NCBI RefSeq assembly: GCF_009811755.1
Contig: NZ_BLIV01000003.1
Coordinates: 248,001 to 312,000, forward strand
Source of the DNA: Roseobacter cerasinus
GTDB taxonomy: Bacteria; Pseudomonadota; Alphaproteobacteria; Rhodobacterales; Rhodobacteraceae
Direction: 5' to 3'
Length of the DNA stretch: 64,000 bases
Under the pieces are notes generated by a model. The model was not told the origin of the DNA. It made no database searches and saw only the letters and a list, made by a program, of their open reading frames with translations. Position numbers and translations under genes: made by a program. This document shows positions 1 to 64,000 of this stretch, one piece after another (positions within the stretch are counted from its first letter, which is position 1; each line of letters starts with the position of its first letter).

Positions 1-697
1 AACTTGGATCTGTTTCTTCCACACCTCGGATCCAGCTTAGGCCGTCATAGACGATGACATCACCTATGCCTTGGACAAGGCGACCAGAATGCTCTTGAGA
101 TTTCCCCGAGATTACGTCCTCTAACTCCGCACTAAGAGCGTCCTCAGTCCGATCCAGCCACCGCAGTCGCTCCATCCTTAGTTCACTAGCAGCAGGTGTA
201 TTCATCGGGAGAACATTAGCGACAATAGTATATTCATCGGGTCCAGGCGCCTCGCGGCCTGCTTCACAATGCCTTTGATACCTATTTCCAGGCGCTTCAG
301 GATAGCGTAGCGACGGCATCCAGAACTGAAGGCCATAAATCCCCGAGACTTCAACGCCATCGGCACTAAGAGCTTCTTCATAAAAAGTAAGGTCTGATTT
401 TCCGGCCTGATGGCCTAAAGGCAACGCGTAACGCACCCCATTGACAACCAAAACGATTGTATCATCGAGCCGAAATGGGGATGAAGAATACCGATGGTTT
501 CCTGTTCGGTTAACCAAGAATCTTTGGATATTTTTCTCTTCGGTTATCCAAGAGGGGCATTGATCGCCAGAAAAACGAAGGTAGTTCGGCAAATCTTCAC
601 TGGCGGAGGATTGTGATGCAGTAAGAAACACCGCCGTTAGGAACTGAGCGAACCGTCTCTTAAGTAAGATTGGGGAGCTATACGAAAACTGATGCAT
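1..697 (-). CDS. Hypothetical exported protein, 3' end beyond the window
   Basis: Reading the minus strand from the ATG at 697-695 gives an open frame of about 232 codons that runs off the left edge without a stop. The first 30 or so residues look like a signal peptide: a KRR cluster, then a hydrophobic run (FAQFLTAVFLTA) and a small-residue AxA-like site (SSASE). The rest is a soluble, Trp/Tyr-containing protein with no motif I recognise. Codon choice is less GC-rich than in the genes after position 6,800. The gene lies at the edge of the accessory patch. Function unknown; the frame itself is well supported because it stays open over its whole visible length. Confidence 0.6.
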   Translation of the reverse strand, partial: MHQFSYSSPILLKRRFAQFLTAVFLTASQSSASEDLPNYLRFSGDQCPSWITEEKNIQRFLVNRTGNHRYSSSPFRLDDTIVLVVNGVRYALPLGHQAGKSDLTFYEEALSADGVEVSGIYGLQFWMPSLRYPEAPGNRYQRHCEAGREAPGPDEYTIVANVLPMNTPAASELRMERLRWLDRTEDALSAELEDVISGKSQEHSGRLVQGIGDVIVYDGLSWIRGVEETDPS

Positions 698-1097
698 CTA
701 CAGCTTCTCTCAATAGTTGAGCGCGAATGGCGTGAACAATTTTGACAGTTTCCCCAAACGGAGAAATTGCCGACTCAAAGATGATAGTTGGCAAAACCCT
801 ATTGCGCACAAAAATGCCCCCGCACCCCTGTTGACCAGCGTCTACCAGACGAATTGATGTAAGCTATTGAGGACCCTTGTTCGTTACGAGATCACCTCAA
901 CCACAAGTGGACATAAACATGCTACTGATGCGTGCAGCAAGTGAAATGGTTAACAAAAACAAAAAAATTTGAATCATGGTTAACGGCAGTCAAAATTGGT
1001 CTGCAGATCACAAAGTTGACCTTGCGTTAGCTAAGCAAATTTAGACCAATTCTATTTGAGACATTCATATTCTAGCAGATTGAACTCTACACCCTCA
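698..1097. other. AT-rich spacer, no gene seen
   Basis: No convincing coding frame. The stretch near 950-990 is AT-rich, with a short direct repeat (GGTTAAC at about 948 and 979) flanking an A-rich run. It could carry the promoter of the leftward gene that starts at 697, but no clear -35/-10 pair stands out. Confidence 0.4.
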
Positions 1098-1856
1098 TCA
1101 CCGATCAAAGCTCAATCCGGGTGAACGATTGCGCTGCCTCGATGCATGGTCGAGGCCAGGGATATTCGGCTTTGGTCGTTTGAGGTACGTGGCGATAGTC
1201 TTGGCGAGGTGTTGGCGTTCGACTTTGTGTCTATCGCGGATGGTGCGGGCTCGGGTTTGGAGGTCTTTGCGTTCTGTCATTTGCGCCAGGATCAGACGGT
1301 CACGCTGCTCCTGATCGCGGTGAAGGCAGTTAAGCGCTTCGCGTTCATTGAGCTTGATGGTAGCGCTGTGCGCGCCGGTCAGGCGGTCAAAGATACCGCG
1401 TAGACCTTTGTTGAGGCGCTCTTGCCGCGCTTTGGTTTCTGCAATCCAACGTTGGTATTGTTTGGTTTTAAGATCATCGCGCTCTTGCCGTTGCGCCATC
1501 ACCATCTGCGCGCGTTCATTGATGAACGGCAGCAGGTCTTTGCGGTGCTGGTCTTTGACTTGGTTGATGTAGCCCTTCACCTGATCCGTTTTGCGCGATT
1601 GTAGCCATGCGCCAACATCGGCGGCGGGTTCTAAGCCGGGTGTGTCGCCCAACCGGGCTTTGAGCTCTTTGGTTTTAATGCCGGTCCAACGTGCCAGGGC
1701 ATAGATATTGCCGTTGATGTCGAGGGCGACAACACCGCGCCGGTCGCCCTTGGCCAGATACAGGCCTTTGTCTGAAAGGGCATGCTTGAGGGATTTCAGA
1801 TCATCAGATTGCGCCCAAGCATCTTGAAAGACCTGTTTTATCTCTCTGGGATCGAC
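1098..1856 (-). pseudogene. Relaxase/mobilisation protein, C-terminal remnant
   Basis: A continuous minus-strand frame begins inside the neighbouring plus-strand gene and ends at 1098. The part after a TTG at 1652 is a basic, coiled-coil-like tail rich in Lys, Arg and Gln. The in-frame sequence upstream of that (about 1850 to 1655) reads DPREIKQVFQDAW..., LYLAKGDRRGVVALD and ALARWTGIKTKELKARLG. I recognise this as the C-terminal half of the plasmid/ICE-type MobA-like relaxases common in Rhodobacteraceae. The catalytic N-terminal domain with the Tyr and His triad is absent: similarity stops near 1856, where the oppositely oriented AbiV-like gene begins. It is best read as a fragment cut by recombination. 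The upstream limit is approximate. Confidence 0.65.
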
Positions 1857-2465
1857 GCCGACCCACCGTCGTCGCGCTTCTATCTTATCATGATCGCGCA
1901 GGAAGAATTCGCGAAGGCCTTCATCTTGTTTCTTGTAAGGGAGAACATTGCCCCCTTTAGCAGCGCGGTACTAAGAGCGATCCGCGATCACTCATGCAAA
2001 CAGCTGGTCGGGATGATCATGGACTACATGATCATGCATTGGGAGGAATACGAGGAGCTGGAGGCCGCGGTCAAAAGAGATGTTGAACTTGGAGACCGAC
2101 TTCCCAATGACGTCGGAAGTGCAATTGAACTGCTTCGCTACGAGAAGATCGGACGCTGGGAAGCCAACAATTGGTCTTGGGCCGAAGACCCCGAGTACGA
2201 CACAGAAGCCTTGCAAATTGCGCGCGGCAAAAAGGATCGCCGCAAACAAGATGCGCTGTATGTTCGGATCGGTCGAGATGGTCAAGTATGTAATACCCCC
2301 AATACGGTGAGCGAGGCCGAAACACAGGAGGAATTTGAGCGCGCAAGCCGGTTCGGTCGCTTCATCAGGGAAATTCTGTGCGGGCAGCATTCCACCTATC
2401 GATACGAAAAGGCAATTTCGGCTCTTCAGACGTTGTTTGAACATCAACTGTCCAATCGGCAATAG
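1782..2465 (+). CDS. AbiV-like abortive infection protein, probably 5'-truncated
   Basis: The 227-residue product has an internal signature typical of the AbiV family, YLIMIAQEEFAKAF, at about residues 34-47, followed by a mostly helical protein. AbiV proteins are phage-defence factors that arrest phage translation; this assignment is by motif only. The first 25 or so codons (1782-1855) lie antisense to the relaxase remnant and look nothing like the family. The native N-terminal helix seems to have been replaced when the two genes were joined, so the gene may be dead or chimeric. It is followed after 72 bp by a CoiA-like gene on the same strand. Alternative: an unrelated helical protein sharing the EE..K motif. 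Confidence 0.5.
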   Translation: MLEGFQIIRLRPSILKDLFYLSGIDADPPSSRFYLIMIAQEEFAKAFILFLVRENIAPFSSAVLRAIRDHSCKQLVGMIMDYMIMHWEEYEELEAAVKRDVELGDRLPNDVGSAIELLRYEKIGRWEANNWSWAEDPEYDTEALQIARGKKDRRKQDALYVRIGRDGQVCNTPNTVSEAETQEEFERASRFGRFIREILCGQHSTYRYEKAISALQTLFEHQLSNRQ

Positions 2466-2537
2466 GTTGTCTGTACCGTCGGTCATTATATTTGTTTTCG
2501 CAATTGTATTGCGTAACTGAGCTACTAACTATTCAAG

Positions 2538-3230
2538 ATGCGTTTTGCACTTTTGAACGGTCGACGAGTCGAGGCGACGCCGGGTGCCCTCGGTGTCTGT
2601 CCAGGCTGCAATGCAGACATGGTCGCCCGATGCGGCACTAAGAAGGTCTGGCACTGGGCACATAAAGGCCGCCGTCACTGTGACCATTGGTGGGAAAATG
2701 AAACCGAATGGCACCGCGACTGGAAGAACCGGTTTGTTGTTGAATGGCAAGAGGTGCCAGCTCGTGATGAAACCGATGAGCTTCATATAGCCGATATCAA
2801 AACACCCTATGGCCTTGTGATCGAGTTTCAGCACTCTGCTATTAAGCCGGACGAAGTAAAAAAGCGCACTAGATTCTATGGTCAGGTGATCTGGATCATC
2901 GATGGAACCCGCCGCCCAACTGATCTGATCCAATATGAACGGATGCTTTTAGAAAACCACCCCGAACGTTTCGATGGCGTGGACATCTACACCGTTTATT
3001 GCGAGGAAACCCGGCTTCTCAAGGAATGGGGATCATTAGGCAAGATTATCGGGTTTGACTTTGGCGGTGATAATCTGTGCTTACTTACAGCCGCACAGGG
3101 CAGAAGCCGATATCTATTCGATTTTCCGAAAGTGGAGTTCGCCAGATTGATCAGTGAAGGGAGATCGTTGCCGGTGGTCCAGTTTGCTGAACCCACCGGG
3201 CGCGGTTATCAAAAGCGCAGAAGGTTTTAA
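2538..3230 (+). CDS. Competence protein CoiA-like nuclease
   Basis: The 230-residue product has the layout of the CoiA-like family. An N-terminal zinc-ribbon-like CPGC is paired with later Cys/His positions, then HWAH, then ETEWHRDWK. A nuclease-like core follows at about residues 85-120 (ADI...LVIEFQHSAI...RTRFYGQVIWIID), where Asp and the ExQ resemble a PD-(D/E)xK site. CoiA acts in natural transformation in Gram-positive bacteria. The many proteobacterial relatives sit in mobile or defence regions and have unknown roles, so no competence function should be assumed. It starts at the ATG at 2538 and stands alone on the plus strand between the AbiV-like gene and the minus-strand small-gene operon. 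Confidence 0.7.
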   Translation: MRFALLNGRRVEATPGALGVCPGCNADMVARCGTKKVWHWAHKGRRHCDHWWENETEWHRDWKNRFVVEWQEVPARDETDELHIADIKTPYGLVIEFQHSAIKPDEVKKRTRFYGQVIWIIDGTRRPTDLIQYERMLLENHPERFDGVDIYTVYCEETRLLKEWGSLGKIIGFDFGGDNLCLLTAAQGRSRYLFDFPKVEFARLISEGRSLPVVQFAEPTGRGYQKRRRF

Positions 3231-3414
3231 CGAGTTCCACAGATGCGGACCGTCTCGCACTTTCGGCTCGATACAGCGGTTTTCTAAATCCTTTCAACAG
3301 GGTGCGTTACCCAATATTGGCCTACACTTCAAGCAATTCTGAACCAACCAGACATTCACCACGAGCTTTGAATAAGCTGCTGGAAAAGATGTCACCGGGA
3401 CTCTGAAGTCAACG

Positions 3415-3747
3415 CTACCCACCACGATCTTTCAGCCAGCCGAGAGCACGTTGAACCGCCTGCTTCTCAGTTTTTTCATGCACATAGGGCATATCCTCGA
3501 ACGGCACCCAAACCGAGAAGTCCCCAGCAGCAGTGGCAAACTCTCCGTGAGTGACCGGGTAGGATGGTTGCAAATGGAAGTTTGTGTGCTGACTCCAGCG
3601 AACGCTGTAGTTGCCTGTATGGAGACATTGAATTATTTCGAGCCGAAGGGTGGACGGCCCCCCGCCGCCGTCAAAATCAGTCTTTGCCACGATTTCGAGC
3701 GTTTTAGTGATCTCATAGAACTCTGAAAAATCATTGTAATCTGCCAT
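3415..3747 (-). CDS. Hypothetical protein (110 aa)
   Basis: Last gene of a compact minus-strand run (4595 to 3415). The product is soluble, rich in aromatic residues and has a Gly run (FDGGGG) near residue 28. No signal peptide, membrane segment or recognised domain. The 13-bp gap to the preceding gene and shared strand point to co-transcription. Function unknown. Confidence 0.5.
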   Translation of the reverse strand: MADYNDFSEFYEITKTLEIVAKTDFDGGGGPSTLRLEIIQCLHTGNYSVRWSQHTNFHLQPSYPVTHGEFATAAGDFSVWVPFEDMPYVHEKTEKQAVQRALGWLKDRGG

Positions 3748-3760
3748 GCCTCGTCTCCCT

Positions 3761-4063
3761 CTATCGCCGCATCAAATCGTAGTGAAGCTCGACAATCATC
3801 GTAGCGATATCCAAAGCTTCGTCCTCGCTGATTTTTGCTAGTGTATTGTTTACGTGTCCAATTTCCACGTCTTTTGTCTCGTGCGCTGTCAGTGCGTCAA
3901 TGATAGCATTGTGCCTTCCCTTGAGTTGCTCATCGGAAAAGTGATCTTCCCTCACCGGATGAAAACAACCGTAGGCGTTTTTGAGGCGCTTGTGGATGGT
4001 TCCAAGCCCCGTTAGTTCCGAGATTGCTGCCTGGTATTTTTCGCGCGGATAGTCGTTGCTCAT
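3761..4063 (-). CDS. Hypothetical protein (100 aa)
   Basis: A small charged soluble protein, predicted mostly helical, with no motif I recognise. Its start codon overlaps the stop of the upstream gene in a TGATG junction at 4060-4063, which strongly supports translation as part of the same operon. Function unknown; the overlap pattern suits phage or mobile-element gene strings. Confidence 0.55.
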   Translation of the reverse strand: MSNDYPREKYQAAISELTGLGTIHKRLKNAYGCFHPVREDHFSDEQLKGRHNAIIDALTAHETKDVEIGHVNNTLAKISEDEALDIATMIVELHYDLMRR

Positions 4064-4305
4064 CTTTTAGCTCCCAAAAACGTGTTCACGTCATGAGTGT
4101 CACCGTTCCGCAAGAACCACCAGAGTGAACCGCCATCACAGCCCCTATCTTGCAGCGCGGTGTCAGTCTTCACCAGTGCGTCCCAAGCCTTCACTGTCAT
4201 GCCAATTTCTTTCAGCACGAAAGAAAGCGGCTTTTCGTCGGTCAGCAACCATTTGCGGACTTTCTTTAACAAACGTGAATCGAGTTTTGTGCGGGGTCTG
4301 GCCAT
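4060..4305 (-). CDS. Hypothetical basic protein (81 aa)
   Basis: I chose the ATG at 4305 rather than a longer frame because it overlaps the upstream stop by one base (TGATG), matching the next junction in the operon. The N-terminus is strongly basic (MARPRTKLDSRLLKKVRKW), and a helical segment around residues 25-45 resembles small DNA-binding or terminase-small-subunit-like proteins. That resemblance is weak and I do not assign a role. Confidence 0.55.
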   Translation of the reverse strand: MARPRTKLDSRLLKKVRKWLLTDEKPLSFVLKEIGMTVKAWDALVKTDTALQDRGCDGGSLWWFLRNGDTHDVNTFLGAKR

Positions 4306-4595
4306 CAGATCAGCTCCATTGCTTCTGTTTCGGCCAAGGAAGCGCGCAATTCGGAAATTTCTGCGGTTAGCGCCCGGTTTTCGGCTTTGATCGCGGCAAG
4401 GTGCCGGGAAATGGCCGGGGGTATCTGTCCAGATCGCTTTAGACGGTGCCATTCGTCATGATCCCGGACCCAGCCATGGATGGAAACACGGGTCACCCCA
4501 TACTTTTCGGCCAAATGAGCAATTGGCGCGCCACGTTTGGCTGCTCGAACTATTTTATTGCGTTCGGTTTGTGTGTAGTGTCGATGACGTGGCAT
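4305..4595 (-). CDS. Helix-turn-helix protein, transposase OrfA-like
   Basis: The 96-residue product starts with a basic stretch and a helix-turn-helix at about residues 8-40 (TERNKIVRAA...LAEKYGVTRVSIHGWV). It ends in a heptad-patterned leucine/alanine coiled coil (about 66-95). This is the layout of IS3-family OrfA proteins, but no OrfB (DDE integrase) follows and no terminal inverted repeats were found. It looks like a stand-alone regulator or a phage-type HTH protein heading the small-gene operon. First gene of the run, so it may control the operon. Confidence 0.6.
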   Translation of the reverse strand: MPRHRHYTQTERNKIVRAAKRGAPIAHLAEKYGVTRVSIHGWVRDHDEWHRLKRSGQIPPAISRHLAAIKAENRALTAEISELRASLAETEAMELI

Positions 4596-5154
4596 GTAGG
4601 CCTCTATTTAACTTGCGCACATCGTACCAAACCGAGCTACAAAATAGCGAATCTGGGTCGAGATTTGGCGGATTTGAGGGGCCAGCACGGCTTAAAGTGT
4701 CGCTAAATCGGGACTTCTAAGCGTCTTTTAAGGCGTCTCGCGTTCAAAGATTGAAGGGCCCTAGGTAAAATAGAGCTTGACAGAATTTTGGGGGTGCGCC
4801 CCGACGATTCGCGAGATGTCAGAACCCAGCTTGAACCTAGAAGACTTCAAGTCATTGATATTAAACGACAATGGCAAAAAACCGCTTGACTATATATCAT
4901 TCGCTCGATTCGATTTGACCGAAAGTAATTCGAAATAGAGTCAAGTTATTTTATAAAATAAATATGATTCGGTGCAAAAAATGTATCGTTTGTCAATGTG
5001 AATCCGATTTACATAAAACAGCCCCGACCGATGCAAACCGACCCCACCAGTGAAGCAAGAGACGCACAGCCACGGGGGGAGTTTACTTTTCGAATTGCTC
5101 GGCGCAACGGTGCCCACGCATCGCGCATAAGCCCGCTTGGAACTGAGACCAAAG
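4596..5154. other. Spacer of about 560 bp, AT-rich, no gene supported
   Basis: Short open frames here have no codon bias or recognisable product. The right half (about 4,880-5,000) is clearly AT-rich compared with the flanks and contains a 16-bp palindrome, listed separately. A TTGACT box lies at about 4,888, but no gene is positioned to use it. This could be relic DNA between two accessory modules. Confidence 0.4.
4946..4961. repeat. 16-bp AT palindrome
   Basis: TTATTTTATAAAATAA is a perfect palindrome of A and T only. It lies in the spacer downstream of the lipoprotein gene. It is too AT-rich and uninterrupted to be a classic hairpin terminator; it could be a DNA-binding or strand-opening site, or chance in AT-rich DNA. 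Confidence 0.5.
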
Positions 5155-5529
5155 CTAAGGGCAGATGAGGCCTGCGGAAGCTGATATGTCCTCAACGGGG
5201 CTCGTGCCTTGCCAAGTACGCAAATGACCGCCTAGGAAGCTCACCAAGTAGGTGCTAGCGCTCGCATAGCCGCCGTAGGCGTTCTTAGCATTCAAAGTCA
5301 CACAAACGCCTGTCTGTCCTTGCAGAGCTGCCTGTATTGCGAATGGCTCTGAAACAGAAATCAATCTCATAGACTCCGGGTCGCGCAGTCTTTGCTGCAC
5401 TGTCGCGACAGCCGTTTCCTTATACCAAACGGAACTGCGCTCAACTGGGTTTTCGACTTCGTGTGTAATTTGGCATCCGGCAATTGCCAGAAACGACAAG
5501 ACGGGAAACAGGACTGATTTCAATTTCAT
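5155..5529 (-). CDS. Small lipoprotein of unknown function (124 aa)
   Basis: The N-terminus is a type II signal peptide: MKLKS, hydrophobic VLFPVLSFLAI, then the lipobox AIAGC with Cys at about residue 19, so the mature protein should be anchored by acylated Cys. The remainder (about 105 residues) carries two more Cys (CVTLNAKN and the C-terminal LICP), which could form a disulfide, and a Gly/Ala/Tyr-rich stretch (NAYGGYASAS). I recognise no domain. The gene is single, with spacers on both sides. Confidence 0.6.
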   Translation of the reverse strand: MKLKSVLFPVLSFLAIAGCQITHEVENPVERSSVWYKETAVATVQQRLRDPESMRLISVSEPFAIQAALQGQTGVCVTLNAKNAYGGYASASTYLVSFLGGHLRTWQGTSPVEDISASAGLICP

Positions 5530-5993
5530 CTAAAGTACCTAATCAAAGAGTTAATTGCCATGTCGGTAGCAGCCTGGGAAAAGTGTGTCGAGGACAAAGC
5601 GGGGGGATAGATCGAACAATCCCGACCATATCAATCAATTCAGAAATTCGGACATACAGCGCGCCCGACATGGACAACCCTTAGGGTGTTGTCCTGTCTG
5701 TCCGGGCCGCATCTGTAAAATGTCTTTGGACGGACAAGTCAGTGGGTAACAAATGTCTGGATTTGTCCGCTTGTCTGATGCGCCCGTAAATCATTGATTT
5801 CATGCAATTCGAGTGGGCAGCATGAGTGGGCATAGTTTGCCCGGCTTTGTCTTGTGGGAAACAACTGTAAAGAAACTGAGTGGGCAGACGAGTGGGCAGG
5901 TCAAAATCTGCTGCCCACTCGTCTGCCCACTCGTTTGGCAATGAAAAAGGGGACACATGGCCCCCTTTCCCCATTTCAAAGTTCGACCATGAT
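5530..5993. other. Repeat-rich spacer
   Basis: No convincing gene. The region 5,690-5,935 holds clustered short repeats: several TGTCCG/CGGACA elements (for example GGACGGACAAG near 5,728 and ATTTGTCCGCTTG near 5,760) and repeated GAGTGGGCA units (near 5,810 and 5,824, and in the large inverted repeat). Such density suggests a protein-binding, replication or recombination region rather than plain spacer. Confidence 0.5.
5878..5932. repeat. Perfect 22-bp inverted repeat, 11-nt spacer
   Basis: The left arm (5878-5899) and right arm (5911-5932) are exact reverse complements around the spacer GTCAAAATCTG. Each arm is itself two copies of the unit GAGTGGGCAG. It lies about 60 bp past the 3' end of the minus-strand gene at 5994-6548, so on that strand it could fold into a very stable hairpin. 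There is no U-tract immediately after it, which argues against a simple terminator. Confidence 0.85.
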
Positions 5994-6548
5994 TTAGACC
6001 ATGCTGTAGTCAAGGGGTTCTTCGATCATCAAATCGACGCCGCCCGCCTGCCGCCCCTTTGCGGCGATGAGAACGCCTGATGGGGTCGAAATTCCCAGCG
6101 GTTCGGCTTTGAGCCTATCAACCAACTCTTCAAGCATGGCCCGGGTCAGACCGTCCACAGAGCCACGCAGTTGCCTTTGGCTCACACGGCCATGGTTTGC
6201 AACGGATGCGGCCACCAAGTCGGCTGTGCTGGGCTCTTCCACTATTTCGGCCCATTCATCATTGCCTTGGCCGGGGATGCGGTAGGAATCGCCATCCTGC
6301 ACCATCAAGCCACCTTCGATCAGAGCCTTACATGCCCGGTCCACAGCCTTCTTTCTCGTTTCGACCGACTTATCGGACAAGACACCCGGCTCCTGTGCGG
6401 CTTTGGGTCTGCGGATAGTCGCTCGCCCGCTCGGCGGGGGCAACTCTTCGTCCTCCAAGCAAAAACTGCGGATTTCTCCCAGAGCAACGCTGCCCTTCAG
6501 GTTCAGTCCAGAGGACATGTCCATTTCTGTGATTCTCCGCAATTTCAA
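5994..6548 (-). CDS. Unrecognised accessory protein, possibly an N-truncated gene
   Basis: About 184 residues from a TTG at 6548; an ATG at 6524 is an alternative. The frame is open above the TTG to a TGA near 6590 and reads IEGDAIARNRLKLRRITEMD, which does not look like a natural N-terminus. The visible gene may therefore be the 3' part of a longer gene. The centre (ETRKKAVDRACKALIEGGLM) and C-terminal third (GRVSQRQLRGSVDGLTRAMLEELVDRL) resemble winged-helix folds, as seen at the ends of plasmid replication or primase proteins. That is inference. It is the last accessory-type gene before core-like DNA. Confidence 0.45.
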   Translation of the reverse strand: MKLRRITEMDMSSGLNLKGSVALGEIRSFCLEDEELPPPSGRATIRRPKAAQEPGVLSDKSVETRKKAVDRACKALIEGGLMVQDGDSYRIPGQGNDEWAEIVEEPSTADLVAASVANHGRVSQRQLRGSVDGLTRAMLEELVDRLKAEPLGISTPSGVLIAAKGRQAGGVDLMIEEPLDYSMV

Positions 6549-6789
6549 CCGATTTCGGGCGATTGCGTCGCCTTCAATGGATACGCCATGTCCTCACGTG
6601 CAGCAACACCGCTGCGTAGTTGTGTTGGTCGATGACACCGCACCCGCCACGTCGATCTTGGAGCATTGGGGCACCCCTCTTAGTTCCATTCCACCAGCGT
6701 GGGCGCGAAGATGTCGAGCCCTCTTGCATTTGACGGGCAGTGGCGCGAAGGATGGCGCCTCCGGACGCTTTTGATGGGCACGAGACGAC

Positions 6790-7665
6790 ATGCAACTGGT
6801 CTTTCATACAGGCGCGCATTTTACCGAGGAGGAGCGCCTGTTGAGATGCCTGCTCAAGAACAAGGCCATGCTCAGCGCCAAGAGCGTTGCGGTGCCGGGG
6901 CCGGGCAAGTACCGCAGGTTGCTGCAAGACACCATTCGCGCGCTGCAGGCGAATGCGCCTGCCGAGAATGCACGTGATGTCCTTCTGGATGTGATCCTTG
7001 ATGATGCCACCGCCGACCGGGTGGTGCTCTCTGATGGCGACTTTTTTGGCCCGCACAAAGACGCGCTCGGGCGCGGGGTTCTCTACCCTGCGGCGGATAC
7101 AAGCCTGCGACAGATGCAGCGCGTTTTCGACGCGGACGAGATCGAGCTCTTCATGGCCGTCAAGAATCCAGCCAGTTTTTTGCCAGCGCTCCGCCAGCAG
7201 GTTGGGCAAGGCGCGTTTGAGAGCATGATGCAGGGGGACGATCTGGAACAGCTCAAATGGTCGGAGGTGTTCATTCGCATTCTTCAGGCTGTTCCGGGTA
7301 TCGCGATCACGGTCTGGTGCAGCGAGGATGCGCCCCTGATCTGGTCTGAGGTCATGCGCGAGATTGGCCAAGTCACCGACGCGGAGGAGATACAGGGGGC
7401 CCATGAACTCTTGAGCGATATCATGGCTCCAGAGGGGATGGCCGCCCTTGAGGGGTTTCTGGAACGCAACCCAGATGCGGCGGAGGTGCACCGCCGCCGC
7501 GCCATGATCGCCTGCCTGGAGGAATTCGCGCTTCAGGACGCCATCGAGGAAGAGCTCGATATGCCCGGCTGGACAGCAGCCTATGTGGATGATCTGACTG
7601 CGGCCTATGACGCGGACGTCGACAAGATTGCGCGGCTGCCGGGGGTGCGTGTGATTCTGCCCTGA
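6790..7665 (+). CDS. Conserved hypothetical protein (291 aa)
   Basis: The 291-residue soluble product begins MQLVFHTGAHFTEEERLLRCLLKN and ends in a short beta-like LPGVRVILP. The start, with a beta strand followed by HTGAH, resembles the first strand of sulfotransferase-like P-loop proteins common in roseobacters, but no clear PAPS loop is present. No signal peptide. Codon use is typical of the following core-like genes, so this gene marks the right border of the accessory patch. It converges on the Gfo/Idh gene with a 76-bp gap. Confidence 0.55.
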   Translation: MQLVFHTGAHFTEEERLLRCLLKNKAMLSAKSVAVPGPGKYRRLLQDTIRALQANAPAENARDVLLDVILDDATADRVVLSDGDFFGPHKDALGRGVLYPAADTSLRQMQRVFDADEIELFMAVKNPASFLPALRQQVGQGAFESMMQGDDLEQLKWSEVFIRILQAVPGIAITVWCSEDAPLIWSEVMREIGQVTDAEEIQGAHELLSDIMAPEGMAALEGFLERNPDAAEVHRRRAMIACLEEFALQDAIEEELDMPGWTAAYVDDLTAAYDADVDKIARLPGVRVILP

Positions 7666-7741
7666 TCAGCTTAAGGTATGCTCAGATCGGCGTGTATTGT
7701 CCGATATGCCCCGGCCGTCCTGTGGCGGATATGACCCTCTC

Positions 7742-8836
7742 TCAGAGCAGAACGGCCTGTCCCGTCCGCGCCGACTCCTGCGCTGCCATCCCCATTTTTA
7801 CAGCCCAAAGCCCGTCCTCAAAGGAGACCTCCGGCTGTGTCCGCCCGCCGCGTACAAGCTCCAGAAACTTCTGGTGTTGGTAAAAGGTCGAGCCGTTGTG
7901 GTCTCCGGCCTCCAGCAATTCAGGGTCCACAGGAATGGCGCGCGTTTCTGGCCGTTTCGGCATGCGGGGGCTGACTTCGAGCAGTGGCGTGGGCGCCGGG
8001 CCAAGATCCTCCGGCCAGAACCGGGTGGGCCCGGGCACGAAGGCCTCGATCTTGCCTGAGGCGCCGAGAGCCGAGATGGTTTCCTGATAACGCGCACCTT
8101 CGGCAAACATACACAGCTCAAGCAGGGTGCGCGCGCCGCACTCGAAATCGACAATCACGAAGCCGTTGTCGAGGATGTCGGGCACTGCGCCCTCATAGAT
8201 CTCCTCCAGATGGTTCACCGATTGCGCAGCACTTGCCATGATCCGAACAGGTCGCGTGCCGATCATCAACCGCATCAAGTCGAAGAAGTGGCAGCATTTC
8301 TCCACAAAGGTGCCACCCGTCTGCGCGTTGAAGCGGTTCCAGTTGCCGACCTTATGCAGAAACGGAAAGCGATGCTCGCGGATGGTCAGCATCTTGATGC
8401 CGCCAGTGACCTGATCGACTTCCTCCAGAAGTGCCGCGATGGGCGGCATGTAGCGGTACTCCATCGCAACCCAGATCGGTGCGGGATACGCGGCGGCACA
8501 GGCCGTCAGAGCCGGAATATCCGCCGGATCCGTCAGCAGCGGCTTTTCCATCAGCAAGGGCAGGGGGCGCAGCGCCGCAATCTGGGTCATCTGCGCCGCG
8601 TGGCAGTGGTTGGGGCTGGTGACCACAAGGCAATCCACCGCGTCATCCCGCACAAGGTCGTCCAAACTGTCGGCAAACCGGGCCTGCGGGGCAATCTTGG
8701 CGGCGGTGGCGCGCATGGCGGCATCCGGCTCGAAGATCGTTGTGACGGCGGTGTCCGGCAGCAATGCGATGTTTTTCAGGTGCTCCTGCCCCATCATGCC
8801 GCAGCCGATCATGCCGTAGCGGGTGGTTTGTCCCAT
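7742..8836 (-). CDS. Gfo/Idh/MocA-family protein, candidate NAD+-dependent sulfoquinovosidase
   Basis: The 364-residue product has the NAD(P)-binding loop at the start (YGMIGCGMMGQEH) and the family's EKP motif (LLMEKPLLTD, about residue 100). A second alpha/beta domain follows, containing GTFVEKCCHFFDL near residue 180. I chose the ATG at 8836 because it gives the usual N-terminus; the longer frame adds an unrelated tail. Most relatives are sugar dehydrogenases, and some are NAD-dependent glycosidases. The reported NAD+-dependent sulfoquinovosidases belong to this kind of fold and were noted in roseobacters. Next to a SmoABC-like set this is an attractive role: freeing sulfoquinovose from its glycoside. 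That is inference. It is co-directional with, and 10 bp after, the GntR gene. Confidence 0.75.
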   Translation of the reverse strand: MGQTTRYGMIGCGMMGQEHLKNIALLPDTAVTTIFEPDAAMRATAAKIAPQARFADSLDDLVRDDAVDCLVVTSPNHCHAAQMTQIAALRPLPLLMEKPLLTDPADIPALTACAAAYPAPIWVAMEYRYMPPIAALLEEVDQVTGGIKMLTIREHRFPFLHKVGNWNRFNAQTGGTFVEKCCHFFDLMRLMIGTRPVRIMASAAQSVNHLEEIYEGAVPDILDNGFVIVDFECGARTLLELCMFAEGARYQETISALGASGKIEAFVPGPTRFWPEDLGPAPTPLLEVSPRMPKRPETRAIPVDPELLEAGDHNGSTFYQHQKFLELVRGGRTQPEVSFEDGLWAVKMGMAAQESARTGQAVLL

Positions 8837-8846
8837 GGTCGTGTCC

Positions 8847-9554
8847 TTATTTGAGCCGCTGTACGTAGACGGATTTGCCCGTATCGAACCAGGTGCGGGA
8901 AAACTCAATAGGCTCCGGCCCGGCAGCCCAACTGAACCGTTCGATAAAGCCGCAAGGCGTGCCTGAGGCACCGAAATCATCCGGCGTCCAGGCGGGCAGG
9001 GTGCCGATGCTCACGCGGTCTTCGGCGCGGGTGATCCAGAATCCAAGTCGCTTGAGGTATGTCTGGTAGAGGGATTCGGCGAGCATATCGGCACTGAGCG
9101 TGCCGGCGTTGCCATCCAGCCAGATCTCCTCCACCGCAATTGGTACATCATTGAGGTAGCGACGGCGGCGGATACGTGTGGCCTGCGTGCTGGTTCCGAA
9201 GGTGGGCAGGTCGTCGGGTTTGCCTAAGCCCCTCACGTCGATGACATCTGCTGTGGGCAGCCCACCGCCCGAGAGCAGCTCCAGCCGGAACATCGCATAG
9301 ACGCCCGCCGCCTTGCCGGGCTTGCGGATGTAGTTGCCGGAGCCCTGCACCCGCTCCAACAGGCCTTTCTGCTCCAGATCGGCAAGGGCTTTGCGCAGCG
9401 TGCCGATGGAGGTGCCCATGTCGACGGCCATCTGCCGCTCAGGCGGCAAGCGTTCGCCTTCCAGCAACCGCCCGGCATCAATGTCGCGGATCAGCAACTC
9501 ACTCAGCTGTATGTATTTGGGCAGCGTTGTGCCGCGGGCGGGCGGGGTGGTCAT
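8847..9554 (-). CDS. GntR-family regulator with UTRA-type effector domain
   Basis: The 235-residue product starts at the ATG at 9554. The winged helix-turn-helix covers about residues 10-75 (YIQLSELLIRDIDAGRL...LPPERQMAVDMGTSIGTLRKAL...LLERVQGSGNYI). The C-terminal part (about 90-235) has the UTRA pattern of HutC-type GntR regulators, with RRRYLNDVPIAVEEIWL and a C-terminal FSRTWFDTG strand. Such domains bind small metabolites. It is divergent from the monooxygenase operon across a 99-bp gap and precedes the Gfo/Idh gene. It is probably the substrate-responsive repressor of both arms. Confidence 0.88.
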   Translation of the reverse strand: MTTPPARGTTLPKYIQLSELLIRDIDAGRLLEGERLPPERQMAVDMGTSIGTLRKALADLEQKGLLERVQGSGNYIRKPGKAAGVYAMFRLELLSGGGLPTADVIDVRGLGKPDDLPTFGTSTQATRIRRRRYLNDVPIAVEEIWLDGNAGTLSADMLAESLYQTYLKRLGFWITRAEDRVSIGTLPAWTPDDFGASGTPCGFIERFSWAAGPEPIEFSRTWFDTGKSVYVQRLK

Positions 9555-9575
9555 GCTGGGTGGCGTCTTTTGAAA

Positions 9576-9592
9576 ATTGATACACCATTGAT
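9576..9592. promoter_or_regulatory. Candidate GntR operator: two ATTGAT repeats one helical turn apart
   Basis: ATTGAT occurs at 9576-9581 and 9587-9592, an 11-bp spacing that puts both on the same DNA face, in the 99-bp gap between the divergent GntR and monooxygenase genes. GntR proteins usually bind near their own gene as dimers, but to inverted rather than direct repeats, so this is only a candidate. Confidence 0.35.
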
Positions 9593-9653
9593 CTACTGAT
9601 TTGCCGATGCTATGCAACAGGAAATTCAGTGCGAGACATGCGAAAGGATCCCC

Positions 9654-10808
9654 ATGACCGTTGTGCCCGTCACCTCTGCTGATCTCGATGCGGCAGAAGT
9701 TTCCTGGTTCGCCGCTTTGTGTTCGGATGACTACCAGTTTCTTGGGGTGCCGGATGGGGATCTGCGCTCTAGCTGGGCGCATTGTTCGGAGATTGTGAAG
9801 ACGGCTGAGGCGCAGGGGTTCCGTAACATCCTCTGCCCATCCTCCTATCAGGTGGGGCAGGACACGCTGAGCTTTGTGGCTGGTTGCGCGCCCATCACGG
9901 AAAAGATCAATTTGCTGGCGGCTGTGCGCTGTGGCGAGATGCAGCCGATCATGCTGGCGCGCACCATCGCGACGCTCGATCACATGCTGCAGGGGCGGCT
10001 GACGGTGAACATCATCAGCTCGGACTTCCCGGGCGAGAAGGCCGAGAGTGAGTACCGGTATCAGCGCTCGCGCGAGGTGGTCGAGATCCTCAAACAGGCA
10101 TGGACGCGGGATGAGATCGACCATGAGGGAGAGGTCTATAGCTTCAAGGGGCTGACCACCGACCCGGCGAAACCCTATCAGACCGGCGGGCCGCTTTTGT
10201 ATTTTGGTGGCTATTCCCCCGCCGCGCTCGATCTGTGTGCTGAGCATTGCGACGTCTACCTGATGTGGCCGGAACCAAAAGAGGCTATCGTGGGCCGGAT
10301 GCAGGCCGTGCATGACCGCGCGGCAGAGAAGGGGCGCACGCTGGATTATGGTCTGCGGGTGCACATGATCGTGCGGGACACCGAGGCTGAGGCCAAGGAA
10401 TACGCGGACTATATCGTCTCGAAGCTTGATGACGAGTATGGTCGCAAGATCCGCGAGCGGGCCTTGGATGCAACGTCGTTGGGCGTCTCGCACCAAGCCA
10501 AGAACCGCGATATCGCCGATGAGTTCGGCTATGTGGAGCCGCATCTCTGGACGGGTGTGGGCCGTGCGCGCTCGGGCTGTGGCGCGGCGCTTGTGGGCTC
10601 TGCCGATCAGGTTCTGTCCGAGATCGAAGCCTATCAGAAGATGGGCATTCGCGCCTTCATCTTCTCGGGTTATCCTCACAAGGAAGAGGCGGAGCATTTT
10701 GGCCGCTTGGTCATGCCGCATTTGAAAACCTGTTCTCTGCCGGAGGCTTACGGACGTGTCCCGCAAGCGGCTCCTGCCACGCCCCTTGCCGCAGGGGAGC
10801 GTCGCTGA
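9654..10808 (+). CDS. SsuD-like FMNH2-dependent sulfonate monooxygenase (SmoC-like)
   Basis: The product from the ATG at 9654 (GAAAGGAT just upstream as RBS) is 384 residues of the bacterial-luciferase-like TIM-barrel family. It follows the alkanesulfonate monooxygenase SsuD closely in its second half: LLYFGGYSPAALDLCAEHCD, YGLRVHMIVRDTEAEA, HLWTGVGRARSGCGAALVGS and FIFSGYPHKEEAEHFG. Such enzymes use FMNH2 and O2 to cleave a C-S bond, releasing sulfite and an aldehyde. In the sulfo-SMO pathway SmoC does this to sulfoquinovose, giving 6-oxo-glucose. The next two genes encode the kinds of partner SmoC needs. It overlaps the downstream gene by one base. Other C-S or C-N substrates remain possible. 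Confidence 0.85.
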   Translation: MTVVPVTSADLDAAEVSWFAALCSDDYQFLGVPDGDLRSSWAHCSEIVKTAEAQGFRNILCPSSYQVGQDTLSFVAGCAPITEKINLLAAVRCGEMQPIMLARTIATLDHMLQGRLTVNIISSDFPGEKAESEYRYQRSREVVEILKQAWTRDEIDHEGEVYSFKGLTTDPAKPYQTGGPLLYFGGYSPAALDLCAEHCDVYLMWPEPKEAIVGRMQAVHDRAAEKGRTLDYGLRVHMIVRDTEAEAKEYADYIVSKLDDEYGRKIRERALDATSLGVSHQAKNRDIADEFGYVEPHLWTGVGRARSGCGAALVGSADQVLSEIEAYQKMGIRAFIFSGYPHKEEAEHFGRLVMPHLKTCSLPEAYGRVPQAAPATPLAAGERR

Positions 10809-11698
10809 TGGACCGCGTAGCCCTCTCCGACACGCTGGAGTTCAGCCGCATTGTCTATGGCATGTGGCGGTTGGCCGATGACAGCGACACCTCGCCCGCC
10901 CATGTGCGCTCCAAGATCGACGCTTGCCTTGCGCAGGGCATCACGACGATGGACCAGGCCGACATTTACGGTGGTTACGCGGCCGAAGAGGTGCTGGGTG
11001 CGGCACTCAAGGAAAGCCCTGGCCTGCGTGATCAGCTAGAGATCGTGACCAAATGCGACATCATCGCGCCCATGGGCAAATATGCCGACCGGCGGGTGAA
11101 ATACTACGACACCTCGGCGGCGCATATTCAGGCGAGTGTCGAGGCCTCGCTGACCTACATGGGCATCGAGCAGATTGACCTGTTACTCATTCACCGCCCC
11201 GATCCGATGATGGACGCGGCAGAGACGGGTGGTGCGCTCGATGCGCTGATCCAGAGCGGCAAGATCAAGGCGGCGGGTGTCTCGAACTTCCGCCCGTGGG
11301 ATTGGCACCTGCTGCAATCCTGCATGACCAACAAACTGGGCACCAATCAGATCGAGATCAGCCTCGCCGCGCGCGACTGTTTCACCAACGGCGATCTGGC
11401 GCATTTGCAGCAGCATCACATCAGTCCGATGGCCTGGTCCCCGCTGGGCGGTGGCAGCCTGATGACCGAAGGCAGCGCTGTGGCACAGAAGATGGACGCG
11501 GTGGCGCAGGCGCAGGGCGTGGACCGGGCGGCAGTCGCCGTGGCGTGGTTGCTGGCGCATCCGGCGGGCATCCTGCCGGTCATGGGCACGAACACGCTCT
11601 CGCGCATTGCCGCATTCTCAGATGCCTTCAAGGTCGAGATGGACCGGCAGACCTGGTTTGAGCTTTACGAGGCCGCAAACGGCCAGGAGGTGCCATGA
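10808..11698 (+). CDS. Aldo/keto reductase, YdhF-like (SmoB-like)
   Basis: The 296-residue (alpha/beta)8 product carries the AKR catalytic landmarks: DQADIYGGY at about residue 49 (Asp and Tyr), the Lys of VTKCD at about 80, and the His of LLLIHRPDP at about 123. It also has GVSNF, and a C-terminal NADPH-binding segment with MGTNTLSRI. It resembles E. coli YdhF along its length. In the sulfo-SMO pathway the AKR SmoB reduces 6-oxo-glucose to glucose with NADPH. Its position, overlapping both the monooxygenase and flavin reductase genes, fits that role. The substrate is inferred from context. Confidence 0.85.
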   Translation: MDRVALSDTLEFSRIVYGMWRLADDSDTSPAHVRSKIDACLAQGITTMDQADIYGGYAAEEVLGAALKESPGLRDQLEIVTKCDIIAPMGKYADRRVKYYDTSAAHIQASVEASLTYMGIEQIDLLLIHRPDPMMDAAETGGALDALIQSGKIKAAGVSNFRPWDWHLLQSCMTNKLGTNQIEISLAARDCFTNGDLAHLQQHHISPMAWSPLGGGSLMTEGSAVAQKMDAVAQAQGVDRAAVAVAWLLAHPAGILPVMGTNTLSRIAAFSDAFKVEMDRQTWFELYEAANGQEVP

Positions 11699-12222
11699 TG
11701 GCGGACGGAACACGGCAAATGGCCCAGCTTCACAGCTTTGCACCCGGCCCGGACACGCAGCGGCAGCTGCGCAGCGCCTTCGGCCAATTCAGCACCGGCG
11801 TGACGGTGGTGACGGCTCAGACGGCGGAGGGCCCGATTGGCATGACGGCCAATTCTTTTTCCAGTGTCTCGGTGGACCCCGCCCTTGTGCTCTGGTGCCC
11901 GGCGAAATCCTCAAGCCGCTATCCGCATTTCGCCGCCGCCGAGCATTTTGCAATCCATGTCATGGGCGCAGAGCACGAGGGCATCGCCATGGGCTTTGCC
12001 AAATCGGGGCAGGCCTTTGATGGGCTCGACGTGACGCACAACGCCCATGGCGTACCATTGCTGGGCGATTGTCTGGCGCGCTTCGAGTGTACCACCCACC
12101 AGATTCATGACGCAGGCGACCACGCAATTGTCGTGGGCCGTGTCGGGTCAGCCGCGTTCCGGGAGGGGGACGCGCTGATTTTTTGCCAAGGCCGCTTCGG
12201 ACGGTTTGACAAACCGGCCTAA
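11695..12222 (+). CDS. NAD(P)H:flavin reductase (SmoA-like)
   Basis: The 175-residue product has the flavin-reductase domain of the HpaC/SsuE-partner type: RSAFGQFSTGVTVVTAQ, GMTANSFSSVSVDPALVLWC and a C-terminal LIFCQGRFGRF. It would supply reduced FMN to the adjacent luciferase-like monooxygenase. The start overlaps the AKR stop (ATGA). A paralogue sits at 48324-48836 without a monooxygenase neighbour. The 80-bp gap that follows contains a hairpin before the transporter genes. Confidence 0.88.
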   Translation: MMADGTRQMAQLHSFAPGPDTQRQLRSAFGQFSTGVTVVTAQTAEGPIGMTANSFSSVSVDPALVLWCPAKSSSRYPHFAAAEHFAIHVMGAEHEGIAMGFAKSGQAFDGLDVTHNAHGVPLLGDCLARFECTTHQIHDAGDHAIVVGRVGSAAFREGDALIFCQGRFGRFDKPA

Positions 12223-12239
12223 AAGGCCAACCAATGAAG

Positions 12240-12260
12240 CGTGCGGGGAAAACCCGCACG
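12240..12260 (+). promoter_or_regulatory. Intercistronic hairpin between enzyme and transporter genes
   Basis: CGTGCGGG (12240-12247) pairs exactly with CCCGCACG (12253-12260) around a GAAAA loop. There is no U-run, so it is not a standard terminator. It more likely sets relative expression or mRNA stability between the flavin reductase and TRAP genes. A strong purine-rich RBS (GGGAGGAGG) for the next gene follows. Confidence 0.6.
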
Positions 12261-12302
12261 TCGTGACCTGGAGTACCCGGGCACAAGGGAGGAGGCTCCG
12301 GA

Positions 12303-12893
12303 ATGGGGGCATTGCTGGCGGTGATGACACCGCTCCGGCTGGTCAACGAGGTCGTGCTCAAGCTGGGCAGGAGCCTCGGGGTGGTGGCTGTGGCACTGAT
12401 GGTCACCGCGATCCTCATTCAGGTGTTCTACCGCTATGTGCTGAACAACGCGCTGCCCTGGCCCGATGAGGCGGCGCGGTTTTGCATGTTGTGGATGACC
12501 GGGTTGATGGCGCCGACGGCGTTCCGGCGCGGCGGGTTTGTTGCCATTGACACAGTGGTTCGCCTTCTGCCAGAGCGTCTGGGCGCTCTGATTTCTCTGA
12601 TGCTCCTGTTTCTCAGCCTTGGTGTGCTCGTTGTGGCCGTGCAAATCGGCTGGTCTGAGGTGACTGGATTTGCTGGGAAATTCGCAACTGCGTCCTTGTA
12701 TCTGCCGACAAATCTGAGCTTTGAAAACTGGTACCGCGTGCCACGCAGCTGGATGATGGCCTCGCTGCTCTTTGGGGTGATCGCGCTGATTTCGGTGAAT
12801 ATCGAGCTGATCCTGCGGGCGGTTATCAAGATGATGGGCGGGGCGGATCACTTGCCCGCGATCACGGTCGAAGAACAAGTGGGAGCGGAGTAA
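12303..12893 (+). CDS. TRAP transporter small membrane subunit (DctQ type)
   Basis: The 196-residue product has four hydrophobic segments at about residues 24-46, 58-75, 98-118 and 148-172. It carries the DctQ signature around WPDEAARFCMLWMTGL. It forms the small membrane component that pairs with the DctM channel subunit. It starts at the ATG at 12303 after a strong RBS and overlaps dctM by one base. Substrate is not readable from the sequence; the operon suggests a sulfonated sugar or its glycoside. Confidence 0.88.
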   Translation: MGALLAVMTPLRLVNEVVLKLGRSLGVVAVALMVTAILIQVFYRYVLNNALPWPDEAARFCMLWMTGLMAPTAFRRGGFVAIDTVVRLLPERLGALISLMLLFLSLGVLVVAVQIGWSEVTGFAGKFATASLYLPTNLSFENWYRVPRSWMMASLLFGVIALISVNIELILRAVIKMMGGADHLPAITVEEQVGAE

Positions 12894-14182
12894 TGCTGGT
12901 CTGGTTTCTTCCGCTTTTCTTGTTGTTCCTGATGATCGGCCTGCCGGTGTTCTTCGGCCTGCTGGCCGCGCCCGGAATCCTGCTGTGGCTGAACGGGCAG
13001 GAGCGTGATATCACGCTGCTCTACCGCAACCTCTACAACGGGATGGACAGTTTCCCGCTGATGGCGATCCCCTTCTTCATGCTTGCGGGCGAGCTGATGA
13101 ACCGGGGCGGCATCACCATGCGATTGGTGGAGTTCTCCCAGGCCATGATGGGCCATTTCCGGGGCGGTCTGGCCCATGTGAACATCTTATCGTCTATGCT
13201 CTTTGCGGGCCTGTCAGGCTCGGCTGTGGCCGACACTTCTGCGCTGGGGTCCATGCTGATCCCGGCGATGGAGAAGCAGGGCTATAAGCGCCGCTTCGCA
13301 GCGGCGATCACGGCAGCGAGTTCGGTGATCGGCCCGATCATCCCCCCGTCGGGCATCATGATCATCTATGCCTATGTGATGGGCGAGAGCGTCGCGGCCC
13401 TCTTTCTTGCAGGCATTGTGCCGGGGGTGATGGTGGGCCTTGGCCTGATGCTGATGGTCAAGTTCCAGGCCGACAAATACGACTTCCCGGTCGCCACCAA
13501 AAAGCACTCCTGGGGCGAACGCGGGCAGGCGAGCCTCAAGGCATTTTTCCCGCTGCTGACCCCGGTGATCATCCTTGGGGGCATCCTCGCCGGCGTCTTC
13601 ACCCCCACCGAAGCGGCCGCTGTGGCCGTGGCCTATGCGCTGATCATCGGGCTTTTTGTCATGCGCACACTGAAATTCAGCGACCTGCCGGATGTGTTGA
13701 ACCGGGCCGGGATCACGTCGGCCGTGGTGCTGCTGCTGGTGGGCGCCGCGATGGCCTTCAAAACGGTGGTCAGCCTCAGCCATGCGCCCGAGACCATGGC
13801 GGAGTTTGTGCTCAGCCTGACAAGCAACCCGCTGATCTTGCTGTTCCTAATCAACCTGCTGCTGTTCATCGTGGGCATGTTCCTCGACGCAGGCCCCGCG
13901 ATCATCATCCTTGGCCCCATCCTGGGCCCGATCTTCGTGAGCCTTGGGGTCGATCCGATCCACTTTGCGATCATCATGAGCGTGAATCTGACCGTGGGGC
14001 TGGCCACGCCGCCCATGGGGCTGGTGCTCTTTGTCGCCTCGTCGGTCTCGGGCGAACGGGTCGAGACCATCTCAAAGGCGATCCTGCCGTTTCTGGCGGT
14101 AGAGATACTGGTGATATTCCTGATCACCTACATACCGGCCATCTCCATGACGGTTCCGCGTCTGACGGGCTTTGCAAACTAG
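12893..14182 (+). CDS. TRAP transporter large permease (DctM type)
   Basis: The 429-residue product has about twelve hydrophobic segments and typical DctM stretches: GMDSFPLMAIPFFMLAGELM, LSGSAVADTSALGSMLIP, ASSVIGPIIPPSGIMIIYAYV, GVFTPTEAAAVAV, and near the end VNLTVGLATPPMGLVLF. It forms the sodium-coupled translocation channel. One-base overlap with dctQ and a 24-bp gap to dctP give the order Q-M-P, with the binding protein last. Confidence 0.92.
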   Translation: MLVWFLPLFLLFLMIGLPVFFGLLAAPGILLWLNGQERDITLLYRNLYNGMDSFPLMAIPFFMLAGELMNRGGITMRLVEFSQAMMGHFRGGLAHVNILSSMLFAGLSGSAVADTSALGSMLIPAMEKQGYKRRFAAAITAASSVIGPIIPPSGIMIIYAYVMGESVAALFLAGIVPGVMVGLGLMLMVKFQADKYDFPVATKKHSWGERGQASLKAFFPLLTPVIILGGILAGVFTPTEAAAVAVAYALIIGLFVMRTLKFSDLPDVLNRAGITSAVVLLLVGAAMAFKTVVSLSHAPETMAEFVLSLTSNPLILLFLINLLLFIVGMFLDAGPAIIILGPILGPIFVSLGVDPIHFAIIMSVNLTVGLATPPMGLVLFVASSVSGERVETISKAILPFLAVEILVIFLITYIPAISMTVPRLTGFAN

Positions 14183-14206
14183 ACAACATCCAATGGGAGG
14201 AAAATC

Positions 14207-15265
14207 ATGATCAAAAACACCCTGAAATCGCTGACCGTGGCGGCCATGCTGGCCGGGTCCGCGATGGCGGCGGCGGCGCAGGACTACACGCTGCGCGCCA
14301 CGGCGAACTCCAACGAGAATGATGAAGACTACGACGGCCTCGTGGTCTTCAAGAACTACGTTGAGGCCGCGTCCAACGGTGCCATCGCGGTGGAGCTTTT
14401 CATCGGCACACAGCTGTGTGGCAACGGCGCGGAGTGTCTGCAGGGCGTGGCCGACGGCACCATCGACATCTATGTCTCCACCTCAGGTGGCGCCTCGGGC
14501 ATCTTCCCTTATGTGCAGGTGCTCGACCTGCCGTATCTCATGGCAGATGACCGGATTGCTGAGCATGTGCTCTCTGGCGATTTCACCCGCAAAATGCGGC
14601 AGATGGCGCTGGAGGACTCCGGTGACGCGATCCGTCTGATGACCATCGGCAACACGGGTGGCTGGCGCAACTTCGCCAACACCAAGCGGCGCATTGCAGA
14701 GCCCTCCGATATGGAAGGCCTGAAAATCCGCACCGTCGTGGCCGACCTGCCGCAAGAGCTTGTGAAAGCGCTTGGCGCTGCCCCCACGCCGATCCCATGG
14801 CCTGAACTCTTCACGTCGTTCCAGACCGGCGTGGTAGAAGGCTCCAAGAATGGCATCACCGACATCATGGGCATGAAATTCCCCGACGCGGGGCTGAAGT
14901 ACGTCACACTCGACGGCCACGCCTACATGGGCGCGCTGTGGTGGATGAACAACGCCCGCTTCCAGGAGATGCCGGAAGACCTGCGCCGCGTGGTGGTCGA
15001 TGGCTTCTATGCCTTGCAACAGGCGACTTTTGCCTCGCCCAAGCGCAAGTCCATCGCGGCCTATGAGCAGTTCGTAACCGAAGGCGGTGACCTCTACGTG
15101 CCCACGCCTGAACAGAAAGCTGCCTTTAAAGAAGGTGCCGCGCCGGTGTTTGACTGGTTCAAAGGCAACGTGGGCCGTGGGGAAGAAATCTTTGACGCGT
15201 TGACCTCTGCGGTGGCCGAAGCCGAAGAAGAGATAGGCGCGGCACGGGCAGCTGATCTGAACTGA
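14207..15265 (+). CDS. TRAP transporter periplasmic binding protein (DctP family)
   Basis: The 352-residue product has a signal peptide (MIKNTLKSLTVAAMLAGSAMAAAAQ, cleavage near residue 25) and the DctP fold. The hallmark segment NTGGWRNFANTKRRI...DMEGLKIRT contains the Arg that normally binds a substrate carboxylate. PIPWPELFTSFQTGVVEG and the WWMNNARFQEMPEDLR helix follow. In this cluster the ligand may be a sulfonate rather than a carboxylate, which the same Arg could bind; this is untested. It is the last gene of the operon, with a clear terminator 22 bp downstream. Confidence 0.9.
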   Translation: MIKNTLKSLTVAAMLAGSAMAAAAQDYTLRATANSNENDEDYDGLVVFKNYVEAASNGAIAVELFIGTQLCGNGAECLQGVADGTIDIYVSTSGGASGIFPYVQVLDLPYLMADDRIAEHVLSGDFTRKMRQMALEDSGDAIRLMTIGNTGGWRNFANTKRRIAEPSDMEGLKIRTVVADLPQELVKALGAAPTPIPWPELFTSFQTGVVEGSKNGITDIMGMKFPDAGLKYVTLDGHAYMGALWWMNNARFQEMPEDLRRVVVDGFYALQQATFASPKRKSIAAYEQFVTEGGDLYVPTPEQKAAFKEGAAPVFDWFKGNVGRGEEIFDALTSAVAEAEEEIGAARAADLN

Positions 15266-15286
15266 TCTTTCAGATCCGTAAATGTT

Positions 15287-15316
15287 ACGGGCCGCCCACC
15301 GTGGCGGCCCGTTTTT
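15287..15316 (+). terminator. Rho-independent terminator after the TRAP operon
   Basis: ACGGGCCGCC (15287-15296) pairs exactly with GGCGGCCCGT (15303-15312) around a six-base loop and runs into TTTTT. It lies 22 bp after dctP and ends the rightward operon. The minus-strand carbonic anhydrase gene ends 13 bp further on. Confidence 0.88.
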
Positions 15317-15328
15317 CGTCTGTCCAGT

Positions 15329-16192
15329 CTATTCGATGGTAGACAGCAGCGCAGGGTTCATGACCAGGTTGCGCACGCCATGGGCGGCATTCTCATCAAA
15401 GACATTGTCCTTGAACCACGCATCGACGCTTGCAATATCCAGCTTGACCACATCGGGCCGCACGCTCCAGGTCACTTGAAAGGGTGAGCCTTTCTCGTTG
15501 AAGCTGGGGCCGGTTGTGGAGCCTGCATAGACAATTGGATCCCCCAGATCGGTCGGCAGATTCGGCACCTGTGCCAGGCCGGCATCGGTGGAGATCGTCG
15601 CCATTTCGGTGAAATCCGCTGCCGCATCGTCGTTTACCAGCACCGCCACAACCGTCTCGACGCGCAGCTGCGGGTTGCCGATGGCCTCGCTGATGCAGGA
15701 GCCGAGCGTCGGCCCCGGGGTCACCTTGGCCGAGGAATGCACGAAGTGGATCTCGATGGTGTCGCCCGGCTCCAGCCCGCCATGGGCCAGATCGCCGATG
15801 GGCGCATCAAGCGGTGCAAGCTCGGCGTCCGTCAGTTCGCCATCATAGAGAAACCCGGTGCCATACCCCTTGCCGTCGCCGTTCCCGGCGTAGGTGGTGA
15901 AGTTGCCGCCCTTGTGCTCAGCCCCTTCATGAAAGTGGATGTTGCACAGATTCATCTCCGTATGCGCCGGGGCGGTCGCAAAGATCCGCTGGTTCTCGCC
16001 CGTAACGGTGCCCAGATCGCGGGGCGCCTGCGGGCCAAAGCCAGCATCCTTGGTGGCGGCGGCCAGCGCCGCGCGTTGCTCCGCGATCACTGCGTCCGAG
16101 ACATCCGAGGCCGCATAGGCCGCTTGGGCTGCAACTGCGGTGACCGTGATCGTAGCCAGAAGCGGCCTGTGCGTCAAAACTCTGAAAAACAT
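15329..16192 (-). CDS. Delta-class carbonic anhydrase, exported
   Basis: The 287-residue product starts at the ATG at 16192, preceded by GGGAGAAA. It has a signal peptide ending near AAQAAYA, so it should be periplasmic. The core NLCNIHFHEGAEHKGG (about residues 80-95), with clustered His for metal binding, and the segments EPGDTIEIHFVHSSAKV and LGSCISEAIGNPQLRVE match what I know as delta-class carbonic anhydrases. That class was first described in diatoms and is now seen in marine proteobacteria. It would interconvert CO2 and bicarbonate outside the cytoplasm. Single gene, co-directional with the Sel1 gene upstream. Confidence 0.8.
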   Translation of the reverse strand: MFFRVLTHRPLLATITVTAVAAQAAYAASDVSDAVIAEQRAALAAATKDAGFGPQAPRDLGTVTGENQRIFATAPAHTEMNLCNIHFHEGAEHKGGNFTTYAGNGDGKGYGTGFLYDGELTDAELAPLDAPIGDLAHGGLEPGDTIEIHFVHSSAKVTPGPTLGSCISEAIGNPQLRVETVVAVLVNDDAAADFTEMATISTDAGLAQVPNLPTDLGDPIVYAGSTTGPSFNEKGSPFQVTWSVRPDVVKLDIASVDAWFKDNVFDENAAHGVRNLVMNPALLSTIE

Positions 16193-16358
16193 GATTTCTC
16201 CCTTATTGGTGTCGCCAACGTGGCGACGCACCTTCCAAGGTTTATCGACCCGGTGCCACGACACAAGCCCAACCGACCGGATCACAAAGCTGTGTTCGTG
16301 CCGGTCGTCGGCGCCCGGAAACATCCGGGCTTTTTTCCGCTGTGCGCCCGTGCCACAG

Positions 16359-16829
16359 TCAGCGAAACGGATACATCCACACTTTGTAGTCGGCCACCAA
16401 CTCATGCGCCTTTTCGATCTCCGCCTTGGTCATCTTCTTCACGACCTCTTCCAGGCTGATTGCGGCGTCCGGGTCGCCGCCGATGGCCGAAAGCGTGTAC
16501 CACATATAGGCGCGCACAAGGTCCGGGGCAGGCATGCCGCGCCCGATCTCATAGTACCAGCCAACGCCCGACTGCGCGCCCGGATGCCCTTTCATGGCCG
16601 AACGCAGGTACCACTCGAAGGCGCGGATATCGTCGCGGGGGAGGCCAAGGCCCATCGCATACATCACGCCAATCAGCTCTTCGGCATCCGCGTTGCCGGA
16701 CCGCGCGGCGGGCCAAAGCGCCTGATAGGCCTCTTCAAAGCGGCCCTCTTCCATCATGTCGCGCGCCTCTTCGATCTCGGCAAAGGCCGGGCCGGTCAGC
16801 AGCGCAAGGGCAAGGCAAAAATTGCGCAT
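16359..16829 (-). CDS. Exported Sel1/TPR-like repeat protein
   Basis: From the ATG at 16829 the product has 156 residues. It has a signal peptide (MRNFCLALALLTGPAFA) and then two to three Sel1-like repeats at about residues 40-125, with patterns such as GVMYAMGLGLPRDDIRAFEWYLRSA and GVGWYYEIGRGMPAPDLVRAYMWYTLSA. Such repeats form alpha-solenoids for protein contacts. The partner is unknown. The start lies only a few bases from the 5' end of the divergent peroxidase gene. Confidence 0.78.
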   Translation of the reverse strand: MRNFCLALALLTGPAFAEIEEARDMMEEGRFEEAYQALWPAARSGNADAEELIGVMYAMGLGLPRDDIRAFEWYLRSAMKGHPGAQSGVGWYYEIGRGMPAPDLVRAYMWYTLSAIGGDPDAAISLEEVVKKMTKAEIEKAHELVADYKVWMYPFR

Positions 16830-18119
16830 GGGGTTCTTCTCTCCTGCTTCGCGACATGGGCGGCTGCGGGCGATCTGCCGCCGCCGCTGACCCAGGCGGA
16901 TTTTCTCGACTTCGACCGGGAGCAGGCCGCACTGGGCCAGTACTTGTTCTACGATACCATCCTCTCGGGCAACCGGAATATCTCTTGTGCGCATTGCCAC
17001 CATCCGGAGTTTGGCACAGGCGACGGGCTGTCTTTGGGGATTGGCGAAGGCGGGCAGGGGCTGGGGCCGGAGCGCACGCCGGGCATCGGCCTATCGCGCA
17101 TCGCCAAACGCATCCCGCGCAACGCGCCGGGCTTGTGGAACCTCGGCGCGCGAGATCTGACGGTGATGTTCCACGATGGGCGGCTCAGCCAGTCTGATCT
17201 CTTCGGCAATGGCTTCAACTCTCCGGCGGAGGAATGGCTGCCGCAGGGGTTGGAGACGCTGCTCGCCGCACAGGCGCTGTTTCCGCTGGTGGCGCAGTTC
17301 GAGATGGCGGGCAACCCTGGCGAGAATGAGGTCATCGGCGCGGTGCATGACCGCATCGACAACGCCTGGCCAATCCTCGCCAAACGGGTCCGTACGGAGG
17401 ATGACTATGGTGCGCGCTTTGTGGCCGCCTTCGATCACATCGAGGCATCCGAAGAGGTCACTATTGTCGAGATCGCCAATGCGCTTGCCGCTTTCATGGC
17501 CCTGGAGTGGACCAGCTTTGACAGCCCCTTTGACCAGTATCTGGCCGGGAACCACGCCGCTCTGACGCCGGACCAACGCGCGGGGATGCAGCTTTTCTAT
17601 GGCAAAGCCGCTTGCGCCAGATGCCACTTCGGGTCATTGATGAGTGACCAAAAGTTCCATGCGCTGGGTCTGCCAGCCTTTGGCCCGGGGCGCACGCGGC
17701 TCTTTGACCCTTACGCACGGGATGTGGGCCGGATGAGCGAAAGCAACCGGTTGGAAGACGCCTACGCCTTCCGCACCCCGATGCTGCGCAATGTGGCGCT
17801 GACGGCGCCTTACGGGCATAACGGTGCCTTTGCGACGCTGGAGGGCATCCTGCGCCACCACCTCGACCCGGCGCAGTCGCGCGCCGCGTGGCAGCCCGAG
17901 GATGCGAGATTGCCTGAGGTGCCCTGGCTGGCGGCGGCGGATTTCGTGATCCGGTCGGACGTGCGTGAGATGGCGCGTCAGGCGCGCGTGGTGCCCGCCA
18001 AAGGCCCCGAGCTGAATGACGTGGAAATCGCCCAGATCATCGCCTTTCTGGAAAGCCTCACGGGCACCCGCAGCGTGACCCACCCGCCCTTTGGCGTGCC
18101 GGAGGGGTTTACGCCCTGA
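16821..18119 (+). CDS. Di-haem cytochrome c peroxidase family protein (MauG/CCP), start unclear
   Basis: The product has two CXXCH haem sites, SCAHCH near the N-terminus and ACARCHF near residue 258, plus family motifs such as RNAPGLWNLG, MFHDGRLS, FRTPMLRNVALTAPYGHNGAFATLEGILRHH and LNDVEIAQIIAFLESL. This marks it as a periplasmic di-haem peroxidase. A signal-peptide-like stretch (HGVLLSCFATWAAAG) precedes the mature part. However, no in-frame ATG, GTG or TTG lies near it: the closest candidate is an ATT at 16821, and frames further upstream are antisense to the Sel1 gene. A rare start or a small 5' lesion is possible. It overlaps the convergent GH1 gene by 11 bp. Confidence 0.8.
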   Translation: MAHGVLLSCFATWAAAGDLPPPLTQADFLDFDREQAALGQYLFYDTILSGNRNISCAHCHHPEFGTGDGLSLGIGEGGQGLGPERTPGIGLSRIAKRIPRNAPGLWNLGARDLTVMFHDGRLSQSDLFGNGFNSPAEEWLPQGLETLLAAQALFPLVAQFEMAGNPGENEVIGAVHDRIDNAWPILAKRVRTEDDYGARFVAAFDHIEASEEVTIVEIANALAAFMALEWTSFDSPFDQYLAGNHAALTPDQRAGMQLFYGKAACARCHFGSLMSDQKFHALGLPAFGPGRTRLFDPYARDVGRMSESNRLEDAYAFRTPMLRNVALTAPYGHNGAFATLEGILRHHLDPAQSRAAWQPEDARLPEVPWLAAADFVIRSDVREMARQARVVPAKGPELNDVEIAQIIAFLESLTGTRSVTHPPFGVPEGFTP

Positions 18120-19422
18120 GCGCCTTTGCCAGCGCATGATAGGAGGCTTTCGGGGTCCGCTCCAGCGTGTCGAAATCCACGTGGATGAGGCCAAAGCGCT
18201 TCTCATACCCCAGCGCCCACTCGTAGTTGTCCATCAGCGACCAGAAGGTATAGCCCTTCAAGGGCACACCCTCGGCCATCGCCTGTTGCGCAGCCGCGAT
18301 ATGGGCGTCCAGATAGTCGATACGCGCCTGATCGGGTACGCCCGCCTCATCCGCGTTGGCCATGCCATTCTCTGTCACGTAGAGCGGCAGGCCCTTGGTG
18401 TAGGTGTCATGCACCCAGGTCAGGAAGTGGTGCAGCCCCTTGGGATAAATCTCCCAGCCCATCTGTGTCTTGGGCAGGGGGCCGTCGACTTCTTCATGCG
18501 CAGGCCAGGGGCCACCCACCGGCGCAATCCGCTTGCAGGTGTAGTAGTTCAGCCCACACCAGTCGAGCGGCTGGCCGATGAGGTCAAAGTCCTGCTCCCA
18601 ACCCTTTGGCATATGCGGGCCGAGACCTTGCATCACATCCTCGGGGTAGGCGCCTTTGAAGAGACCTCCAAGAAAGAAGCGGTTGTAGTAGCCATCGTAA
18701 AGCTGCGCTGCCTGCGCCGCTTCGGGTGTGTCATCGGCGGGATGCGCGTATTCAAAGTTGCAGACGGCGCCGAGGTTTTTCATGCCCAAGGCCCGCATCG
18801 CCTGAATGGCCCGGCCATGGCCTGTCAGCACGTGGTGCATCGCATGGGCCGTCGCCCGGATGTCGCGCAGACCGGGCGCATGATGCCCCACGAAATGCGA
18901 CAACCAGCCGACGCACCAAGGCTCATTGATGGGGGCAGCACTGAAGATCCGGTCTCCGATCCGCTGCATGATCACAGTGGTGTAGTCGGCAAACCAATGT
19001 GCGATGTCCGGGTTGCGCCAACCGCCCAGATCGGCCAGCGGCACCGGTAGCTCCCAATGATAGAGCGTGACCATCGGGTTCAGCCCGCGCGCCAGCAGCC
19101 CGTCGACCAGCTGGTCGTAGAAGTCCAGACCCTCTTCGTTCACCGTGCCCCGCCCCTCCGGCAGCACCCGCGCCCAACTCGTCGAAAAGCGGTAGGCATC
19201 CAATCCAAGCGCCTGCATGAGGTCGAGGTCTTCCTCCCAGCGGTGATAGTGATCGCAGGCCACCGCGCCATTTTCCGCCCGGACCACATTGCCCGGTGTG
19301 GCCGCGAAACTGTCCCAATGCGTCGGGCCCGCGCCGCCAAAGCTGTGTCCCTCGATCTGATAGCTGGAGGTGGCGGCGGCAAACTGAAAGCCATCGGGAA
19401 AATCCGAACGTTTGAAATCCAT
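18109..19422 (-). CDS. GH1 beta-glucosidase
   Basis: The 437-residue cytoplasmic product is a full-length glycoside hydrolase family 1 enzyme. N-terminal FPDGFQFAAATSSYQIEG is typical. The acid/base Glu lies in APINEPWC (about residue 165) and the nucleophile Glu in YVTENGMA (about residue 350). The C-terminal FWSLMDNYEWALGYEKRFGL is the usual aglycone-site segment. It hydrolyses beta-glucosides. The ATG at 19422 overlaps the stop of the LacI regulator by TGATG, so both are co-transcribed and divergent from the alpha-glucoside uptake operon. Confidence 0.93.
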   Translation of the reverse strand: MDFKRSDFPDGFQFAAATSSYQIEGHSFGGAGPTHWDSFAATPGNVVRAENGAVACDHYHRWEEDLDLMQALGLDAYRFSTSWARVLPEGRGTVNEEGLDFYDQLVDGLLARGLNPMVTLYHWELPVPLADLGGWRNPDIAHWFADYTTVIMQRIGDRIFSAAPINEPWCVGWLSHFVGHHAPGLRDIRATAHAMHHVLTGHGRAIQAMRALGMKNLGAVCNFEYAHPADDTPEAAQAAQLYDGYYNRFFLGGLFKGAYPEDVMQGLGPHMPKGWEQDFDLIGQPLDWCGLNYYTCKRIAPVGGPWPAHEEVDGPLPKTQMGWEIYPKGLHHFLTWVHDTYTKGLPLYVTENGMANADEAGVPDQARIDYLDAHIAAAQQAMAEGVPLKGYTFWSLMDNYEWALGYEKRFGLIHVDFDTLERTPKASYHALAKALRA

Positions 19423-20456
19423 CACAGGTCCCTTTGCGGGCAGGGGCCGGTGGAGGCGCCGATCACCAGATCCGCCTCCCAGAGTTCAGTCGGCAGGGGT
19501 TGGTCAGGCTCCGCGATCTGCCCCATCAGCAGTTCCGCACACCGCCGCCCAGCCGCGCGGACGGAGGAGCGCATCGCTGTGAACTGCGGGCGGTCTGTCC
19601 CGTTGGGCAGGTAGGACAGCTCATCATCGAAACACAAAACGGAGACATCGCGCCCCATGCGCAGCCCGCGCTCTTCGATGGCGCGCCGGACCCCAAGCGC
19701 CAGCACAAGAGAGGAGGCCACAAGCGCTGTGGGCGGCTGGGGCAAATCGAGCATGCGATGAGCCGCACTATGGCCGCGCGGCTCGCTCATCTCTGCCGAG
19801 TGCATCAAGGCCGGGTCCGGCGCGAGGCCTGCCGCCGCGAGGGCGGCCAGATACCCATCGCGCCGCCGTTGCGCAAAATCCAGCCGTTCTTCGCCATTGA
19901 TCAGCCCGATGCGGCGATGTCCAAGGTCGAGCAAATGGCCTGTGCCCGTTGCGATGGCGCAGGTGTTGTTCACGTCGAGCCACGCGTAGGGCGTTTTCAC
20001 TTCGGAGACGCGCCCGTGCACCAGAAACGGGATATCGAGATCGGCCAGCACAGCGATACGCGGGTCATCCCGCGCCGGGGAGTGCACGATGATTCCGTCC
20101 ACGGCACCTTTCTCCGCGACACCGCGATAGGCGCTCAACTCATCCTCGTCCCGGACCAGCGCCAGGCTCATGCTATAGCCGTGCCCGGCATAGACTTCCC
20201 CCGCGCCGGCGATGAAATCCGCAAAGACGACATTCACCATCTCATTCTGGTTGGAGAACGGAATGATGTGCCCAATAGCCATGGCGCGACCCGTGGCCAG
20301 CGTCCGGGCGCGCACGTTGGGGCGGTAGTTGAACTTCGCGGCGGCGGCGGCCACCCGGGCGCGTGTCTGCTCGTTGACTTCCGGGTATCCGTTCAACGCC
20401 CGGCTGACCGTGGTCTGCGACAGGTTCAGCCGTTCGGAAAGCTCGCGTAGATTCAT
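19422..20456 (-). CDS. aglR: LacI-family regulator, AglR-type
   Basis: The 344-residue product has an N-terminal LacI helix-turn-helix (MNLRELSERLNLSQTTVSRALNG) and hinge (NYRPNVRARTLATG). A periplasmic-binding-protein-like effector domain follows, with DGIIVHSP, HRRIGLINGEE and VSVLCFDDE. It is divergent from aglEFGAK and overlaps the GH1 gene, the arrangement expected for AglR, the repressor of alpha-glucoside uptake. The 16-bp palindrome at 20631-20646 is its likely operator. The name rests on synteny with the known rhizobial agl locus. Confidence 0.85.
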   Translation of the reverse strand: MNLRELSERLNLSQTTVSRALNGYPEVNEQTRARVAAAAAKFNYRPNVRARTLATGRAMAIGHIIPFSNQNEMVNVVFADFIAGAGEVYAGHGYSMSLALVRDEDELSAYRGVAEKGAVDGIIVHSPARDDPRIAVLADLDIPFLVHGRVSEVKTPYAWLDVNNTCAIATGTGHLLDLGHRRIGLINGEERLDFAQRRRDGYLAALAAAGLAPDPALMHSAEMSEPRGHSAAHRMLDLPQPPTALVASSLVLALGVRRAIEERGLRMGRDVSVLCFDDELSYLPNGTDRPQFTAMRSSVRAAGRRCAELLMGQIAEPDQPLPTELWEADLVIGASTGPCPQRDL

Positions 20457-20630
20457 AAGACTTGTGGTGTCATTTTTATCCTCGAAACACCGGCCAGCCT
20501 AGGCAGGCGCGCGGGCCAGGTCAAAGCGGAAAGCATCTCTTCGCCCGCCGGCACCCGAGCCCCTTGAAATATGATCTGCAAACCCAACCCCGAGTTGACA
20601 CAATTGCCGCCTTCCTCCAGTTTTCCGCCA

Positions 20631-20646
20631 TTCAAAGCGCTTTGAA
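20631..20646. promoter_or_regulatory. Palindromic operator candidate for AglR
   Basis: TTCAAAGCGCTTTGAA is a perfect 16-bp palindrome with a central CG in a GCGC core, the classic form of LacI-family operators. It sits between the divergent aglR and aglE genes, 67 bp before the aglE start. A TTGACA at 20595-20600 may be a -35 element, though no good -10 follows at the right distance. Confidence 0.8.
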
Positions 20647-20712
20647 GTGATTCTTTGCGCATAAAAAATGATCAAGATGATGCCAAAACAGGCATTGCTA
20701 CGGGAGGACATC

Positions 20713-22068
20713 ATGAAGGCACGTTTTTACGCGGGTGCGGCTGCACTGGCTCTCTTCGCCGGGACAGCCCATGCGGATGGGCACCAACCTTTCGCCGTAG
20801 GCGAAGGTGCGTTCAACTGGGACAGCTATAACCAGATTGCGGACGCTTATGATCTGAGCGGCCAGACGGTGGAGATCACTGGCCCGTGGACCGGTGATGA
20901 GAAGGCAAAAGCCGACAAAGTCTTTTCCTATTTCACCAGCGCGACCGGCGCGACGGTGAACTATTCCGGGTCCGACAGTTTTGAGCAGGATATCGTGATC
21001 TCGGCGCGCTCCGGCTCGGCTCCGAACCTCGCGGTCTTCCCGCAGCCGGGTCTGGCCGCTGACATGGCGAGCCAGGGCCTGCTGACGCCTCTTGCAGATG
21101 GCACGGCGGACTGGGTGCGTGATAACTATGCAGCCGGTCAATCCTGGGTCGATCTGGGCACCTATGCGGATCAGAACGGTGAAGATCAGATGTTTGGCCT
21201 CTTCTACCGCGTGGATCTGAAGTCGCTGGTCTGGTATTCCCCCGAGGCCTTTGACGAAGCGGGCTACGACATTCCCGAGACCATGGAAGAGCTCAAAGAC
21301 CTCACCGACCTGATCGTAGAGGAGGGCGGCACGCCCTGGTGCATCGGTCTGGGATCAGGGGCGGCGACGGGCTGGCCAGCCACCGATTGGGTCGAAGAGA
21401 TGATGCTGCGCACCCAGGCACCCGAGGACTATGACGCCTGGGTCACCAATGAGATGAAGTTCGACGACCCCAAGGTGATCGCGGCCATCGAGGAATTCGG
21501 CGCCTTCGCCCGGAATGACGCCTATGTGGATGGCGGTGCCTCCGCTGTGGCCAACACCGACTTCCGCGACAGCCCGACGGGCCTCTTCTCGATCCCGCCG
21601 AAGTGCTACTTGCACCGTCAGGCGTCCTTCATCCCGGCTTTCTTCCCTGAAGGCACCGAATTGGGCGAGGATGCGGATTTCTTCTACTTCCCGGCCTTTG
21701 CCGACAAGGACCTCGGCAAACCGGTGCTGGGAGCAGGCACGCTCTTTGCGATCACCAACCCATCTGAGGCGACCACGGCCTTTTTGGAATTCATGAAGGC
21801 GCCCATCGCGCATGAGCTTTGGATGGCGCAGGGCGGTTTTCTGACAGCCCATGCAGGCGTGAACCCTGAGACCTATGTAGAAGACAGCCTGCGCGCGCAG
21901 GGCGACATCTTGCGGAACGCAACCACCTTCCGCTTTGATGCGTCCGACCTGATGCCGGGTGAAATCGGCGCAGGTGCCTTCTGGACCGGTATGGTCGACT
22001 ACACCACCGGGGCAAGTGCCGAGGACGTCGCCAAAGGCATCCAAGAGCGTTGGGATACGATCCAGTAG
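20713..22068 (+). CDS. aglE: Alpha-glucoside ABC transporter binding protein
   Basis: From the ATG at 20713 (GGGAGG upstream) the product is 451 residues. It has a signal peptide (MKARFYAGAAALALFAGTAHA) and the family 1 solute-binding fold for sugars. Typical segments include GSDSFEQDIVISARSGSAPNLAVFPQPGL, a Trp-rich ligand region (GAATGWPATDWVEE), and a C-terminal MPGEIGAGAFWTGMVDY. In the agl system it captures sucrose, maltose, trehalose and similar alpha-glucosides. First gene of aglEFGAK, followed by a strong hairpin. Confidence 0.9.
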   Translation: MKARFYAGAAALALFAGTAHADGHQPFAVGEGAFNWDSYNQIADAYDLSGQTVEITGPWTGDEKAKADKVFSYFTSATGATVNYSGSDSFEQDIVISARSGSAPNLAVFPQPGLAADMASQGLLTPLADGTADWVRDNYAAGQSWVDLGTYADQNGEDQMFGLFYRVDLKSLVWYSPEAFDEAGYDIPETMEELKDLTDLIVEEGGTPWCIGLGSGAATGWPATDWVEEMMLRTQAPEDYDAWVTNEMKFDDPKVIAAIEEFGAFARNDAYVDGGASAVANTDFRDSPTGLFSIPPKCYLHRQASFIPAFFPEGTELGEDADFFYFPAFADKDLGKPVLGAGTLFAITNPSEATTAFLEFMKAPIAHELWMAQGGFLTAHAGVNPETYVEDSLRAQGDILRNATTFRFDASDLMPGEIGAGAFWTGMVDYTTGASAEDVAKGIQERWDTIQ

Positions 22069-22085
22069 ACTTTTGACACCGGGCT

Positions 22086-22103
22086 CGGCGGTGATCACCG
22101 CCG
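22086..22103 (+). promoter_or_regulatory. Intercistronic hairpin after aglE
   Basis: CGGCGGTGATCACCGCCG is an 18-bp perfect palindrome in the 71-bp aglE-aglF gap, without a U-run. Hairpins here are common behind binding-protein genes and usually protect the upstream mRNA, giving more binding protein than permease. Confidence 0.7.
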
Positions 22104-22139
22104 GGTCGAACCCGCACATGCGTCTGGGGAGGGATCGCC

Positions 22140-23120
22140 ATGTCACCGCTGCTTCAGGGAATTTTGACCGTCGTCCTCGGCGTGGGGGGCTGCGTTGGCT
22201 ATTTTTTCCTGTCCAATCTGATCCTTGACAAGGTGATCTTTCCGCCGCGCGCGGACAATCCGGGCCAGAACATCAACCGCGCCAATCTGGTGCGCCCGTG
22301 GCTCTTTCTGTTTCCGGCGATGGCGGCGCTGGGGCTCTATCTGGTTTATCCAGTGGTGGGGTCGTTTTACCGCTCGCTCTTTAACCGATCTGGCGAAGAG
22401 TTTATCGGACTGGGCAACTACACCACCATGTTCGCCGATGATGGGTTCCGCATCGCATTTTTCAACAACATGCTCTGGGTGCTCTTTGTGCCCGCCGCAG
22501 CGACCTTCTTTGGCTTGCTGGTGGCGCAGCTGACCGACCGGATGAAATGGGGCAATATCGCGAAATCGCTGATTTTCATGCCCATGGCGATCAGCTTTGT
22601 GGGCGCTTCGCTGATCTGGAAGTTCGTCTATGCCAACAACGCCGATATTGGTCTGATCAACGCGATCCGCGATTTTTTCGGTGCGTCGGAGCCGCTGGAT
22701 GTGCTGCAGGTGCGGTTCTGGAACAACTTTTTCCTGATGTTCATTCTGGTGTGGATCCAGACCGGCTTTGCCATGGTGATCCTGTCGGCTGCCCTGCGGG
22801 GCATCCCGGAAGAGACCATCGAGGCGGCCATCATCGACGGCGCGAACCCGTTTCAGGTGTTCTTCAAGATCAAGGTGCCGCAGATCATGGGCACCATTGT
22901 GGTTGTCTGGACGACGATCACGATCCTTGTGCTGAAGGTCTTTGACATCGTCTACACGATGACGGGCGGCAATTTCGGCACCGATATCCTGCCCAGTTAC
23001 ATGATGTCGTATATGTTCCGTGACGACGGGCGCGCCACGGCGGTGGCCTTCGTGATCATGATCGTAGTGCTGCCGGTGATGATCTGGAACATTCGCCAAG
23101 CCCGTGCGGAGATGAAGTGA
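22140..23120 (+). CDS. aglF: Alpha-glucoside ABC transporter permease AglF
   Basis: The 326-residue product is a MalF-type permease. It has an N-terminal membrane segment, a second at about residues 55-75 (RPWLFLFPAMAALGLYLVYPVVGSFY), and the EAA loop around IPEETIEAAIIDGANPFQVFFKIKVPQI (about 220-248), which contacts the ATPase. The long N-terminal extension before the usual first segment is characteristic of the AglF group. One-base overlap with aglG. Confidence 0.9.
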   Translation: MSPLLQGILTVVLGVGGCVGYFFLSNLILDKVIFPPRADNPGQNINRANLVRPWLFLFPAMAALGLYLVYPVVGSFYRSLFNRSGEEFIGLGNYTTMFADDGFRIAFFNNMLWVLFVPAAATFFGLLVAQLTDRMKWGNIAKSLIFMPMAISFVGASLIWKFVYANNADIGLINAIRDFFGASEPLDVLQVRFWNNFFLMFILVWIQTGFAMVILSAALRGIPEETIEAAIIDGANPFQVFFKIKVPQIMGTIVVVWTTITILVLKVFDIVYTMTGGNFGTDILPSYMMSYMFRDDGRATAVAFVIMIVVLPVMIWNIRQARAEMK

Positions 23121-24244
23121 TGGACAATATTGCCGGTACAAAACCCGCACTGACCTGGGCCGTAAACCTCTCGGTCATATTCCTTGTGGTGCTCTGGCTG
23201 ATCCCCACGGTGGGTCTTCTGGTCTCTTCCTTCCGGGATCGTGACCAAATCTCGGCCTCCGGCTGGTGGCTGTCGCCCTTCGCGGTCGAACAGAACTTCC
23301 AGGCCAAGATCCCGGCGGGCGAGGTTCGGCAGGATGGCGCGTTTTTCGTGATCGAAGGCAATATCTTCTCGGGCGGCGAAGGCGAGGTGATCCGCTTTGG
23401 CGGCGCGCGCTCTAACCCGACTGCGGCGGCAGCGGGCGAAACCGCCGAGCTGACGCGGGACCGGTCTCTGACAGTGCAGGAGAACGGCGATTTCGTCTAT
23501 CGGTCACCGGCGGAGATCAAACGCGATCCGAGCGTCTATTACTCGACCGCCACGCCACCGGACTTCTCGCTCGACAACTACCAGACCATCCTCTTCTCCA
23601 ACAACATGGATATCGCCTTCATCAACACGCTGACGGTGACGATCCCGGCGACGATCATCCCGATCCTGATCGCGGCTTTTGCCGCCTATGCGCTCGCGTG
23701 GATGGATTTTGCGGGCCGGGGGTTGCTGATCGCCGTGGTGGTCGGATTGCTCGTGGTGCCGCTGCAACTGGCGCTGGTGCCGCTCTTGCAGTTTCACAAC
23801 AAGATCGGCATCGGGCAGAGCTTCCTTGGCATCTGGATGGCGCATACCGGGTTTGGACTGCCGCTCGCGATTTACCTGCTGCGAAACTACATGGTCGGCC
23901 TGCCGCGTGATATCATCGAGAGCGCCAAGGTCGATGGCGCTACGGATTTTCAGGTCTTCACCAAGATCGTGCTGCCTCTCAGCTTCCCCGCACTGGCGTC
24001 GTTCGCAATCTTCCAGTTCCTCTGGACGTGGAATGACCTGCTGGTGGCCAAGGTCTTCCTGCCCTCGAATGCGGAAAGCTGGGTCATGACCGTCAAGATC
24101 GCTGATGATCTTTTGGGCTCGCGTGGTGGCGACTGGGGTATTCTGGCCTCTGCGGCCTTTATCTCCATCGCGGTGCCGCTCATCGTTTTCTTTACCATGC
24201 AACGTTACCTGGTGCGCGGTCTCCTGGCCGGCTCGGTGAAATAG
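23120..24244 (+). CDS. aglG: Alpha-glucoside ABC transporter permease AglG
   Basis: The 374-residue product from the ATG at 23120 is a MalG-type permease. It carries the EAA loop (LPRDIIESAKVDGATDFQVFTKIVLPL, about residues 255-280) and a C-terminal MQRYLVRGLLAGSVK. Between the first and second membrane segments it holds an unusually large periplasmic insertion (about residues 40-150), rich in short beta-like stretches. This is the feature that sets AglG apart from ordinary MalG permeases. Confidence 0.9.
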   Translation: MDNIAGTKPALTWAVNLSVIFLVVLWLIPTVGLLVSSFRDRDQISASGWWLSPFAVEQNFQAKIPAGEVRQDGAFFVIEGNIFSGGEGEVIRFGGARSNPTAAAAGETAELTRDRSLTVQENGDFVYRSPAEIKRDPSVYYSTATPPDFSLDNYQTILFSNNMDIAFINTLTVTIPATIIPILIAAFAAYALAWMDFAGRGLLIAVVVGLLVVPLQLALVPLLQFHNKIGIGQSFLGIWMAHTGFGLPLAIYLLRNYMVGLPRDIIESAKVDGATDFQVFTKIVLPLSFPALASFAIFQFLWTWNDLLVAKVFLPSNAESWVMTVKIADDLLGSRGGDWGILASAAFISIAVPLIVFFTMQRYLVRGLLAGSVK

Positions 24245-24259
24245 GAAAGTGCAACAAGA

Positions 24260-25912
24260 ATGACAAAGATGGAACACCATCTGCACCTGCCCGTGATCGA
24301 CAAGGACTGGTGGCGCGGCGCGGTGATCTACCAGATCTACCCGCGCAGCTTTCAGGACAGCAATGGCGACGGGATCGGCGATCTGATCGGCATCTCGCAG
24401 CGCATGAGCTATATCGCCTCGCTCGGCGTCGACGCGATCTGGATCTCGCCCTTCTTTACGTCACCCATGAAGGATTTCGGCTATGACGTCAGCGACTATT
24501 GCGACGTCGATCCGATGTTCGGCACGCTGGCGGATTTCGACGTGGTGGTCGAGGCCGCGCATCAGCACGGGCTGAAGGTTATGATCGACCTGGTGCTGAG
24601 CCACACGTCGGACCAGCACCCGTGGTTTGCGGAAAGCCAGTCGAACCGAACCAACTCCAAGGCCGATTGGTACGTCTGGTCCGACCCCAAGCCAGATGGC
24701 ACGCCGCCCAACAACTGGCTGTCGATCTTTGGCGGGCCTGCCTGGCAGTGGGACCCGGGCCGCGAGCAGTATTATCTGCACAACTTCCTGGTGGAGCAGC
24801 CCGACCTGAATTTCCACAATGAAGATGTTCAGAATGCGATCCTCAGCACCACGCGGTTCTGGCTGGATCGGGGCGTCGATGGCTTCCGGTTGGACACGAT
24901 CAATTTCTACTATGCGGACAAGGAGTTGCGCGACAATCCCGCACTCCCGCCGGAACGGCGCAACGCCAATATCGCACCCTCGGTGAACCCGTATAACCAC
25001 CAAGAGCACATCTACTCCAAGAACCAGCCGGAGAACCTTGAGTTCCTGAAACGCTTCCGCGCGCTGCTGGACGAGTACCCCGCCGCCGCCTGTGTGGGTG
25101 AGGTTGGCGACGCGCAACGCGGGCTGGAGCTGCTGGGGGAATACACCAGCGGGCCCGAGATGGTGCATATGTGTTATGCCTTCGAGTTCCTGGCCAAAAC
25201 CAAGCTGGATGCCACGCGCGTTGCACAAGTGTTCGACGAGCTGAGCCGGGTGGCCAAAAATGGCTGGCCCTGTTGGGCGTTTTCGAACCACGACGTGGAA
25301 CGCCACGCCTCACGGTGGGATTTGCCGCCCGCGGCGCAGCGCCTGTTTGCCACGCTGATCATGTGCCTGCGCGGATCGGTCTGCCTCTATCAGGGCGAGG
25401 AACTGGGCCTGCCGGAGGCGGACGTGGACTTTGAAGATCTGCAGGACCCCTACGGCAAACAGTTCTGGCCAGAGTTCAAAGGCCGCGACGGGTGCCGCAC
25501 GCCGATGGTCTGGGAGTCCTCGAACCAGAACGGGGGGTTTTCCGAAGGGTTCCCCTGGCTGCCGGTCAGCCATGACCACCTGAACCGCTCCGTCGGCCTG
25601 CAGGAGGACGACCCCAGCGCGATCCTGCACCACTACCGCCGTGCCATCGCCTTCCGCAAGGAGCACCCCTCGCTGATCAAGGGCGAACACGGCGGTGTCT
25701 TTGCTTATGGCGACGTGCTGCAATTCACCCGCCAACACGGGGATGAGACGCTGTTTTGCGCCTTCAACCTGTCGGATACGCCGTCACTGCACGGGATGCC
25801 ACCGGGGGATTGGGTCACCATCGGGCATGAGCTGGGCGGGGCCACCCCGTCGCCGGATTTCAAACTGCACCTGGGGCCGTGGCAGGTCTGCCTCGCGCTG
25901 AAACAGGACTAA
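24260..25912 (+). CDS. aglA: Alpha-glucosidase, GH13
   Basis: The 550-residue cytoplasmic product is a GH13 oligo-1,6-glucosidase/alpha-glucosidase type enzyme. It begins DWWRGAVIYQIYPRSFQDSNGDGIGDL. The nucleophile Asp lies in GVDGFRLDTIN (about residue 215), the acid/base Glu in CVGEVGD (about 280) and the transition-state Asp in FSNHDVER (about 340). It splits imported alpha-glucosides to glucose. There is no signal peptide, in line with hydrolysis after uptake. 15-bp gap from aglG. Confidence 0.93.
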   Translation: MTKMEHHLHLPVIDKDWWRGAVIYQIYPRSFQDSNGDGIGDLIGISQRMSYIASLGVDAIWISPFFTSPMKDFGYDVSDYCDVDPMFGTLADFDVVVEAAHQHGLKVMIDLVLSHTSDQHPWFAESQSNRTNSKADWYVWSDPKPDGTPPNNWLSIFGGPAWQWDPGREQYYLHNFLVEQPDLNFHNEDVQNAILSTTRFWLDRGVDGFRLDTINFYYADKELRDNPALPPERRNANIAPSVNPYNHQEHIYSKNQPENLEFLKRFRALLDEYPAAACVGEVGDAQRGLELLGEYTSGPEMVHMCYAFEFLAKTKLDATRVAQVFDELSRVAKNGWPCWAFSNHDVERHASRWDLPPAAQRLFATLIMCLRGSVCLYQGEELGLPEADVDFEDLQDPYGKQFWPEFKGRDGCRTPMVWESSNQNGGFSEGFPWLPVSHDHLNRSVGLQEDDPSAILHHYRRAIAFRKEHPSLIKGEHGGVFAYGDVLQFTRQHGDETLFCAFNLSDTPSLHGMPPGDWVTIGHELGGATPSPDFKLHLGPWQVCLALKQD

Positions 25913-25939
25913 GCCGCACGTCTTGGGAGGGACACGCAT

Positions 25940-27046
25940 ATGGCCAATCTGAAACTGACGGATGTGGGCAAGGCCTATGGCGGCAACGTCGAGGTGCTCA
26001 AGAACATCAATCTGGACATCACCACCGGTGAGCTGATCGTCTTTGTGGGCCCCTCGGGCTGTGGCAAGTCGACCTTGCTGCGCATGATCGCGGGGCTGGA
26101 AAAGATCACCTCGGGCGAGTTGACCATTGATGAGGCTCGCATGAACGACGTGCCACCCGCGCAACGCGGCATCGCGATGGTGTTCCAGTCTTACGCGCTC
26201 TACCCGCATATGACGGTGCGCGACAACATGGCCTTTGCCCTCAAGCTCGCCAAGAAATCGCCGCAGGAGATTGACGAGGCCGTCGGCCGTGCGGCCAAGG
26301 TGCTGCAGCTTGACCAATATCTCGACCGTCTGCCCAAGGCGCTGTCGGGGGGACAGCGGCAGCGGGTGGCCATCGGGCGCTCTATCGTGCGCGACCCGAA
26401 GGTCTATCTCTTTGACGAACCGCTCTCGAACCTCGACGCGAGCCTGCGGGTCGCGACCCGGATCGAAATTGCGCAGTTGAAAGAGAGCATGCCGAACTCG
26501 ACCATGATCTACGTGACCCACGATCAGGTGGAGGCGATGACGCTGGCCAGCCGCATCGTCGTCCTGGCCAACAAGGGCATCGCGCAGGTCGGCACCCCGC
26601 TGGAGCTGTACGAACGCCCTGAAAACGAATTTGTGGCGCAGTTCATCGGCTCCCCGGCGATGAACCTCCTGGCGGCCGAGATTGTCGAGACTGGCGCGGT
26701 CACCACCGTGTCCTGCCCCGAGGGCGGCGGCACTTTCCAGTCGAATGTGCCAACGCAGGCCTCAGACAAGGGCATGAAGGTCAATGTGGGCATCCGGCCC
26801 GAAGACATGGTGCCGACCGACGGTGAGAACTATGCCTTCGCCCACCAGGTGAGCATCGTCGAAGCGCTGGGGGAGGTCACGCAGCTTTACTTCGAGGCGC
26901 CAAGCTCTTCCAAGGACACGGATACCGTCATCGCCAAGCTGGCGGGTATTCACACCAACATGCGGGGCCAGACACTGAAGCTGACGGCGGACCCCGCAAA
27001 GGTGCATCTCTTTGCAAACGGCCGGTCGCTGCTTTACCGCGAGTAG
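25940..27046 (+). CDS. aglK: Alpha-glucoside ABC transporter ATPase
   Basis: The 368-residue product is a MalK/UgpC-type ATPase. It has Walker A GPSGCGKST (about residues 37-45), Q-loop FQSYALYPHM, signature LSGGQRQRVAIGR (about 135), Walker B VYLFDEPLSNLDA, and the H-loop His in YVTHDQ. A C-terminal TOBE-like regulatory domain follows (about 240-360). It is the last gene of the operon and is followed by an inverted repeat that may terminate it. Confidence 0.93.
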   Translation: MANLKLTDVGKAYGGNVEVLKNINLDITTGELIVFVGPSGCGKSTLLRMIAGLEKITSGELTIDEARMNDVPPAQRGIAMVFQSYALYPHMTVRDNMAFALKLAKKSPQEIDEAVGRAAKVLQLDQYLDRLPKALSGGQRQRVAIGRSIVRDPKVYLFDEPLSNLDASLRVATRIEIAQLKESMPNSTMIYVTHDQVEAMTLASRIVVLANKGIAQVGTPLELYERPENEFVAQFIGSPAMNLLAAEIVETGAVTTVSCPEGGGTFQSNVPTQASDKGMKVNVGIRPEDMVPTDGENYAFAHQVSIVEALGEVTQLYFEAPSSSKDTDTVIAKLAGIHTNMRGQTLKLTADPAKVHLFANGRSLLYRE

Positions 27047-27096
27047 GGCCCGGCTGGGTCGGTCACGGGTCCGGGTGGGACAGATTTGGTGGCCAA

Positions 27097-27120
27097 CCGG
27101 CATTTTTGCGCAAATGCCGG
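27097..27120 (+). terminator. Inverted repeat after aglK, possible terminator
   Basis: CCGGCATTT (27097-27105) pairs perfectly with AAATGCCGG (27112-27120) around TTGCGC. It is 51 bp past the aglK stop. Only a weak T-stretch (ATTTA) follows, so termination efficiency is uncertain. Confidence 0.5.
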
Positions 27121-27169
27121 ATTTACAGGTTAACCCCGGCCGCAGTAGGCTCATCCGCATCGCCGGGGG

Positions 27170-27580
27170 GTGAAAGGGAACGTTTTGGTAGCGAGTTACA
27201 GCACACTGCTGATCGTGTTGTGTCTATTGCAAGTCAAGCACATGCTGGCGGATTACTTCCTGCAGACCAGGTCGATGCTGGAAGGCCGGGGCCGCTATTT
27301 GCACTGGGGTACGTTTTTGCATGCAGGTATTCATGCACTCGGATCGCTGATTGCCTTTAGTCTTGTCGGTGCCTCTTTGGCGTTTGTGGTGCCCGCCGTG
27401 CTGGCGGAATGGGCGATCCATTTCCACATCGACTGGTGGAAAGGACGCCATACCTCCGATCAGAATCTCACGCCTGCGGATGCGGGTTATTGGCGCGCGT
27501 CGGGCATTGATCAGGCGTTGCACCAGCTGACCTATATCGGGATGATCTGGGTCTGGCTGCTGTCTCAGACCGGCGGTTGA
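27170..27580 (+). CDS. DUF3307-family membrane protein
   Basis: The product, about 136 residues, has three or four hydrophobic segments. It carries the family pattern LLQVKHMLADYFLQT near the start, and later LHAGIHALGSL and AEWAIHFHIDWWKG, all rich in His and Asp within or beside membrane helices. This matches the DUF3307 family, whose role is unknown. The start is either the GTG at 27170 or a TTG at 27185. Single gene between the agl operon and the type I secretion genes. Confidence 0.7.
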   Translation: MKGNVLVASYSTLLIVLCLLQVKHMLADYFLQTRSMLEGRGRYLHWGTFLHAGIHALGSLIAFSLVGASLAFVVPAVLAEWAIHFHIDWWKGRHTSDQNLTPADAGYWRASGIDQALHQLTYIGMIWVWLLSQTGG

Positions 27581-27723
27581 GATCGTGGGGGCCGGCTGGC
27601 CAAATCATTTGCATCGGTTTTACGGTCTGGGACAGATACCGTCTCACATTGCTTTTTGAAACGATCTAGGTAACTTGGGATTACTCTTTTTCAAAGAGTT
27701 GTGGGTGGTTTGGGGATGTTGGC

Positions 27724-29097
27724 GTGAAACGCATGCGCGAAGTGCTGTGGGTCGGTTTGGGATTTATCTGGGCCGCCGGACATGGGGGCGCGGAGCCGCT
27801 TGCGGATGCCGTGCGCCACGCGGTCACGACCAACCCGTCTATTCAAGCGTCGCGGGCCGAGATGCGCGCCTCTGCCTATGAGCTGCTCGAATTGCGCGGT
27901 GAGTTTGAACCGAGGGTGGTTTTGCAGGGTGAGACCGGTCGGCAACGCGTCGATGACCCGACCTCTCTGTCAGCGGCTGAAAATGACCGCACCACCTCGC
28001 GGCACCAATTGGGGCTGCGTGCGGAGCTGGTGATTTTTGACGGCTTTCGGCGGGCCAATCTTGTCTATGCCAACGCGGCCCGCGTCGATGGCAGCATCTT
28101 CAGTTTGCTGGATGCCTCCGAAACCATGGCACTGAATGCGACCGAAGCCTATATCGACGTGCACCGGCACCGGCAGCTGCTGGAGGTTGCGAAACGCAAT
28201 GTCGCCACGCACGAGGACATCGGCACGCAGGTGCGGGAATTGGTGCAGGGCGGCCGTCTGCCCTACAGCGACGAGCTGACCATTGACGACCGGGTGCGTG
28301 CCGCCCGGCTGGCCCAGCTGGATGTGGAACGCGCGCTGCGGGACGCCAATGCCCGCTACGAACGGGTGATCGGACGGAGGCCAGGCCCGGGTATGTATGT
28401 GCCGATGCCGGGCCCGCCGCCGTCGCTTGATCAGCTCACGCGGATTGCGGTCAAAAACAGCTACCGGGTGCAGTTTGCCCGGACGCAGATCGACCAGACC
28501 CGCTATCAGGCTGAGGTCACGCTGTCGGACCGTCTGCCGGAGCTGTCGTTGAACGCCGGTGTGGTGCGGGACATCAACCGCAACGGTGTGGATGGCACGC
28601 GCACGGATCAGACCCTTGGTCTGGGGTTGCGCTGGACGCTGTATCAGGGCGGTCGTGCCGCTGAACGCCGCGCCCTGGCTGAGCGGAACAGCAAGGCGCT
28701 GGCGCAGCAGGCGGTTGCCGTGCGTGACGTGAGGGAGCTGGCGGCGCGCAGCTGGAACAGCTACCGGACCAATGCAGACCGCTCGGCACAGCTGAACGAC
28801 CAGCTGCGCATCAACCGGCTGATCGTGGAAGTCTATGGCGATGAGTTTCTGGCCGCCAAACGTACCCTTCTGGATCTGCTGGATGTGGAACGCGCGCGGT
28901 TCAATGTTGAGTTCGAAGCGGTGGGCGCGCGCGCTGGCTTGGCCTTTAGCGGCTACCGCGCGCTTGCAGCGCAAAGCCTGCTGGCGGCGCATTTCGGGTT
29001 GGCCAAGAGCGATCTCGCCTTGGAGCCTGCGTTTCAGAGCCGGGTCGACAACAAGCCCGGTGCGATTTTTGACGTGACGATCGAGCCGCTGAAATGA
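27724..29097 (+). CDS. TolC-family outer membrane channel of a type I secretion system
   Basis: The 457-residue product has a short signal peptide (ending near GHGGA) and the duplicated coiled-coil TolC/OEP architecture: long helical stretches around residues 85-210 and 300-420, with PSIQASRAEMRASAYELLELRGEFEP at the start. It would form the outer-membrane duct of the exporter encoded by the next two genes. The start is the GTG at 27724 or an ATG at 27733. It overlaps the ABC gene by ATGA. Confidence 0.88.
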   Translation: MKRMREVLWVGLGFIWAAGHGGAEPLADAVRHAVTTNPSIQASRAEMRASAYELLELRGEFEPRVVLQGETGRQRVDDPTSLSAAENDRTTSRHQLGLRAELVIFDGFRRANLVYANAARVDGSIFSLLDASETMALNATEAYIDVHRHRQLLEVAKRNVATHEDIGTQVRELVQGGRLPYSDELTIDDRVRAARLAQLDVERALRDANARYERVIGRRPGPGMYVPMPGPPPSLDQLTRIAVKNSYRVQFARTQIDQTRYQAEVTLSDRLPELSLNAGVVRDINRNGVDGTRTDQTLGLGLRWTLYQGGRAAERRALAERNSKALAQQAVAVRDVRELAARSWNSYRTNADRSAQLNDQLRINRLIVEVYGDEFLAAKRTLLDLLDVERARFNVEFEAVGARAGLAFSGYRALAAQSLLAAHFGLAKSDLALEPAFQSRVDNKPGAIFDVTIEPLK

Positions 29098-31295
29098 CAC
29101 CGGACGATCTTCGGCCTCCAGAGACAGATGACGCCGAAGCGCGGAGAGACCCCCCGCAAAATACACCGGAGCCGGGTTCGGATCTGGCGGTGGTGGTCTG
29201 GATGGCCCAGCGGTTTGGCTTGCCGTTTTCAGCGGATGCAGTCATGGCGCGCCTGCCGTCACAGCTGAACCTGTCAGACCCGCATCCTCTGGCGCGCGCG
29301 TTGGGGGCCATAGGGTTGAAAACAAGGCTGCTGCAACGGGACATCCGGAGCATCGACCCTGCGGTGCTGCCCGTGCTGGTCTGGCGCAAATCCGGCGCGC
29401 CGGTGGTGGTGCAGGCCGTTGCGCAGGGGGGTAAGCTGGCCCAGATCATTGACCCGTCCCAAAGCCCGTTGGTGCAGGAGGTGCCCCTGAAAGAGCTGCG
29501 CCGCGATCTGCAGCCCGAGGTGATGCTTGTCACCCGCGACGCGGATCACGCCCGCCGTATGATGGCACCCGACAGCGCCCCTGCGCCTGATCGGGGCAGC
29601 TGGTTCTGGGGGCCGGTTCGGGCCAATTGGGGCAGCTGGATGCAGATCCTGGTGGCGGCCCTGCTGTTGAACGTGATGTCGCTGGCGCTGCCGCTGTTTG
29701 TGATGAACGTCTATGACAAGGTGATCCCCAATCTCGCCTATGTCACGCTTTGGACATTGGCCATCGGAGTTGGGATTGCGCTGGCGCTCGATTTCGTGAT
29801 GCGGATCCTGCGCGCCAATATTCTCGAAAACATCGGGCGCCGCGTGGATATGACCGTGGCCGCCAGCCTGTTCCGCCAAGCCATGAACGCGCAGCTTCTG
29901 TCTCGCCCCGGTGGCGCGGCTGGCATTGCAAGCACGATCCGCGATTTCGAGGTGGTGCGGGAATTCTTTGCCTCCGCCTCCTTTGTCGCCGTGATCGACA
30001 TGCTGTTCATCGGAATATTTGTCGCCGCGCTGTTCTGGGTGGTGGGGCCGGTGGCACTGGTGCCGCTGCTGGCCGTGCCGGTGGTGTTGTTGCTGGCGGT
30101 GATCGCGCAGCTTCCACTGGGGCGCAGTGCGGCTGACGCGCAGCGCATGGCGACAAAGCGGCATGTGGTGCTGGTTGAGGCTTTGGGTGGCGTGGAGACG
30201 ATCAAAAGCGTGGGCGCCGAACCGGTCATGCAGCGGGAGTGGGAGGCAGCGGTCGCGGCTTCCTCGCAGATCAATGGCCGCACGCGATTCTGGTCAAACG
30301 TCGCCACCACGGGCACCGCCTTGATCCAGCAGATGGTGTCGGTGCTGATCATCGTCTGGGGTGTGTTTCTTGTGGCGGAGGGTCAGATCAGCATCGGTGC
30401 GCTGATCGCCGCGAATATCCTGGCCGGGCGTGTTCTGGCCCCGCTGGGCGCCATCGCGCAGACCATTTTCCGGGCGCAATATGCCGTCAAATCGCTGGCT
30501 GCGCTGAACCGCTTCATGGCGCTGCCGGTCGAGCAGGAGACTGTGCTGCGGGGCAATGCGCGGGTCAGCGCGGGCGCGGTACGCCTGGAGGAGGTGACCT
30601 TCAGCTACCCCGAAGCGCAACGCCCCGCATTGAAAGACCTGAGCTTTTCGGTGGACGCTGGCGCATCTGTCGCGCTTCTGGGCCGGGTGGGCTCGGGCAA
30701 GACCACCACGGGCAAACTGCTGGCCGGGCTGATCACGCCGGACAGCGGCAACGTGCTTGTCGACGGCGTGGCCCTGTCGCAATATGATCCGGCGGAGCTG
30801 CGCCGGGGCATTGGGTATCTGCCGCAAACGCCGGAGCTGTTCACCGGCACATTGCGCGAAAACCTCACCCTTGGGCAGCCGGATGCGCGTGATGCCGAGA
30901 TCGCGCAGGCGCTCTATTTCGCGGCCATGGATGAGTTCATGGCAGAGGCGCCCGACGGGCTGGACATGTTCATCGGTGAGCAGGGGCAGCGGCTGTCGGG
31001 CGGGCAGAAGCAGGGCGTGGCGTTGGCGCGTCTTTTGTTGCGCAAACCCAAGACGCTGTTTCTGGACGAGCCGACAAACGCCATGGACCAACGCATGCAG
31101 GGGCAGATCATTGAGCGGTTTCAGGAGCTGAACGCCACAGGTGTCGGCCTGATCGTGTGCACGCATCGCCAGTCGCTCGCCGCGATGGCGGATCGGTTGA
31201 TCGTGATGGATCAGGGACGCGCGGTGCTCGATGGCCCGCGCAGCGAGGTGCTGGACAAGCTGCGCGCCATGGGTGCGGCGAGGGGCGGGGCATAG
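29094..31295 (+). CDS. Type I secretion ABC exporter with C39-like domain (LapB/RtxB type)
   Basis: The 733-residue product has an N-terminal C39-peptidase-like domain (about residues 35-150) lacking the catalytic Cys, so it should dock substrate rather than cleave it. About six membrane segments follow (about 185-440), then the ATPase domain. That domain has Walker A GRVGSGKTT (about 530), signature LSGGQKQGVALAR (about 633), Walker B TLFLDEPTNAMD and the His of VCTHR. Exporters of this kind secrete large RTX adhesins with C-terminal signals. It sits between the TolC-like and HlyD-like genes; the likely cargo is the RTX protein at 35148-38960. Confidence 0.92.
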   Translation: MTPDDLRPPETDDAEARRDPPQNTPEPGSDLAVVVWMAQRFGLPFSADAVMARLPSQLNLSDPHPLARALGAIGLKTRLLQRDIRSIDPAVLPVLVWRKSGAPVVVQAVAQGGKLAQIIDPSQSPLVQEVPLKELRRDLQPEVMLVTRDADHARRMMAPDSAPAPDRGSWFWGPVRANWGSWMQILVAALLLNVMSLALPLFVMNVYDKVIPNLAYVTLWTLAIGVGIALALDFVMRILRANILENIGRRVDMTVAASLFRQAMNAQLLSRPGGAAGIASTIRDFEVVREFFASASFVAVIDMLFIGIFVAALFWVVGPVALVPLLAVPVVLLLAVIAQLPLGRSAADAQRMATKRHVVLVEALGGVETIKSVGAEPVMQREWEAAVAASSQINGRTRFWSNVATTGTALIQQMVSVLIIVWGVFLVAEGQISIGALIAANILAGRVLAPLGAIAQTIFRAQYAVKSLAALNRFMALPVEQETVLRGNARVSAGAVRLEEVTFSYPEAQRPALKDLSFSVDAGASVALLGRVGSGKTTTGKLLAGLITPDSGNVLVDGVALSQYDPAELRRGIGYLPQTPELFTGTLRENLTLGQPDARDAEIAQALYFAAMDEFMAEAPDGLDMFIGEQGQRLSGGQKQGVALARLLLRKPKTLFLDEPTNAMDQRMQGQIIERFQELNATGVGLIVCTHRQSLAAMADRLIVMDQGRAVLDGPRSEVLDKLRAMGAARGGA

Positions 31296-31296
31296 G

Positions 31297-32619
31297 ATGT
31301 TTGGCAACCGGATCGAAGACCAATTCGTGAATGATATCGCTGGCGCCAATGCGGCCTTGCGCCGAGGTGGGCCATGGCGATTGTTGCTGGCGATTGCTGC
31401 GGGGCTTGCGGCCTTCGTCGCATGGGCCGCGACCTACGAGATTGAAGAGACCGCGCGTGCCACGGGCCGCGTGATCCCGTCGCAGCAAGTGCAGATTGTG
31501 CAGAGCCTTGAGGGCGGTATCGTGCGCGACATTGCCGTCGCCGAAGGCGATATCGTGGAGCAGGGCGACGTGTTGATGCAGATCGACGACACCCGCTTTG
31601 CCGCCGAACGGGGCGAGCTGCGGGAACGGGAGGCCGCCGGGCGGGCCGAAGCGGCGCGGCTGCGCGCCGAGGCGCAGTTTGCCGAAGATCTGGACTTTGA
31701 CGAGGATCTGCGTGCGCGCGCCCCGCTTGCGGTTGCGGCGGAGCAGCAGGTGTTCATCTCCCGGCGCGAGCAGTTGACGCGGGAGTTGGAGGTGCTGCGC
31801 GCGCAGCTTCTGCAACGGCGCGCTGAGCTGGAGGAGGTCAAGGCGCAGCAGTCGCGCACCGATGGCATCATCGCGCCGCTTCTCTCCGAGATTGCGCTGA
31901 CCGAAGACATGTTCAATCGCGGACTGGTGCCCGAGATCGAGCTTTTGCGGCTGCAGTCGCGGCTGGCGGAGTTGAATGGCGACCTGGCGGTAGGTCGCGC
32001 CAGCACGCCGCGCCTTGAGGCCGCCATCGCGGAGGCGGAGAACCAGATCAACGCGGCGCGCTCCGCCTATGTGCTCTCTGCTCGTCAGCGCTTGGCGCAG
32101 CTGCAACTGGAGCTGGCCGTGGTGCAGGAGACGTTGCGCAGCGCCAATGATCGGGTCACACGCGCGCAGCTGCGCGCGCCGGTGCGCGGCACGATCAACC
32201 GGGTCAACGCCACGACCCTCGGCGCCGTGGTGCAGCCCGGGGCGCCGCTGGTCGAGATTGTGCCCATCGACGACAGCCTGCTGATCGAGGCGGATCTTGG
32301 ACCGCGCGACATCGCCTTCGTGCGCCCGGGGGAGCGTGCGTCGGTCAAGATCTCGGCTTATGACTACGTCATCTATGGCGCGCTCGACGGAGAGGTCGTG
32401 CGCATCGGTGCGGACAGCATCGCCAGCGAAGGTGGCACCGAATTTTTCCGGGTTGTGGTGCGCACTGACACCTCCTACCTGGGAACGGAGGACAACCCGC
32501 TGCCGATCACGCCGGGGATGGTCGCCTCCGTCGATATCCAGACCGGGGAGCGCACGGTCCTGTCCTACCTCGCCAAGCCGATCCTGCGCGCACAGGCCGA
32601 AGCGCTGCGTGAGCGGTGA
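31297..32619 (+). CDS. HlyD-family membrane fusion protein of the type I secretion system
   Basis: The 440-residue product starts at the ATG at 31297, right after the ABC gene. It has one membrane segment (about residues 25-45), a lipoyl/barrel-sandwich half (VQIVQSLEGGIVRDIAVAEGD), a long coiled coil with many Glu/Arg/Leu heptads (about 95-280), and the second half (TRAQLRAPVRGTINRV). The C-terminal beta-barrel ends in TGERTVLSYLAKPIL. It bridges the ABC exporter and the TolC-like channel. It converges on the cyclase gene with no gap. Confidence 0.92.
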   Translation: MFGNRIEDQFVNDIAGANAALRRGGPWRLLLAIAAGLAAFVAWAATYEIEETARATGRVIPSQQVQIVQSLEGGIVRDIAVAEGDIVEQGDVLMQIDDTRFAAERGELREREAAGRAEAARLRAEAQFAEDLDFDEDLRARAPLAVAAEQQVFISRREQLTRELEVLRAQLLQRRAELEEVKAQQSRTDGIIAPLLSEIALTEDMFNRGLVPEIELLRLQSRLAELNGDLAVGRASTPRLEAAIAEAENQINAARSAYVLSARQRLAQLQLELAVVQETLRSANDRVTRAQLRAPVRGTINRVNATTLGAVVQPGAPLVEIVPIDDSLLIEADLGPRDIAFVRPGERASVKISAYDYVIYGALDGEVVRIGADSIASEGGTEFFRVVVRTDTSYLGTEDNPLPITPGMVASVDIQTGERTVLSYLAKPILRAQAEALRER

Positions 32620-34863
32620 CTACTTCTTAGTTGAGGCAAAGACGCCATCCCAATCCGGCCCGGGAGGCGCGAGGCGTAACCCTGCAATCCGCTCGGCGTA
32701 GAGATCAAGGTAGTCGTCCAGGGGCAAAGCCAGCGCGCTGAAGTCGGTGCGCAGGTGGGGTAGGGCAGCTTCTGCCGTATCCCAGTCTTGCGCGCGATAG
32801 GCTGCCAGCATCTTGGCGTTCCGGTCAAAAGCGGCTTGAAAAGCGGAGGACTGGCGCAGCGTGTCATCTCCCAGAAGCGCAAAGATTGTCTCCGGCAGGG
32901 CCTTTCCAACCACGGTGATCCGGTCCAGTTCCAGCACCGCAAAATCCTCCATGACCTCACGCGCCGTGGCCTGACCGAGGATGATCGACGCGCCGTAGTA
33001 GCGCGACTGGCCCTCCAGTCGCGAGGCCACATTCACCGGATCGCCAAGCGCTGTGTAGTCAAAGCGCATGTCGCTGCCCATGTTGCCAACCACGCATTGG
33101 CCGGTGTTGATGCCGATACCGACGTTGAGGCGGTGCGCGCGCGCCGCGCCGCCCTTGCGGGCCATACCCCGGCGTTTGGTGGCGGCGTCACGCTTGGCGT
33201 TGAAGGCCTCCACATTTGCGATCATCTTGAGCGCGGCGCGGCAGGCGGCGCGGGCGTGGTCATCATGATCGAGCGGTGCGTTCCAGAACGCCATGACCGC
33301 ATCACCCATGAACTTGTCGATTGTGCCCTTCTGTTCGAGGATCGCCCGCGACAGGATGGTCAGGAAACGGTTCATCAGCGTGGTGAGCGCCTCCGGGTCA
33401 TCCCGGAACTCTTCGGCAATGGCGGTGAAGCCGCGCACATCGCTGAACAGCAGCGTCAGCGTCCGCGACTCGCCGCCCAACGTCAGCTGCCCATGATCGC
33501 GGCTGAGCCGGTCCACCAGATCGGGGGAGACATATTGGCCAAACGCACTGCGAATCTCGCGGCGCCTCCGTTCTTCGCGCAGGTAGTTGACCGTGGAAAT
33601 CAGGATTGTCGTCAGCACCATGGCCAGCACCGGGAAGGACGGATCCAGCAGGATGCGCTTGTCGTAGAACAGATACCAGCAGGTGCCGACGTAGCTGACC
33701 ATCAGCACAAGTGATGACACGATCAGCACCCGCGCCGACAGCGCCGGGGCAAAGATGATGACTAGCAGGCACAGCAGAAACGTGACCACCAGCTCAACCG
33801 CAATGGCATAGTTGGGGCGCACCAGCAGGGTCTGCGCCATGATGTTCTCAAGCACCTGCGCATGGATTTCGACCCCGGCCATCGCCACGCCGAGCGGTGT
33901 TGCGCGAAAATCTTCCAGCCCGATGGCCGATGTACCAACCAACACCAGATGCCCCGCAAGGCGCCCCCCTGGCAGCCGGTCTTTGAGAAGGTCCGCTGCG
34001 GCAACGTAGCGGCTTTGCGACGAGGGTGTGAGGTAAGGCCATACGGTGCCGTCCTGTGCAGTCGGCACCAGCTGCCGGGCGAGCACGATCCCCTCCACAC
34101 CCGCCTCATTTGTGCGCACCGCAAAAGGGGCGCCGCCGGTGGCGACGCGCAACACCTCTGCCGCCAACCCAAGGCGCAGCTGACCCTGGACGGCCATGAC
34201 CAGCGGCACGCGGCGGTAGACCCCATCTGCATCCGGTCGCGTACTGAACATGCCGCGTCCTGCCGCATTGGCCTCAAGCTGGGGCAGGTTCTGCACAATG
34301 TCTGGAAACTGGGTCAGATAGGGCATCGGGTCCGGCCCGATCAGCGCATGCGGGGCCAGCGCCATCTCGCGCTTTTCGCGCCGGTTGCCGGCCAACGTCC
34401 GGACGCTCGTTTGCCCTACAATCACGCGGGAGCGGGCGAAGGCCGCCGCAAGAAGGTCGTCATTGTCAGGCAGCTGTGTCAGTTGGGTGGCCAACTCATC
34501 CGGCATGTCCGTATTGTCCGCAGCAATCTGGCCCGGCGACAGCCGGTCAGGTTCGGAAAAGACGATATCGAAGCCGATGGCAATCGCACCCGCCGCAGTC
34601 GCACGGTCCACCAGGTCTGCAAACTGACTGCGCGGCCAAGGCCACTGGCCGATCTCCTCGATGCTGCGATCATCGATGTCCAGGATGCTCACGGGCAAAG
34701 ACGTCAGATCGCGTGGCTTGCTCTGATGATAGAAATCAAACGAGGCGTGGCGCAGCATGGATATGGGCAGCGGGTCGCCGTAGCGAATGGTCAGCCCGCA
34801 CAGCAGCCCGATAACAGCCACGATGCGAATCCACCCGACCCATCTTGAAAACCACTGATGCAT
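32620..34863 (-). CDS. CHASE2-domain adenylate/guanylate cyclase
   Basis: The 747-residue product has an N-terminal membrane helix and a periplasmic CHASE2 sensor (about residues 35-330), with FDFYHQSKPRD, SILDIDDRSIEEIGQWPWPRSQFADLVD, FDIVFSEPD and FRATPLGVAMAGVEIHAQVLENI. Three membrane helices follow (about 340-420), then a class III cyclase domain with LLFSDVRGFT (metal Asp), MAFWNAPLDHDDHA, INTGQCVVGNMGS and ALGDPVNVASRL. It should make a cyclic nucleotide in response to a periplasmic signal. ATP versus GTP cannot be told safely. It is divergent from the FecR/RTX adhesin gene and convergent with the secretion operon. Confidence 0.92.
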   Translation of the reverse strand: MHQWFSRWVGWIRIVAVIGLLCGLTIRYGDPLPISMLRHASFDFYHQSKPRDLTSLPVSILDIDDRSIEEIGQWPWPRSQFADLVDRATAAGAIAIGFDIVFSEPDRLSPGQIAADNTDMPDELATQLTQLPDNDDLLAAAFARSRVIVGQTSVRTLAGNRREKREMALAPHALIGPDPMPYLTQFPDIVQNLPQLEANAAGRGMFSTRPDADGVYRRVPLVMAVQGQLRLGLAAEVLRVATGGAPFAVRTNEAGVEGIVLARQLVPTAQDGTVWPYLTPSSQSRYVAAADLLKDRLPGGRLAGHLVLVGTSAIGLEDFRATPLGVAMAGVEIHAQVLENIMAQTLLVRPNYAIAVELVVTFLLCLLVIIFAPALSARVLIVSSLVLMVSYVGTCWYLFYDKRILLDPSFPVLAMVLTTILISTVNYLREERRRREIRSAFGQYVSPDLVDRLSRDHGQLTLGGESRTLTLLFSDVRGFTAIAEEFRDDPEALTTLMNRFLTILSRAILEQKGTIDKFMGDAVMAFWNAPLDHDDHARAACRAALKMIANVEAFNAKRDAATKRRGMARKGGAARAHRLNVGIGINTGQCVVGNMGSDMRFDYTALGDPVNVASRLEGQSRYYGASIILGQATAREVMEDFAVLELDRITVVGKALPETIFALLGDDTLRQSSAFQAAFDRNAKMLAAYRAQDWDTAEAALPHLRTDFSALALPLDDYLDLYAERIAGLRLAPPGPDWDGVFASTKK

Positions 34864-35147
34864 CGCGCCAGTCACCCGCCCCCTGGCCGATGGTTCGCGC
34901 GGCCTCGCCTTGTTCCGGCCCGGATAGCCGGCCCCGCAGATCATTCTGGCCGAATCGCCTCGCGGATCAAGAGGTTGCTTCTACTTGAGATTGTTGCTCA
35001 TCTCAGGATAATCTCGGATTTTTTTTGTAGTTGGTCGCAATAAGGCCGATTTGTGGCGATAATTGGGCAAAACGTGCGTTGGATCACATACCCACCGGAG
35101 GTTTTGGGTTAAGACAAGATGAAACTTGCCGACGAAGGACTGTCTGC

Positions 35148-38100
35148 GTGTCGTTGAACCACGAGGCAAAGGATGAAGAGACCGATGATGTCGTGACCCT
35201 TTGGGGTGACGCGCCGGAGGCTGTTCTTGTGCCCGACAGCGCCTTGCTCTTCAACGGTGCGTTTTACCGGCTTGGGCCGGATCTCTACATCGTGAATGAT
35301 GGGGCCGCGAATTATCGCATACCCGACTATTTTGCCGGGGGAGAGGCCGTCGACCTGCGCGACCCGAACGGGGCGATCCTGCGCGGCGATCTGGTTGAGC
35401 GCCTGGCGGGGCCCATCGCACCCGGGCAATACGCCCAAGCGGGCACCACCTCGGGTGCGGCCCCCATCGGCCAGGTGGAAGCCGCGCAAGGGGAAGCAAC
35501 GGTGCAGCGCACCGACGGGACAGAGGAGCTGCTGGAACCGGGCAGCCCGATCTATCAGAACGATGTGATTGTCACGGCAGAGGATGCGTCACTGTCGGTG
35601 ACGTTCACCGATGGCACGATCTTCAGCCTGTCCGCCTCATCCCGGATGGTGATTGACGCGCTCATCTACGATCCTGCGGGCACCGACAATTCGGGCACCT
35701 TCAGCCTGATCCAGGGGGGCTTTGTCTTTATCGCGGGGCAGGTGGCCAAGACCGGCGGCATGGAGGTGAACACCCCGTCCTCCACCATGGGCATCCGGGG
35801 CACCACAGTGGTGGTGCAGATCGGCACGGTCAATGGGGTCGACACCACCGAAATTTCGCTGACGAGCGACCCCGATGGCAGCACAGGCCGTGTTGAAGTC
35901 CGCGATGTGGATGGCAACCTGGTGGCCACGATCACGGATACGGACACCAAATGGATTGTCTCTGCGGCAAGTGGCGAGACCCAGGAGGTGCCGCGCAGCT
36001 TCGCGGATGCGGCGGGGGACAATCTGCTCATCGCCGAGGCCTTTGCAGCCTACCGCAGCACCGTTGGCCAGACGGGTGGCCCGGATGCGCCCGCAGCCCC
36101 CGGTGCCTCCCCTGCGCCACCGCAGGCCCCTGCCGAGATCGAGGAGCTTGATCCCGATGCCACGCCTGACGGCTCCGATGGGGTCGAGGCCGTGCCCGCG
36201 CCGCCTCCGGTGGAGACGGATCAGGGAACCGGCGATGTGGAGGCGCCTGACAGCCTGGACGAGAGCCTGATCACACCGCCGGTGCAGGATGGATCGGAGG
36301 AGGGGCCAGTCATCGTTGTCAGCGGCCCAGAGGATGCGGGCGAAGAGGGCGCGATCAGTGGCAGCGTAGATGCCATCGGCGGCGGCGCGGGCACCGTATT
36401 TTCGCTTCTGGATGGCCCTTCGAACGGCGCAGTTGTGCTGGGCGCCGACGGGCAGTTCGATTATGTGCCCGCGCCGGATTTCAATGGGACCGACAGCTTC
36501 ACCTTCGAGGCGGTTGTGCCCGGCGGCGAGACCATCGAGGGCACGGTCGTGGTCGAGGTGCTGCCGGTCAACGATGCGCCGGTTGCCGACGATCAGACCG
36601 CAAGCGTCGAAGAAGATGGGGTGCTGGTCGGGCAGATTGCCGCGCGCGATGTGGACGGCGACACCCTCACATATGTGCTGGGTGATACCCCGTCTTCGGG
36701 AGAAGTGGCCTTGCTGCCGGATGGCAGCTACAGCTACCGCCCGGATGCCGATTTCTTTGGCACGGACAGTTTCACCGTGCTGGTGTCCGATCCAGCGGGT
36801 GAGAGCGCAGAGGCCACCGTGTCCATTACCGTCTCCCCGGTGAACGATGCGCCGGTGATCACCACGGCGCCCGGCGGCAACCGCGGCACGGTTGTTGAAG
36901 ACGTGGCGCCCTCAAGCGTGAAAGGACGGCTCACCGCAGTCGACCCTGACCCGGGCAGCACGATCACCTGGAGCGGGACCTCCAGCGCCCTCTTTGGCAC
37001 CTTTGTCATCTCTGCATCGGGGGCGTGGCGCTACGTGCTCGACAACGCGGCGGCGGACGAATTGGGTGCGGGCGAAACTGTGGTCGAAACCATGACCGCG
37101 ACGGCACGCGATGAGTTTGGCGCCGAGGTCACGCAGATCATTGAAGTGACCGTCAAGGGCACAAATGATGCCCCGACGGTCGCCCCCAACACCGTGATCG
37201 AGGTGCCGCGCGATGGCACTGTCGAGGGCCAGCTTGCCGCAACCGACATCGACAGCACCGGCCCGCTGAACTTTGCGCTGAGCGGAGACGGCCCTGCGCA
37301 TGGCACTGTGGTGATCGCGGCCGACGGCAGCTTCACCTACACGCCTGCAGAGGGGTTTGTCGGGATCGACCGCTTCAGTTACTCCGTGACGGATGAGGAG
37401 GGCGGTGTCTCCACCGGGCAGATCAGCGCGGCGGTTGAAGGGGCGTCTGACGGGGCGGAGGTGACGGTCGCTCTGACCCCGCAAGGCGGGGAAGTGACGG
37501 CAGGGGTTATCGAGGTTGAGACCGTGCCCGCCGCACCCGTGGCGATCAATCTTGTCATTGCCATGGACAGCTCAGACAGCACCGGAGCTGCGGGTTGGGT
37601 TGCGCAGCGCGAAGCCGTCCGCGACGCCGTCGTTTCACTGGCAGAGCAATTCGACGGGTCCGAGGTGTCGGTGGATGTGCAGATCATCCAATACGCCGAT
37701 GCGGCGCGCGCCTTGCAGCCCTTTGACTTGCAGGATCCAGCCCTTCCGCAAGCCATCCTGTCTTTGCCGTTTCTTGAAGGTGCCACGGCCTGGGATCAGG
37801 CGCTTGATGAGGCCAACAGGTTCCTGGCAACCCAGCCAGCCGGCGAAGAAAACCTGATGCTGTTCATCACGGAGGGCCTGCCCCCCGACGGGCGCTGGCG
37901 CAGCGCGCTGAAAGAGTTGACCGGGTCCGCAGGCGGTTCCAATCTGGATATCCAGGCCTTTGCATTGGGAGGTGGCGACGACCTCGCGCTGCTCCAGCAA
38001 ATCGACGCGGATCCGACGTTTGCGGCGACCGGCGCGGATCTGGCTGGGGCGGTGACGCAGGCACCGGTCTTCTCACCCCGTCTGATTGAGCTGGACGTCA

Positions 38101-38960
38101 CGTTGGAGGCGGATGGCGCGGACAAGGGCAGCATCGCCGATCAAGACAGCATGGGCTTTGCCGAAGACGGCGCGGGCTATGAATTGCCGCTGGCCAGCAT
38201 TCAGAATATCGAAGCGTTGCTGGGTGAGAGCAACCGGATCAACGTGACGGCCCGCTTTGACACCGACGGCAACGACGCGACCAGCGAAGTCGAGCATTTC
38301 TCTTCCGATTTGATTGGTAAGGCGGAGACGGCTCAGAACCTCAGCGGACAGGACGGCGCGGATCTTCTCTTTGGAAGTGACGCAGGCGACCGCATCGAGG
38401 GCGGTGCAGGCGATGACGTGATGCTTGGGTTCGATGGCGATGACACGCTGGACGGCGGCGCGGGCGACGATGTGGTCCTCGCCGGAGACGGGGATGACAT
38501 TCTGCGCGTGGCGGATGTGCCGCAGATCGGTGAGCTGCTGGATGGTGGCGCAGGCCGCGATGTGTTGCAGATTGATCTGGGCGGCAACGTCTCGGACGAG
38601 CTGATCCCCGTGCTGGAGCTGCGGGATATCGAGGCGATTGATCTGGACAATGCGCAGGCCAATACACTTGAGATTTCACTGGAGGATGTGATCGAGCTGT
38701 CCTCGACCAGCGACAGCGAGTTGGAGACACTGCTGGATCAGGCCCTGCCGGAAAGCGCCGTGATTTATGGCGATGCGTCTGACAGCCTTGTGCTTCTCAG
38801 CGGTGAGGGCGGCGCGTTTCAGAAAACGTCGGAGGCGCCTGTTTCGGACGGCAAAGGAAATACGCTCGACATCTACTCCTACATCGAGGGCGGCAATGTG
38901 CTTGCCACGCTTGGGGTCGACACCGAGATCGAGGTGACGGGGGCCGTGACGGTCAGCTGA
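35148..38960 (+). CDS. FecR / Ig-like / VWA / RTX surface protein, probable type I secretion substrate
   Basis: I chose the GTG at 35148, preceded by GAAGGA, giving about 1,270 residues. Order of parts: a FecR domain at about 107-290 (GQVEAAQGEATVQRTDG...TPSSTMGIRGTTV); a Pro/Glu-rich linker (about 308-380); tandem Ig-like/cadherin-type repeats with VNDAPV motifs (about 388-765); a VWA domain with MIDAS-like AMDSSDST (about 795-970); and RTX nonapeptides such as GGAGDDVMLG (about 1066-1118). A C-terminal region of about 150 residues may hold the secretion signal. There is no Sec signal peptide, as expected for type I export. The protein is highly acidic. It overlaps the convergent ggpS gene by 8 bp. 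Confidence 0.85.
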   Translation: MSLNHEAKDEETDDVVTLWGDAPEAVLVPDSALLFNGAFYRLGPDLYIVNDGAANYRIPDYFAGGEAVDLRDPNGAILRGDLVERLAGPIAPGQYAQAGTTSGAAPIGQVEAAQGEATVQRTDGTEELLEPGSPIYQNDVIVTAEDASLSVTFTDGTIFSLSASSRMVIDALIYDPAGTDNSGTFSLIQGGFVFIAGQVAKTGGMEVNTPSSTMGIRGTTVVVQIGTVNGVDTTEISLTSDPDGSTGRVEVRDVDGNLVATITDTDTKWIVSAASGETQEVPRSFADAAGDNLLIAEAFAAYRSTVGQTGGPDAPAAPGASPAPPQAPAEIEELDPDATPDGSDGVEAVPAPPPVETDQGTGDVEAPDSLDESLITPPVQDGSEEGPVIVVSGPEDAGEEGAISGSVDAIGGGAGTVFSLLDGPSNGAVVLGADGQFDYVPAPDFNGTDSFTFEAVVPGGETIEGTVVVEVLPVNDAPVADDQTASVEEDGVLVGQIAARDVDGDTLTYVLGDTPSSGEVALLPDGSYSYRPDADFFGTDSFTVLVSDPAGESAEATVSITVSPVNDAPVITTAPGGNRGTVVEDVAPSSVKGRLTAVDPDPGSTITWSGTSSALFGTFVISASGAWRYVLDNAAADELGAGETVVETMTATARDEFGAEVTQIIEVTVKGTNDAPTVAPNTVIEVPRDGTVEGQLAATDIDSTGPLNFALSGDGPAHGTVVIAADGSFTYTPAEGFVGIDRFSYSVTDEEGGVSTGQISAAVEGASDGAEVTVALTPQGGEVTAGVIEVETVPAAPVAINLVIAMDSSDSTGAAGWVAQREAVRDAVVSLAEQFDGSEVSVDVQIIQYADAARALQPFDLQDPALPQAILSLPFLEGATAWDQALDEANRFLATQPAGEENLMLFITEGLPPDGRWRSALKELTGSAGGSNLDIQAFALGGGDDLALLQQIDADPTFAATGADLAGAVTQAPVFSPRLIELDVTLEADGADKGSIADQDSMGFAEDGAGYELPLASIQNIEALLGESNRINVTARFDTDGNDATSEVEHFSSDLIGKAETAQNLSGQDGADLLFGSDAGDRIEGGAGDDVMLGFDGDDTLDGGAGDDVVLAGDGDDILRVADVPQIGELLDGGAGRDVLQIDLGGNVSDELIPVLELRDIEAIDLDNAQANTLEISLEDVIELSSTSDSELETLLDQALPESAVIYGDASDSLVLLSGEGGAFQKTSEAPVSDGKGNTLDIYSYIEGGNVLATLGVDTEIEVTGAVTVS

Positions 38961-40473
38961 CAGCCTCTGGCTCGGGCTGCGCGGCCGTGTCCTTGCGCGC
39001 AATCGCCGCGCTGAACTGCCGTTGTTGCGCGTCACCCCAGGCTTTGACCGAGTACTTCTTCACCACCCGGCGCAGTTCGGCCATGCGGTCCCGACGCTCG
39101 CGCTCGGGCATCTCCAGCCCCTGCAGGATGGCTTGATCCATGGAGCGATGCGAAAACGGGTTGGTGATCACCGCGGAGTGCAGCTCCACCGCGGCGCCTG
39201 CAAACTCCGACAGGACCAGAACGCCGTCCCCATCGGTGCGCGCGGCAAGGTACTCCTTGCAGACCAGGTTCATGCCATCGACGAGCGGGGTGATCCAGGC
39301 GACATCTGCGGCGAGGTAATACTTGATGAGGTCATCAAAGGGGATCGCCCGCGAGATCAGCGCGATGGGCTGCCAGTGCAGCGTGCCAAAGCGGCCATTG
39401 ATCCGCCCGGCGGTTTCCTCAATGCCGGTTTGCGTGAGGGCGTAGGCCGACATGTTGCGATTGGCACTGACCGAGACATGCATCAGCTTGACCTTGCCGC
39501 GCAGGTCCGGATTCTCAGTGAGAACCCGCTCAAAGCTTTCCAGCTGATCGACGCCGCCCTTGGTGTAATCGGTGCGCCCGACCGACAGGATCAACCGGCA
39601 TTCCCCAAGATCGGCCTTGATCTGCGCGGCATCGGCCTTGACCGCCGGGTCATTGGCGCGGCTTTCTATGAACTCCACCGCCACGCCGACACTGGCCGAG
39701 CTGATGGCCACGTCGCGCCCTTCGAAAGACAACAGCGTCGGCAACGTGCGTTCACTAAGGGCGGTGCCGTCCGAGACCAGCTCGTCTACGACGGTTTCGC
39801 GGGTCTTGACGCTCACATCAAAAAGGCTGCGCGCCACCGAGACGAAGTTTGAGGCGTAGCGGGGAATGTGAAACCCGACGATGTCGCAATCGAGCAGGCT
39901 TTTCACGATCTCGCGCCGCCAGGGCAGCACGTTGAACATGTCTGCGGCGGGGAAGGGGGTGTGGTGAAAGAACGAGATGGTCACGTCGGAGCGCAGCTGC
40001 CGCAGATACCCCGGCACAAGCCACAGGTTGTAGTCATGAATCCACACCCGTGCTCCTTGCGCAGCCTCCCGCGCGGCGGCTTCGGCAAAGGCCCAATTCA
40101 CCTCGCGGAAGGTGGGCCAGTCGACCGGGTCGTAGTTAAACTTCTCCTTGAAACTGTGCAGGATCGGCCAGAAGGCCTCTTTCGAGGAGACGTGATAGAA
40201 GCTTTTGACCTGCTTTTCGGTCAGCGGCAGCCTTGAAACGGTGTAATCTCCGTGGGCATCGCTGATTTCAACCACTTTTTCGAAGTCCGGGTTCGCCGGA
40301 TCATCGGCGAGCTTCCAGGCGATCCAGGCGGCGTGTTCTGCGGTGCCAAAGAAGCTTTTGAGCGTCGGCACAATGCCGTTTGGGCTCTTGTTCTCGCGGA
40401 AGACAATCTTGCCGTTCTCCTCCACCTCTTCATAGGGCTGGCGGTGGTAGACGATCACAAGGTCAGACGGCAT
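38953..40473 (-). CDS. ggpS: Glucosylglycerol-phosphate synthase (GT20)
   Basis: The 506-residue GT20 product opens [18 protein letters not shown]...[19 protein letters not shown]. This matches GgpS rather than the OtsA N-terminus. Other landmarks are [34 protein letters not shown] (about 185) and the donor-site segment [15 protein letters not shown]...[10 protein letters not shown] (about 410-440). GgpS joins ADP-glucose and glycerol-3-phosphate to glucosylglycerol-phosphate, precursor of a salt-stress osmolyte. Neighbours supply the acceptor (gpsA) and a phosphatase, which supports GgpS over trehalose-phosphate synthase. Confidence 0.87.
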
Positions 40474-40476
40474 GGA

Positions 40477-41238
40477 TCAAACTCTCTCTGGTGTGGGGTG
40501 AAGGTCGAAATGGGCGATGGCCTCAAGGATACCGGCCGTGCCGATCCCACTGGCGCGGTAGATATGCGGGGCGGTGGGCAAAGCCTCCAGCAAAGGTGTC
40601 TCGGAGCCACCGACAGCCACGGCAGGTGTGCCTGCGACCAGCATCGACAGGTCATTCAACGTGTCGCCAGCAGCCAGAACAGCGGTCCGCGAGAGGTGCA
40701 GGTGGCCCATCAACCGCAAAAGCGAGGGGCCCTTGCTGACGCCTTTGGGGAGCACGTCGAAATAGCGGTTGTCCGAGATCAGCACATCAAAGCCCATGGC
40801 TTCGATCTGCCGACGGGCGTCCGGGTCAAACGCGTCGGGATCATAGTCATAGCTCATCCGGTAGCGGAATGCCGTGGGCTGTAGTGTCAGGCCCGGCGCA
40901 TCTGCAAGCGCGTCCCTCACAGCAGGTCCGGCTTCGTCCCACTTTGCGGCGATCTCAGCTTCCAGCGGGTGGATCGGGGCGATCTGTTTGTCCGGCGTGA
41001 CGCGGGCGATGGTGGTTCCGACGTCCCCAATCACGTATTCCGGCCAGGGGACACCGCCGGTGCACAGCTCGGTGATGAACTCCGGATCACGCCCGCTGAC
41101 AAAGACCAACCCGACCGTGGCACGGTTCGCTTCGATCCAATCGTAAAGCGTGCGGCGGTCGGCTTCGCTGCCGCCCAAAAAGGTGCCGTCAAGATCGGTG
41201 GCCAGCACAAACCGGCGGTTCGCATAGTCTGCAGTCAT
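40477..41238 (-). CDS. HAD-family phosphatase, probable glucosylglycerol-phosphate phosphatase
   Basis: The 253-residue product is a HAD hydrolase of the sucrose-phosphatase/MPGP-like type. Motif I is LATDLDGTFLGG, motif II is VFVSGRD, the Lys lies in LPKGVSKGPSL and motif III is VLAAGDTLNDLSML. It lies 3 bp before ggpS and overlaps gpsA by ATGA. The simplest reading is removal of phosphate from the GgpS product. In some proteobacteria a HAD phosphatase is fused to GgpS; here the two are separate genes. The substrate is inferred from context. Confidence 0.82.
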   Translation of the reverse strand: MTADYANRRFVLATDLDGTFLGGSEADRRTLYDWIEANRATVGLVFVSGRDPEFITELCTGGVPWPEYVIGDVGTTIARVTPDKQIAPIHPLEAEIAAKWDEAGPAVRDALADAPGLTLQPTAFRYRMSYDYDPDAFDPDARRQIEAMGFDVLISDNRYFDVLPKGVSKGPSLLRLMGHLHLSRTAVLAAGDTLNDLSMLVAGTPAVAVGGSETPLLEALPTAPHIYRASGIGTAGILEAIAHFDLHPTPERV

Positions 41239-42350
41239 GACACAGGCCTTTGTGCGGGGTTGTTGAGCGATATCTCCAACGCGCGGGGTTCCGCCTCAAT
41301 GGGTCGTGTCCACAGATCGGCGAAGGCCTGATGCAGCTCCGCACCACCATGCAGGATGGCATGCACGGTCTCGCAGATTGGCATCGAGACACCAACGCGC
41401 CGGGCCAGATCGACAATGGAGGCGGCATTGGCTTCACCTTCGACGACAACGGCCTGACCGTCAAAACAGGCGGCGCGCGGCGTGCCCTGGCCCAGCTGCA
41501 CGCCAAGCGACATGTTGCGCGAGGTCTGGCTGGAGCAGGTCAGCGTCAGATCGCCCGCACCAGCGAGACCGGTGACGGTTTCCCGTCGTCCGCCAAGCGC
41601 CTCGGCCAGTGCCTTCATCTCGTCCATGCCCCGGGTGATCAGCGCCGCGCGCGTGTTTTCGGCAAAGCCCGCGCCGGTCATCATACCGCAGCCGATGGCA
41701 ATGACATTCTTGATCGCCCCGCCGATTTCCACGCCGACCAGATCGTCGGAAATGAAGGTCTTGAATGACGGCGTGCTCATCGACACGGCCAGTCGGGCGG
41801 CGGGGCTTTGCGTGGGCGACAGCCGGTCCGCATGGCTGAAATCAAAGGCCACGGTTGCGGCGGTGGGATGGCCAAGCGCGGTTTCGCGGGCGAAGGTCGG
41901 GCCGGATATGGTCCCAACCGGCACATCCCCCAGCTCTTCGGCGGCAACCTGCGACATGAGCAGCCCGCTCTGCGGCTCAATCCCCTTTGTGCAAACCGCC
42001 ACGGGCGTTCCCGGCAGCAGGAAGGATTTGAGACTGGTCGCCGCGCTCCGCACAGCGCCGGAGGGCACGACCAGCAGCACCGCATCAGCGCCTGTCACGG
42101 CTTCGGAGATCTGGGTGGTCGCCACCAATGCGGCGGGCAGGGTCACATCAGGCAGATACGCCGGGTTGCCTTGCCCGGCGTTGATTGCCGCGACCACCGC
42201 CGCGTCACGCCCGAACAGCCGCACCTGACGGCCCGCCGTTGCAGCCACGCAGGCCAGCGCAGTGCCCCAGGCCCCCGCACCGACAACGGCGATGCGACCG
42301 TAGGGTGCGCTGTGAAGGTCTGACCCTTGGGTCGGCTCGGGCAGTGTCAT
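41235..42350 (-). CDS. gpsA: NAD(P)-dependent glycerol-3-phosphate dehydrogenase
   Basis: The 371-residue product from the ATG at 42350 has the Rossmann loop VVGAGAWGTALA near residue 20 and the GpsA landmarks CTKGIEPQSG, ISGPTFARE, GGAIKNVIAIGCGM (catalytic Lys) and GLAGAGDLTLTC. It makes glycerol-3-phosphate from dihydroxyacetone phosphate. GpsA usually serves phospholipid synthesis. Overlap with the HAD gene and linkage to ggpS suggest this copy supplies acceptor for glucosylglycerol. Whether a second gpsA exists elsewhere cannot be seen here. Confidence 0.88.
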   Translation of the reverse strand: MTLPEPTQGSDLHSAPYGRIAVVGAGAWGTALACVAATAGRQVRLFGRDAAVVAAINAGQGNPAYLPDVTLPAALVATTQISEAVTGADAVLLVVPSGAVRSAATSLKSFLLPGTPVAVCTKGIEPQSGLLMSQVAAEELGDVPVGTISGPTFARETALGHPTAATVAFDFSHADRLSPTQSPAARLAVSMSTPSFKTFISDDLVGVEIGGAIKNVIAIGCGMMTGAGFAENTRAALITRGMDEMKALAEALGGRRETVTGLAGAGDLTLTCSSQTSRNMSLGVQLGQGTPRAACFDGQAVVVEGEANAASIVDLARRVGVSMPICETVHAILHGGAELHQAFADLWTRPIEAEPRALEISLNNPAQRPVS

Positions 42351-42896
42351 CTGGGCATTCCAATCGTGTGGTCGAGGGTGGTTAAACCATCCAAAGTTGA
42401 AGGTTTGCTTATGAAAAGACGTAACCGGATCGGCCTGCACTTCAAGGATATGATGTCTGTTTGCGACATGGGTTTGCCTTCAAAGTGATAAAGGAATGCT
42501 GAACCTCTGGCGATGGAGCAGAGCCTGATTTGCGGGCATTTGGATTGCCTTGACTCGCTAAAGCTCATTTTTTCCGCAAAATATCAGAGATTTATCGACA
42601 TCTGGCTGTCTTCAGGGTTGGACCGGCTTTGCTGAGGTGTCAATCATCCGTAGCTTTGTGTCGCGTTTGAACGTGAAACGTGGATGTCGGTTTTGGTGCA
42701 TTTTGGCCGTAGGGAGGCTGGCCCCTGGTGTGGTTATGACCTCGCCGATGTGCGGCCTTTGGCGTGCTGCGCGTTTGTCCGTTTGCAGGCAGCCCGGCTT
42801 TTCCGCTAAGACGGTGGGTAACAACAGTCTGTAGCGCGCCGGTTGCCTGTTTGGACATATGCGTTAAATCAGGCGCGTGACGGGGGATGACACATC
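42351..42896. other. Spacer of about 550 bp between divergent gpsA and tamA
   Basis: No convincing coding frame on either strand. It must hold the promoters of the leftward glucosylglycerol operon, which may be salt-inducible, and of tamA, but no strong consensus or palindrome stands out. A purine-rich GGGGGATGA precedes the tamA start. Confidence 0.4.
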
Positions 42897-44705
42897 ATGA
42901 CCACGGGCAGACTGACTCTGGCCTGCACGCGCGGTTTGCTTGCCGTCTTGCTGATGTGCGTGGGAACAAGCGGTCACGCATTGGATGTTGTCCTGACCGG
43001 GACGCTGGAAGACGATCTGCGAAGTGATCTTGAAGGCGGCTCATTGCTGTTTGAGCAGTCACGGTCAGAGACAGAGGCCTCCACTCAGGAAATCGTAGCC
43101 GTTGCGCAGGCGGATTATCAGCGGCTTCTGGCCGTGCTTTATGACCACGCTTACTATGGCGCCGTGATCCGCATCCGGCTGGACGGGCGCGAGGCGTCCA
43201 CCATCAAATCCGTGTCTCCCCCGCCGCAAGTCAACCGTGCCGAGATCACAATTGAGCCGGGCAACCCGTTCCGCTTTCGCACGGCGGATGTCGCCCCACT
43301 GGCCCCCGGCACCGAGCTGCCCGACGGGTTTCGGACGGGAGAGCCTGCCCGGCTGAGCCTGCTGCGCGACGCCAGCAGCGCGGCCACAGAGGCGTGGCGC
43401 GATCGGGGCCATGCCAAGGCGGCGCTGAGCGATCAAACCATCACCGCGCGGCATGCGGATCGGCAGCTAGATGCGCGGCTGCAGGTTGATCCGGGCCCTA
43501 GGCTGCGGTTCGGGCCGTTGTCTGTCACCGGCAACAACGCCGTGCGAGGAGCGCGCATTCTGGAGATCGCCGGTCTGCCGGTCGGAACGGTCTATTCGCC
43601 CGAAGAGCTTGAGCGGGCCACCGCACGGCTGCGGCGCACCGGGGCGTTCCGCTCTGTCGCCATGCTGGAAGCCGAGACGCCAACCGCCGAAGGCACGCTG
43701 CCTATCACTGCGCGTGTGAATGAGGAAAAGCCAAGGCGCTTTGGGTTCGGGGCTGAGGTCTCAACGGTCGAGGGGGTGTCGGTCAGCGCCTTCTGGATGC
43801 ATCGCAACCTCTTTGGCGGGGCGGAGCGTCTGCGTCTGGATGCGGAGATCGAAGGCATCGGTGGCGACACCGGCGGCACCGACTTTCGACTGGGCGCGCG
43901 TTTTGAACGGCCCGCGACATTCAATGAGGACACCAACTTCTTCCTATTGGCCGAGATTGAGCAGCAGGATGAGCTCAATTTTTTCTCCCGGCAGGGCACC
44001 ATAGGCACCGGGATTGAACGGTTTGCCTCGGAAGAGCGGCGGTACCGATTGGGCGTAAGCTTGCGCCGGGCCAACACCCGCGATGCCTTTGGCGAGAACA
44101 ACTATACGTTGTTTCTTGTCCCGCTCGGCGCCACGTTTGACTACCGCGACGCGGCGCTGGATGCGCGCGAAGGCTACTATTTCAATGCTGAGGTGAGCCC
44201 GTTTCTGGCCATTGACGGCGCGGCCGATGGGGCGCTCACCTCAGTGGATGTGCGCGCTTACCGCACCTTTGGTCAGACCCGACCGACGACGCTGGCGCTG
44301 CGGGGGCAACTCGGCTCGCTTGTGGGGCCGGGCCTGTCGGTCGCCCCTGCCGATTTCCTGTTTTACTCCGGCGGCAGCGATACCGTGCGCGGACATGACT
44401 TTCAATCGCTCGGCGTTGATGTGGGGGGCGGGCAGATCGTGGGCGGGCGGTCCTTTCTTGGGCTGTCGGCTGAACTTCGCATACGCAGCAACGGAAACCT
44501 CGGATATGTGGGCTTTTTTGATGTAGGCTACATTGGCGAGGAGGTGTTCCCGGATGGGTCAGGCGAATGGCAAAGCGGTGCGGGCGTCGGCCTGCGGTAT
44601 AACACGCCCGTCGGGCCTATCCGGCTGGACGTCGGGGTGCCCACATCGGGCGATGATGATGGGTCTTCGCTTCAAGTCTACATTGGCATAGGGCAAGCGT
44701 TCTGA
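42897..44705 (+). CDS. tamA: Outer membrane assembly factor TamA (Omp85 family)
   Basis: The 602-residue product has a signal peptide (ending near TSGHALD), POTRA-like domains (about residues 30-265, including RFGPLSVTGNNAVRGARILEIAGLPVG) and a C-terminal 16-strand barrel. The barrel carries Omp85 landmarks: FLFYSGGSDTVRGHDFQSLG (lid-loop VRG(F/H) motif, about residue 500) and a final GPIRLDVGVP...YIGIGQAF. With TamB it helps place outer-membrane proteins or lipids. The stop overlaps the start of tamB. Confidence 0.9.
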   Translation: MTTGRLTLACTRGLLAVLLMCVGTSGHALDVVLTGTLEDDLRSDLEGGSLLFEQSRSETEASTQEIVAVAQADYQRLLAVLYDHAYYGAVIRIRLDGREASTIKSVSPPPQVNRAEITIEPGNPFRFRTADVAPLAPGTELPDGFRTGEPARLSLLRDASSAATEAWRDRGHAKAALSDQTITARHADRQLDARLQVDPGPRLRFGPLSVTGNNAVRGARILEIAGLPVGTVYSPEELERATARLRRTGAFRSVAMLEAETPTAEGTLPITARVNEEKPRRFGFGAEVSTVEGVSVSAFWMHRNLFGGAERLRLDAEIEGIGGDTGGTDFRLGARFERPATFNEDTNFFLLAEIEQQDELNFFSRQGTIGTGIERFASEERRYRLGVSLRRANTRDAFGENNYTLFLVPLGATFDYRDAALDAREGYYFNAEVSPFLAIDGAADGALTSVDVRAYRTFGQTRPTTLALRGQLGSLVGPGLSVAPADFLFYSGGSDTVRGHDFQSLGVDVGGGQIVGGRSFLGLSAELRIRSNGNLGYVGFFDVGYIGEEVFPDGSGEWQSGAGVGLRYNTPVGPIRLDVGVPTSGDDDGSSLQVYIGIGQAF

Positions 44706-47700
44706 TGCGGTCTCTCAGGGTTCTTCTTCTCTGTCTCGCGTTGCTCCACCTGCCGCAGCTGTCCGCCGCGCAGGACGATGACGGCGGCTTTCTGACCCGC
44801 ACCATCGAGGATCTGCTCTCGGGTGCGGGGCGGGAGGTCAACATCGAAGGATTCGAAGGGGCGCTGAGTTCGGAGGCGTCTTTTGCGCGGATGACAATCG
44901 CAGATGATCAGGGCATCTGGCTCACGCTGGAAGACGTCAGGCTGAACTGGAGCCGTCTGGCGTTGCTGCGCGGGCGGCTTGAGGTCAACCGCCTGAGCGC
45001 CGCCGCGCTGGAGCTGCCGCGCCTGCCTGAGGTGGAGGAGACGGTCGAGATCCCCTCGGCGGAGGCCACGGAGTTTGCCCTGCCCGATCTGCCCGTCTCG
45101 ATCAATATCGAGCAGATCGCGCTGGAACGCATTGCGCTGGGGGAACCGATATTGGGTGTGGCGGCGGAGCTGGGCATCGCGGCCAGCGCGCGTCTGGATG
45201 ACGACGGGGCGGTTCTGGATCTGGACGCCCGTCGCCTGGATGGCAGCGCGGGCACTTATGTGCTCAAGGGCAGCTTTGCGCGCGACAGCTCCGACATCTC
45301 GGTCGAGATTCAGCTGGACGAGGCGGCAGGCGGTCTGGCGGGGCGGATTCTGAATCTGCCGGGCCAGCCGGCGCTGGATCTAACGGTGGCGGGCACCGGG
45401 CCGCTCGATGACTTTACTGCCGACATTGCGCTCGCCACGGACGGCACCGATCGGGTGGCCGGGCAGGTCATGCTGAGCGCACTGCCCGTGGATGTGGAAG
45501 GGGCCGCGCCTGATCGCCGCATACAGGCGGATATCGGCGGCGATATCACCGCGCTTGTGGCCCCGCAGTCGCGTGATTTCTTTGGACCGGACGTGCAGGT
45601 CCAGGCCGATACGATCCTGATCGCGAGTGGTGGTATGCATGTGCGCACCTTTAGCCTTGCGGCGCAATCCGCTCAATTGGCGGGGGAGCTGCGGCTGAAC
45701 GCTGACAACTGGCCGGTGTTTGTGGATGTCGACGGGCAGATCGGGCGCGGCGACACGCAGCCTGTCACCCTGCCGGGTGGCGATGTGCCGACAACCGTGG
45801 GGCGCGTGCTGCTGAGTGTCGACTATGATGCAGAGAACGGCGACGCGTTTCTGGGCCGCTTCGATGTCACCGGGTTGGACCGCCCGGATCTGAGTGTCGC
45901 GTCCGCGCAGCTGGACCTTGATGGTAAATTGCAAGGCGCCGTCGGCACTGTTGGGCGTTTCCTGGGGGATGTGGGTTTTGCGGCGCGCGGGTTGGAGTTT
46001 GCCGATCCCGCCACCGCGCAGGCGGTGGGGCAGGATCTGACGGGCCAGGCGCGGGTCGACTATGTGGAGGATGAGCCCATCCGCATCACAGCCCTAACGC
46101 TTGACGGCGAAGACTATGGCCTCGCGGGGGATGTGACCATTGACGGATTGAGCAGCGGGTTCCCCATGGCGCTCGACCTGCTGGTCGAGGCGAAAGACCT
46201 TGCCCGCTTTGCCGCCGTGGCCGGGCGACCCCTCTCGGGGGCGGCGCGGCTGGACGTGGCGGGGGATGTGACACCGCTCAGCAGCATGTTCGATCTGACT
46301 ATTTCGGGCCGCACCACCGACCTGACCGTGGGCGTGCCGCAAGCGGACGCGGTGCTCGCCGGACGGACGCAGCTGTCGCTGGGCACGCGCCGCGATGTCT
46401 CGGGCACTTTTGTAGACGGGTTGGACCTCAGCAATGACGCGCTGGAGGTCACGGCGGATGCCAGCCTGCGCACCGACGACAGTCAGGTCGCCCTGCGTGC
46501 GGCCCTGCGCGACATCGCCCTGGTGCTGCCGCAATACGACGGGCCGGTAACCCTTGTGGCGGAGGCCACGCAGGACGCTCTGGGCTGGAGCGTGGATTTG
46601 GATGCGGATGCACCTTACGATAGCCAATTGGCGGTTCAGGGCCGCGCCACCGGGCCACAGACCGATGTGACCTTCGATCTGTCGGTGCCCGAGATCAAAC
46701 CGCTTGTGGAGAGCGTGCAGGGGCCTCTAAAGGCAGCGGGGCGCCTTTGGCTGACCCCTGAGGGCTATAACGTGGATGTGGATGCCAGCGGCCCCTATGG
46801 CGCAGACGTGAGCGTTGCGGGGCTGGCCACCGGGCCGGAGGCCGCTGTCACCTTTGCCGCCGCCTTGCCGGACATCGGGGTCTTTGTGCCCAAGATCCGG
46901 GGGCCATTCTCCATCGAAGGGGAGGCCGCGCGGGCCGGAACGGACTGGCAGATTGACACGGTTGCCGCAGGTCCTGCTGGCACGGATGCCACGATCGCCG
47001 GGCGGGTGGCGCAGGATGGCACGCTGGATCTTGACGTTGCAGGCGCCTTGCCGCTGGGGCTGGCGGAGCCGTTCCTGGCACCGCGCAGCCTGCAAGGTCA
47101 GGCCCGGTTCGATCTGGCGGTGCAGGGGGCACCCGGGCTGGACGCGGTTTCTGGCCGTATCACAACCAACGGGGCCAGCTTTGCCGCTCCGAACCTGCGG
47201 CTTGTTCTGTCGGATCTCGACAGCACGTTGGACCTGGCGGACGGCACCCTGCGCATCGATGCGCAAAGTGCGGTGGAAAGCGGCGGGCGCATCGCCGCCT
47301 CGGGGTCGCTGAACCTCGGCACGCTGGCGGCCAATCTGGAGGTTGCGCTGCAGAGCATGGGTTTTGCAGACCCGAGTTTGTTTTCGACGGTGCTGGACGG
47401 GGCGATCACGGTCAATGGTCCGCTGACAGGCGGGGCGCGCATCGCCGGTGAGATCAACGTGGGTGAGACGCTGATCACGGTGCCATCCTCCGGTGTGACG
47501 AGCATCGGCGAGATCCCCGATATCGTGCATGTCAACGCCCCGGCGGCTGTGACCGCGACGCGCAGGCGTGCCGATGTGATCCCTGGACCTGCGGCGTCCG
47601 GGCCCAGCAACAGCGCGGCAAACGCCTATGCTCTCGGCATCCGGATCAACGCCCCCCGGCAGATCTTCGTGCGTGGTCGCGGCGTGGATGCGGAGCTGGG

Positions 47701-48316
47701 CGGCGCGCTGGACATCCGTGGAACCACCGCGCGGGTGATATCGGTCGGGCAATTCGATCTGGTGCGCGGGCGTCTGGACATCCTTGGAAAACGTTTCGAT
47801 CTGGTCGAGGGGTCGATCCAGTTCCAGGGGGATCTGGTGCCCTACATCCGGTTCGTGACCTCAACCAGCACCGAAAGCGGCACAGCGGGCGTTGTGCTCG
47901 ACGGGCCGGCCACGACGCCGGATGTCTCCTTTGTCTCGACGCCGGATTCGCCGCAGGATCAGGTGCTGTCGCAGCTGCTCTTCGGGCGGGACATTGGTGA
48001 CATCAGCGCCTTTCAAGCGCTGCAGCTGGCCAATGCCGTGGCGGTTCTGGCTGGGCGGCAAGGATCCGATGTGATCGGAAATCTGCGTGAGGGCTTTGGG
48101 CTGGATGATTTCGACATCACAACCACCGATGATGGAGAGGCTGCCCTGCGCGCAGGAAAATACATCTCGGAAAACGTCTACACTGACGTCACAACGGGTG
48201 GCGGAGAGACGGAGCTGTCGATCAACCTCGATGTGACGGATGCGCTGACCGCCAAAGGTACCGTTGGTCAAGACGGCAACACCGGCCTTGGGATTTTCTT
48301 CGAGCGGGACTACTGA
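44705..48316 (+). CDS. tamB: Translocation and assembly module protein TamB
   Basis: The 1,203-residue product has an N-terminal hydrophobic anchor (MRSLRVLLLCLALLHL) and a long beta-helical periplasmic body of repeating short strands. The conserved C-terminal TamB domain (about the last 300 residues) includes IFVRGRGVDAELGGALDIRGT, GRLDILGKRFDL, VSTPDSPQDQVLSQLLFGRDI and an ending GLGIFFERDY. It spans the periplasm as a hydrophobic-groove bridge to TamA. Direct overlap with tamA confirms the pair. Confidence 0.92.
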   Translation: MRSLRVLLLCLALLHLPQLSAAQDDDGGFLTRTIEDLLSGAGREVNIEGFEGALSSEASFARMTIADDQGIWLTLEDVRLNWSRLALLRGRLEVNRLSAAALELPRLPEVEETVEIPSAEATEFALPDLPVSINIEQIALERIALGEPILGVAAELGIAASARLDDDGAVLDLDARRLDGSAGTYVLKGSFARDSSDISVEIQLDEAAGGLAGRILNLPGQPALDLTVAGTGPLDDFTADIALATDGTDRVAGQVMLSALPVDVEGAAPDRRIQADIGGDITALVAPQSRDFFGPDVQVQADTILIASGGMHVRTFSLAAQSAQLAGELRLNADNWPVFVDVDGQIGRGDTQPVTLPGGDVPTTVGRVLLSVDYDAENGDAFLGRFDVTGLDRPDLSVASAQLDLDGKLQGAVGTVGRFLGDVGFAARGLEFADPATAQAVGQDLTGQARVDYVEDEPIRITALTLDGEDYGLAGDVTIDGLSSGFPMALDLLVEAKDLARFAAVAGRPLSGAARLDVAGDVTPLSSMFDLTISGRTTDLTVGVPQADAVLAGRTQLSLGTRRDVSGTFVDGLDLSNDALEVTADASLRTDDSQVALRAALRDIALVLPQYDGPVTLVAEATQDALGWSVDLDADAPYDSQLAVQGRATGPQTDVTFDLSVPEIKPLVESVQGPLKAAGRLWLTPEGYNVDVDASGPYGADVSVAGLATGPEAAVTFAAALPDIGVFVPKIRGPFSIEGEAARAGTDWQIDTVAAGPAGTDATIAGRVAQDGTLDLDVAGALPLGLAEPFLAPRSLQGQARFDLAVQGAPGLDAVSGRITTNGASFAAPNLRLVLSDLDSTLDLADGTLRIDAQSAVESGGRIAASGSLNLGTLAANLEVALQSMGFADPSLFSTVLDGAITVNGPLTGGARIAGEINVGETLITVPSSGVTSIGEIPDIVHVNAPAAVTATRRRADVIPGPAASGPSNSAANAYALGIRINAPRQIFVRGRGVDAELGGALDIRGTTARVISVGQFDLVRGRLDILGKRFDLVEGSIQFQGDLVPYIRFVTSTSTESGTAGVVLDGPATTPDVSFVSTPDSPQDQVLSQLLFGRDIGDISAFQALQLANAVAVLAGRQGSDVIGNLREGFGLDDFDITTTDDGEAALRAGKYISENVYTDVTTGGGETELSINLDVTDALTAKGTVGQDGNTGLGIFFERDY

Positions 48317-48323
48317 GCAGCCC

Positions 48324-48836
48324 TCAGAGATCTGCTGTGAACCGTCCAAATCGGCCACGGTCGAACAGCAACCCGGGTTGATCCTCTGCGGATTGCGCAA
48401 CATGCTGTACCTCTCCGAGGATCAGCGAATGATCGCCCGCCGGATGCACCGCATGTGTACGGCAGTGGAACTCGGCCAGACAGCCCTGCAGCCGGGGCGC
48501 GCCAAATGGCCCTGTGTCCCACGGGAACATGTCAAACCCATCGCCGTGTTTTGCAAAGTGTCTGGCCATTGCAAGCTGGGTCTCGCCGAGCACGTGGATA
48601 CAGAAGCTTTCCGCGTCCGCAAACGCATCGTGACGCCCGGACGACAGCGCGGGGGACCAGAGCACCAGCGGCGGGCTCAGCGACACCGATGAAAAGGAAT
48701 TCGCCGTCATGCCAAGCGGGCCGTCAGCGGTCTGCGTGGTGATCACGGTCACCCCGGTGCCAAAACACCCGAAGGCGCGGCGCAGCTCCGCGTGGCGGTC
48801 AGCACTTGGAGTGAAATTTCTGGGCTCAGCAGTCAT
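48324..48836 (-). CDS. Flavin reductase domain protein, orphan
   Basis: The 170-residue product from the ATG at 48836 carries RRAFGCFGTGVTVITTQ, GMTANSFSSVSLSPPLVLWSP and a C-terminal LLFDRGRFGRF. It is clearly homologous to the reductase at 11695-12222. No monooxygenase gene is next to it: tamB converges from the left (7-bp gap) and acs lies to the right on the same strand. It could serve an unlinked oxygenase. The longer frame extending upstream of 48836 has no family similarity. Confidence 0.85.
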   Translation of the reverse strand: MTAEPRNFTPSADRHAELRRAFGCFGTGVTVITTQTADGPLGMTANSFSSVSLSPPLVLWSPALSSGRHDAFADAESFCIHVLGETQLAMARHFAKHGDGFDMFPWDTGPFGAPRLQGCLAEFHCRTHAVHPAGDHSLILGEVQHVAQSAEDQPGLLFDRGRFGRFTADL

Positions 48837-48960
48837 GGGTGCCGTCACATCTCTTGTGTTGGGGAGTGATCTAAAGCGCGCTGTACAAGTGACAAGGTGA
48901 CCTGACCATAACAAAGAGGCCGATGCAGCGCACCGGCCTTGGCCACTGACTGCAGGTTGG

Positions 48961-50925
<1,965 letters not shown>

Positions 50926-51181
50926 GAAGGCTCCTCTCTTGGGTCGTCATCTTGCGAAGAAGCCGTCCTGCGTTCGTCTTCCCGGCCCGAACGCGACTCC
51001 TCCCACGCCCGGATCATAGCGGGATCGTGATGGAAGGGAATAAGCCGAAAGGACAATAGCCTGCGCCGCTCTGAGGGATGTGGATGGGCGGCGGGCTTTC
51101 TGGGCTTGGCAGGCCCGATCCGCTTGGGTAGCCTTGCGCCAAGCGTGCCCCATATAGGGTACGTCATAAGGGAGAACTCAC

Positions 51182-52198
51182 ATGAACACATATCTGTCCG
51201 GCGCCGCTGTCGCCGCCATCAGCTTTGCATTTGTCTCGGAGGCCGCGGCCACCGAATGGAACGTATCGGTCTGGGGCAAGCGCCGCGCCTTCACCGAGCA
51301 CGTGGAAAAGCTGGCTGAGCTGGTCGCCGAAAAAACCGGTGGCGAATTCACGATGAACGTCAGCTATGGCGGGTTGTCAAAGAACCGCGAAAACCTCGAC
51401 GGTATCTCCATCGGCGCGTTTGAGATGGCGCAGTTCTGCGCAGGCTATCACCCCGACAAGAACCGCGTGATCACTGTGCTGGAGCTGCCGTTCCTGGGCG
51501 TTGAGAATCTGGAGCAAGAAGTGGCGGTCTCCGCCGCTGTATATAGCCACCCCGCCGCCACCGAAGAGATGGCGCAGTGGAATGCCAAGCTGCTGATGAC
51601 CTCGCCCATGCCGCAGTATAATCTTGTGGGCACCGGCGAGCCGCGCGATGAGCTGGCCGAGTTCGAAGGCATGCGCGTGCGTGCCACCGGTGGTCTGGGC
51701 GAGGCGTTCAAGGCCGTGGGCGCTGTGCCCACCTCCGTGACGGCCACCGAGGCCTATCAGGCGATGGAAGGCGGTGTGGTCGACACCGTGGCCTTTGCCC
51801 AGCACGCGCATCTGAGCTTTGGCACCATCAATCAGGCGGACTGGTGGACGGCGAACCTGAACCCCGGCACAGTGAACTGCCCTGTGGTTGTGAATATTGA
51901 CGCCTACGAGTCTCTGTCGGATGCGCACCGCGAAGCGCTCGACAGTTCGGTGTCGGAGGCAATTGATCACTACCTCGCCAACTACGCCGAGCTGATCAAG
52001 CGCTGGGATGCCGTGCTGGAAGAGAAGGGCGTGACCAAGGTCGAGATCGATCCTGCCGTGATCGCGGAGTTCCGGACCGCTGCGGCAGACCCGGCCAAAG
52101 ACGCCTGGATCGCCGAGATGGAAGCCCAGGGCCTCCCAGGTCAGGAGCTTTATGATCTCGTCGTCGAAACACTGGCGGACGCCAAAGGCGGCAGCTGA
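51182..52198 (+). CDS. TRAP transporter periplasmic binding protein (DctP family), second system
   Basis: The 338-residue product has a short signal peptide (MNTYLSGAAVAAISFAFVSEAAA) and a DctP-type fold. It shows LAELVAEKTGGEFTMNVSYGGL, the segment LAEFEGMRVRATGGLGEAFKAVG (with the Arg typical of carboxylate binding) and ATEAYQAMEGGVVDTV. The sequence is well diverged from the DctP at 14207-15265, so a different ligand is likely. Here the binding protein is first in its operon and is followed by a strong hairpin. The substrate is unknown; convergent pobA hints at an aromatic acid but does not prove it. Confidence 0.88.
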   Translation: MNTYLSGAAVAAISFAFVSEAAATEWNVSVWGKRRAFTEHVEKLAELVAEKTGGEFTMNVSYGGLSKNRENLDGISIGAFEMAQFCAGYHPDKNRVITVLELPFLGVENLEQEVAVSAAVYSHPAATEEMAQWNAKLLMTSPMPQYNLVGTGEPRDELAEFEGMRVRATGGLGEAFKAVGAVPTSVTATEAYQAMEGGVVDTVAFAQHAHLSFGTINQADWWTANLNPGTVNCPVVVNIDAYESLSDAHREALDSSVSEAIDHYLANYAELIKRWDAVLEEKGVTKVEIDPAVIAEFRTAAADPAKDAWIAEMEAQGLPGQELYDLVVETLADAKGGS

Positions 52199-52205
52199 CC
52201 CATCA

Positions 52206-52232
52206 GGGCCGTGCCGGTCTGCGGCGCGGCCC
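52206..52232 (+). promoter_or_regulatory. Intercistronic hairpin after the second dctP
   Basis: GGGCCGTGCCG (52206-52216) pairs with CGGCGCGGCCC (52222-52232), ten Watson-Crick pairs and one U-G, around GTCTG. No U-run follows. Like the aglE hairpin it probably stabilises the binding-protein mRNA. Confidence 0.65.
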
Positions 52233-52260
52233 CAATCCATAACAAACAGGGGGCAGGGGT

Positions 52261-52890
52261 ATGGCCGGATCAGCCGCCGTGCTTGAAGACTCCAGTCTGC
52301 TCAGCAGGCTGGACCGCACGCTTTTACCCATCGAGAAATTCTGCGCGCTGCTCAGCGGGTTTGCAATTTTCTCGCTGATGTTTCTGGCGGCTTATTCGGT
52401 CACCGGGCGTAAGTTCTTCGGCGCGCCGATGGCCGGATATGTGGACTATATCGAGGCCGCGATGCCGATCATCGCGATCATGGGTGTGGCCTACGTGCAG
52501 CGCGACGGCAGCCATGTGCGCATGGACATGTTGGTCAGCGCCCTGCGTGGGCGGGTGTTGTGGTTCTTCGAGCTGGTCTCGGTACTGCTGATCCTGCTGC
52601 TGATCGTGGCGCTCACCTGGGGCGCTTGGGAGCATTTTGACCGCTCTTTTGATTGCGCACGACCCCTGTGCAGCCGCGACAGTTCCATCGACATCGGCCT
52701 GCCGATCTGGCCATCAAAACTGGTGGTGCCCATTGCCTTTGCTGTGCTGGCGCTGCGGCTGGTCCTGCAGGCCTGGGGCTATGGGCGCGCGTTGATCCTG
52801 GGGCTGGAGAGCCCTGTCGCCGTGCCGCTGAACCTCTCGGTGGCCGAACAGGCCCGGCTTGAAGCCGAAGCGCTGGACGGGGCGGATTGA
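52261..52890 (+). CDS. TRAP transporter small membrane subunit (DctQ type), second system
   Basis: The 209-residue product has four hydrophobic segments (about 27-48, 66-82, 98-120, 155-176) and the DctQ pattern MAGYVDYIEAAMPIIAIMGVAYVQRDGSHVRMDML. An extra loop before the last segment contains CARPLCSRDSSIDIGLPIWPSK, with two Cys that could form a periplasmic disulfide. It overlaps dctM by one base. Confidence 0.87.
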   Translation: MAGSAAVLEDSSLLSRLDRTLLPIEKFCALLSGFAIFSLMFLAAYSVTGRKFFGAPMAGYVDYIEAAMPIIAIMGVAYVQRDGSHVRMDMLVSALRGRVLWFFELVSVLLILLLIVALTWGAWEHFDRSFDCARPLCSRDSSIDIGLPIWPSKLVVPIAFAVLALRLVLQAWGYGRALILGLESPVAVPLNLSVAEQARLEAEALDGAD

Positions 52891-54290
52891 TGGAACCCAT
52901 TGAAATCGGATTGTGGGTCAGCGGCGGCCTGCTCGTCTTTGTCGTTTTGGGCATGCGCGTGGCCTTTGCGGCCGGGCTTGCGGGCTTTGTCGGGCTGGTC
53001 TGGCTGCGCTGGAATGGGTTTGATTATGACCCGGAGCGGTTCTGGAAAGCGGTTGAGATCAGTGTGAAGGTCGCGGGGCTGACGCCACATTCCAAGGTCT
53101 CGGCGCAGGTGCTCAGCCTGATCCCGGTGTTCATCCTGATTGGCTATCTGGCCTATCACGCGAAGCTCACAACGGCGCTCTTTACGGCGGCGAAACGCTG
53201 GATCGCCTGGGTGCCGGGGGGGCTGGCCGTCTCCACCGTATTTGCCACGGCGGGGTTTGCCGCCGTCTCGGGCGCGTCGGTGGCCACGGCGGCGGTGTTT
53301 GCGCGCATCGCCATACCCGAGATGCTGAAAATCGGCTACAACAAGCAATTCGCAGCGGGCGTCGTGGCGGCGGGCGGCACGTTGGCCTCGTTGATCCCGC
53401 CCTCGGCGATCCTCGTGATCTACGCCATCATTGTGGAGCAGGACGTGGGTAAGCTGCTGCTCGCGGGTTTTCTGCCAGGTATGTTCTCGGCGGTGGTCTA
53501 CGCCACGCTGATCATCGGCATCGCGGTGATCTTCAAATCGGTCGGTCCGCCCGTGGGCGGTTTCTCCTGGCGGGAGAAGTTCGAAGCCTTGCCGCCCGCG
53601 CTGCCCATCGTGGCGGTGGTCGTGATCATCATTTTCTTTGTCTACAATCCCTTTGGCGATGCCTGGGGCACACCCACCGAAGGCGGCGCCATCGGGGCGT
53701 TCATCATCTTCCTGATGGCGCTCTATCGTGGCATGCGCTGGGGGCAGCTCAAGACCGCGCTGTTGGACACCGCCAAGCTCACCGTGATGATCTTCTCCAT
53801 CATCTGGGGTGTGCTGATCTACGTGCGGTTCCTCGGCTTTGCCGAACTGCCGGAGGCCTTTGCCGATTGGATTACGGGGCTGGAGATGTCACCCATGCTA
53901 ATCCTGATCTGCATCCTGTTGGCCTATGCGGTCTTGGGCATGTTCATGGACGCCATCGGCATGCTGCTCTTGACGCTCCCGGTCGTCTACCCGGCGGTCA
54001 TGGCGCTGAACGGAGGCGAGTTTGTGAGTGCCGCCGACAGTGCCTTTGGCATGTCGGGGCCGATGTGTGCGATCTGGTTCGGCATTCTGGTGGTGAAGAT
54101 GGCGGAGTTCTGTCTGATCACGCCGCCCATTGGCCTCAACTGTTTTGTGGTGGCCGGGGTGCGCGAAGACCTGACCGTTCAGGACGTCTTCAAAGGCGTG
54201 TCGCCCTTCTTTGTGGCGGATGCGATCACCATCGCGCTTTTGGTGGCCTTCCCGGGGATCGTGCTCTTCCTGCCGTCGCTCGCGGGCTAG
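52890..54290 (+). CDS. TRAP transporter large permease (DctM type), second system
   Basis: The 466-residue product from the ATG at 52890 has twelve or so membrane segments. DctM signatures include SGASVATAAVFARIAIPEM, AAGGTLASLIPPSAILVIYAIIVEQ, GTPTEGGAIGAF and FCLITPPIGLNCFVVAGV. Residues 45-60 form an insert (RWNGFDYDPERFWKAVEISVK) not seen in the first DctM. Its stop overlaps the stop of convergent pobA. Confidence 0.92.
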   Translation: MEPIEIGLWVSGGLLVFVVLGMRVAFAAGLAGFVGLVWLRWNGFDYDPERFWKAVEISVKVAGLTPHSKVSAQVLSLIPVFILIGYLAYHAKLTTALFTAAKRWIAWVPGGLAVSTVFATAGFAAVSGASVATAAVFARIAIPEMLKIGYNKQFAAGVVAAGGTLASLIPPSAILVIYAIIVEQDVGKLLLAGFLPGMFSAVVYATLIIGIAVIFKSVGPPVGGFSWREKFEALPPALPIVAVVVIIIFFVYNPFGDAWGTPTEGGAIGAFIIFLMALYRGMRWGQLKTALLDTAKLTVMIFSIIWGVLIYVRFLGFAELPEAFADWITGLEMSPMLILICILLAYAVLGMFMDAIGMLLLTLPVVYPAVMALNGGEFVSAADSAFGMSGPMCAIWFGILVVKMAEFCLITPPIGLNCFVVAGVREDLTVQDVFKGVSPFFVADAITIALLVAFPGIVLFLPSLAG

Positions 54291-55456
54291 TAGGGTAGCC
54301 CCACGTAGTTCTCGGCGAAGGCCTTCTGCGCGGCGTCATTGCTGCGCAGAAACTCCAGCTCGGCCCGCTGGATGCGCAGGTCGAATTCCGACTGGTCGGG
54401 GTAGCGGTGCATCAGGGACGAGAACCACCAGCTGAACCGCTCCGCCTTCCAGACCCGTGCCAGGGCCTTTTCGGAGTAGCCGTCAAGGCCACTGTCATCC
54501 TTGTCGTCGTAGTGCCGCACCAAAGCGTGGAAGAGGTACTGCACGTCTGAGGCGGCGGTGTTGAGGCCCTTGGCGCCGGTGGGCGGCACGATGTGGGCGG
54601 CATCGCCACAGAGAAACAGACGCCCCCAGCGCATCGGTTCGGTCACAAACGACCGCAGCGGCGCGATGGATTTCTCGATGGAGGGGCCAGTCACAAGCGC
54701 GTCCGCCTGCGCTGTCGGGATGCGCCGCCGCAACTCCGCCCAGAAGGCCGCGTCGCTCCAATCGTCGGGGCTGTCGGCCATGCTGCATTGGATGTAGTAG
54801 CGCGAGAGCTGCGGGTTGCGCATGGAACAAAGGGCAAACCCCCGGCTGGAATTGGCATAGATCAGCTCGTCCGCGACAGGCGGCGTTTCGCTAAGCACAC
54901 CCAGCCAGCCGAAGGGATAGACCTTCTCATAGTCGCGCCGGACCCCATCGGGGATGGATCTGCGGCTCACCCCGTGAAACCCGTCGCATCCGGCGATGAA
55001 GTCGCAGTCGATCCGCCGCTGCTGCCCGTCGACGTGGTAGGTGACATAGGGCGCGTGCCCGTCAGCCTCATGAATCTGGACCGCCTCCGCCTCGAACACA
55101 ATCCCTCCACCACAGGCCGCGCGTGCGGCATAGAGATCGCGGGTCAGCTCGGTCTGGCCATAGACCATCACGGAGGTGCCGGTCTGCGCCTTGAAATCAA
55201 TGCGAAAGAGCGTGTCGTCATAGCTGATCAGCGTGCCGTCATGAGGTATGCCTTCGGCGCGTAGCCGGGTGTCCAAACCCGCCTGCGCCATCAGATCAAC
55301 CAGCCCGCGCTCCAGCACCCCCGCGCGGATCCGGGCAAGCACATGCGCCTCGGTTCTGCGTTCAAGAACAACCGTATCGATCCCTTTGGTGTGCAACAGC
55401 CGCGCCAAAAGCAGACCCGACGGCCCGCCGCCAATGATCACAACCTGAGTGCGCAT
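54287..55456 (-). CDS. pobA: 4-hydroxybenzoate 3-monooxygenase
   Basis: The 389-residue flavoprotein starts at the ATG at 55456. It has the FAD dinucleotide fold (VVIIGGGPSGLLLARLLH), the GD motif GRLFLCGDAAHIVPPTGAKGLN (about residue 278) and PobA-specific stretches such as RIRAGVLERG and SRYYIQC. It hydroxylates 4-hydroxybenzoate to protocatechuate with NADPH and O2, feeding the beta-ketoadipate route. No pca genes or PobR are visible in the window, so it stands apart from the rest of that pathway. Confidence 0.92.
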   Translation of the reverse strand: MRTQVVIIGGGPSGLLLARLLHTKGIDTVVLERRTEAHVLARIRAGVLERGLVDLMAQAGLDTRLRAEGIPHDGTLISYDDTLFRIDFKAQTGTSVMVYGQTELTRDLYAARAACGGGIVFEAEAVQIHEADGHAPYVTYHVDGQQRRIDCDFIAGCDGFHGVSRRSIPDGVRRDYEKVYPFGWLGVLSETPPVADELIYANSSRGFALCSMRNPQLSRYYIQCSMADSPDDWSDAAFWAELRRRIPTAQADALVTGPSIEKSIAPLRSFVTEPMRWGRLFLCGDAAHIVPPTGAKGLNTAASDVQYLFHALVRHYDDKDDSGLDGYSEKALARVWKAERFSWWFSSLMHRYPDQSEFDLRIQRAELEFLRSNDAAQKAFAENYVGLPY

Positions 55457-55525
55457 CCGTCTTCCCTTATTCCCTTGGCCCAGGATATCCTGCCCGCGCT
55501 GCACGGGATTTTGCAATGGTGGATG

Positions 55526-57571
55526 TCAGGAGGCTTTGTCGCGGCGGTCTGCGTCAAAGAGGCTTTGCACGTCATCGCGGCTCATCGGGCGCCCGAAATA
55601 GAAACCCTGGGCGGAATTGCACTTCTCCGCCCTCAGAAAGGCCAACTCGTCTTCAACCTCGACGCCCTCAGCCAGAACCGGGATGTTCAGAGCCGCGCCC
55701 AGGAGCAGTGTCGAGCGCACAATGGCCGCGCGCTGCTGATCCAGATGCACGTTCTGGACAAAGCTGCGGTCAATCTTGATCTTGTCGAAGGGGAAGGTCT
55801 GCAGCGTGGCCAGCGAGGAATACCCGGTTCCAAAGTCATCCATGGCGATGCGAACCCCCATATCCTTGAGCCGGTGCATGACACGCAGCGTATGCGCCTG
55901 ATCATCGATGATGCTGGCCTCCGTGACCTCAAGCTCAAGCCGCTCCGGAGGCAGTCGGCTCTCCATCAGTATATCCGACACATGTTCGAGGAAGGAGGGC
56001 TGCACCAGCTGCTGCGGTGCGACATTCACAGCGACGCTAAAGGGCTTGGGCCAGGTCATCGCTTCGAAGCAGGCGGTGCGCAGCACCCACAGCCCGATGT
56101 CGCGGATCAGACCGGATTCCTCTGCAATCGGAATGAACACATCCGGGGGGATCATCCCACGATCAGGGTGGTGCCAGCGCAGCAGAACCTCAAAGCCGAT
56201 CGGGTCCAGCGAACCGATGTCATTTTGCAGCTGGTACACCAACTCGAACTCCCCCCTGGCCGCCGCCTCCCTGAGGTCGTTGATCATCACAATGCGCTCG
56301 CGGCTCTGCTGATCCATTTCCGCGTTGTATATGCAGATGTGGCGCTCAGGCTCCATCTTGGCACGATACATGGCGAGGTCGGATTTGTGCAGCAGATCAT
56401 GCAGCACACGCCCATCGTGCATGCTTGTCGCAATGCCGATGGAGGCGCCAACCACGACAGAGGCCTGATCGATCTGGATGGGCTCGATCAAAAGCGCGTG
56501 CAGCCGCTTGGCAAAGGCCATGACCTGTTCCTGCCGCCGCACCCCGCGCTTCAATGCTACGAATTCATCCCCGCCGGAGCGGGCAACAAATTCATCCTCC
56601 TCCAGCGTTGCGCAAAATCGTTTGCCCACAGCCGAGAGCACCGCATCCCCCGCCGAGTGGCCGTAGATATCGTTGATCTCCTTGAAACGGTTGAGATCGA
56701 TGGTCAGCACGGCCAGACGCTCCGTCTCATCCGCGGTCAGGCGCGCTGACAGCTCGGTCATCTTCTCGTTCAGGTGCATGCGGTTCGGCAGAGCGGTGAG
56801 TGGATCCTGCAGTGCGGCTTGCTCCAGCTTGCCCCGCGCCTCCTGCTCGATTCCGGTTTCAATGCTGACGGCCGCAAAGCCCACCAGCAGCACCACGGCC
56901 ATGATCCCGATGATCAAAAGGCCAAGGGTCTCGTCCGAAACCACTTGTGCAGGCACCCGGTAGAGCGGGCTGAGTTCAATGGTCACCGCTGTCATGCCGG
57001 TGAAATGCATCGCGCAGATGGACAGTACCATGAGGGTTGCGCCGCCGAGCCAGCAATAGCGTGTGATCGGAAAGGCCATGCGGTGATAAGCGCCCGCGCC
57101 GAAGATCGCGCCCAGCAGGACCGATGCGATCACATAGGTTTGATCCCAGACAATCTGCCCCGGCAGCAGATAGGCCGACATGCCCACATAGTGCATCGCA
57201 GCCACTGTCAGCCCAAAGATCGCCCCCGCGACCAGCGTGTAGATGCCTTTTGGCGCAAAGGTAAAGATCGCGTTGCTGACCAACAGGCCAAGCACTGCGA
57301 TAAGCAGCGACACCCCCGTCGCGATCGGTTCATAGCCGTGCCGCATACCCGGATCATAGGCCAGCATGGCGACAAAATGCGTGGTCCAGATGGTGGCGCC
57401 CGCGATCATGCTGCTCAACGCAATCTGGATCAGCCGGCGGGTGCCTCTGGCCGACAGCAGCCGTCGCGACAGCAGAACGCTCAGGCAGCTGCCGATCAGA
57501 CAGATCGTCGCGGCCAGCGCAACCAGCTTGTAGTCGTGATCCTGTGTCAGGCAGTCAATAAGTCGGTTCAT
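55526..57571 (-). CDS. MHYT-GGDEF-EAL membrane protein (c-di-GMP turnover)
   Basis: From the ATG at 57571 the product is 681 residues; a further start at 57613 is possible. The N-terminal seven-helix MHYT sensor (about residues 10-235) shows the repeated TTHFVAM, MHYVGM and MHFTGM signatures, thought to bind metal and sense gases. A GGDEF domain (about 255-420) has an intact SGGDEF, so cyclase activity is possible. The EAL domain (about 430-675) reads EVL at the signature (FEVLLRWHHP) but keeps NVAPQQL, ELEVTE, DDFGTGYSS, KIDRSFV and the late AEGVE. Single gene. Confidence 0.92.
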   Translation of the reverse strand: MNRLIDCLTQDHDYKLVALAATICLIGSCLSVLLSRRLLSARGTRRLIQIALSSMIAGATIWTTHFVAMLAYDPGMRHGYEPIATGVSLLIAVLGLLVSNAIFTFAPKGIYTLVAGAIFGLTVAAMHYVGMSAYLLPGQIVWDQTYVIASVLLGAIFGAGAYHRMAFPITRYCWLGGATLMVLSICAMHFTGMTAVTIELSPLYRVPAQVVSDETLGLLIIGIMAVVLLVGFAAVSIETGIEQEARGKLEQAALQDPLTALPNRMHLNEKMTELSARLTADETERLAVLTIDLNRFKEINDIYGHSAGDAVLSAVGKRFCATLEEDEFVARSGGDEFVALKRGVRRQEQVMAFAKRLHALLIEPIQIDQASVVVGASIGIATSMHDGRVLHDLLHKSDLAMYRAKMEPERHICIYNAEMDQQSRERIVMINDLREAAARGEFELVYQLQNDIGSLDPIGFEVLLRWHHPDRGMIPPDVFIPIAEESGLIRDIGLWVLRTACFEAMTWPKPFSVAVNVAPQQLVQPSFLEHVSDILMESRLPPERLELEVTEASIIDDQAHTLRVMHRLKDMGVRIAMDDFGTGYSSLATLQTFPFDKIKIDRSFVQNVHLDQQRAAIVRSTLLLGAALNIPVLAEGVEVEDELAFLRAEKCNSAQGFYFGRPMSRDDVQSLFDADRRDKAS

Positions 57572-57677
57572 CAGGGGCCGGCAGTCAATCAAGCAGTGCC
57601 CGTCAGTCTCCACTTATCGGGTAAATACATTGATAGCGCCAACCCAGATAAGCGCCTGCATTTATGACAGATTTTGC

Positions 57678-58046
57678 CTATTTCGCGCCGGGGCCCCGCG
57701 TCACGCCATGATGGACATTGCTGTCATCCGGCGCTTGTGCCCGATCGAACATGCCATAGTCTCGGATGACTTGAGTGATGCGCAGCCGGTAGCCTGCGAA
57801 AATACCCTTCCGACCCGCGCTTTGCGCCGCGCGGTGTGCGCTCAGGGCACGCCAGCGCTCAACGGCGGCTTCATCCTCGAAAAACGATAGAGACAGGATC
57901 TTTTTCGGGTCGGTCAGGCTCTGGAACCGCTCCACCGAGATGAAGCCCTCGACCTCATTGACCATGGGCCGCATCTTGGCGGCGATATCCAGATAGTCCT
58001 GTTGGCGACCCTCTGCGGGTTCGACTTCGAAAATCACAGCAATCAC
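57678..58046 (-). CDS. Antibiotic-biosynthesis-monooxygenase (ABM) domain protein
   Basis: The 122-residue product has a dimeric alpha+beta barrel fold: VIFEVEPAEGRQQDYLDIAAKM, VEGFISVERFQS, ILSLSFFEDEAAVERWRALSAHRAAQ, then a C-terminal tail of about 25 residues. The family includes cofactor-free oxygenases and many enzymes of unknown role. It starts at a GTG (58046) overlapping the stop of the NIPSNAP gene, so the two are translationally coupled and may work on the same compound. Confidence 0.82.
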   Translation of the reverse strand: MIAVIFEVEPAEGRQQDYLDIAAKMRPMVNEVEGFISVERFQSLTDPKKILSLSFFEDEAAVERWRALSAHRAAQSAGRKGIFAGYRLRITQVIRDYGMFDRAQAPDDSNVHHGVTRGPGAK

Positions 58047-58366
58047 GCGGGGTCTCCATGCGGCGCAGAGGCCAGTGTCAAAAAGGTGCGGTCTTCACGC
58101 AGCAGGAACTTCTCCTTCTGGGCAAAAGCATAGTTTTCCTGACCCAGCGGGTCCGCCGCCAGCCGCGCGCGGTAGCTCTCATAGGCGCTGAGACTGGGGG
58201 TATTGTAAATCCCGTAGGCGAGGGTCGATGACCCTTCGTGCGGAGAGAAATAGCCGATCAAATCGGCGCCGCAGCGCGGAATGGCCTGGCCCCAGGTGCG
58301 GGCGTATTGGTCGAATTGCTCGCGTTTGGTGGGGTCGATGTGATATTTGATGATGCAGGTCAGCAT
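58043..58366 (-). CDS. NIPSNAP-family protein
   Basis: The 107-residue product from the ATG at 58366 (RBS GGAGA just upstream) has the ferredoxin-like NIPSNAP pattern: LTCIIKYHIDPTKREQFDQYARTWG, DLIGYFSPHEGSSTLAYGIYN and LSAYESYRARLAADP. These are small dimeric alpha+beta barrel proteins of uncertain function. It forms an operon with the ABM gene and is divergent from an ArsR regulator 70 bp away, which probably controls it. Confidence 0.83.
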   Translation of the reverse strand: MLTCIIKYHIDPTKREQFDQYARTWGQAIPRCGADLIGYFSPHEGSSTLAYGIYNTPSLSAYESYRARLAADPLGQENYAFAQKEKFLLREDRTFLTLASAPHGDPA

Positions 58367-58436
58367 GAGGTCTCCTTTGGTTTCACCCAAGGGATAGCGC
58401 ATTGCCTGCGCCTCATGCTTCGGCTAACATCGAACT

Positions 58437-59117
58437 ATGAAAGAAGGTCCTGATATCGTCCGCATCGCCGCGCTGATCGGTGACCCCGCGCGCGCCAATA
58501 TGTTGACCGCGCTGATGAGCGGCAAGGCGTTGACCGCGACCGAGCTGGCCGCAGAGGCCGGGGTGACCCAGCAGACCGCAAGCTCTCATCTGGCCAAGCT
58601 GGACGCAGGCGGGCTCTTGCGTATGCGCAAACAGGGGCGGCACAAGTATGTGTCGCTGGCTAGCGAGGATGTGGCCGCCGTGCTCGAAGGGTTGATGGGG
58701 CTGGCCGCCAAAACCGGCCACCTGCGGACCCGCACCGGGCCGCGCGACGCGTCGCTGCGCAAAGCCCGCGTGTGCTATAACCATCTGGCTGGAGATATGG
58801 GCATTCAGATGTTTGACGGGTTGCAGCAGCGCGGCTTTTTGATGGGGCAAGACGATGATCTGCACCTGACGCCAGATGGGGTGGCCTTCGTCACCGAGTT
58901 GGGCGTTGATGTGGACGGGCTGAGACGTGGAAAATCGCCCCTCTGCCGGGAATGTCTGGACTGGAGCGAGCGCCGCTCACACCTGGCGGGCAGCCTGGGC
59001 CGCGCGCTTTTGGCCGCTTTCGAGGTGCGTGGTTGGGCCCGGCGTGCAACGGACAGCCGCGCGGTGTTTTTTTCGCCCTCAGGAGAAGCGGCCTTCCGTC
59101 AGCATTTCGCTGCGTAA
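58437..59117 (+). CDS. ArsR-family transcriptional regulator with C-terminal CxxC domain
   Basis: The 226-residue product has an N-terminal winged helix of the ArsR type (about residues 7-85: RIAALIGDPARANMLTALMSG...LAAEAGVTQQTASSHLAKL...LRMRKQGRHKYV). The C-terminal half is twice the usual ArsR size and carries LCRECLDWSERRSHLAGSLG near residue 170, with a CxxC. It is divergent from the NIPSNAP/ABM pair with overlapping control region, so it likely regulates both. The ligand (metal, thiol or organic) is unknown. Confidence 0.85.
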   Translation: MKEGPDIVRIAALIGDPARANMLTALMSGKALTATELAAEAGVTQQTASSHLAKLDAGGLLRMRKQGRHKYVSLASEDVAAVLEGLMGLAAKTGHLRTRTGPRDASLRKARVCYNHLAGDMGIQMFDGLQQRGFLMGQDDDLHLTPDGVAFVTELGVDVDGLRRGKSPLCRECLDWSERRSHLAGSLGRALLAAFEVRGWARRATDSRAVFFSPSGEAAFRQHFAA

Positions 59118-59148
59118 GCATGACCTGCACGGGGCACCCGCCACGCCA

Positions 59149-60228
59149 TCAGGGCATCTGATAGCCTGGGGTTGATTTGGAGATCTCCACTTCCTCTGCG
59201 TCCATCTCTTCGGCGATTCCTTCGAACAGCGGGGTGGAGAGATAGCGCTCACCCGTGTCCGGCAACATGCAGAGGATCACGGTGCCCGGAGCTGCGGCCT
59301 TCGCGATTTCCTGCGAGATGGCGAAGGTGGACCCGCCGGAGACGCCTGTCAGAATGCCTTCCTTGCTGGCGAGCTCACGCGCCCAGTGAATGCCGTCGCT
59401 GCCCGCAACGGGCCGCAGCTCGTCATAGTAGTCTTTGTCCAGCGCTTCCTGCAGCACGGCGGGGATGAAGTCCGGCGTCCAGCCCTGAATGGGATGCGGT
59501 TCAAACGCGGAGTGCCCCACCGCGGGGGCGCCATTGGCGTCACGCTCCTGCGCGATGCCGCTGCCCACAAGCTGTGCATTGGCCGGTTCGCTGAGGATAA
59601 TCTTGGTGTCAGGACGCGCGTTGCGCAGAACCCGTCCCAGACCGGTGACCGTGCCGCCGGTGCCGTATCCAGTGACCACATAGTCCAGTTGCTTGCCCTC
59701 GAAATCGCCGAGGATCTCCTGCGCGGTGGTGGCCTCATGTATGTCCGCATTGGCCGTTGTCTCGAACTGGCTGGCGAGGAACCAGCCGTTCGCGTGGGCC
59801 AGCTCAACCGCCTTGCGGTACATGCCAAAGCCCTTCTCGGCGCGGGGTGTCAGCACCACCTTGGCCCCCAGCATGCGCATCAGCTTGCGCCGCTCGATGG
59901 AGAAGCTGTCGGCCATGGTCACCACCAGCGGATAGCCCTTCTGCGCGCAGACCATCGCAAGGCCGATACCGGTGTTGCCGGAGGTGGCTTCGACCACGGT
60001 TTGCCCGGGCTGCAACAGGCCCTCACGCTCTGCCGCCTCAATGATGTTCAGCGCCAGCCGGTCCTTGACCGAGGCAGCTGGGTTGAAGAACTCCGCCTTC
60101 ACATAAAGTTCCACGCCCTCAGGGGCGAGCCGGTTGATGCGAATGGTGGGCGTATCGCCCACGGTGTCGAGCACCGAGCCGAACAGGCGGCCCCGGCCCC
60201 TGGTGCGCCTTATGGTGGATGATGTCAT
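59149..60228 (-). CDS. cysK: Cysteine synthase A
   Basis: The 359-residue PLP enzyme has the cofactor Lys in NPAASVKDRLAL (about residue 55), the phosphate/substrate loop TSGNTGIGLAM (about 85) and GYGTGGTVTGLGRVLR (about 190). The C-terminal part has GVSGGSTFAISQEIAKA. It makes cysteine from O-acetylserine and sulfide. It is longer than classic CysK (about 310-325) because of an N-terminal basic extension and an acidic C-terminal tail. Assimilation of sulfite from the SMO-type cluster could end here, but the genes are not linked. Confidence 0.9.
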   Translation of the reverse strand: MTSSTIRRTRGRGRLFGSVLDTVGDTPTIRINRLAPEGVELYVKAEFFNPAASVKDRLALNIIEAAEREGLLQPGQTVVEATSGNTGIGLAMVCAQKGYPLVVTMADSFSIERRKLMRMLGAKVVLTPRAEKGFGMYRKAVELAHANGWFLASQFETTANADIHEATTAQEILGDFEGKQLDYVVTGYGTGGTVTGLGRVLRNARPDTKIILSEPANAQLVGSGIAQERDANGAPAVGHSAFEPHPIQGWTPDFIPAVLQEALDKDYYDELRPVAGSDGIHWARELASKEGILTGVSGGSTFAISQEIAKAAAPGTVILCMLPDTGERYLSTPLFEGIAEEMDAEEVEISKSTPGYQMP

Positions 60229-60538
60229 GACAGGTCCTCCCTTCTAGAGTGCGCGTGTGGTGGATCATCCCACCGGTGCTGCGCGGTCTGTCGGAGCCAT
60301 GGGCTTTGCCTTTGCCGACACCTCACATGGTTTCTGCTTTGCGGTCAAAACACAACAATTGTTGGTGGTGGCTTTGTTCTGCCACTCGGGCCGCAATGGG
60401 TGATGCCGGACCGGCGTTGCGCGTTTGCGGTGAATTTTGTCCTGCCCGGTCGAAGAGGACGCCAGAACAGGAGCATTCCTGCCATAGCCGACCTCGGGGC
60501 TGCGCCCCCTGATTCAAATGCCAATAAGGATACCGACA
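60229..60538. other. Spacer of about 310 bp
   Basis: Holds the cysK promoter region and the leader of the decayed serine-hydrolase gene. No clear coding frame and no strong consensus elements. A short GC-rich self-complementary stretch (TCGGGGCTGCGCCCC) lies near 60,494. Confidence 0.35.
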
Positions 60539-61602
60539 ATGTCGACATTTACCCCCGCCGCGCCGGACACCGACCTTGACGCCTTTGATCGCCAGAAGAC
60601 AGCGCCAGCCGCCTTGATGGAGATCGCCCGAGGCGGGCTGTCCATCACAGATGCGCGCGGCGTCGAGGATACCGAAACCGGCGACCCCGTGACCACAGAC
60701 CATCAGTTTCAGATCGGATCGCAGGTCGGGATGATGGTGGGGGTGCTGGTGCTCGACCTGGTGGCGGAGGGACCGATCAATTTCGACGCCCCAATGAGCG
60801 CGCAGATGGATGTATCCGCGTTGCCGGAGATCGCGAATATCGACACCGTGACAATGCACCAGCTGTTGTCGAACCATTCTGGCATCCTTGATTATGACAC
60901 TGTCCCGGGGGATGGCGACCTGCCAGCCTTCATCGAGTTGATCATGGATGACCCGCCGCGGCCCCTGGGCCCGGATGAGATATTGGCCATTGCCACCGGA
61001 GAGGCAGCGTCCTTTGCTCCCGGCGAGGCCTATGAGTATCCGAACACCAATTTCCTGCTGCTGCAAAAGCTCATTGAGCAGGTGACAGGGCAAGACCACG
61101 CCAATGTGCTGAAAGAGAAGATCTATGACCCTGCGGGCATGACCGACAGCATCTATGGCGTGCACAGCGGATCAGGCCGCAGCTTCATCCTGCCCCATCT
61201 TTTCGAAGGTCGCGAATACAATGGCCCGAACGATCTGACGATTGACGAGGCAGGTCGCATTTAGTTCGTCGACCCGAAATAGGGGGCTAGACATATGAGC
61301 CAATGACACAGGCCCCGCATTCGGTCTTTCGGATCGATCTGGATGGCTCCGTCACACGGCTGGTTTCGGACGCCGGTAAAATCAATGGCGTTCTGGTCTC
61401 ACTCGATCAAAAGACGCTTTATGTCGGGGCTTGGGGCAATGGATCCTACGATTTCATCCGCGTGCCGGAAGGCGACGGGGCCACGCCAGCCTACATCGAG
61501 GACACACAGGCGATCTATGCATATGATCCGCAGGAAGACGGCTCCTTTGGTAAGCGCCGTGTGTTTCTTGAGATGCCGTTCGCGGCGTCCGACGGGGTCT
61601 AG
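60539..61602 (+). pseudogene. Decayed chimera: serine beta-lactamase-like domain joined to SMP-30/gluconolactonase-like remnant
   Basis: From the ATG at 60539 the first 220 or so codons encode a class C beta-lactamase/serine hydrolase-like domain: FQIGSQVGMMVG, MHQLLSNHSGILDY and a YPN triad (YEYPNTNFLLL). The SxxK Lys is missing (SQVG). Near 61,205 the sequence changes to a gluconolactonase-type strand (REYNGPNDLTIDEAGRI). It then continues FVDPK, SVFRIDLDGSVTRLVSDAGK and LDQKTLYVGAWG, but interrupted by TAG at 61262 and 61280, TGA at 61304 with a frame change, and TAG at 61600. Tyr is the usual residue at both first stops. Non-functional remnant of two genes. Confidence 0.75.
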
Positions 61603-61633
61603 GCCCACACCAATTGCCTACAGACGAGGCTGT

Positions 61634-62490
61634 ATGCAAGGGGGCGATCAGCATAGCAGTCGTCCCAAATTGACTGGCAGGCGTCTTTTGTCTGTCGGCT
61701 TGTCTGTTCGGCCCGTTGACGCGGACAGCAGCAAAACCATGTCGTTGGTTGAAGGTGGGGAACACCTTGTTGGCTCTGCAGCCGAAGCCTGCGCGGGGGG
61801 CGATGCCGTTATCCTCAGCCTGAATCCCGCTGACATCGTGCGATGTGCGGTTTTCGGCCCGGATGAGATCGCATCGGGTGCAAACACGGGCACGTTGATT
61901 ATCGACATGTCCTCGATTGATCCTGTATCGACCCGCGCTTTGTCAGAGGATGCAGCAAAGGCAGGCCTTCGTTGGCTGGATTGCCCGCTTTCCGGTGGTG
62001 TCCCGCGCGTCGCGACCGGAGATCTCGCACTGTTTGCCGGGGGGCTGTGAAGGACTTCGACGAAACCAAACCGATCATGACGACCTTGGGCTCGAACGAC
62101 AGCTACATGGGGCCCAGCGGGGCAGGCCAGGTGACGAAGGCTGTCAATCAGGTGTTGGCGGGGATCGCCTTCAAGGCAATTGCCGAAGCGACGCAACTTG
62201 CGCTCAGCCAGTGTGTCGACGCCCAGAAAACCCCGGCGGCGCTCAGCGGAGAGCGTGCAGACTCAGTCTTGATGCAGGAGTTCATGGGCAAGATGGCACG
62301 TCGCGATTTCTCGCCAACGGGCCGGCTGGGCAACATGTTGAAAGACTTGAATGGCGCAATGGAACTTGCATGTACAAATGGCCTGACGATGCCTTGCCTG
62401 AAAACGGCAACAAGTGTTTTGGAAAGCCTGACAGCGAGAGGCCCGGGGGCGGAGGACAAGGCTGCCTTGATGCGACAGTTTGAATCTTGA
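61634..62490 (+). pseudogene. Decayed 3-hydroxyisobutyrate dehydrogenase / tartronate-semialdehyde reductase-like gene
   Basis: Two frames together make most of a beta-hydroxyacid dehydrogenase. The first (to 62050) has GLSVRPVDADSSK, DAVILSLNPAD, LIIDMSSIDPVSTRAL and LDCPLSGGVPRVATGDLALFAGG. It then breaks, and the second frame (to 62490) continues KPIMTTLGSNDSYMGPSGAGQVTKAVNQVLAGIAF with the catalytic Lys. At the 5' end a short ISIAVV strand is in another frame, and the GxGxxG loop expected next is missing. Thus there is at least one deletion with frameshift near 61,665 and one frameshift near 62,047. Confidence 0.78.
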
Positions 62491-62897
62491 GCCCGGGCAA
62501 AAAGGTCGTTCAATGATCCTGTGTTGCTTATGCCGTGCCAACGTCACGCGTCGTCACCAATTTCACCGCGTCCGCTTGGATTCGCGGTGAAACCTTCTTG
62601 TTGCGACTTGGATTCCTCAGTTTCACAAACCCCTTGTCTCGGGACCCACAGAACCGACAGCATGCCATCTCTAGCTCTGCACTACGTCCTTTGAAAAAGT
62701 CATTCTGGGCAGGTCAAGAGACGACCATTTTTTTGGTGTACCACGACGGTTCAAATGACAGTTTTGGCCCCGCCGTGGCTGGTCAAAGCAGACATTGGCA
62801 CAGCCGCAGCGACAGCTAACTTTGGTCCGCCAAGCGGACATCTGCGGTTTGCTGAAAGGCACGCCCCGGAGGGCGCACCTGTCTTCTTTTTGCCGGA
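62491..62897. other. Spacer of about 400 bp, no gene seen
   Basis: No supported coding frame. It separates the decayed genes from the end of the sugar-binding protein gene. The stretch 62,735-62,860 looks like a kind of intergenic sequence I have seen in other alphaproteobacterial genomes; that impression needs a search. Confidence 0.35.
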
Positions 62898-64000
62898 CTA
62901 AATTCCAAGCGACGCCTTGTAGAGCGCGATCTGATTTTCGCGGCCGATCTGGTCGGTGATCTTCTCCCAGGCTGCAGCGATGGCGTCTGCCGTTTCCTGT
63001 GCCGACCCATACTGCCCTGCATAACCCTTGGCGAGTTCGTCTTCGGCGACGGAGTAGTATTGGAAGATGCCCGGAATGCGCGGCTCAATCGCGGCATTCG
63101 GATGATTGTAGCTGTCCGCATTGGAGCCAAGGTAGTCCTCGACAAAGGCGCGGTCGTAACCGGCCTCTTCCCACTCCTCGAACTGAAAGTGTGACTGCCG
63201 GTAGGGCTGGAAGCCCGACGGGTAGGCCGAGGCCCAGAGCGACAGGTCCTTGCCGCCCAGATGCGCTGCTGCAGACCAGGCCGCTTTCTTCTTCTTCTCG
63301 TCGCCTTCGACGGTCGCCATGACGTAAACGCCCCAGCCGATGTAGGCCATGTTGGGCGCTTCATTGCGGGTCTCTTCCCAAGCACCGGCTTGCGCGTTGT
63401 AGACGCGGTCAGAGGCCGGGTTGATGCCAAAGCCGACTACATCGCCCACCACCGAGGTGTCTGAGGTGCGTGCGGACGAGCCCACGTCGCCCCACCACAT
63501 CAGCATGGAGCCGGTGCCTGCGAGGAACTGCTGGAAGGCGGTTGTGCCTGGGTCCGCGTTGATCTGATCGGCGGGATAGGCGCCTGCCTCGATCAGGTCC
63601 ATCACGTCCTGAATGGCCTGCACCCAGGCGGGGTTGTTGACCATCGGCGTCATGGTCTCCGGATCGAAGAGCCAGGCAGGGCTGTTCGGATGCTTGGCGT
63701 AAGCCGCTGCGCGGTTTTCCAGGAAGTAGAAGCCGAAGCCGCCCCAGCCTTTCAACGGGTCCAGATAGCCGTGCGCGGGCAGCCCGGTCAGCGGGTCTTC
63801 CTTGCCGACAAGTTCTTTGGTGACGGCGTTGATGTCCTGCCAGGTGGTTGGCACCTCTGCGCCACCGATGCCGTCGGGGCCGAAGTAGTCCTTACGATAC
63901 GCAAACGTATGGCAATCGCCATCAATGGACACGCGGTAGGTCTTGCCGTCCCAGGTGCCCACGGGATCCTTGAGGTAGTCGACATAGTCGTCCATGTCGA
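62898..64000 (-). CDS. Carbohydrate ABC transporter substrate-binding protein, N-terminus beyond the window
   Basis: About 367 C-terminal residues of a family 1 extracellular solute-binding protein. The frame is open to the right edge, so the signal peptide is not visible. Typical features are YRVSIDGDCHTFAYRKDYFG near the visible start, a Trp/Gly-rich GYLDPLKGWGGFGFYFLENRAA, the FQQFLAGTGSMLMWWGDVGS segment (ligand-binding edge) and a C-terminal helix EKITDQIGRENQIALYKASL. It would bind a sugar or sugar derivative. Its permease and ATPase genes are not in the window. It lies beside decayed sugar-acid genes. Confidence 0.85.
   Translation of the reverse strand, partial: DMDDYVDYLKDPVGTWDGKTYRVSIDGDCHTFAYRKDYFGPDGIGGAEVPTTWQDINAVTKELVGKEDPLTGLPAHGYLDPLKGWGGFGFYFLENRAAAYAKHPNSPAWLFDPETMTPMVNNPAWVQAIQDVMDLIEAGAYPADQINADPGTTAFQQFLAGTGSMLMWWGDVGSSARTSDTSVVGDVVGFGINPASDRVYNAQAGAWEETRNEAPNMAYIGWGVYVMATVEGDEKKKKAAWSAAAHLGGKDLSLWASAYPSGFQPYRQSHFQFEEWEEAGYDRAFVEDYLGSNADSYNHPNAAIEPRIPGIFQYYSVAEDELAKGYAGQYGSAQETADAIAAAWEKITDQIGRENQIALYKASLGI

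Follow-up and report, generated by a model that had tools for sequence, protein, structure and literature searches.

Sulfoquinovose (SQ) is the sulfur-containing sugar found in the membranes of plants and algae, and soil bacteria use an ATP-driven importer where the locus described here would have a sodium-driven TRAP transporter. The sulfo-SMO pathway of Agrobacterium, with SmoABC, SmoI and SmoEFGH, is said to have been described by Sharma et al. in 2022, and sulfo-SMO clusters of Roseobacter clade bacteria were reportedly treated by Liu et al. in 2023 (ISME J). The pathway is prevalent in Roseobacter clade bacteria (PMC13372026), and Kaur et al. 2023 (PMC10755693) place SQ among the most abundant organosulfur compounds and report GH188 enzymes as near-universal in Roseobacter sulfo-SMO clusters. 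The sulfo-SMO enzymes are already known in this clade, and TRAP transporters in sulfo-SMO clusters may well be in print. In the open-licence literature, nothing relevant was found joining SQ with a TRAP transporter, cytochrome c peroxidase or MauG, or joining di-heme MauG with a TRAP transporter. The novel part of the locus may be a Sel1-repeat/MauG-like pair (16359-18119), which lies beyond the cluster at 7742-15316.

That cluster comprises eight genes, all with uninterrupted open reading frames and with coordinates as earlier given, in the window, the 64,000-nucleotide stretch of Roseobacter cerasinus DNA analysed here. It is very probably a TRAP-fed sulfo-SMO locus for SQ utilisation of the Roseobacter clade. 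Gene content, gene order, family membership and the conserved GH188 residues are established here. The earlier note had described overlapping monooxygenase, aldo/keto reductase and flavin reductase genes, then complete TRAP genes Q-M-P and a terminator, and this description holds: SmoC and SmoB overlap by 1 bp (10808), SmoB and SmoA by 4 bp (11695-11698), DctQ, DctM and DctP are whole, and the stem with a T run behind them is the strongest of 12 terminator-like sites seen (7.3 expected) in the 10.6 kb scanned. The GntR and GH188 genes lie on the strand opposite to the SmoC-TRAP operon. The survey for the same gene order, which the note had called for, shows the order to recur in the SmoC+TRAP loci examined, so the arrangement is no chance product.

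Features of the sulfoquinovose locus and the neighbouring gene pair (positions in the window)
Feature	Position	Strand	Evidence or remark
GH188 NAD+-dependent sulfoquinovosidase (predicted), Gfo/Idh/MocA-like	7742..8836	-	602 bits to 8zn9
GntR/UTRA transcriptional regulator	8850..9554	-	GntR 58 bits, UTRA 63 bits
Conserved operator-like element AATTGATACAC(T/C)ATTGATCTAC, GntR-SmoC gap	9575..9601	+	window score 36.9
SmoC, predicted FMNH2-dependent sulfoquinovose monooxygenase	9654..10808	+	703 bits to 7oh2
SmoB, predicted 6-oxo-glucose reductase (aldo/keto reductase)	10808..11698	+	446 bits to 7bby/7bbz
SmoA, predicted flavin reductase	11695..12222	+	Flavin_Reduct 131 bits; PDB 4xhy 160 bits
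TRAP small permease DctQ	12303..12893	+	family match
TRAP large permease DctM	12893..14182	+	family match
TRAP solute-binding DctP, sulfoquinovose-associated clade	14207..15265	+	family match, tree, model
Intrinsic terminator-like site after DctP	15287..15312	+	10 pairs, 9 GC, T run
Sel1-repeat protein, 156 aa, signal-peptide-like N-terminus	16359..16829	-	divergent partner of MauG-like gene
Di-haem MauG/cytochrome-c-peroxidase-like protein, two CXXCH	16887..18119	+	true start upstream of 16887

Sequence comparison identifies the window monooxygenase as a predicted SmoC-type SQ monooxygenase. Its best matches are PDB 7oh2 (78.6% identity, 301 of 383 positions) and 7olf (699 bits), whose PDB names are alkanesulfonate monooxygenase/methanesulfonate sulfonatase and which we take to be SmoC proteins. 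Scores of 209 bits against 7jv3 and 195 against SsuD are far lower, and the cut-off of the SsuD family model TIGR03565 (518.2 bits) is not reached (249.8 bits). Clustering with nitrilotriacetate (NTA)- or dibenzothiophene-type enzymes, named by the earlier note as evidence against its reading, was not seen, with 47 bits against an NTA-family enzyme and 28 against DszA; these scores rule out an SsuD or NTA-type identity. The ATG at 9654 is the best SmoC start, since a start at 9612 would add 14 residues absent from the two best solved relatives. SmoB scored 211 bits against YdhF, compared with its score to 7bby and 7bbz, which carry the PDB name aryl-alcohol dehydrogenase and are presumably SmoB. 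SmoA is so assigned because of its gene position, the flavin reductase family itself being generic. With SmoB and SmoA fitting, SmoC matched to 7oh2 and the TRAP genes complete, the sulfo-SMO reading of the cluster is borne out.

The earlier note had also seen a divergent GntR/Gfo-Idh pair. Its orientation was correct, but the Gfo/Idh gene encodes a glycosidase that had been overlooked, by its sequence a GH188 sulfoquinovosidase for which NAD+-dependent hydrolysis is predicted. The product scored approximately 350 bits against SqgA (8qc2/8qc3) and at most 55 against other Gfo/Idh-type chains, which, beside its score to 8zn9, rules out an ordinary dehydrogenase. In the numbering of Kaur et al. 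(PMC10755693), the aligned equivalents of K107, Y136, R166, L170, K172, E189, H193 and H321 are all kept (8/8), including the sulfonate triad R166/L170/K172 and the catalytic residues, and the GH188 motifs stand at 97, 126, 155, 178 and 310 of the window protein. Glu163 could not be placed by that numbering; a Glu lies one position away. A GH31 sulfoquinovosidase was sought elsewhere in the genome and none was found; the sulfoquinovosidase of the sulfo-SMO pathway would here be the GH188 enzyme. A glucokinase gene is present in the genome.

A sample of 394 genomes of the family contained 165 with SmoC and 144 with DctP, and DctP was also present in 110 of the 165 SmoC-bearing genomes. A TRAP transporter does replace the ABC importer in the window locus, as had been proposed; the idea of a marine variant keeps its TRAP layout and loses its rarity, this being the commoner arrangement. 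Both positions were listed for 98 genomes; in 92 of them DctP and SmoC share a strand and are 3.3-5.1 kb apart, and in the remaining six they are on different contigs. When 20 loci with DctP and without SmoC were examined, 16 had a sulfo-EMP-type operon (gene families read on locus L062) with GH188 and the same TRAP, and four (L073, L075, L077 and L079) had TRAP with SMO-type genes. The DctPs of sulfo-EMP-type contexts are 75-86% identical to that of the window, and the two contexts are interspersed in the DctP tree, where starred branches force at least five changes of the EMP label. That TRAP and GH188 are common to two SQ pathways is the best evidence here for the TRAP transporter carrying SQ or its glycoside.

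The operator-like element was found in all 101 loci where GntR and SmoC genes both matched, making it a candidate binding site for GntR. We infer the DctP ligand, sodium coupling, enzyme activities and regulator binding, and propose the following route. In the periplasm, DctP would capture SQ or sulfoquinovosyl glycerol, DctQM would bring it inward with sodium, and GH188, with NAD+ as catalytic cofactor, would cleave the glycoside in the cytoplasm. Using O2 and FMNH2 supplied by SmoA, SmoC would release sulfite from SQ to give 6-oxo-glucose, which SmoB would convert to glucose for phosphorylation by the genome's glucokinase. GntR would govern both arms via the conserved element lying between them.

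In the window, a delta-carbonic-anhydrase gene and the terminator separate the TRAP operon from the Sel1-repeat/MauG-like pair. The MauG-like protein belongs to the wider CCP_MauG family. It falls below the NCBIfam models for MauG (TIGR03791, 117 vs. cut-off 444 bits), MbnH (TIGR04039, 138 vs. 363 bits) and HxS-associated proteins (TIGR03981, 258 vs. 340 bits). Its predicted structure is modest (pLDDT 73; fold matches with TM about 0.5 and rmsd at least 7), and the model supports only the general label "di-haem peroxidase/MauG family". No ATG, GTG or TTG occurs among the 35 in-frame codons upstream of the window gene, and in six other loci (L206, L207, L208, L280, L226 and L103) no such codon precedes the signal-like stretch. 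The pair tracks the TRAP genes, being found in 106 of 144 DctP genomes, 5 of 55 SmoC-only genomes and 2 of 195 others, and with the TRAP block it behaves as a unit combined with different SQ pathways. A Trp, Tyr or Cys specific to the DctPs of MauG-positive genomes was not found in a comparison of 60 MauG-positive with 37 MauG-negative genomes (97 of the 144 with DctP); W153, W198, W245, W317 and C71/C77 occur in both sets, and this residue comparison gives no support to maturation of DctP by the MauG-like enzyme.

The predicted structure of DctP, weak at 198-215 near conserved residues, has as its top fold match the isethionate (sulfonate) binder 8t9t, at only 24% identity and with other TRAP binding proteins scoring close behind. 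This match, the luciferase-like family that SmoC shares with SsuD and the alkanesulfonate and methanesulfonate names of the nearest PDB entries would suit SsuD/MsuD-like scavenging of alkanesulfonate sulfur, the TRAP importing a C2/C3 sulfonate such as isethionate. We consider such a function highly improbable: SsuD and 7jv3 trail 7oh2/7olf by the wide gap noted above, SmoB and GH188 would be left without a role, and operons of the GH188/SQ-isomerase type without the monooxygenase also carry this TRAP clade. It is also unlikely that the enzymes serve SQ while the TRAP is an operon passenger importing, for example, a sugar acid, with SQ entering via an ABC system elsewhere. Sugar acids or carboxylates are common ligands of TRAP binding proteins, no SQ enzyme was recognised near the TRAP genes of L197 and L264, and 8 of 20 SmoC-only loci have ABC permease or binding-protein genes in place of TRAP; yet TRAP co-occurs with two different SQ pathways, its spacing is conserved, and the SmoC-upstream element also precedes dctQ in two loci that gave no SmoC match, L264 and L266. 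Gene context points to SQ or an SQ-glycoside as the ligand of DctP.

For the neighbouring pair, we tentatively suggest that TRAP, the Sel1-repeat protein and the di-haem MauG-like protein might form a portable periplasmic SQ module, in which the di-haem enzyme would perform a hitherto unrecognised oxidation in the periplasm on which uptake or use of SQ depends, and which would be recombined with different cytoplasmic SQ pathways. Its target could be the Sel1-repeat partner, as MbnH acts on MbnP, or a sulfolipid-derived substrate. That the pair is instead a neighbour retained through local synteny and unrelated to SQ seems rather doubtful. Its position behind the terminator and the carbonic anhydrase gene would fit such retention, as would its absence from half of the 18 SmoC+DctP loci examined and the high-scoring MauG-like copies in G152 and G097, both without DctP or SmoC matches. 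The operator-like element gave no above-threshold match in the Sel1-MauG gap of the loci scanned, which makes it less likely that one regulator directly controls both. The test for joint gain of TRAP and the MauG-like gene on the SmoC tree (38 loci) is underpowered, with just one independent pair on starred (supported) branches; over 200 pairings, the MauG-like gene changed alongside TRAP in 0.7 and showed no difference in 0.3. Against mere synteny, the pair accompanies TRAP in both pathway contexts, the end of the MauG-like gene runs 1 or 4 bp into the start of the kinase gene in 17 of the 20 sulfo-EMP-type loci where a kinase matched, and 101 of 102 copies of at least 500 bits lie in genomes with DctP or SmoC.

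Seawater suits a sodium-driven importer, and DctP is a possible marker for tracing SQ uptake through ocean metagenomes, regardless of the cytoplasmic pathway that comes after it. Should the Sel1/MauG-like pair prove to be part of the system, sulfosugar uptake would include a redox step that has gone unnoticed. The MauG-like protein shares the di-haem CCP_MauG domain and two CXXCH motifs with MauG, MbnH and bacterial di-haem cytochrome c peroxidases, but differs in lying below the model cut-offs and in its pairing with a Sel1-repeat protein and TRAP. The GH188 protein is like SqgA (8qc2, 8qc3) in family and in the eight active-site and sulfonate residues, with no difference found, and no essential enzyme-level difference was found between the locus and the sulfo-SMO clusters of the Roseobacter clade, the clade to which it belongs. 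Like the Agrobacterium system, the window has orthologues of SmoC, SmoB and SmoA within a single operon. It has GH188 and TRAP QMP where Agrobacterium has a GH31 sulfoquinovosidase and an ABC importer with a SmoF-like binding protein, and no exporter gene was recognised in the window cluster. The ABC importer characterises the Agrobacterium cluster and is no defining part of the sulfo-SMO pathway itself.

All genes named in the earlier note are present and intact in the window, in the order it described, and a terminator-like site lies 3′ of dctP. The monooxygenase gave 703 bits with 7oh2 (301 of 383 positions identical) and 699 with 7olf, both of which we take to be SmoC, vs. 209 with 7jv3 and 195 with SsuD; a reading as SsuD was rejected, the score being less than half of the SsuD family cut-off. 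The aldo/keto reductase gave 446 bits with 7bby, presumably SmoB, vs. 211 with YdhF. The PDB's own names for 7oh2, 7olf and 7bby are alkanesulfonate monooxygenase, methanesulfonate sulfonatase and aryl-alcohol dehydrogenase, and the PDB codes of the SmoC and SmoB structures are absent from the available portions of PMC9594981 and PMC12890257. The flavin reductase matched at family level only and is assigned as SmoA by position. The genome (4.47 Mb, 24 contigs) encodes a glucokinase elsewhere and a Mo-co_dimer protein of sulfite-oxidase type on contig 2; among named relatives, those with the most similar DctP are strains of Roseobacter, e.g. Roseobacter sp. MH60115 (98%).

Features of the probable sulfoquinovose locus and its flank (window positions)
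Feature	Position	Strand	Remarks
GH188, putative sulfoquinovosidase	7742-8836	-
GntR	8850-9554	-
Operator-like element, AATTGATACACTATTGATCTAC type	9575		GntR-SmoC gap; matrix match
SmoC	9654-10808	+
SmoB	10808-11698	+
SmoA	11695-12222	+	by position
DctQ	12303-12893	+
DctM	12893-14182	+
DctP	14207-15265	+
Delta carbonic anhydrase-type protein	15329-16288	-	Pfam CA_like, 240 bits; between dctP and Sel1 gene
Sel1-repeat gene and divergent di-haem MauG/CCP-like gene	16359-18119	Sel1 on -	3′ of dctP
Region 5′ of MauG-like domain	16780-16887		includes signal-peptide-like stretch
GH1 beta-glucosidase	18109-19425	-	556 bits to TIGR03356; adjoins cluster

The divergent gene, labelled Gfo/Idh in the earlier note, is instead predicted from structure-chain scores to encode a GH188 NAD+-dependent sulfoquinovosidase (602 bits with 8zn9, about 350 with SqgA structures and at most 55 with the next chains). 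In the available text of Kaur et al. 2023 (PMC10755693), sulfoquinovose (SQ) and its sulfonate are contacted by K107, Y136, R166, L170, K172, E189, H193 and H321, all of which are kept in the window's protein; for Glu163 of that text no match could be placed by the paper's numbering, and a Glu was found one position off. The GH188 sulfonate site is also covered in the accessible part of PMC11465081. A search for GH31 enzymes, positive in 6 of 14 control genomes, detected none in this genome.

Across a family sample of 394 genomes, SmoC was detected in 165 (E ≤ 1e-100), this DctP in 144 (E ≤ 1e-80) and both in 110. In the 98 of these 110 for which SmoC and DctP places were listed, the two genes are 3.3-5.1 kb apart on one strand in 92 and on different contigs in 6. 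The TRAP transporter is therefore the majority partner of SmoC in this sample. The gene order whose survey the earlier note had proposed recurs in the SmoC-plus-TRAP loci examined. Twenty loci, fetched from the 55 SmoC-only genomes and typed for ABC genes with four references drawn from fetched loci (two from among the eight that follow), held ABC permease or binding-protein genes in eight cases, an ABC ATPase match only in five and none in seven.

Examination of 20 loci from the 34 genomes with DctP but without SmoC revealed a sulfo-EMP-type operon in 16, comprising DctQ, DctM, DctP, a PfkB kinase, a LacD-type aldolase, an isomerase and GH188; 14 of the 16 also have a DeoR regulator, 10 a mutarotase and 8 an aldehyde dehydrogenase. 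The families were read on one locus, L062, and the others typed by similarity to it; among NCBIfam models the L062 isomerase matches SQ isomerase best, with a score of 258 bits that falls short of the cut-off of 700. The DctPs common to both SQ pathways are 75-86% identical to that of the window. Since two different SQ pathways have GH188 and this TRAP in common, their common substrate would be SQ or its glycoside, and there is good contextual evidence that the transporter may be dedicated to it. The top fold match of the predicted DctP structure (pLDDT 81, less reliable over 198-215) is the isethionate-binding protein 8t9t, which would fit a sulfonate ligand; many TRAP binders score nearly as well.

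The four remaining loci (L073, L075, L077 and L079, from genomes G226, G359, G143 and G040) hold SMO-type genes, with GH188 and/or SmoB next to the TRAP and no SmoC match, possibly because another enzyme cleaves the C-S bond or because the locus has decayed. In a DctP tree of 117 rows, made by a quick method that left 53 of 114 inner branches open and gave one suspect long-branch join, the two contexts are mixed: the best tree has 13 changes of the EMP label, and starred branches force at least 5. DctPs at 79-81% identity occur in six genomes outside the family (among 385 of the class) and related ones (51-91%) on 11 plasmid records, indicating that the TRAP block moves. A contig labelled as a Gammaproteobacteria MAG (L265) carries a sulfo-EMP-type/TRAP operon with DctP at 81% identity, which is either transfer or mis-binning.

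In all 101 loci with matches to both GntR and SmoC, the gap between the two genes contains AATTGATACACTATTGATCTAC or a close variant; these sites themselves went into the matrix, so that their scores carry no independent weight. Elsewhere, the element scored >14 at 8 places across all loci scanned, three of them 5′ of dctQ in loci without a detected SmoC (L077, L264 and L266), which would tie the TRAP to the same control. We infer that GntR may bind this element, which could alternatively be promoter sequence.

The Sel1/MauG-like pair, predicted to be periplasmic and lying beyond the coordinates of the earlier note, accompanies the SQ TRAP in both pathway settings, a well-supported association. 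Both genes were present in 16 of 20 fetched loci with DctP but without SmoC, 9 of 18 with both and 0 of 20 SmoC-only loci, two of which had the MauG-like gene alone. Another 91 loci were chosen by DctP: 80 named ones, which are the top 80 among 578 relatives, plus 11 that the class search had yielded, with some genomes repeating earlier ones. Here the pair was present in 60/66 sulfo-SMO, 6/7 sulfo-EMP and 14/18 other or cut-off loci. Sel1 is oriented against DctP in all 105 loci with the three genes. At 410 bits or more, MauG-like proteins were found (raw counts) in 106/144 DctP genomes, 5/55 SmoC-only genomes and 2/195 others; a check against ancestry, on a SmoC tree, was underpowered, with one independent pair on supported branches. 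Of 102 copies with at least 500 bits, 101 come from genomes that have DctP or SmoC, and 81 lie no more than 12 kb from DctP. More divergent copies, at about 47% identity, occur widely, and none of 20 loci fetched around MauG-like copies away from the TRAP (L126-L145, including the high-scoring copy of G152) had a Sel1 match. In 17 of 20 sulfo-EMP-type loci with a kinase match, the end of the MauG-like gene runs 1 or 4 bp past the estimated start of the kinase gene; in the other three, the two genes are 2, 32 and 59 bp apart.

In the window, a terminator and the delta-carbonic-anhydrase gene separate dctP from the pair, and the control element is absent from the pair's promoter gap in all loci scanned. 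Comparison of 60 MauG-positive vs. 37 MauG-negative genomes gave no sign of MauG-dependent modification in DctP residues. The 35 in-frame codons 5′ of the MauG-like domain, which include the signal-peptide-like stretch, contain no ATG, GTG or TTG start; in several close Roseobacter relatives, too, none precedes that stretch. ABC permease matches occur 3′ of the MauG-like gene in close Roseobacter loci. At two loci, L197 and L264, TRAP, Sel1 and MauG-like genes form a block in whose vicinity no SQ enzyme was recognised.

Overall, the glycosidase is identified, a TRAP dedicated to SQ has good contextual evidence, and the association of the Sel1/MauG-like pair with it is well supported. Liu et al. 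2023 reportedly grew Dinoroseobacter and Roseobacter on SQ with induction of SMO proteins, and may have reported TRAP proteins too. The available portions of PMC9594981 and PMC12421959 mention, respectively, the Agrobacterium ABC importer and ABC importers for SQ and sulfofucose. GH188 is part of the cluster already known, because Kaur et al. 2023 (PMC10755693), in the text available, report it as near-universal in Roseobacter sulfo-SMO clusters; the accessible part of PMC12890257 describes GH188 sulfoquinovosidase as widespread among marine Roseobacteraceae. The annotation of the locus is sound, and the pathway is a known one in the form customary for marine bacteria.
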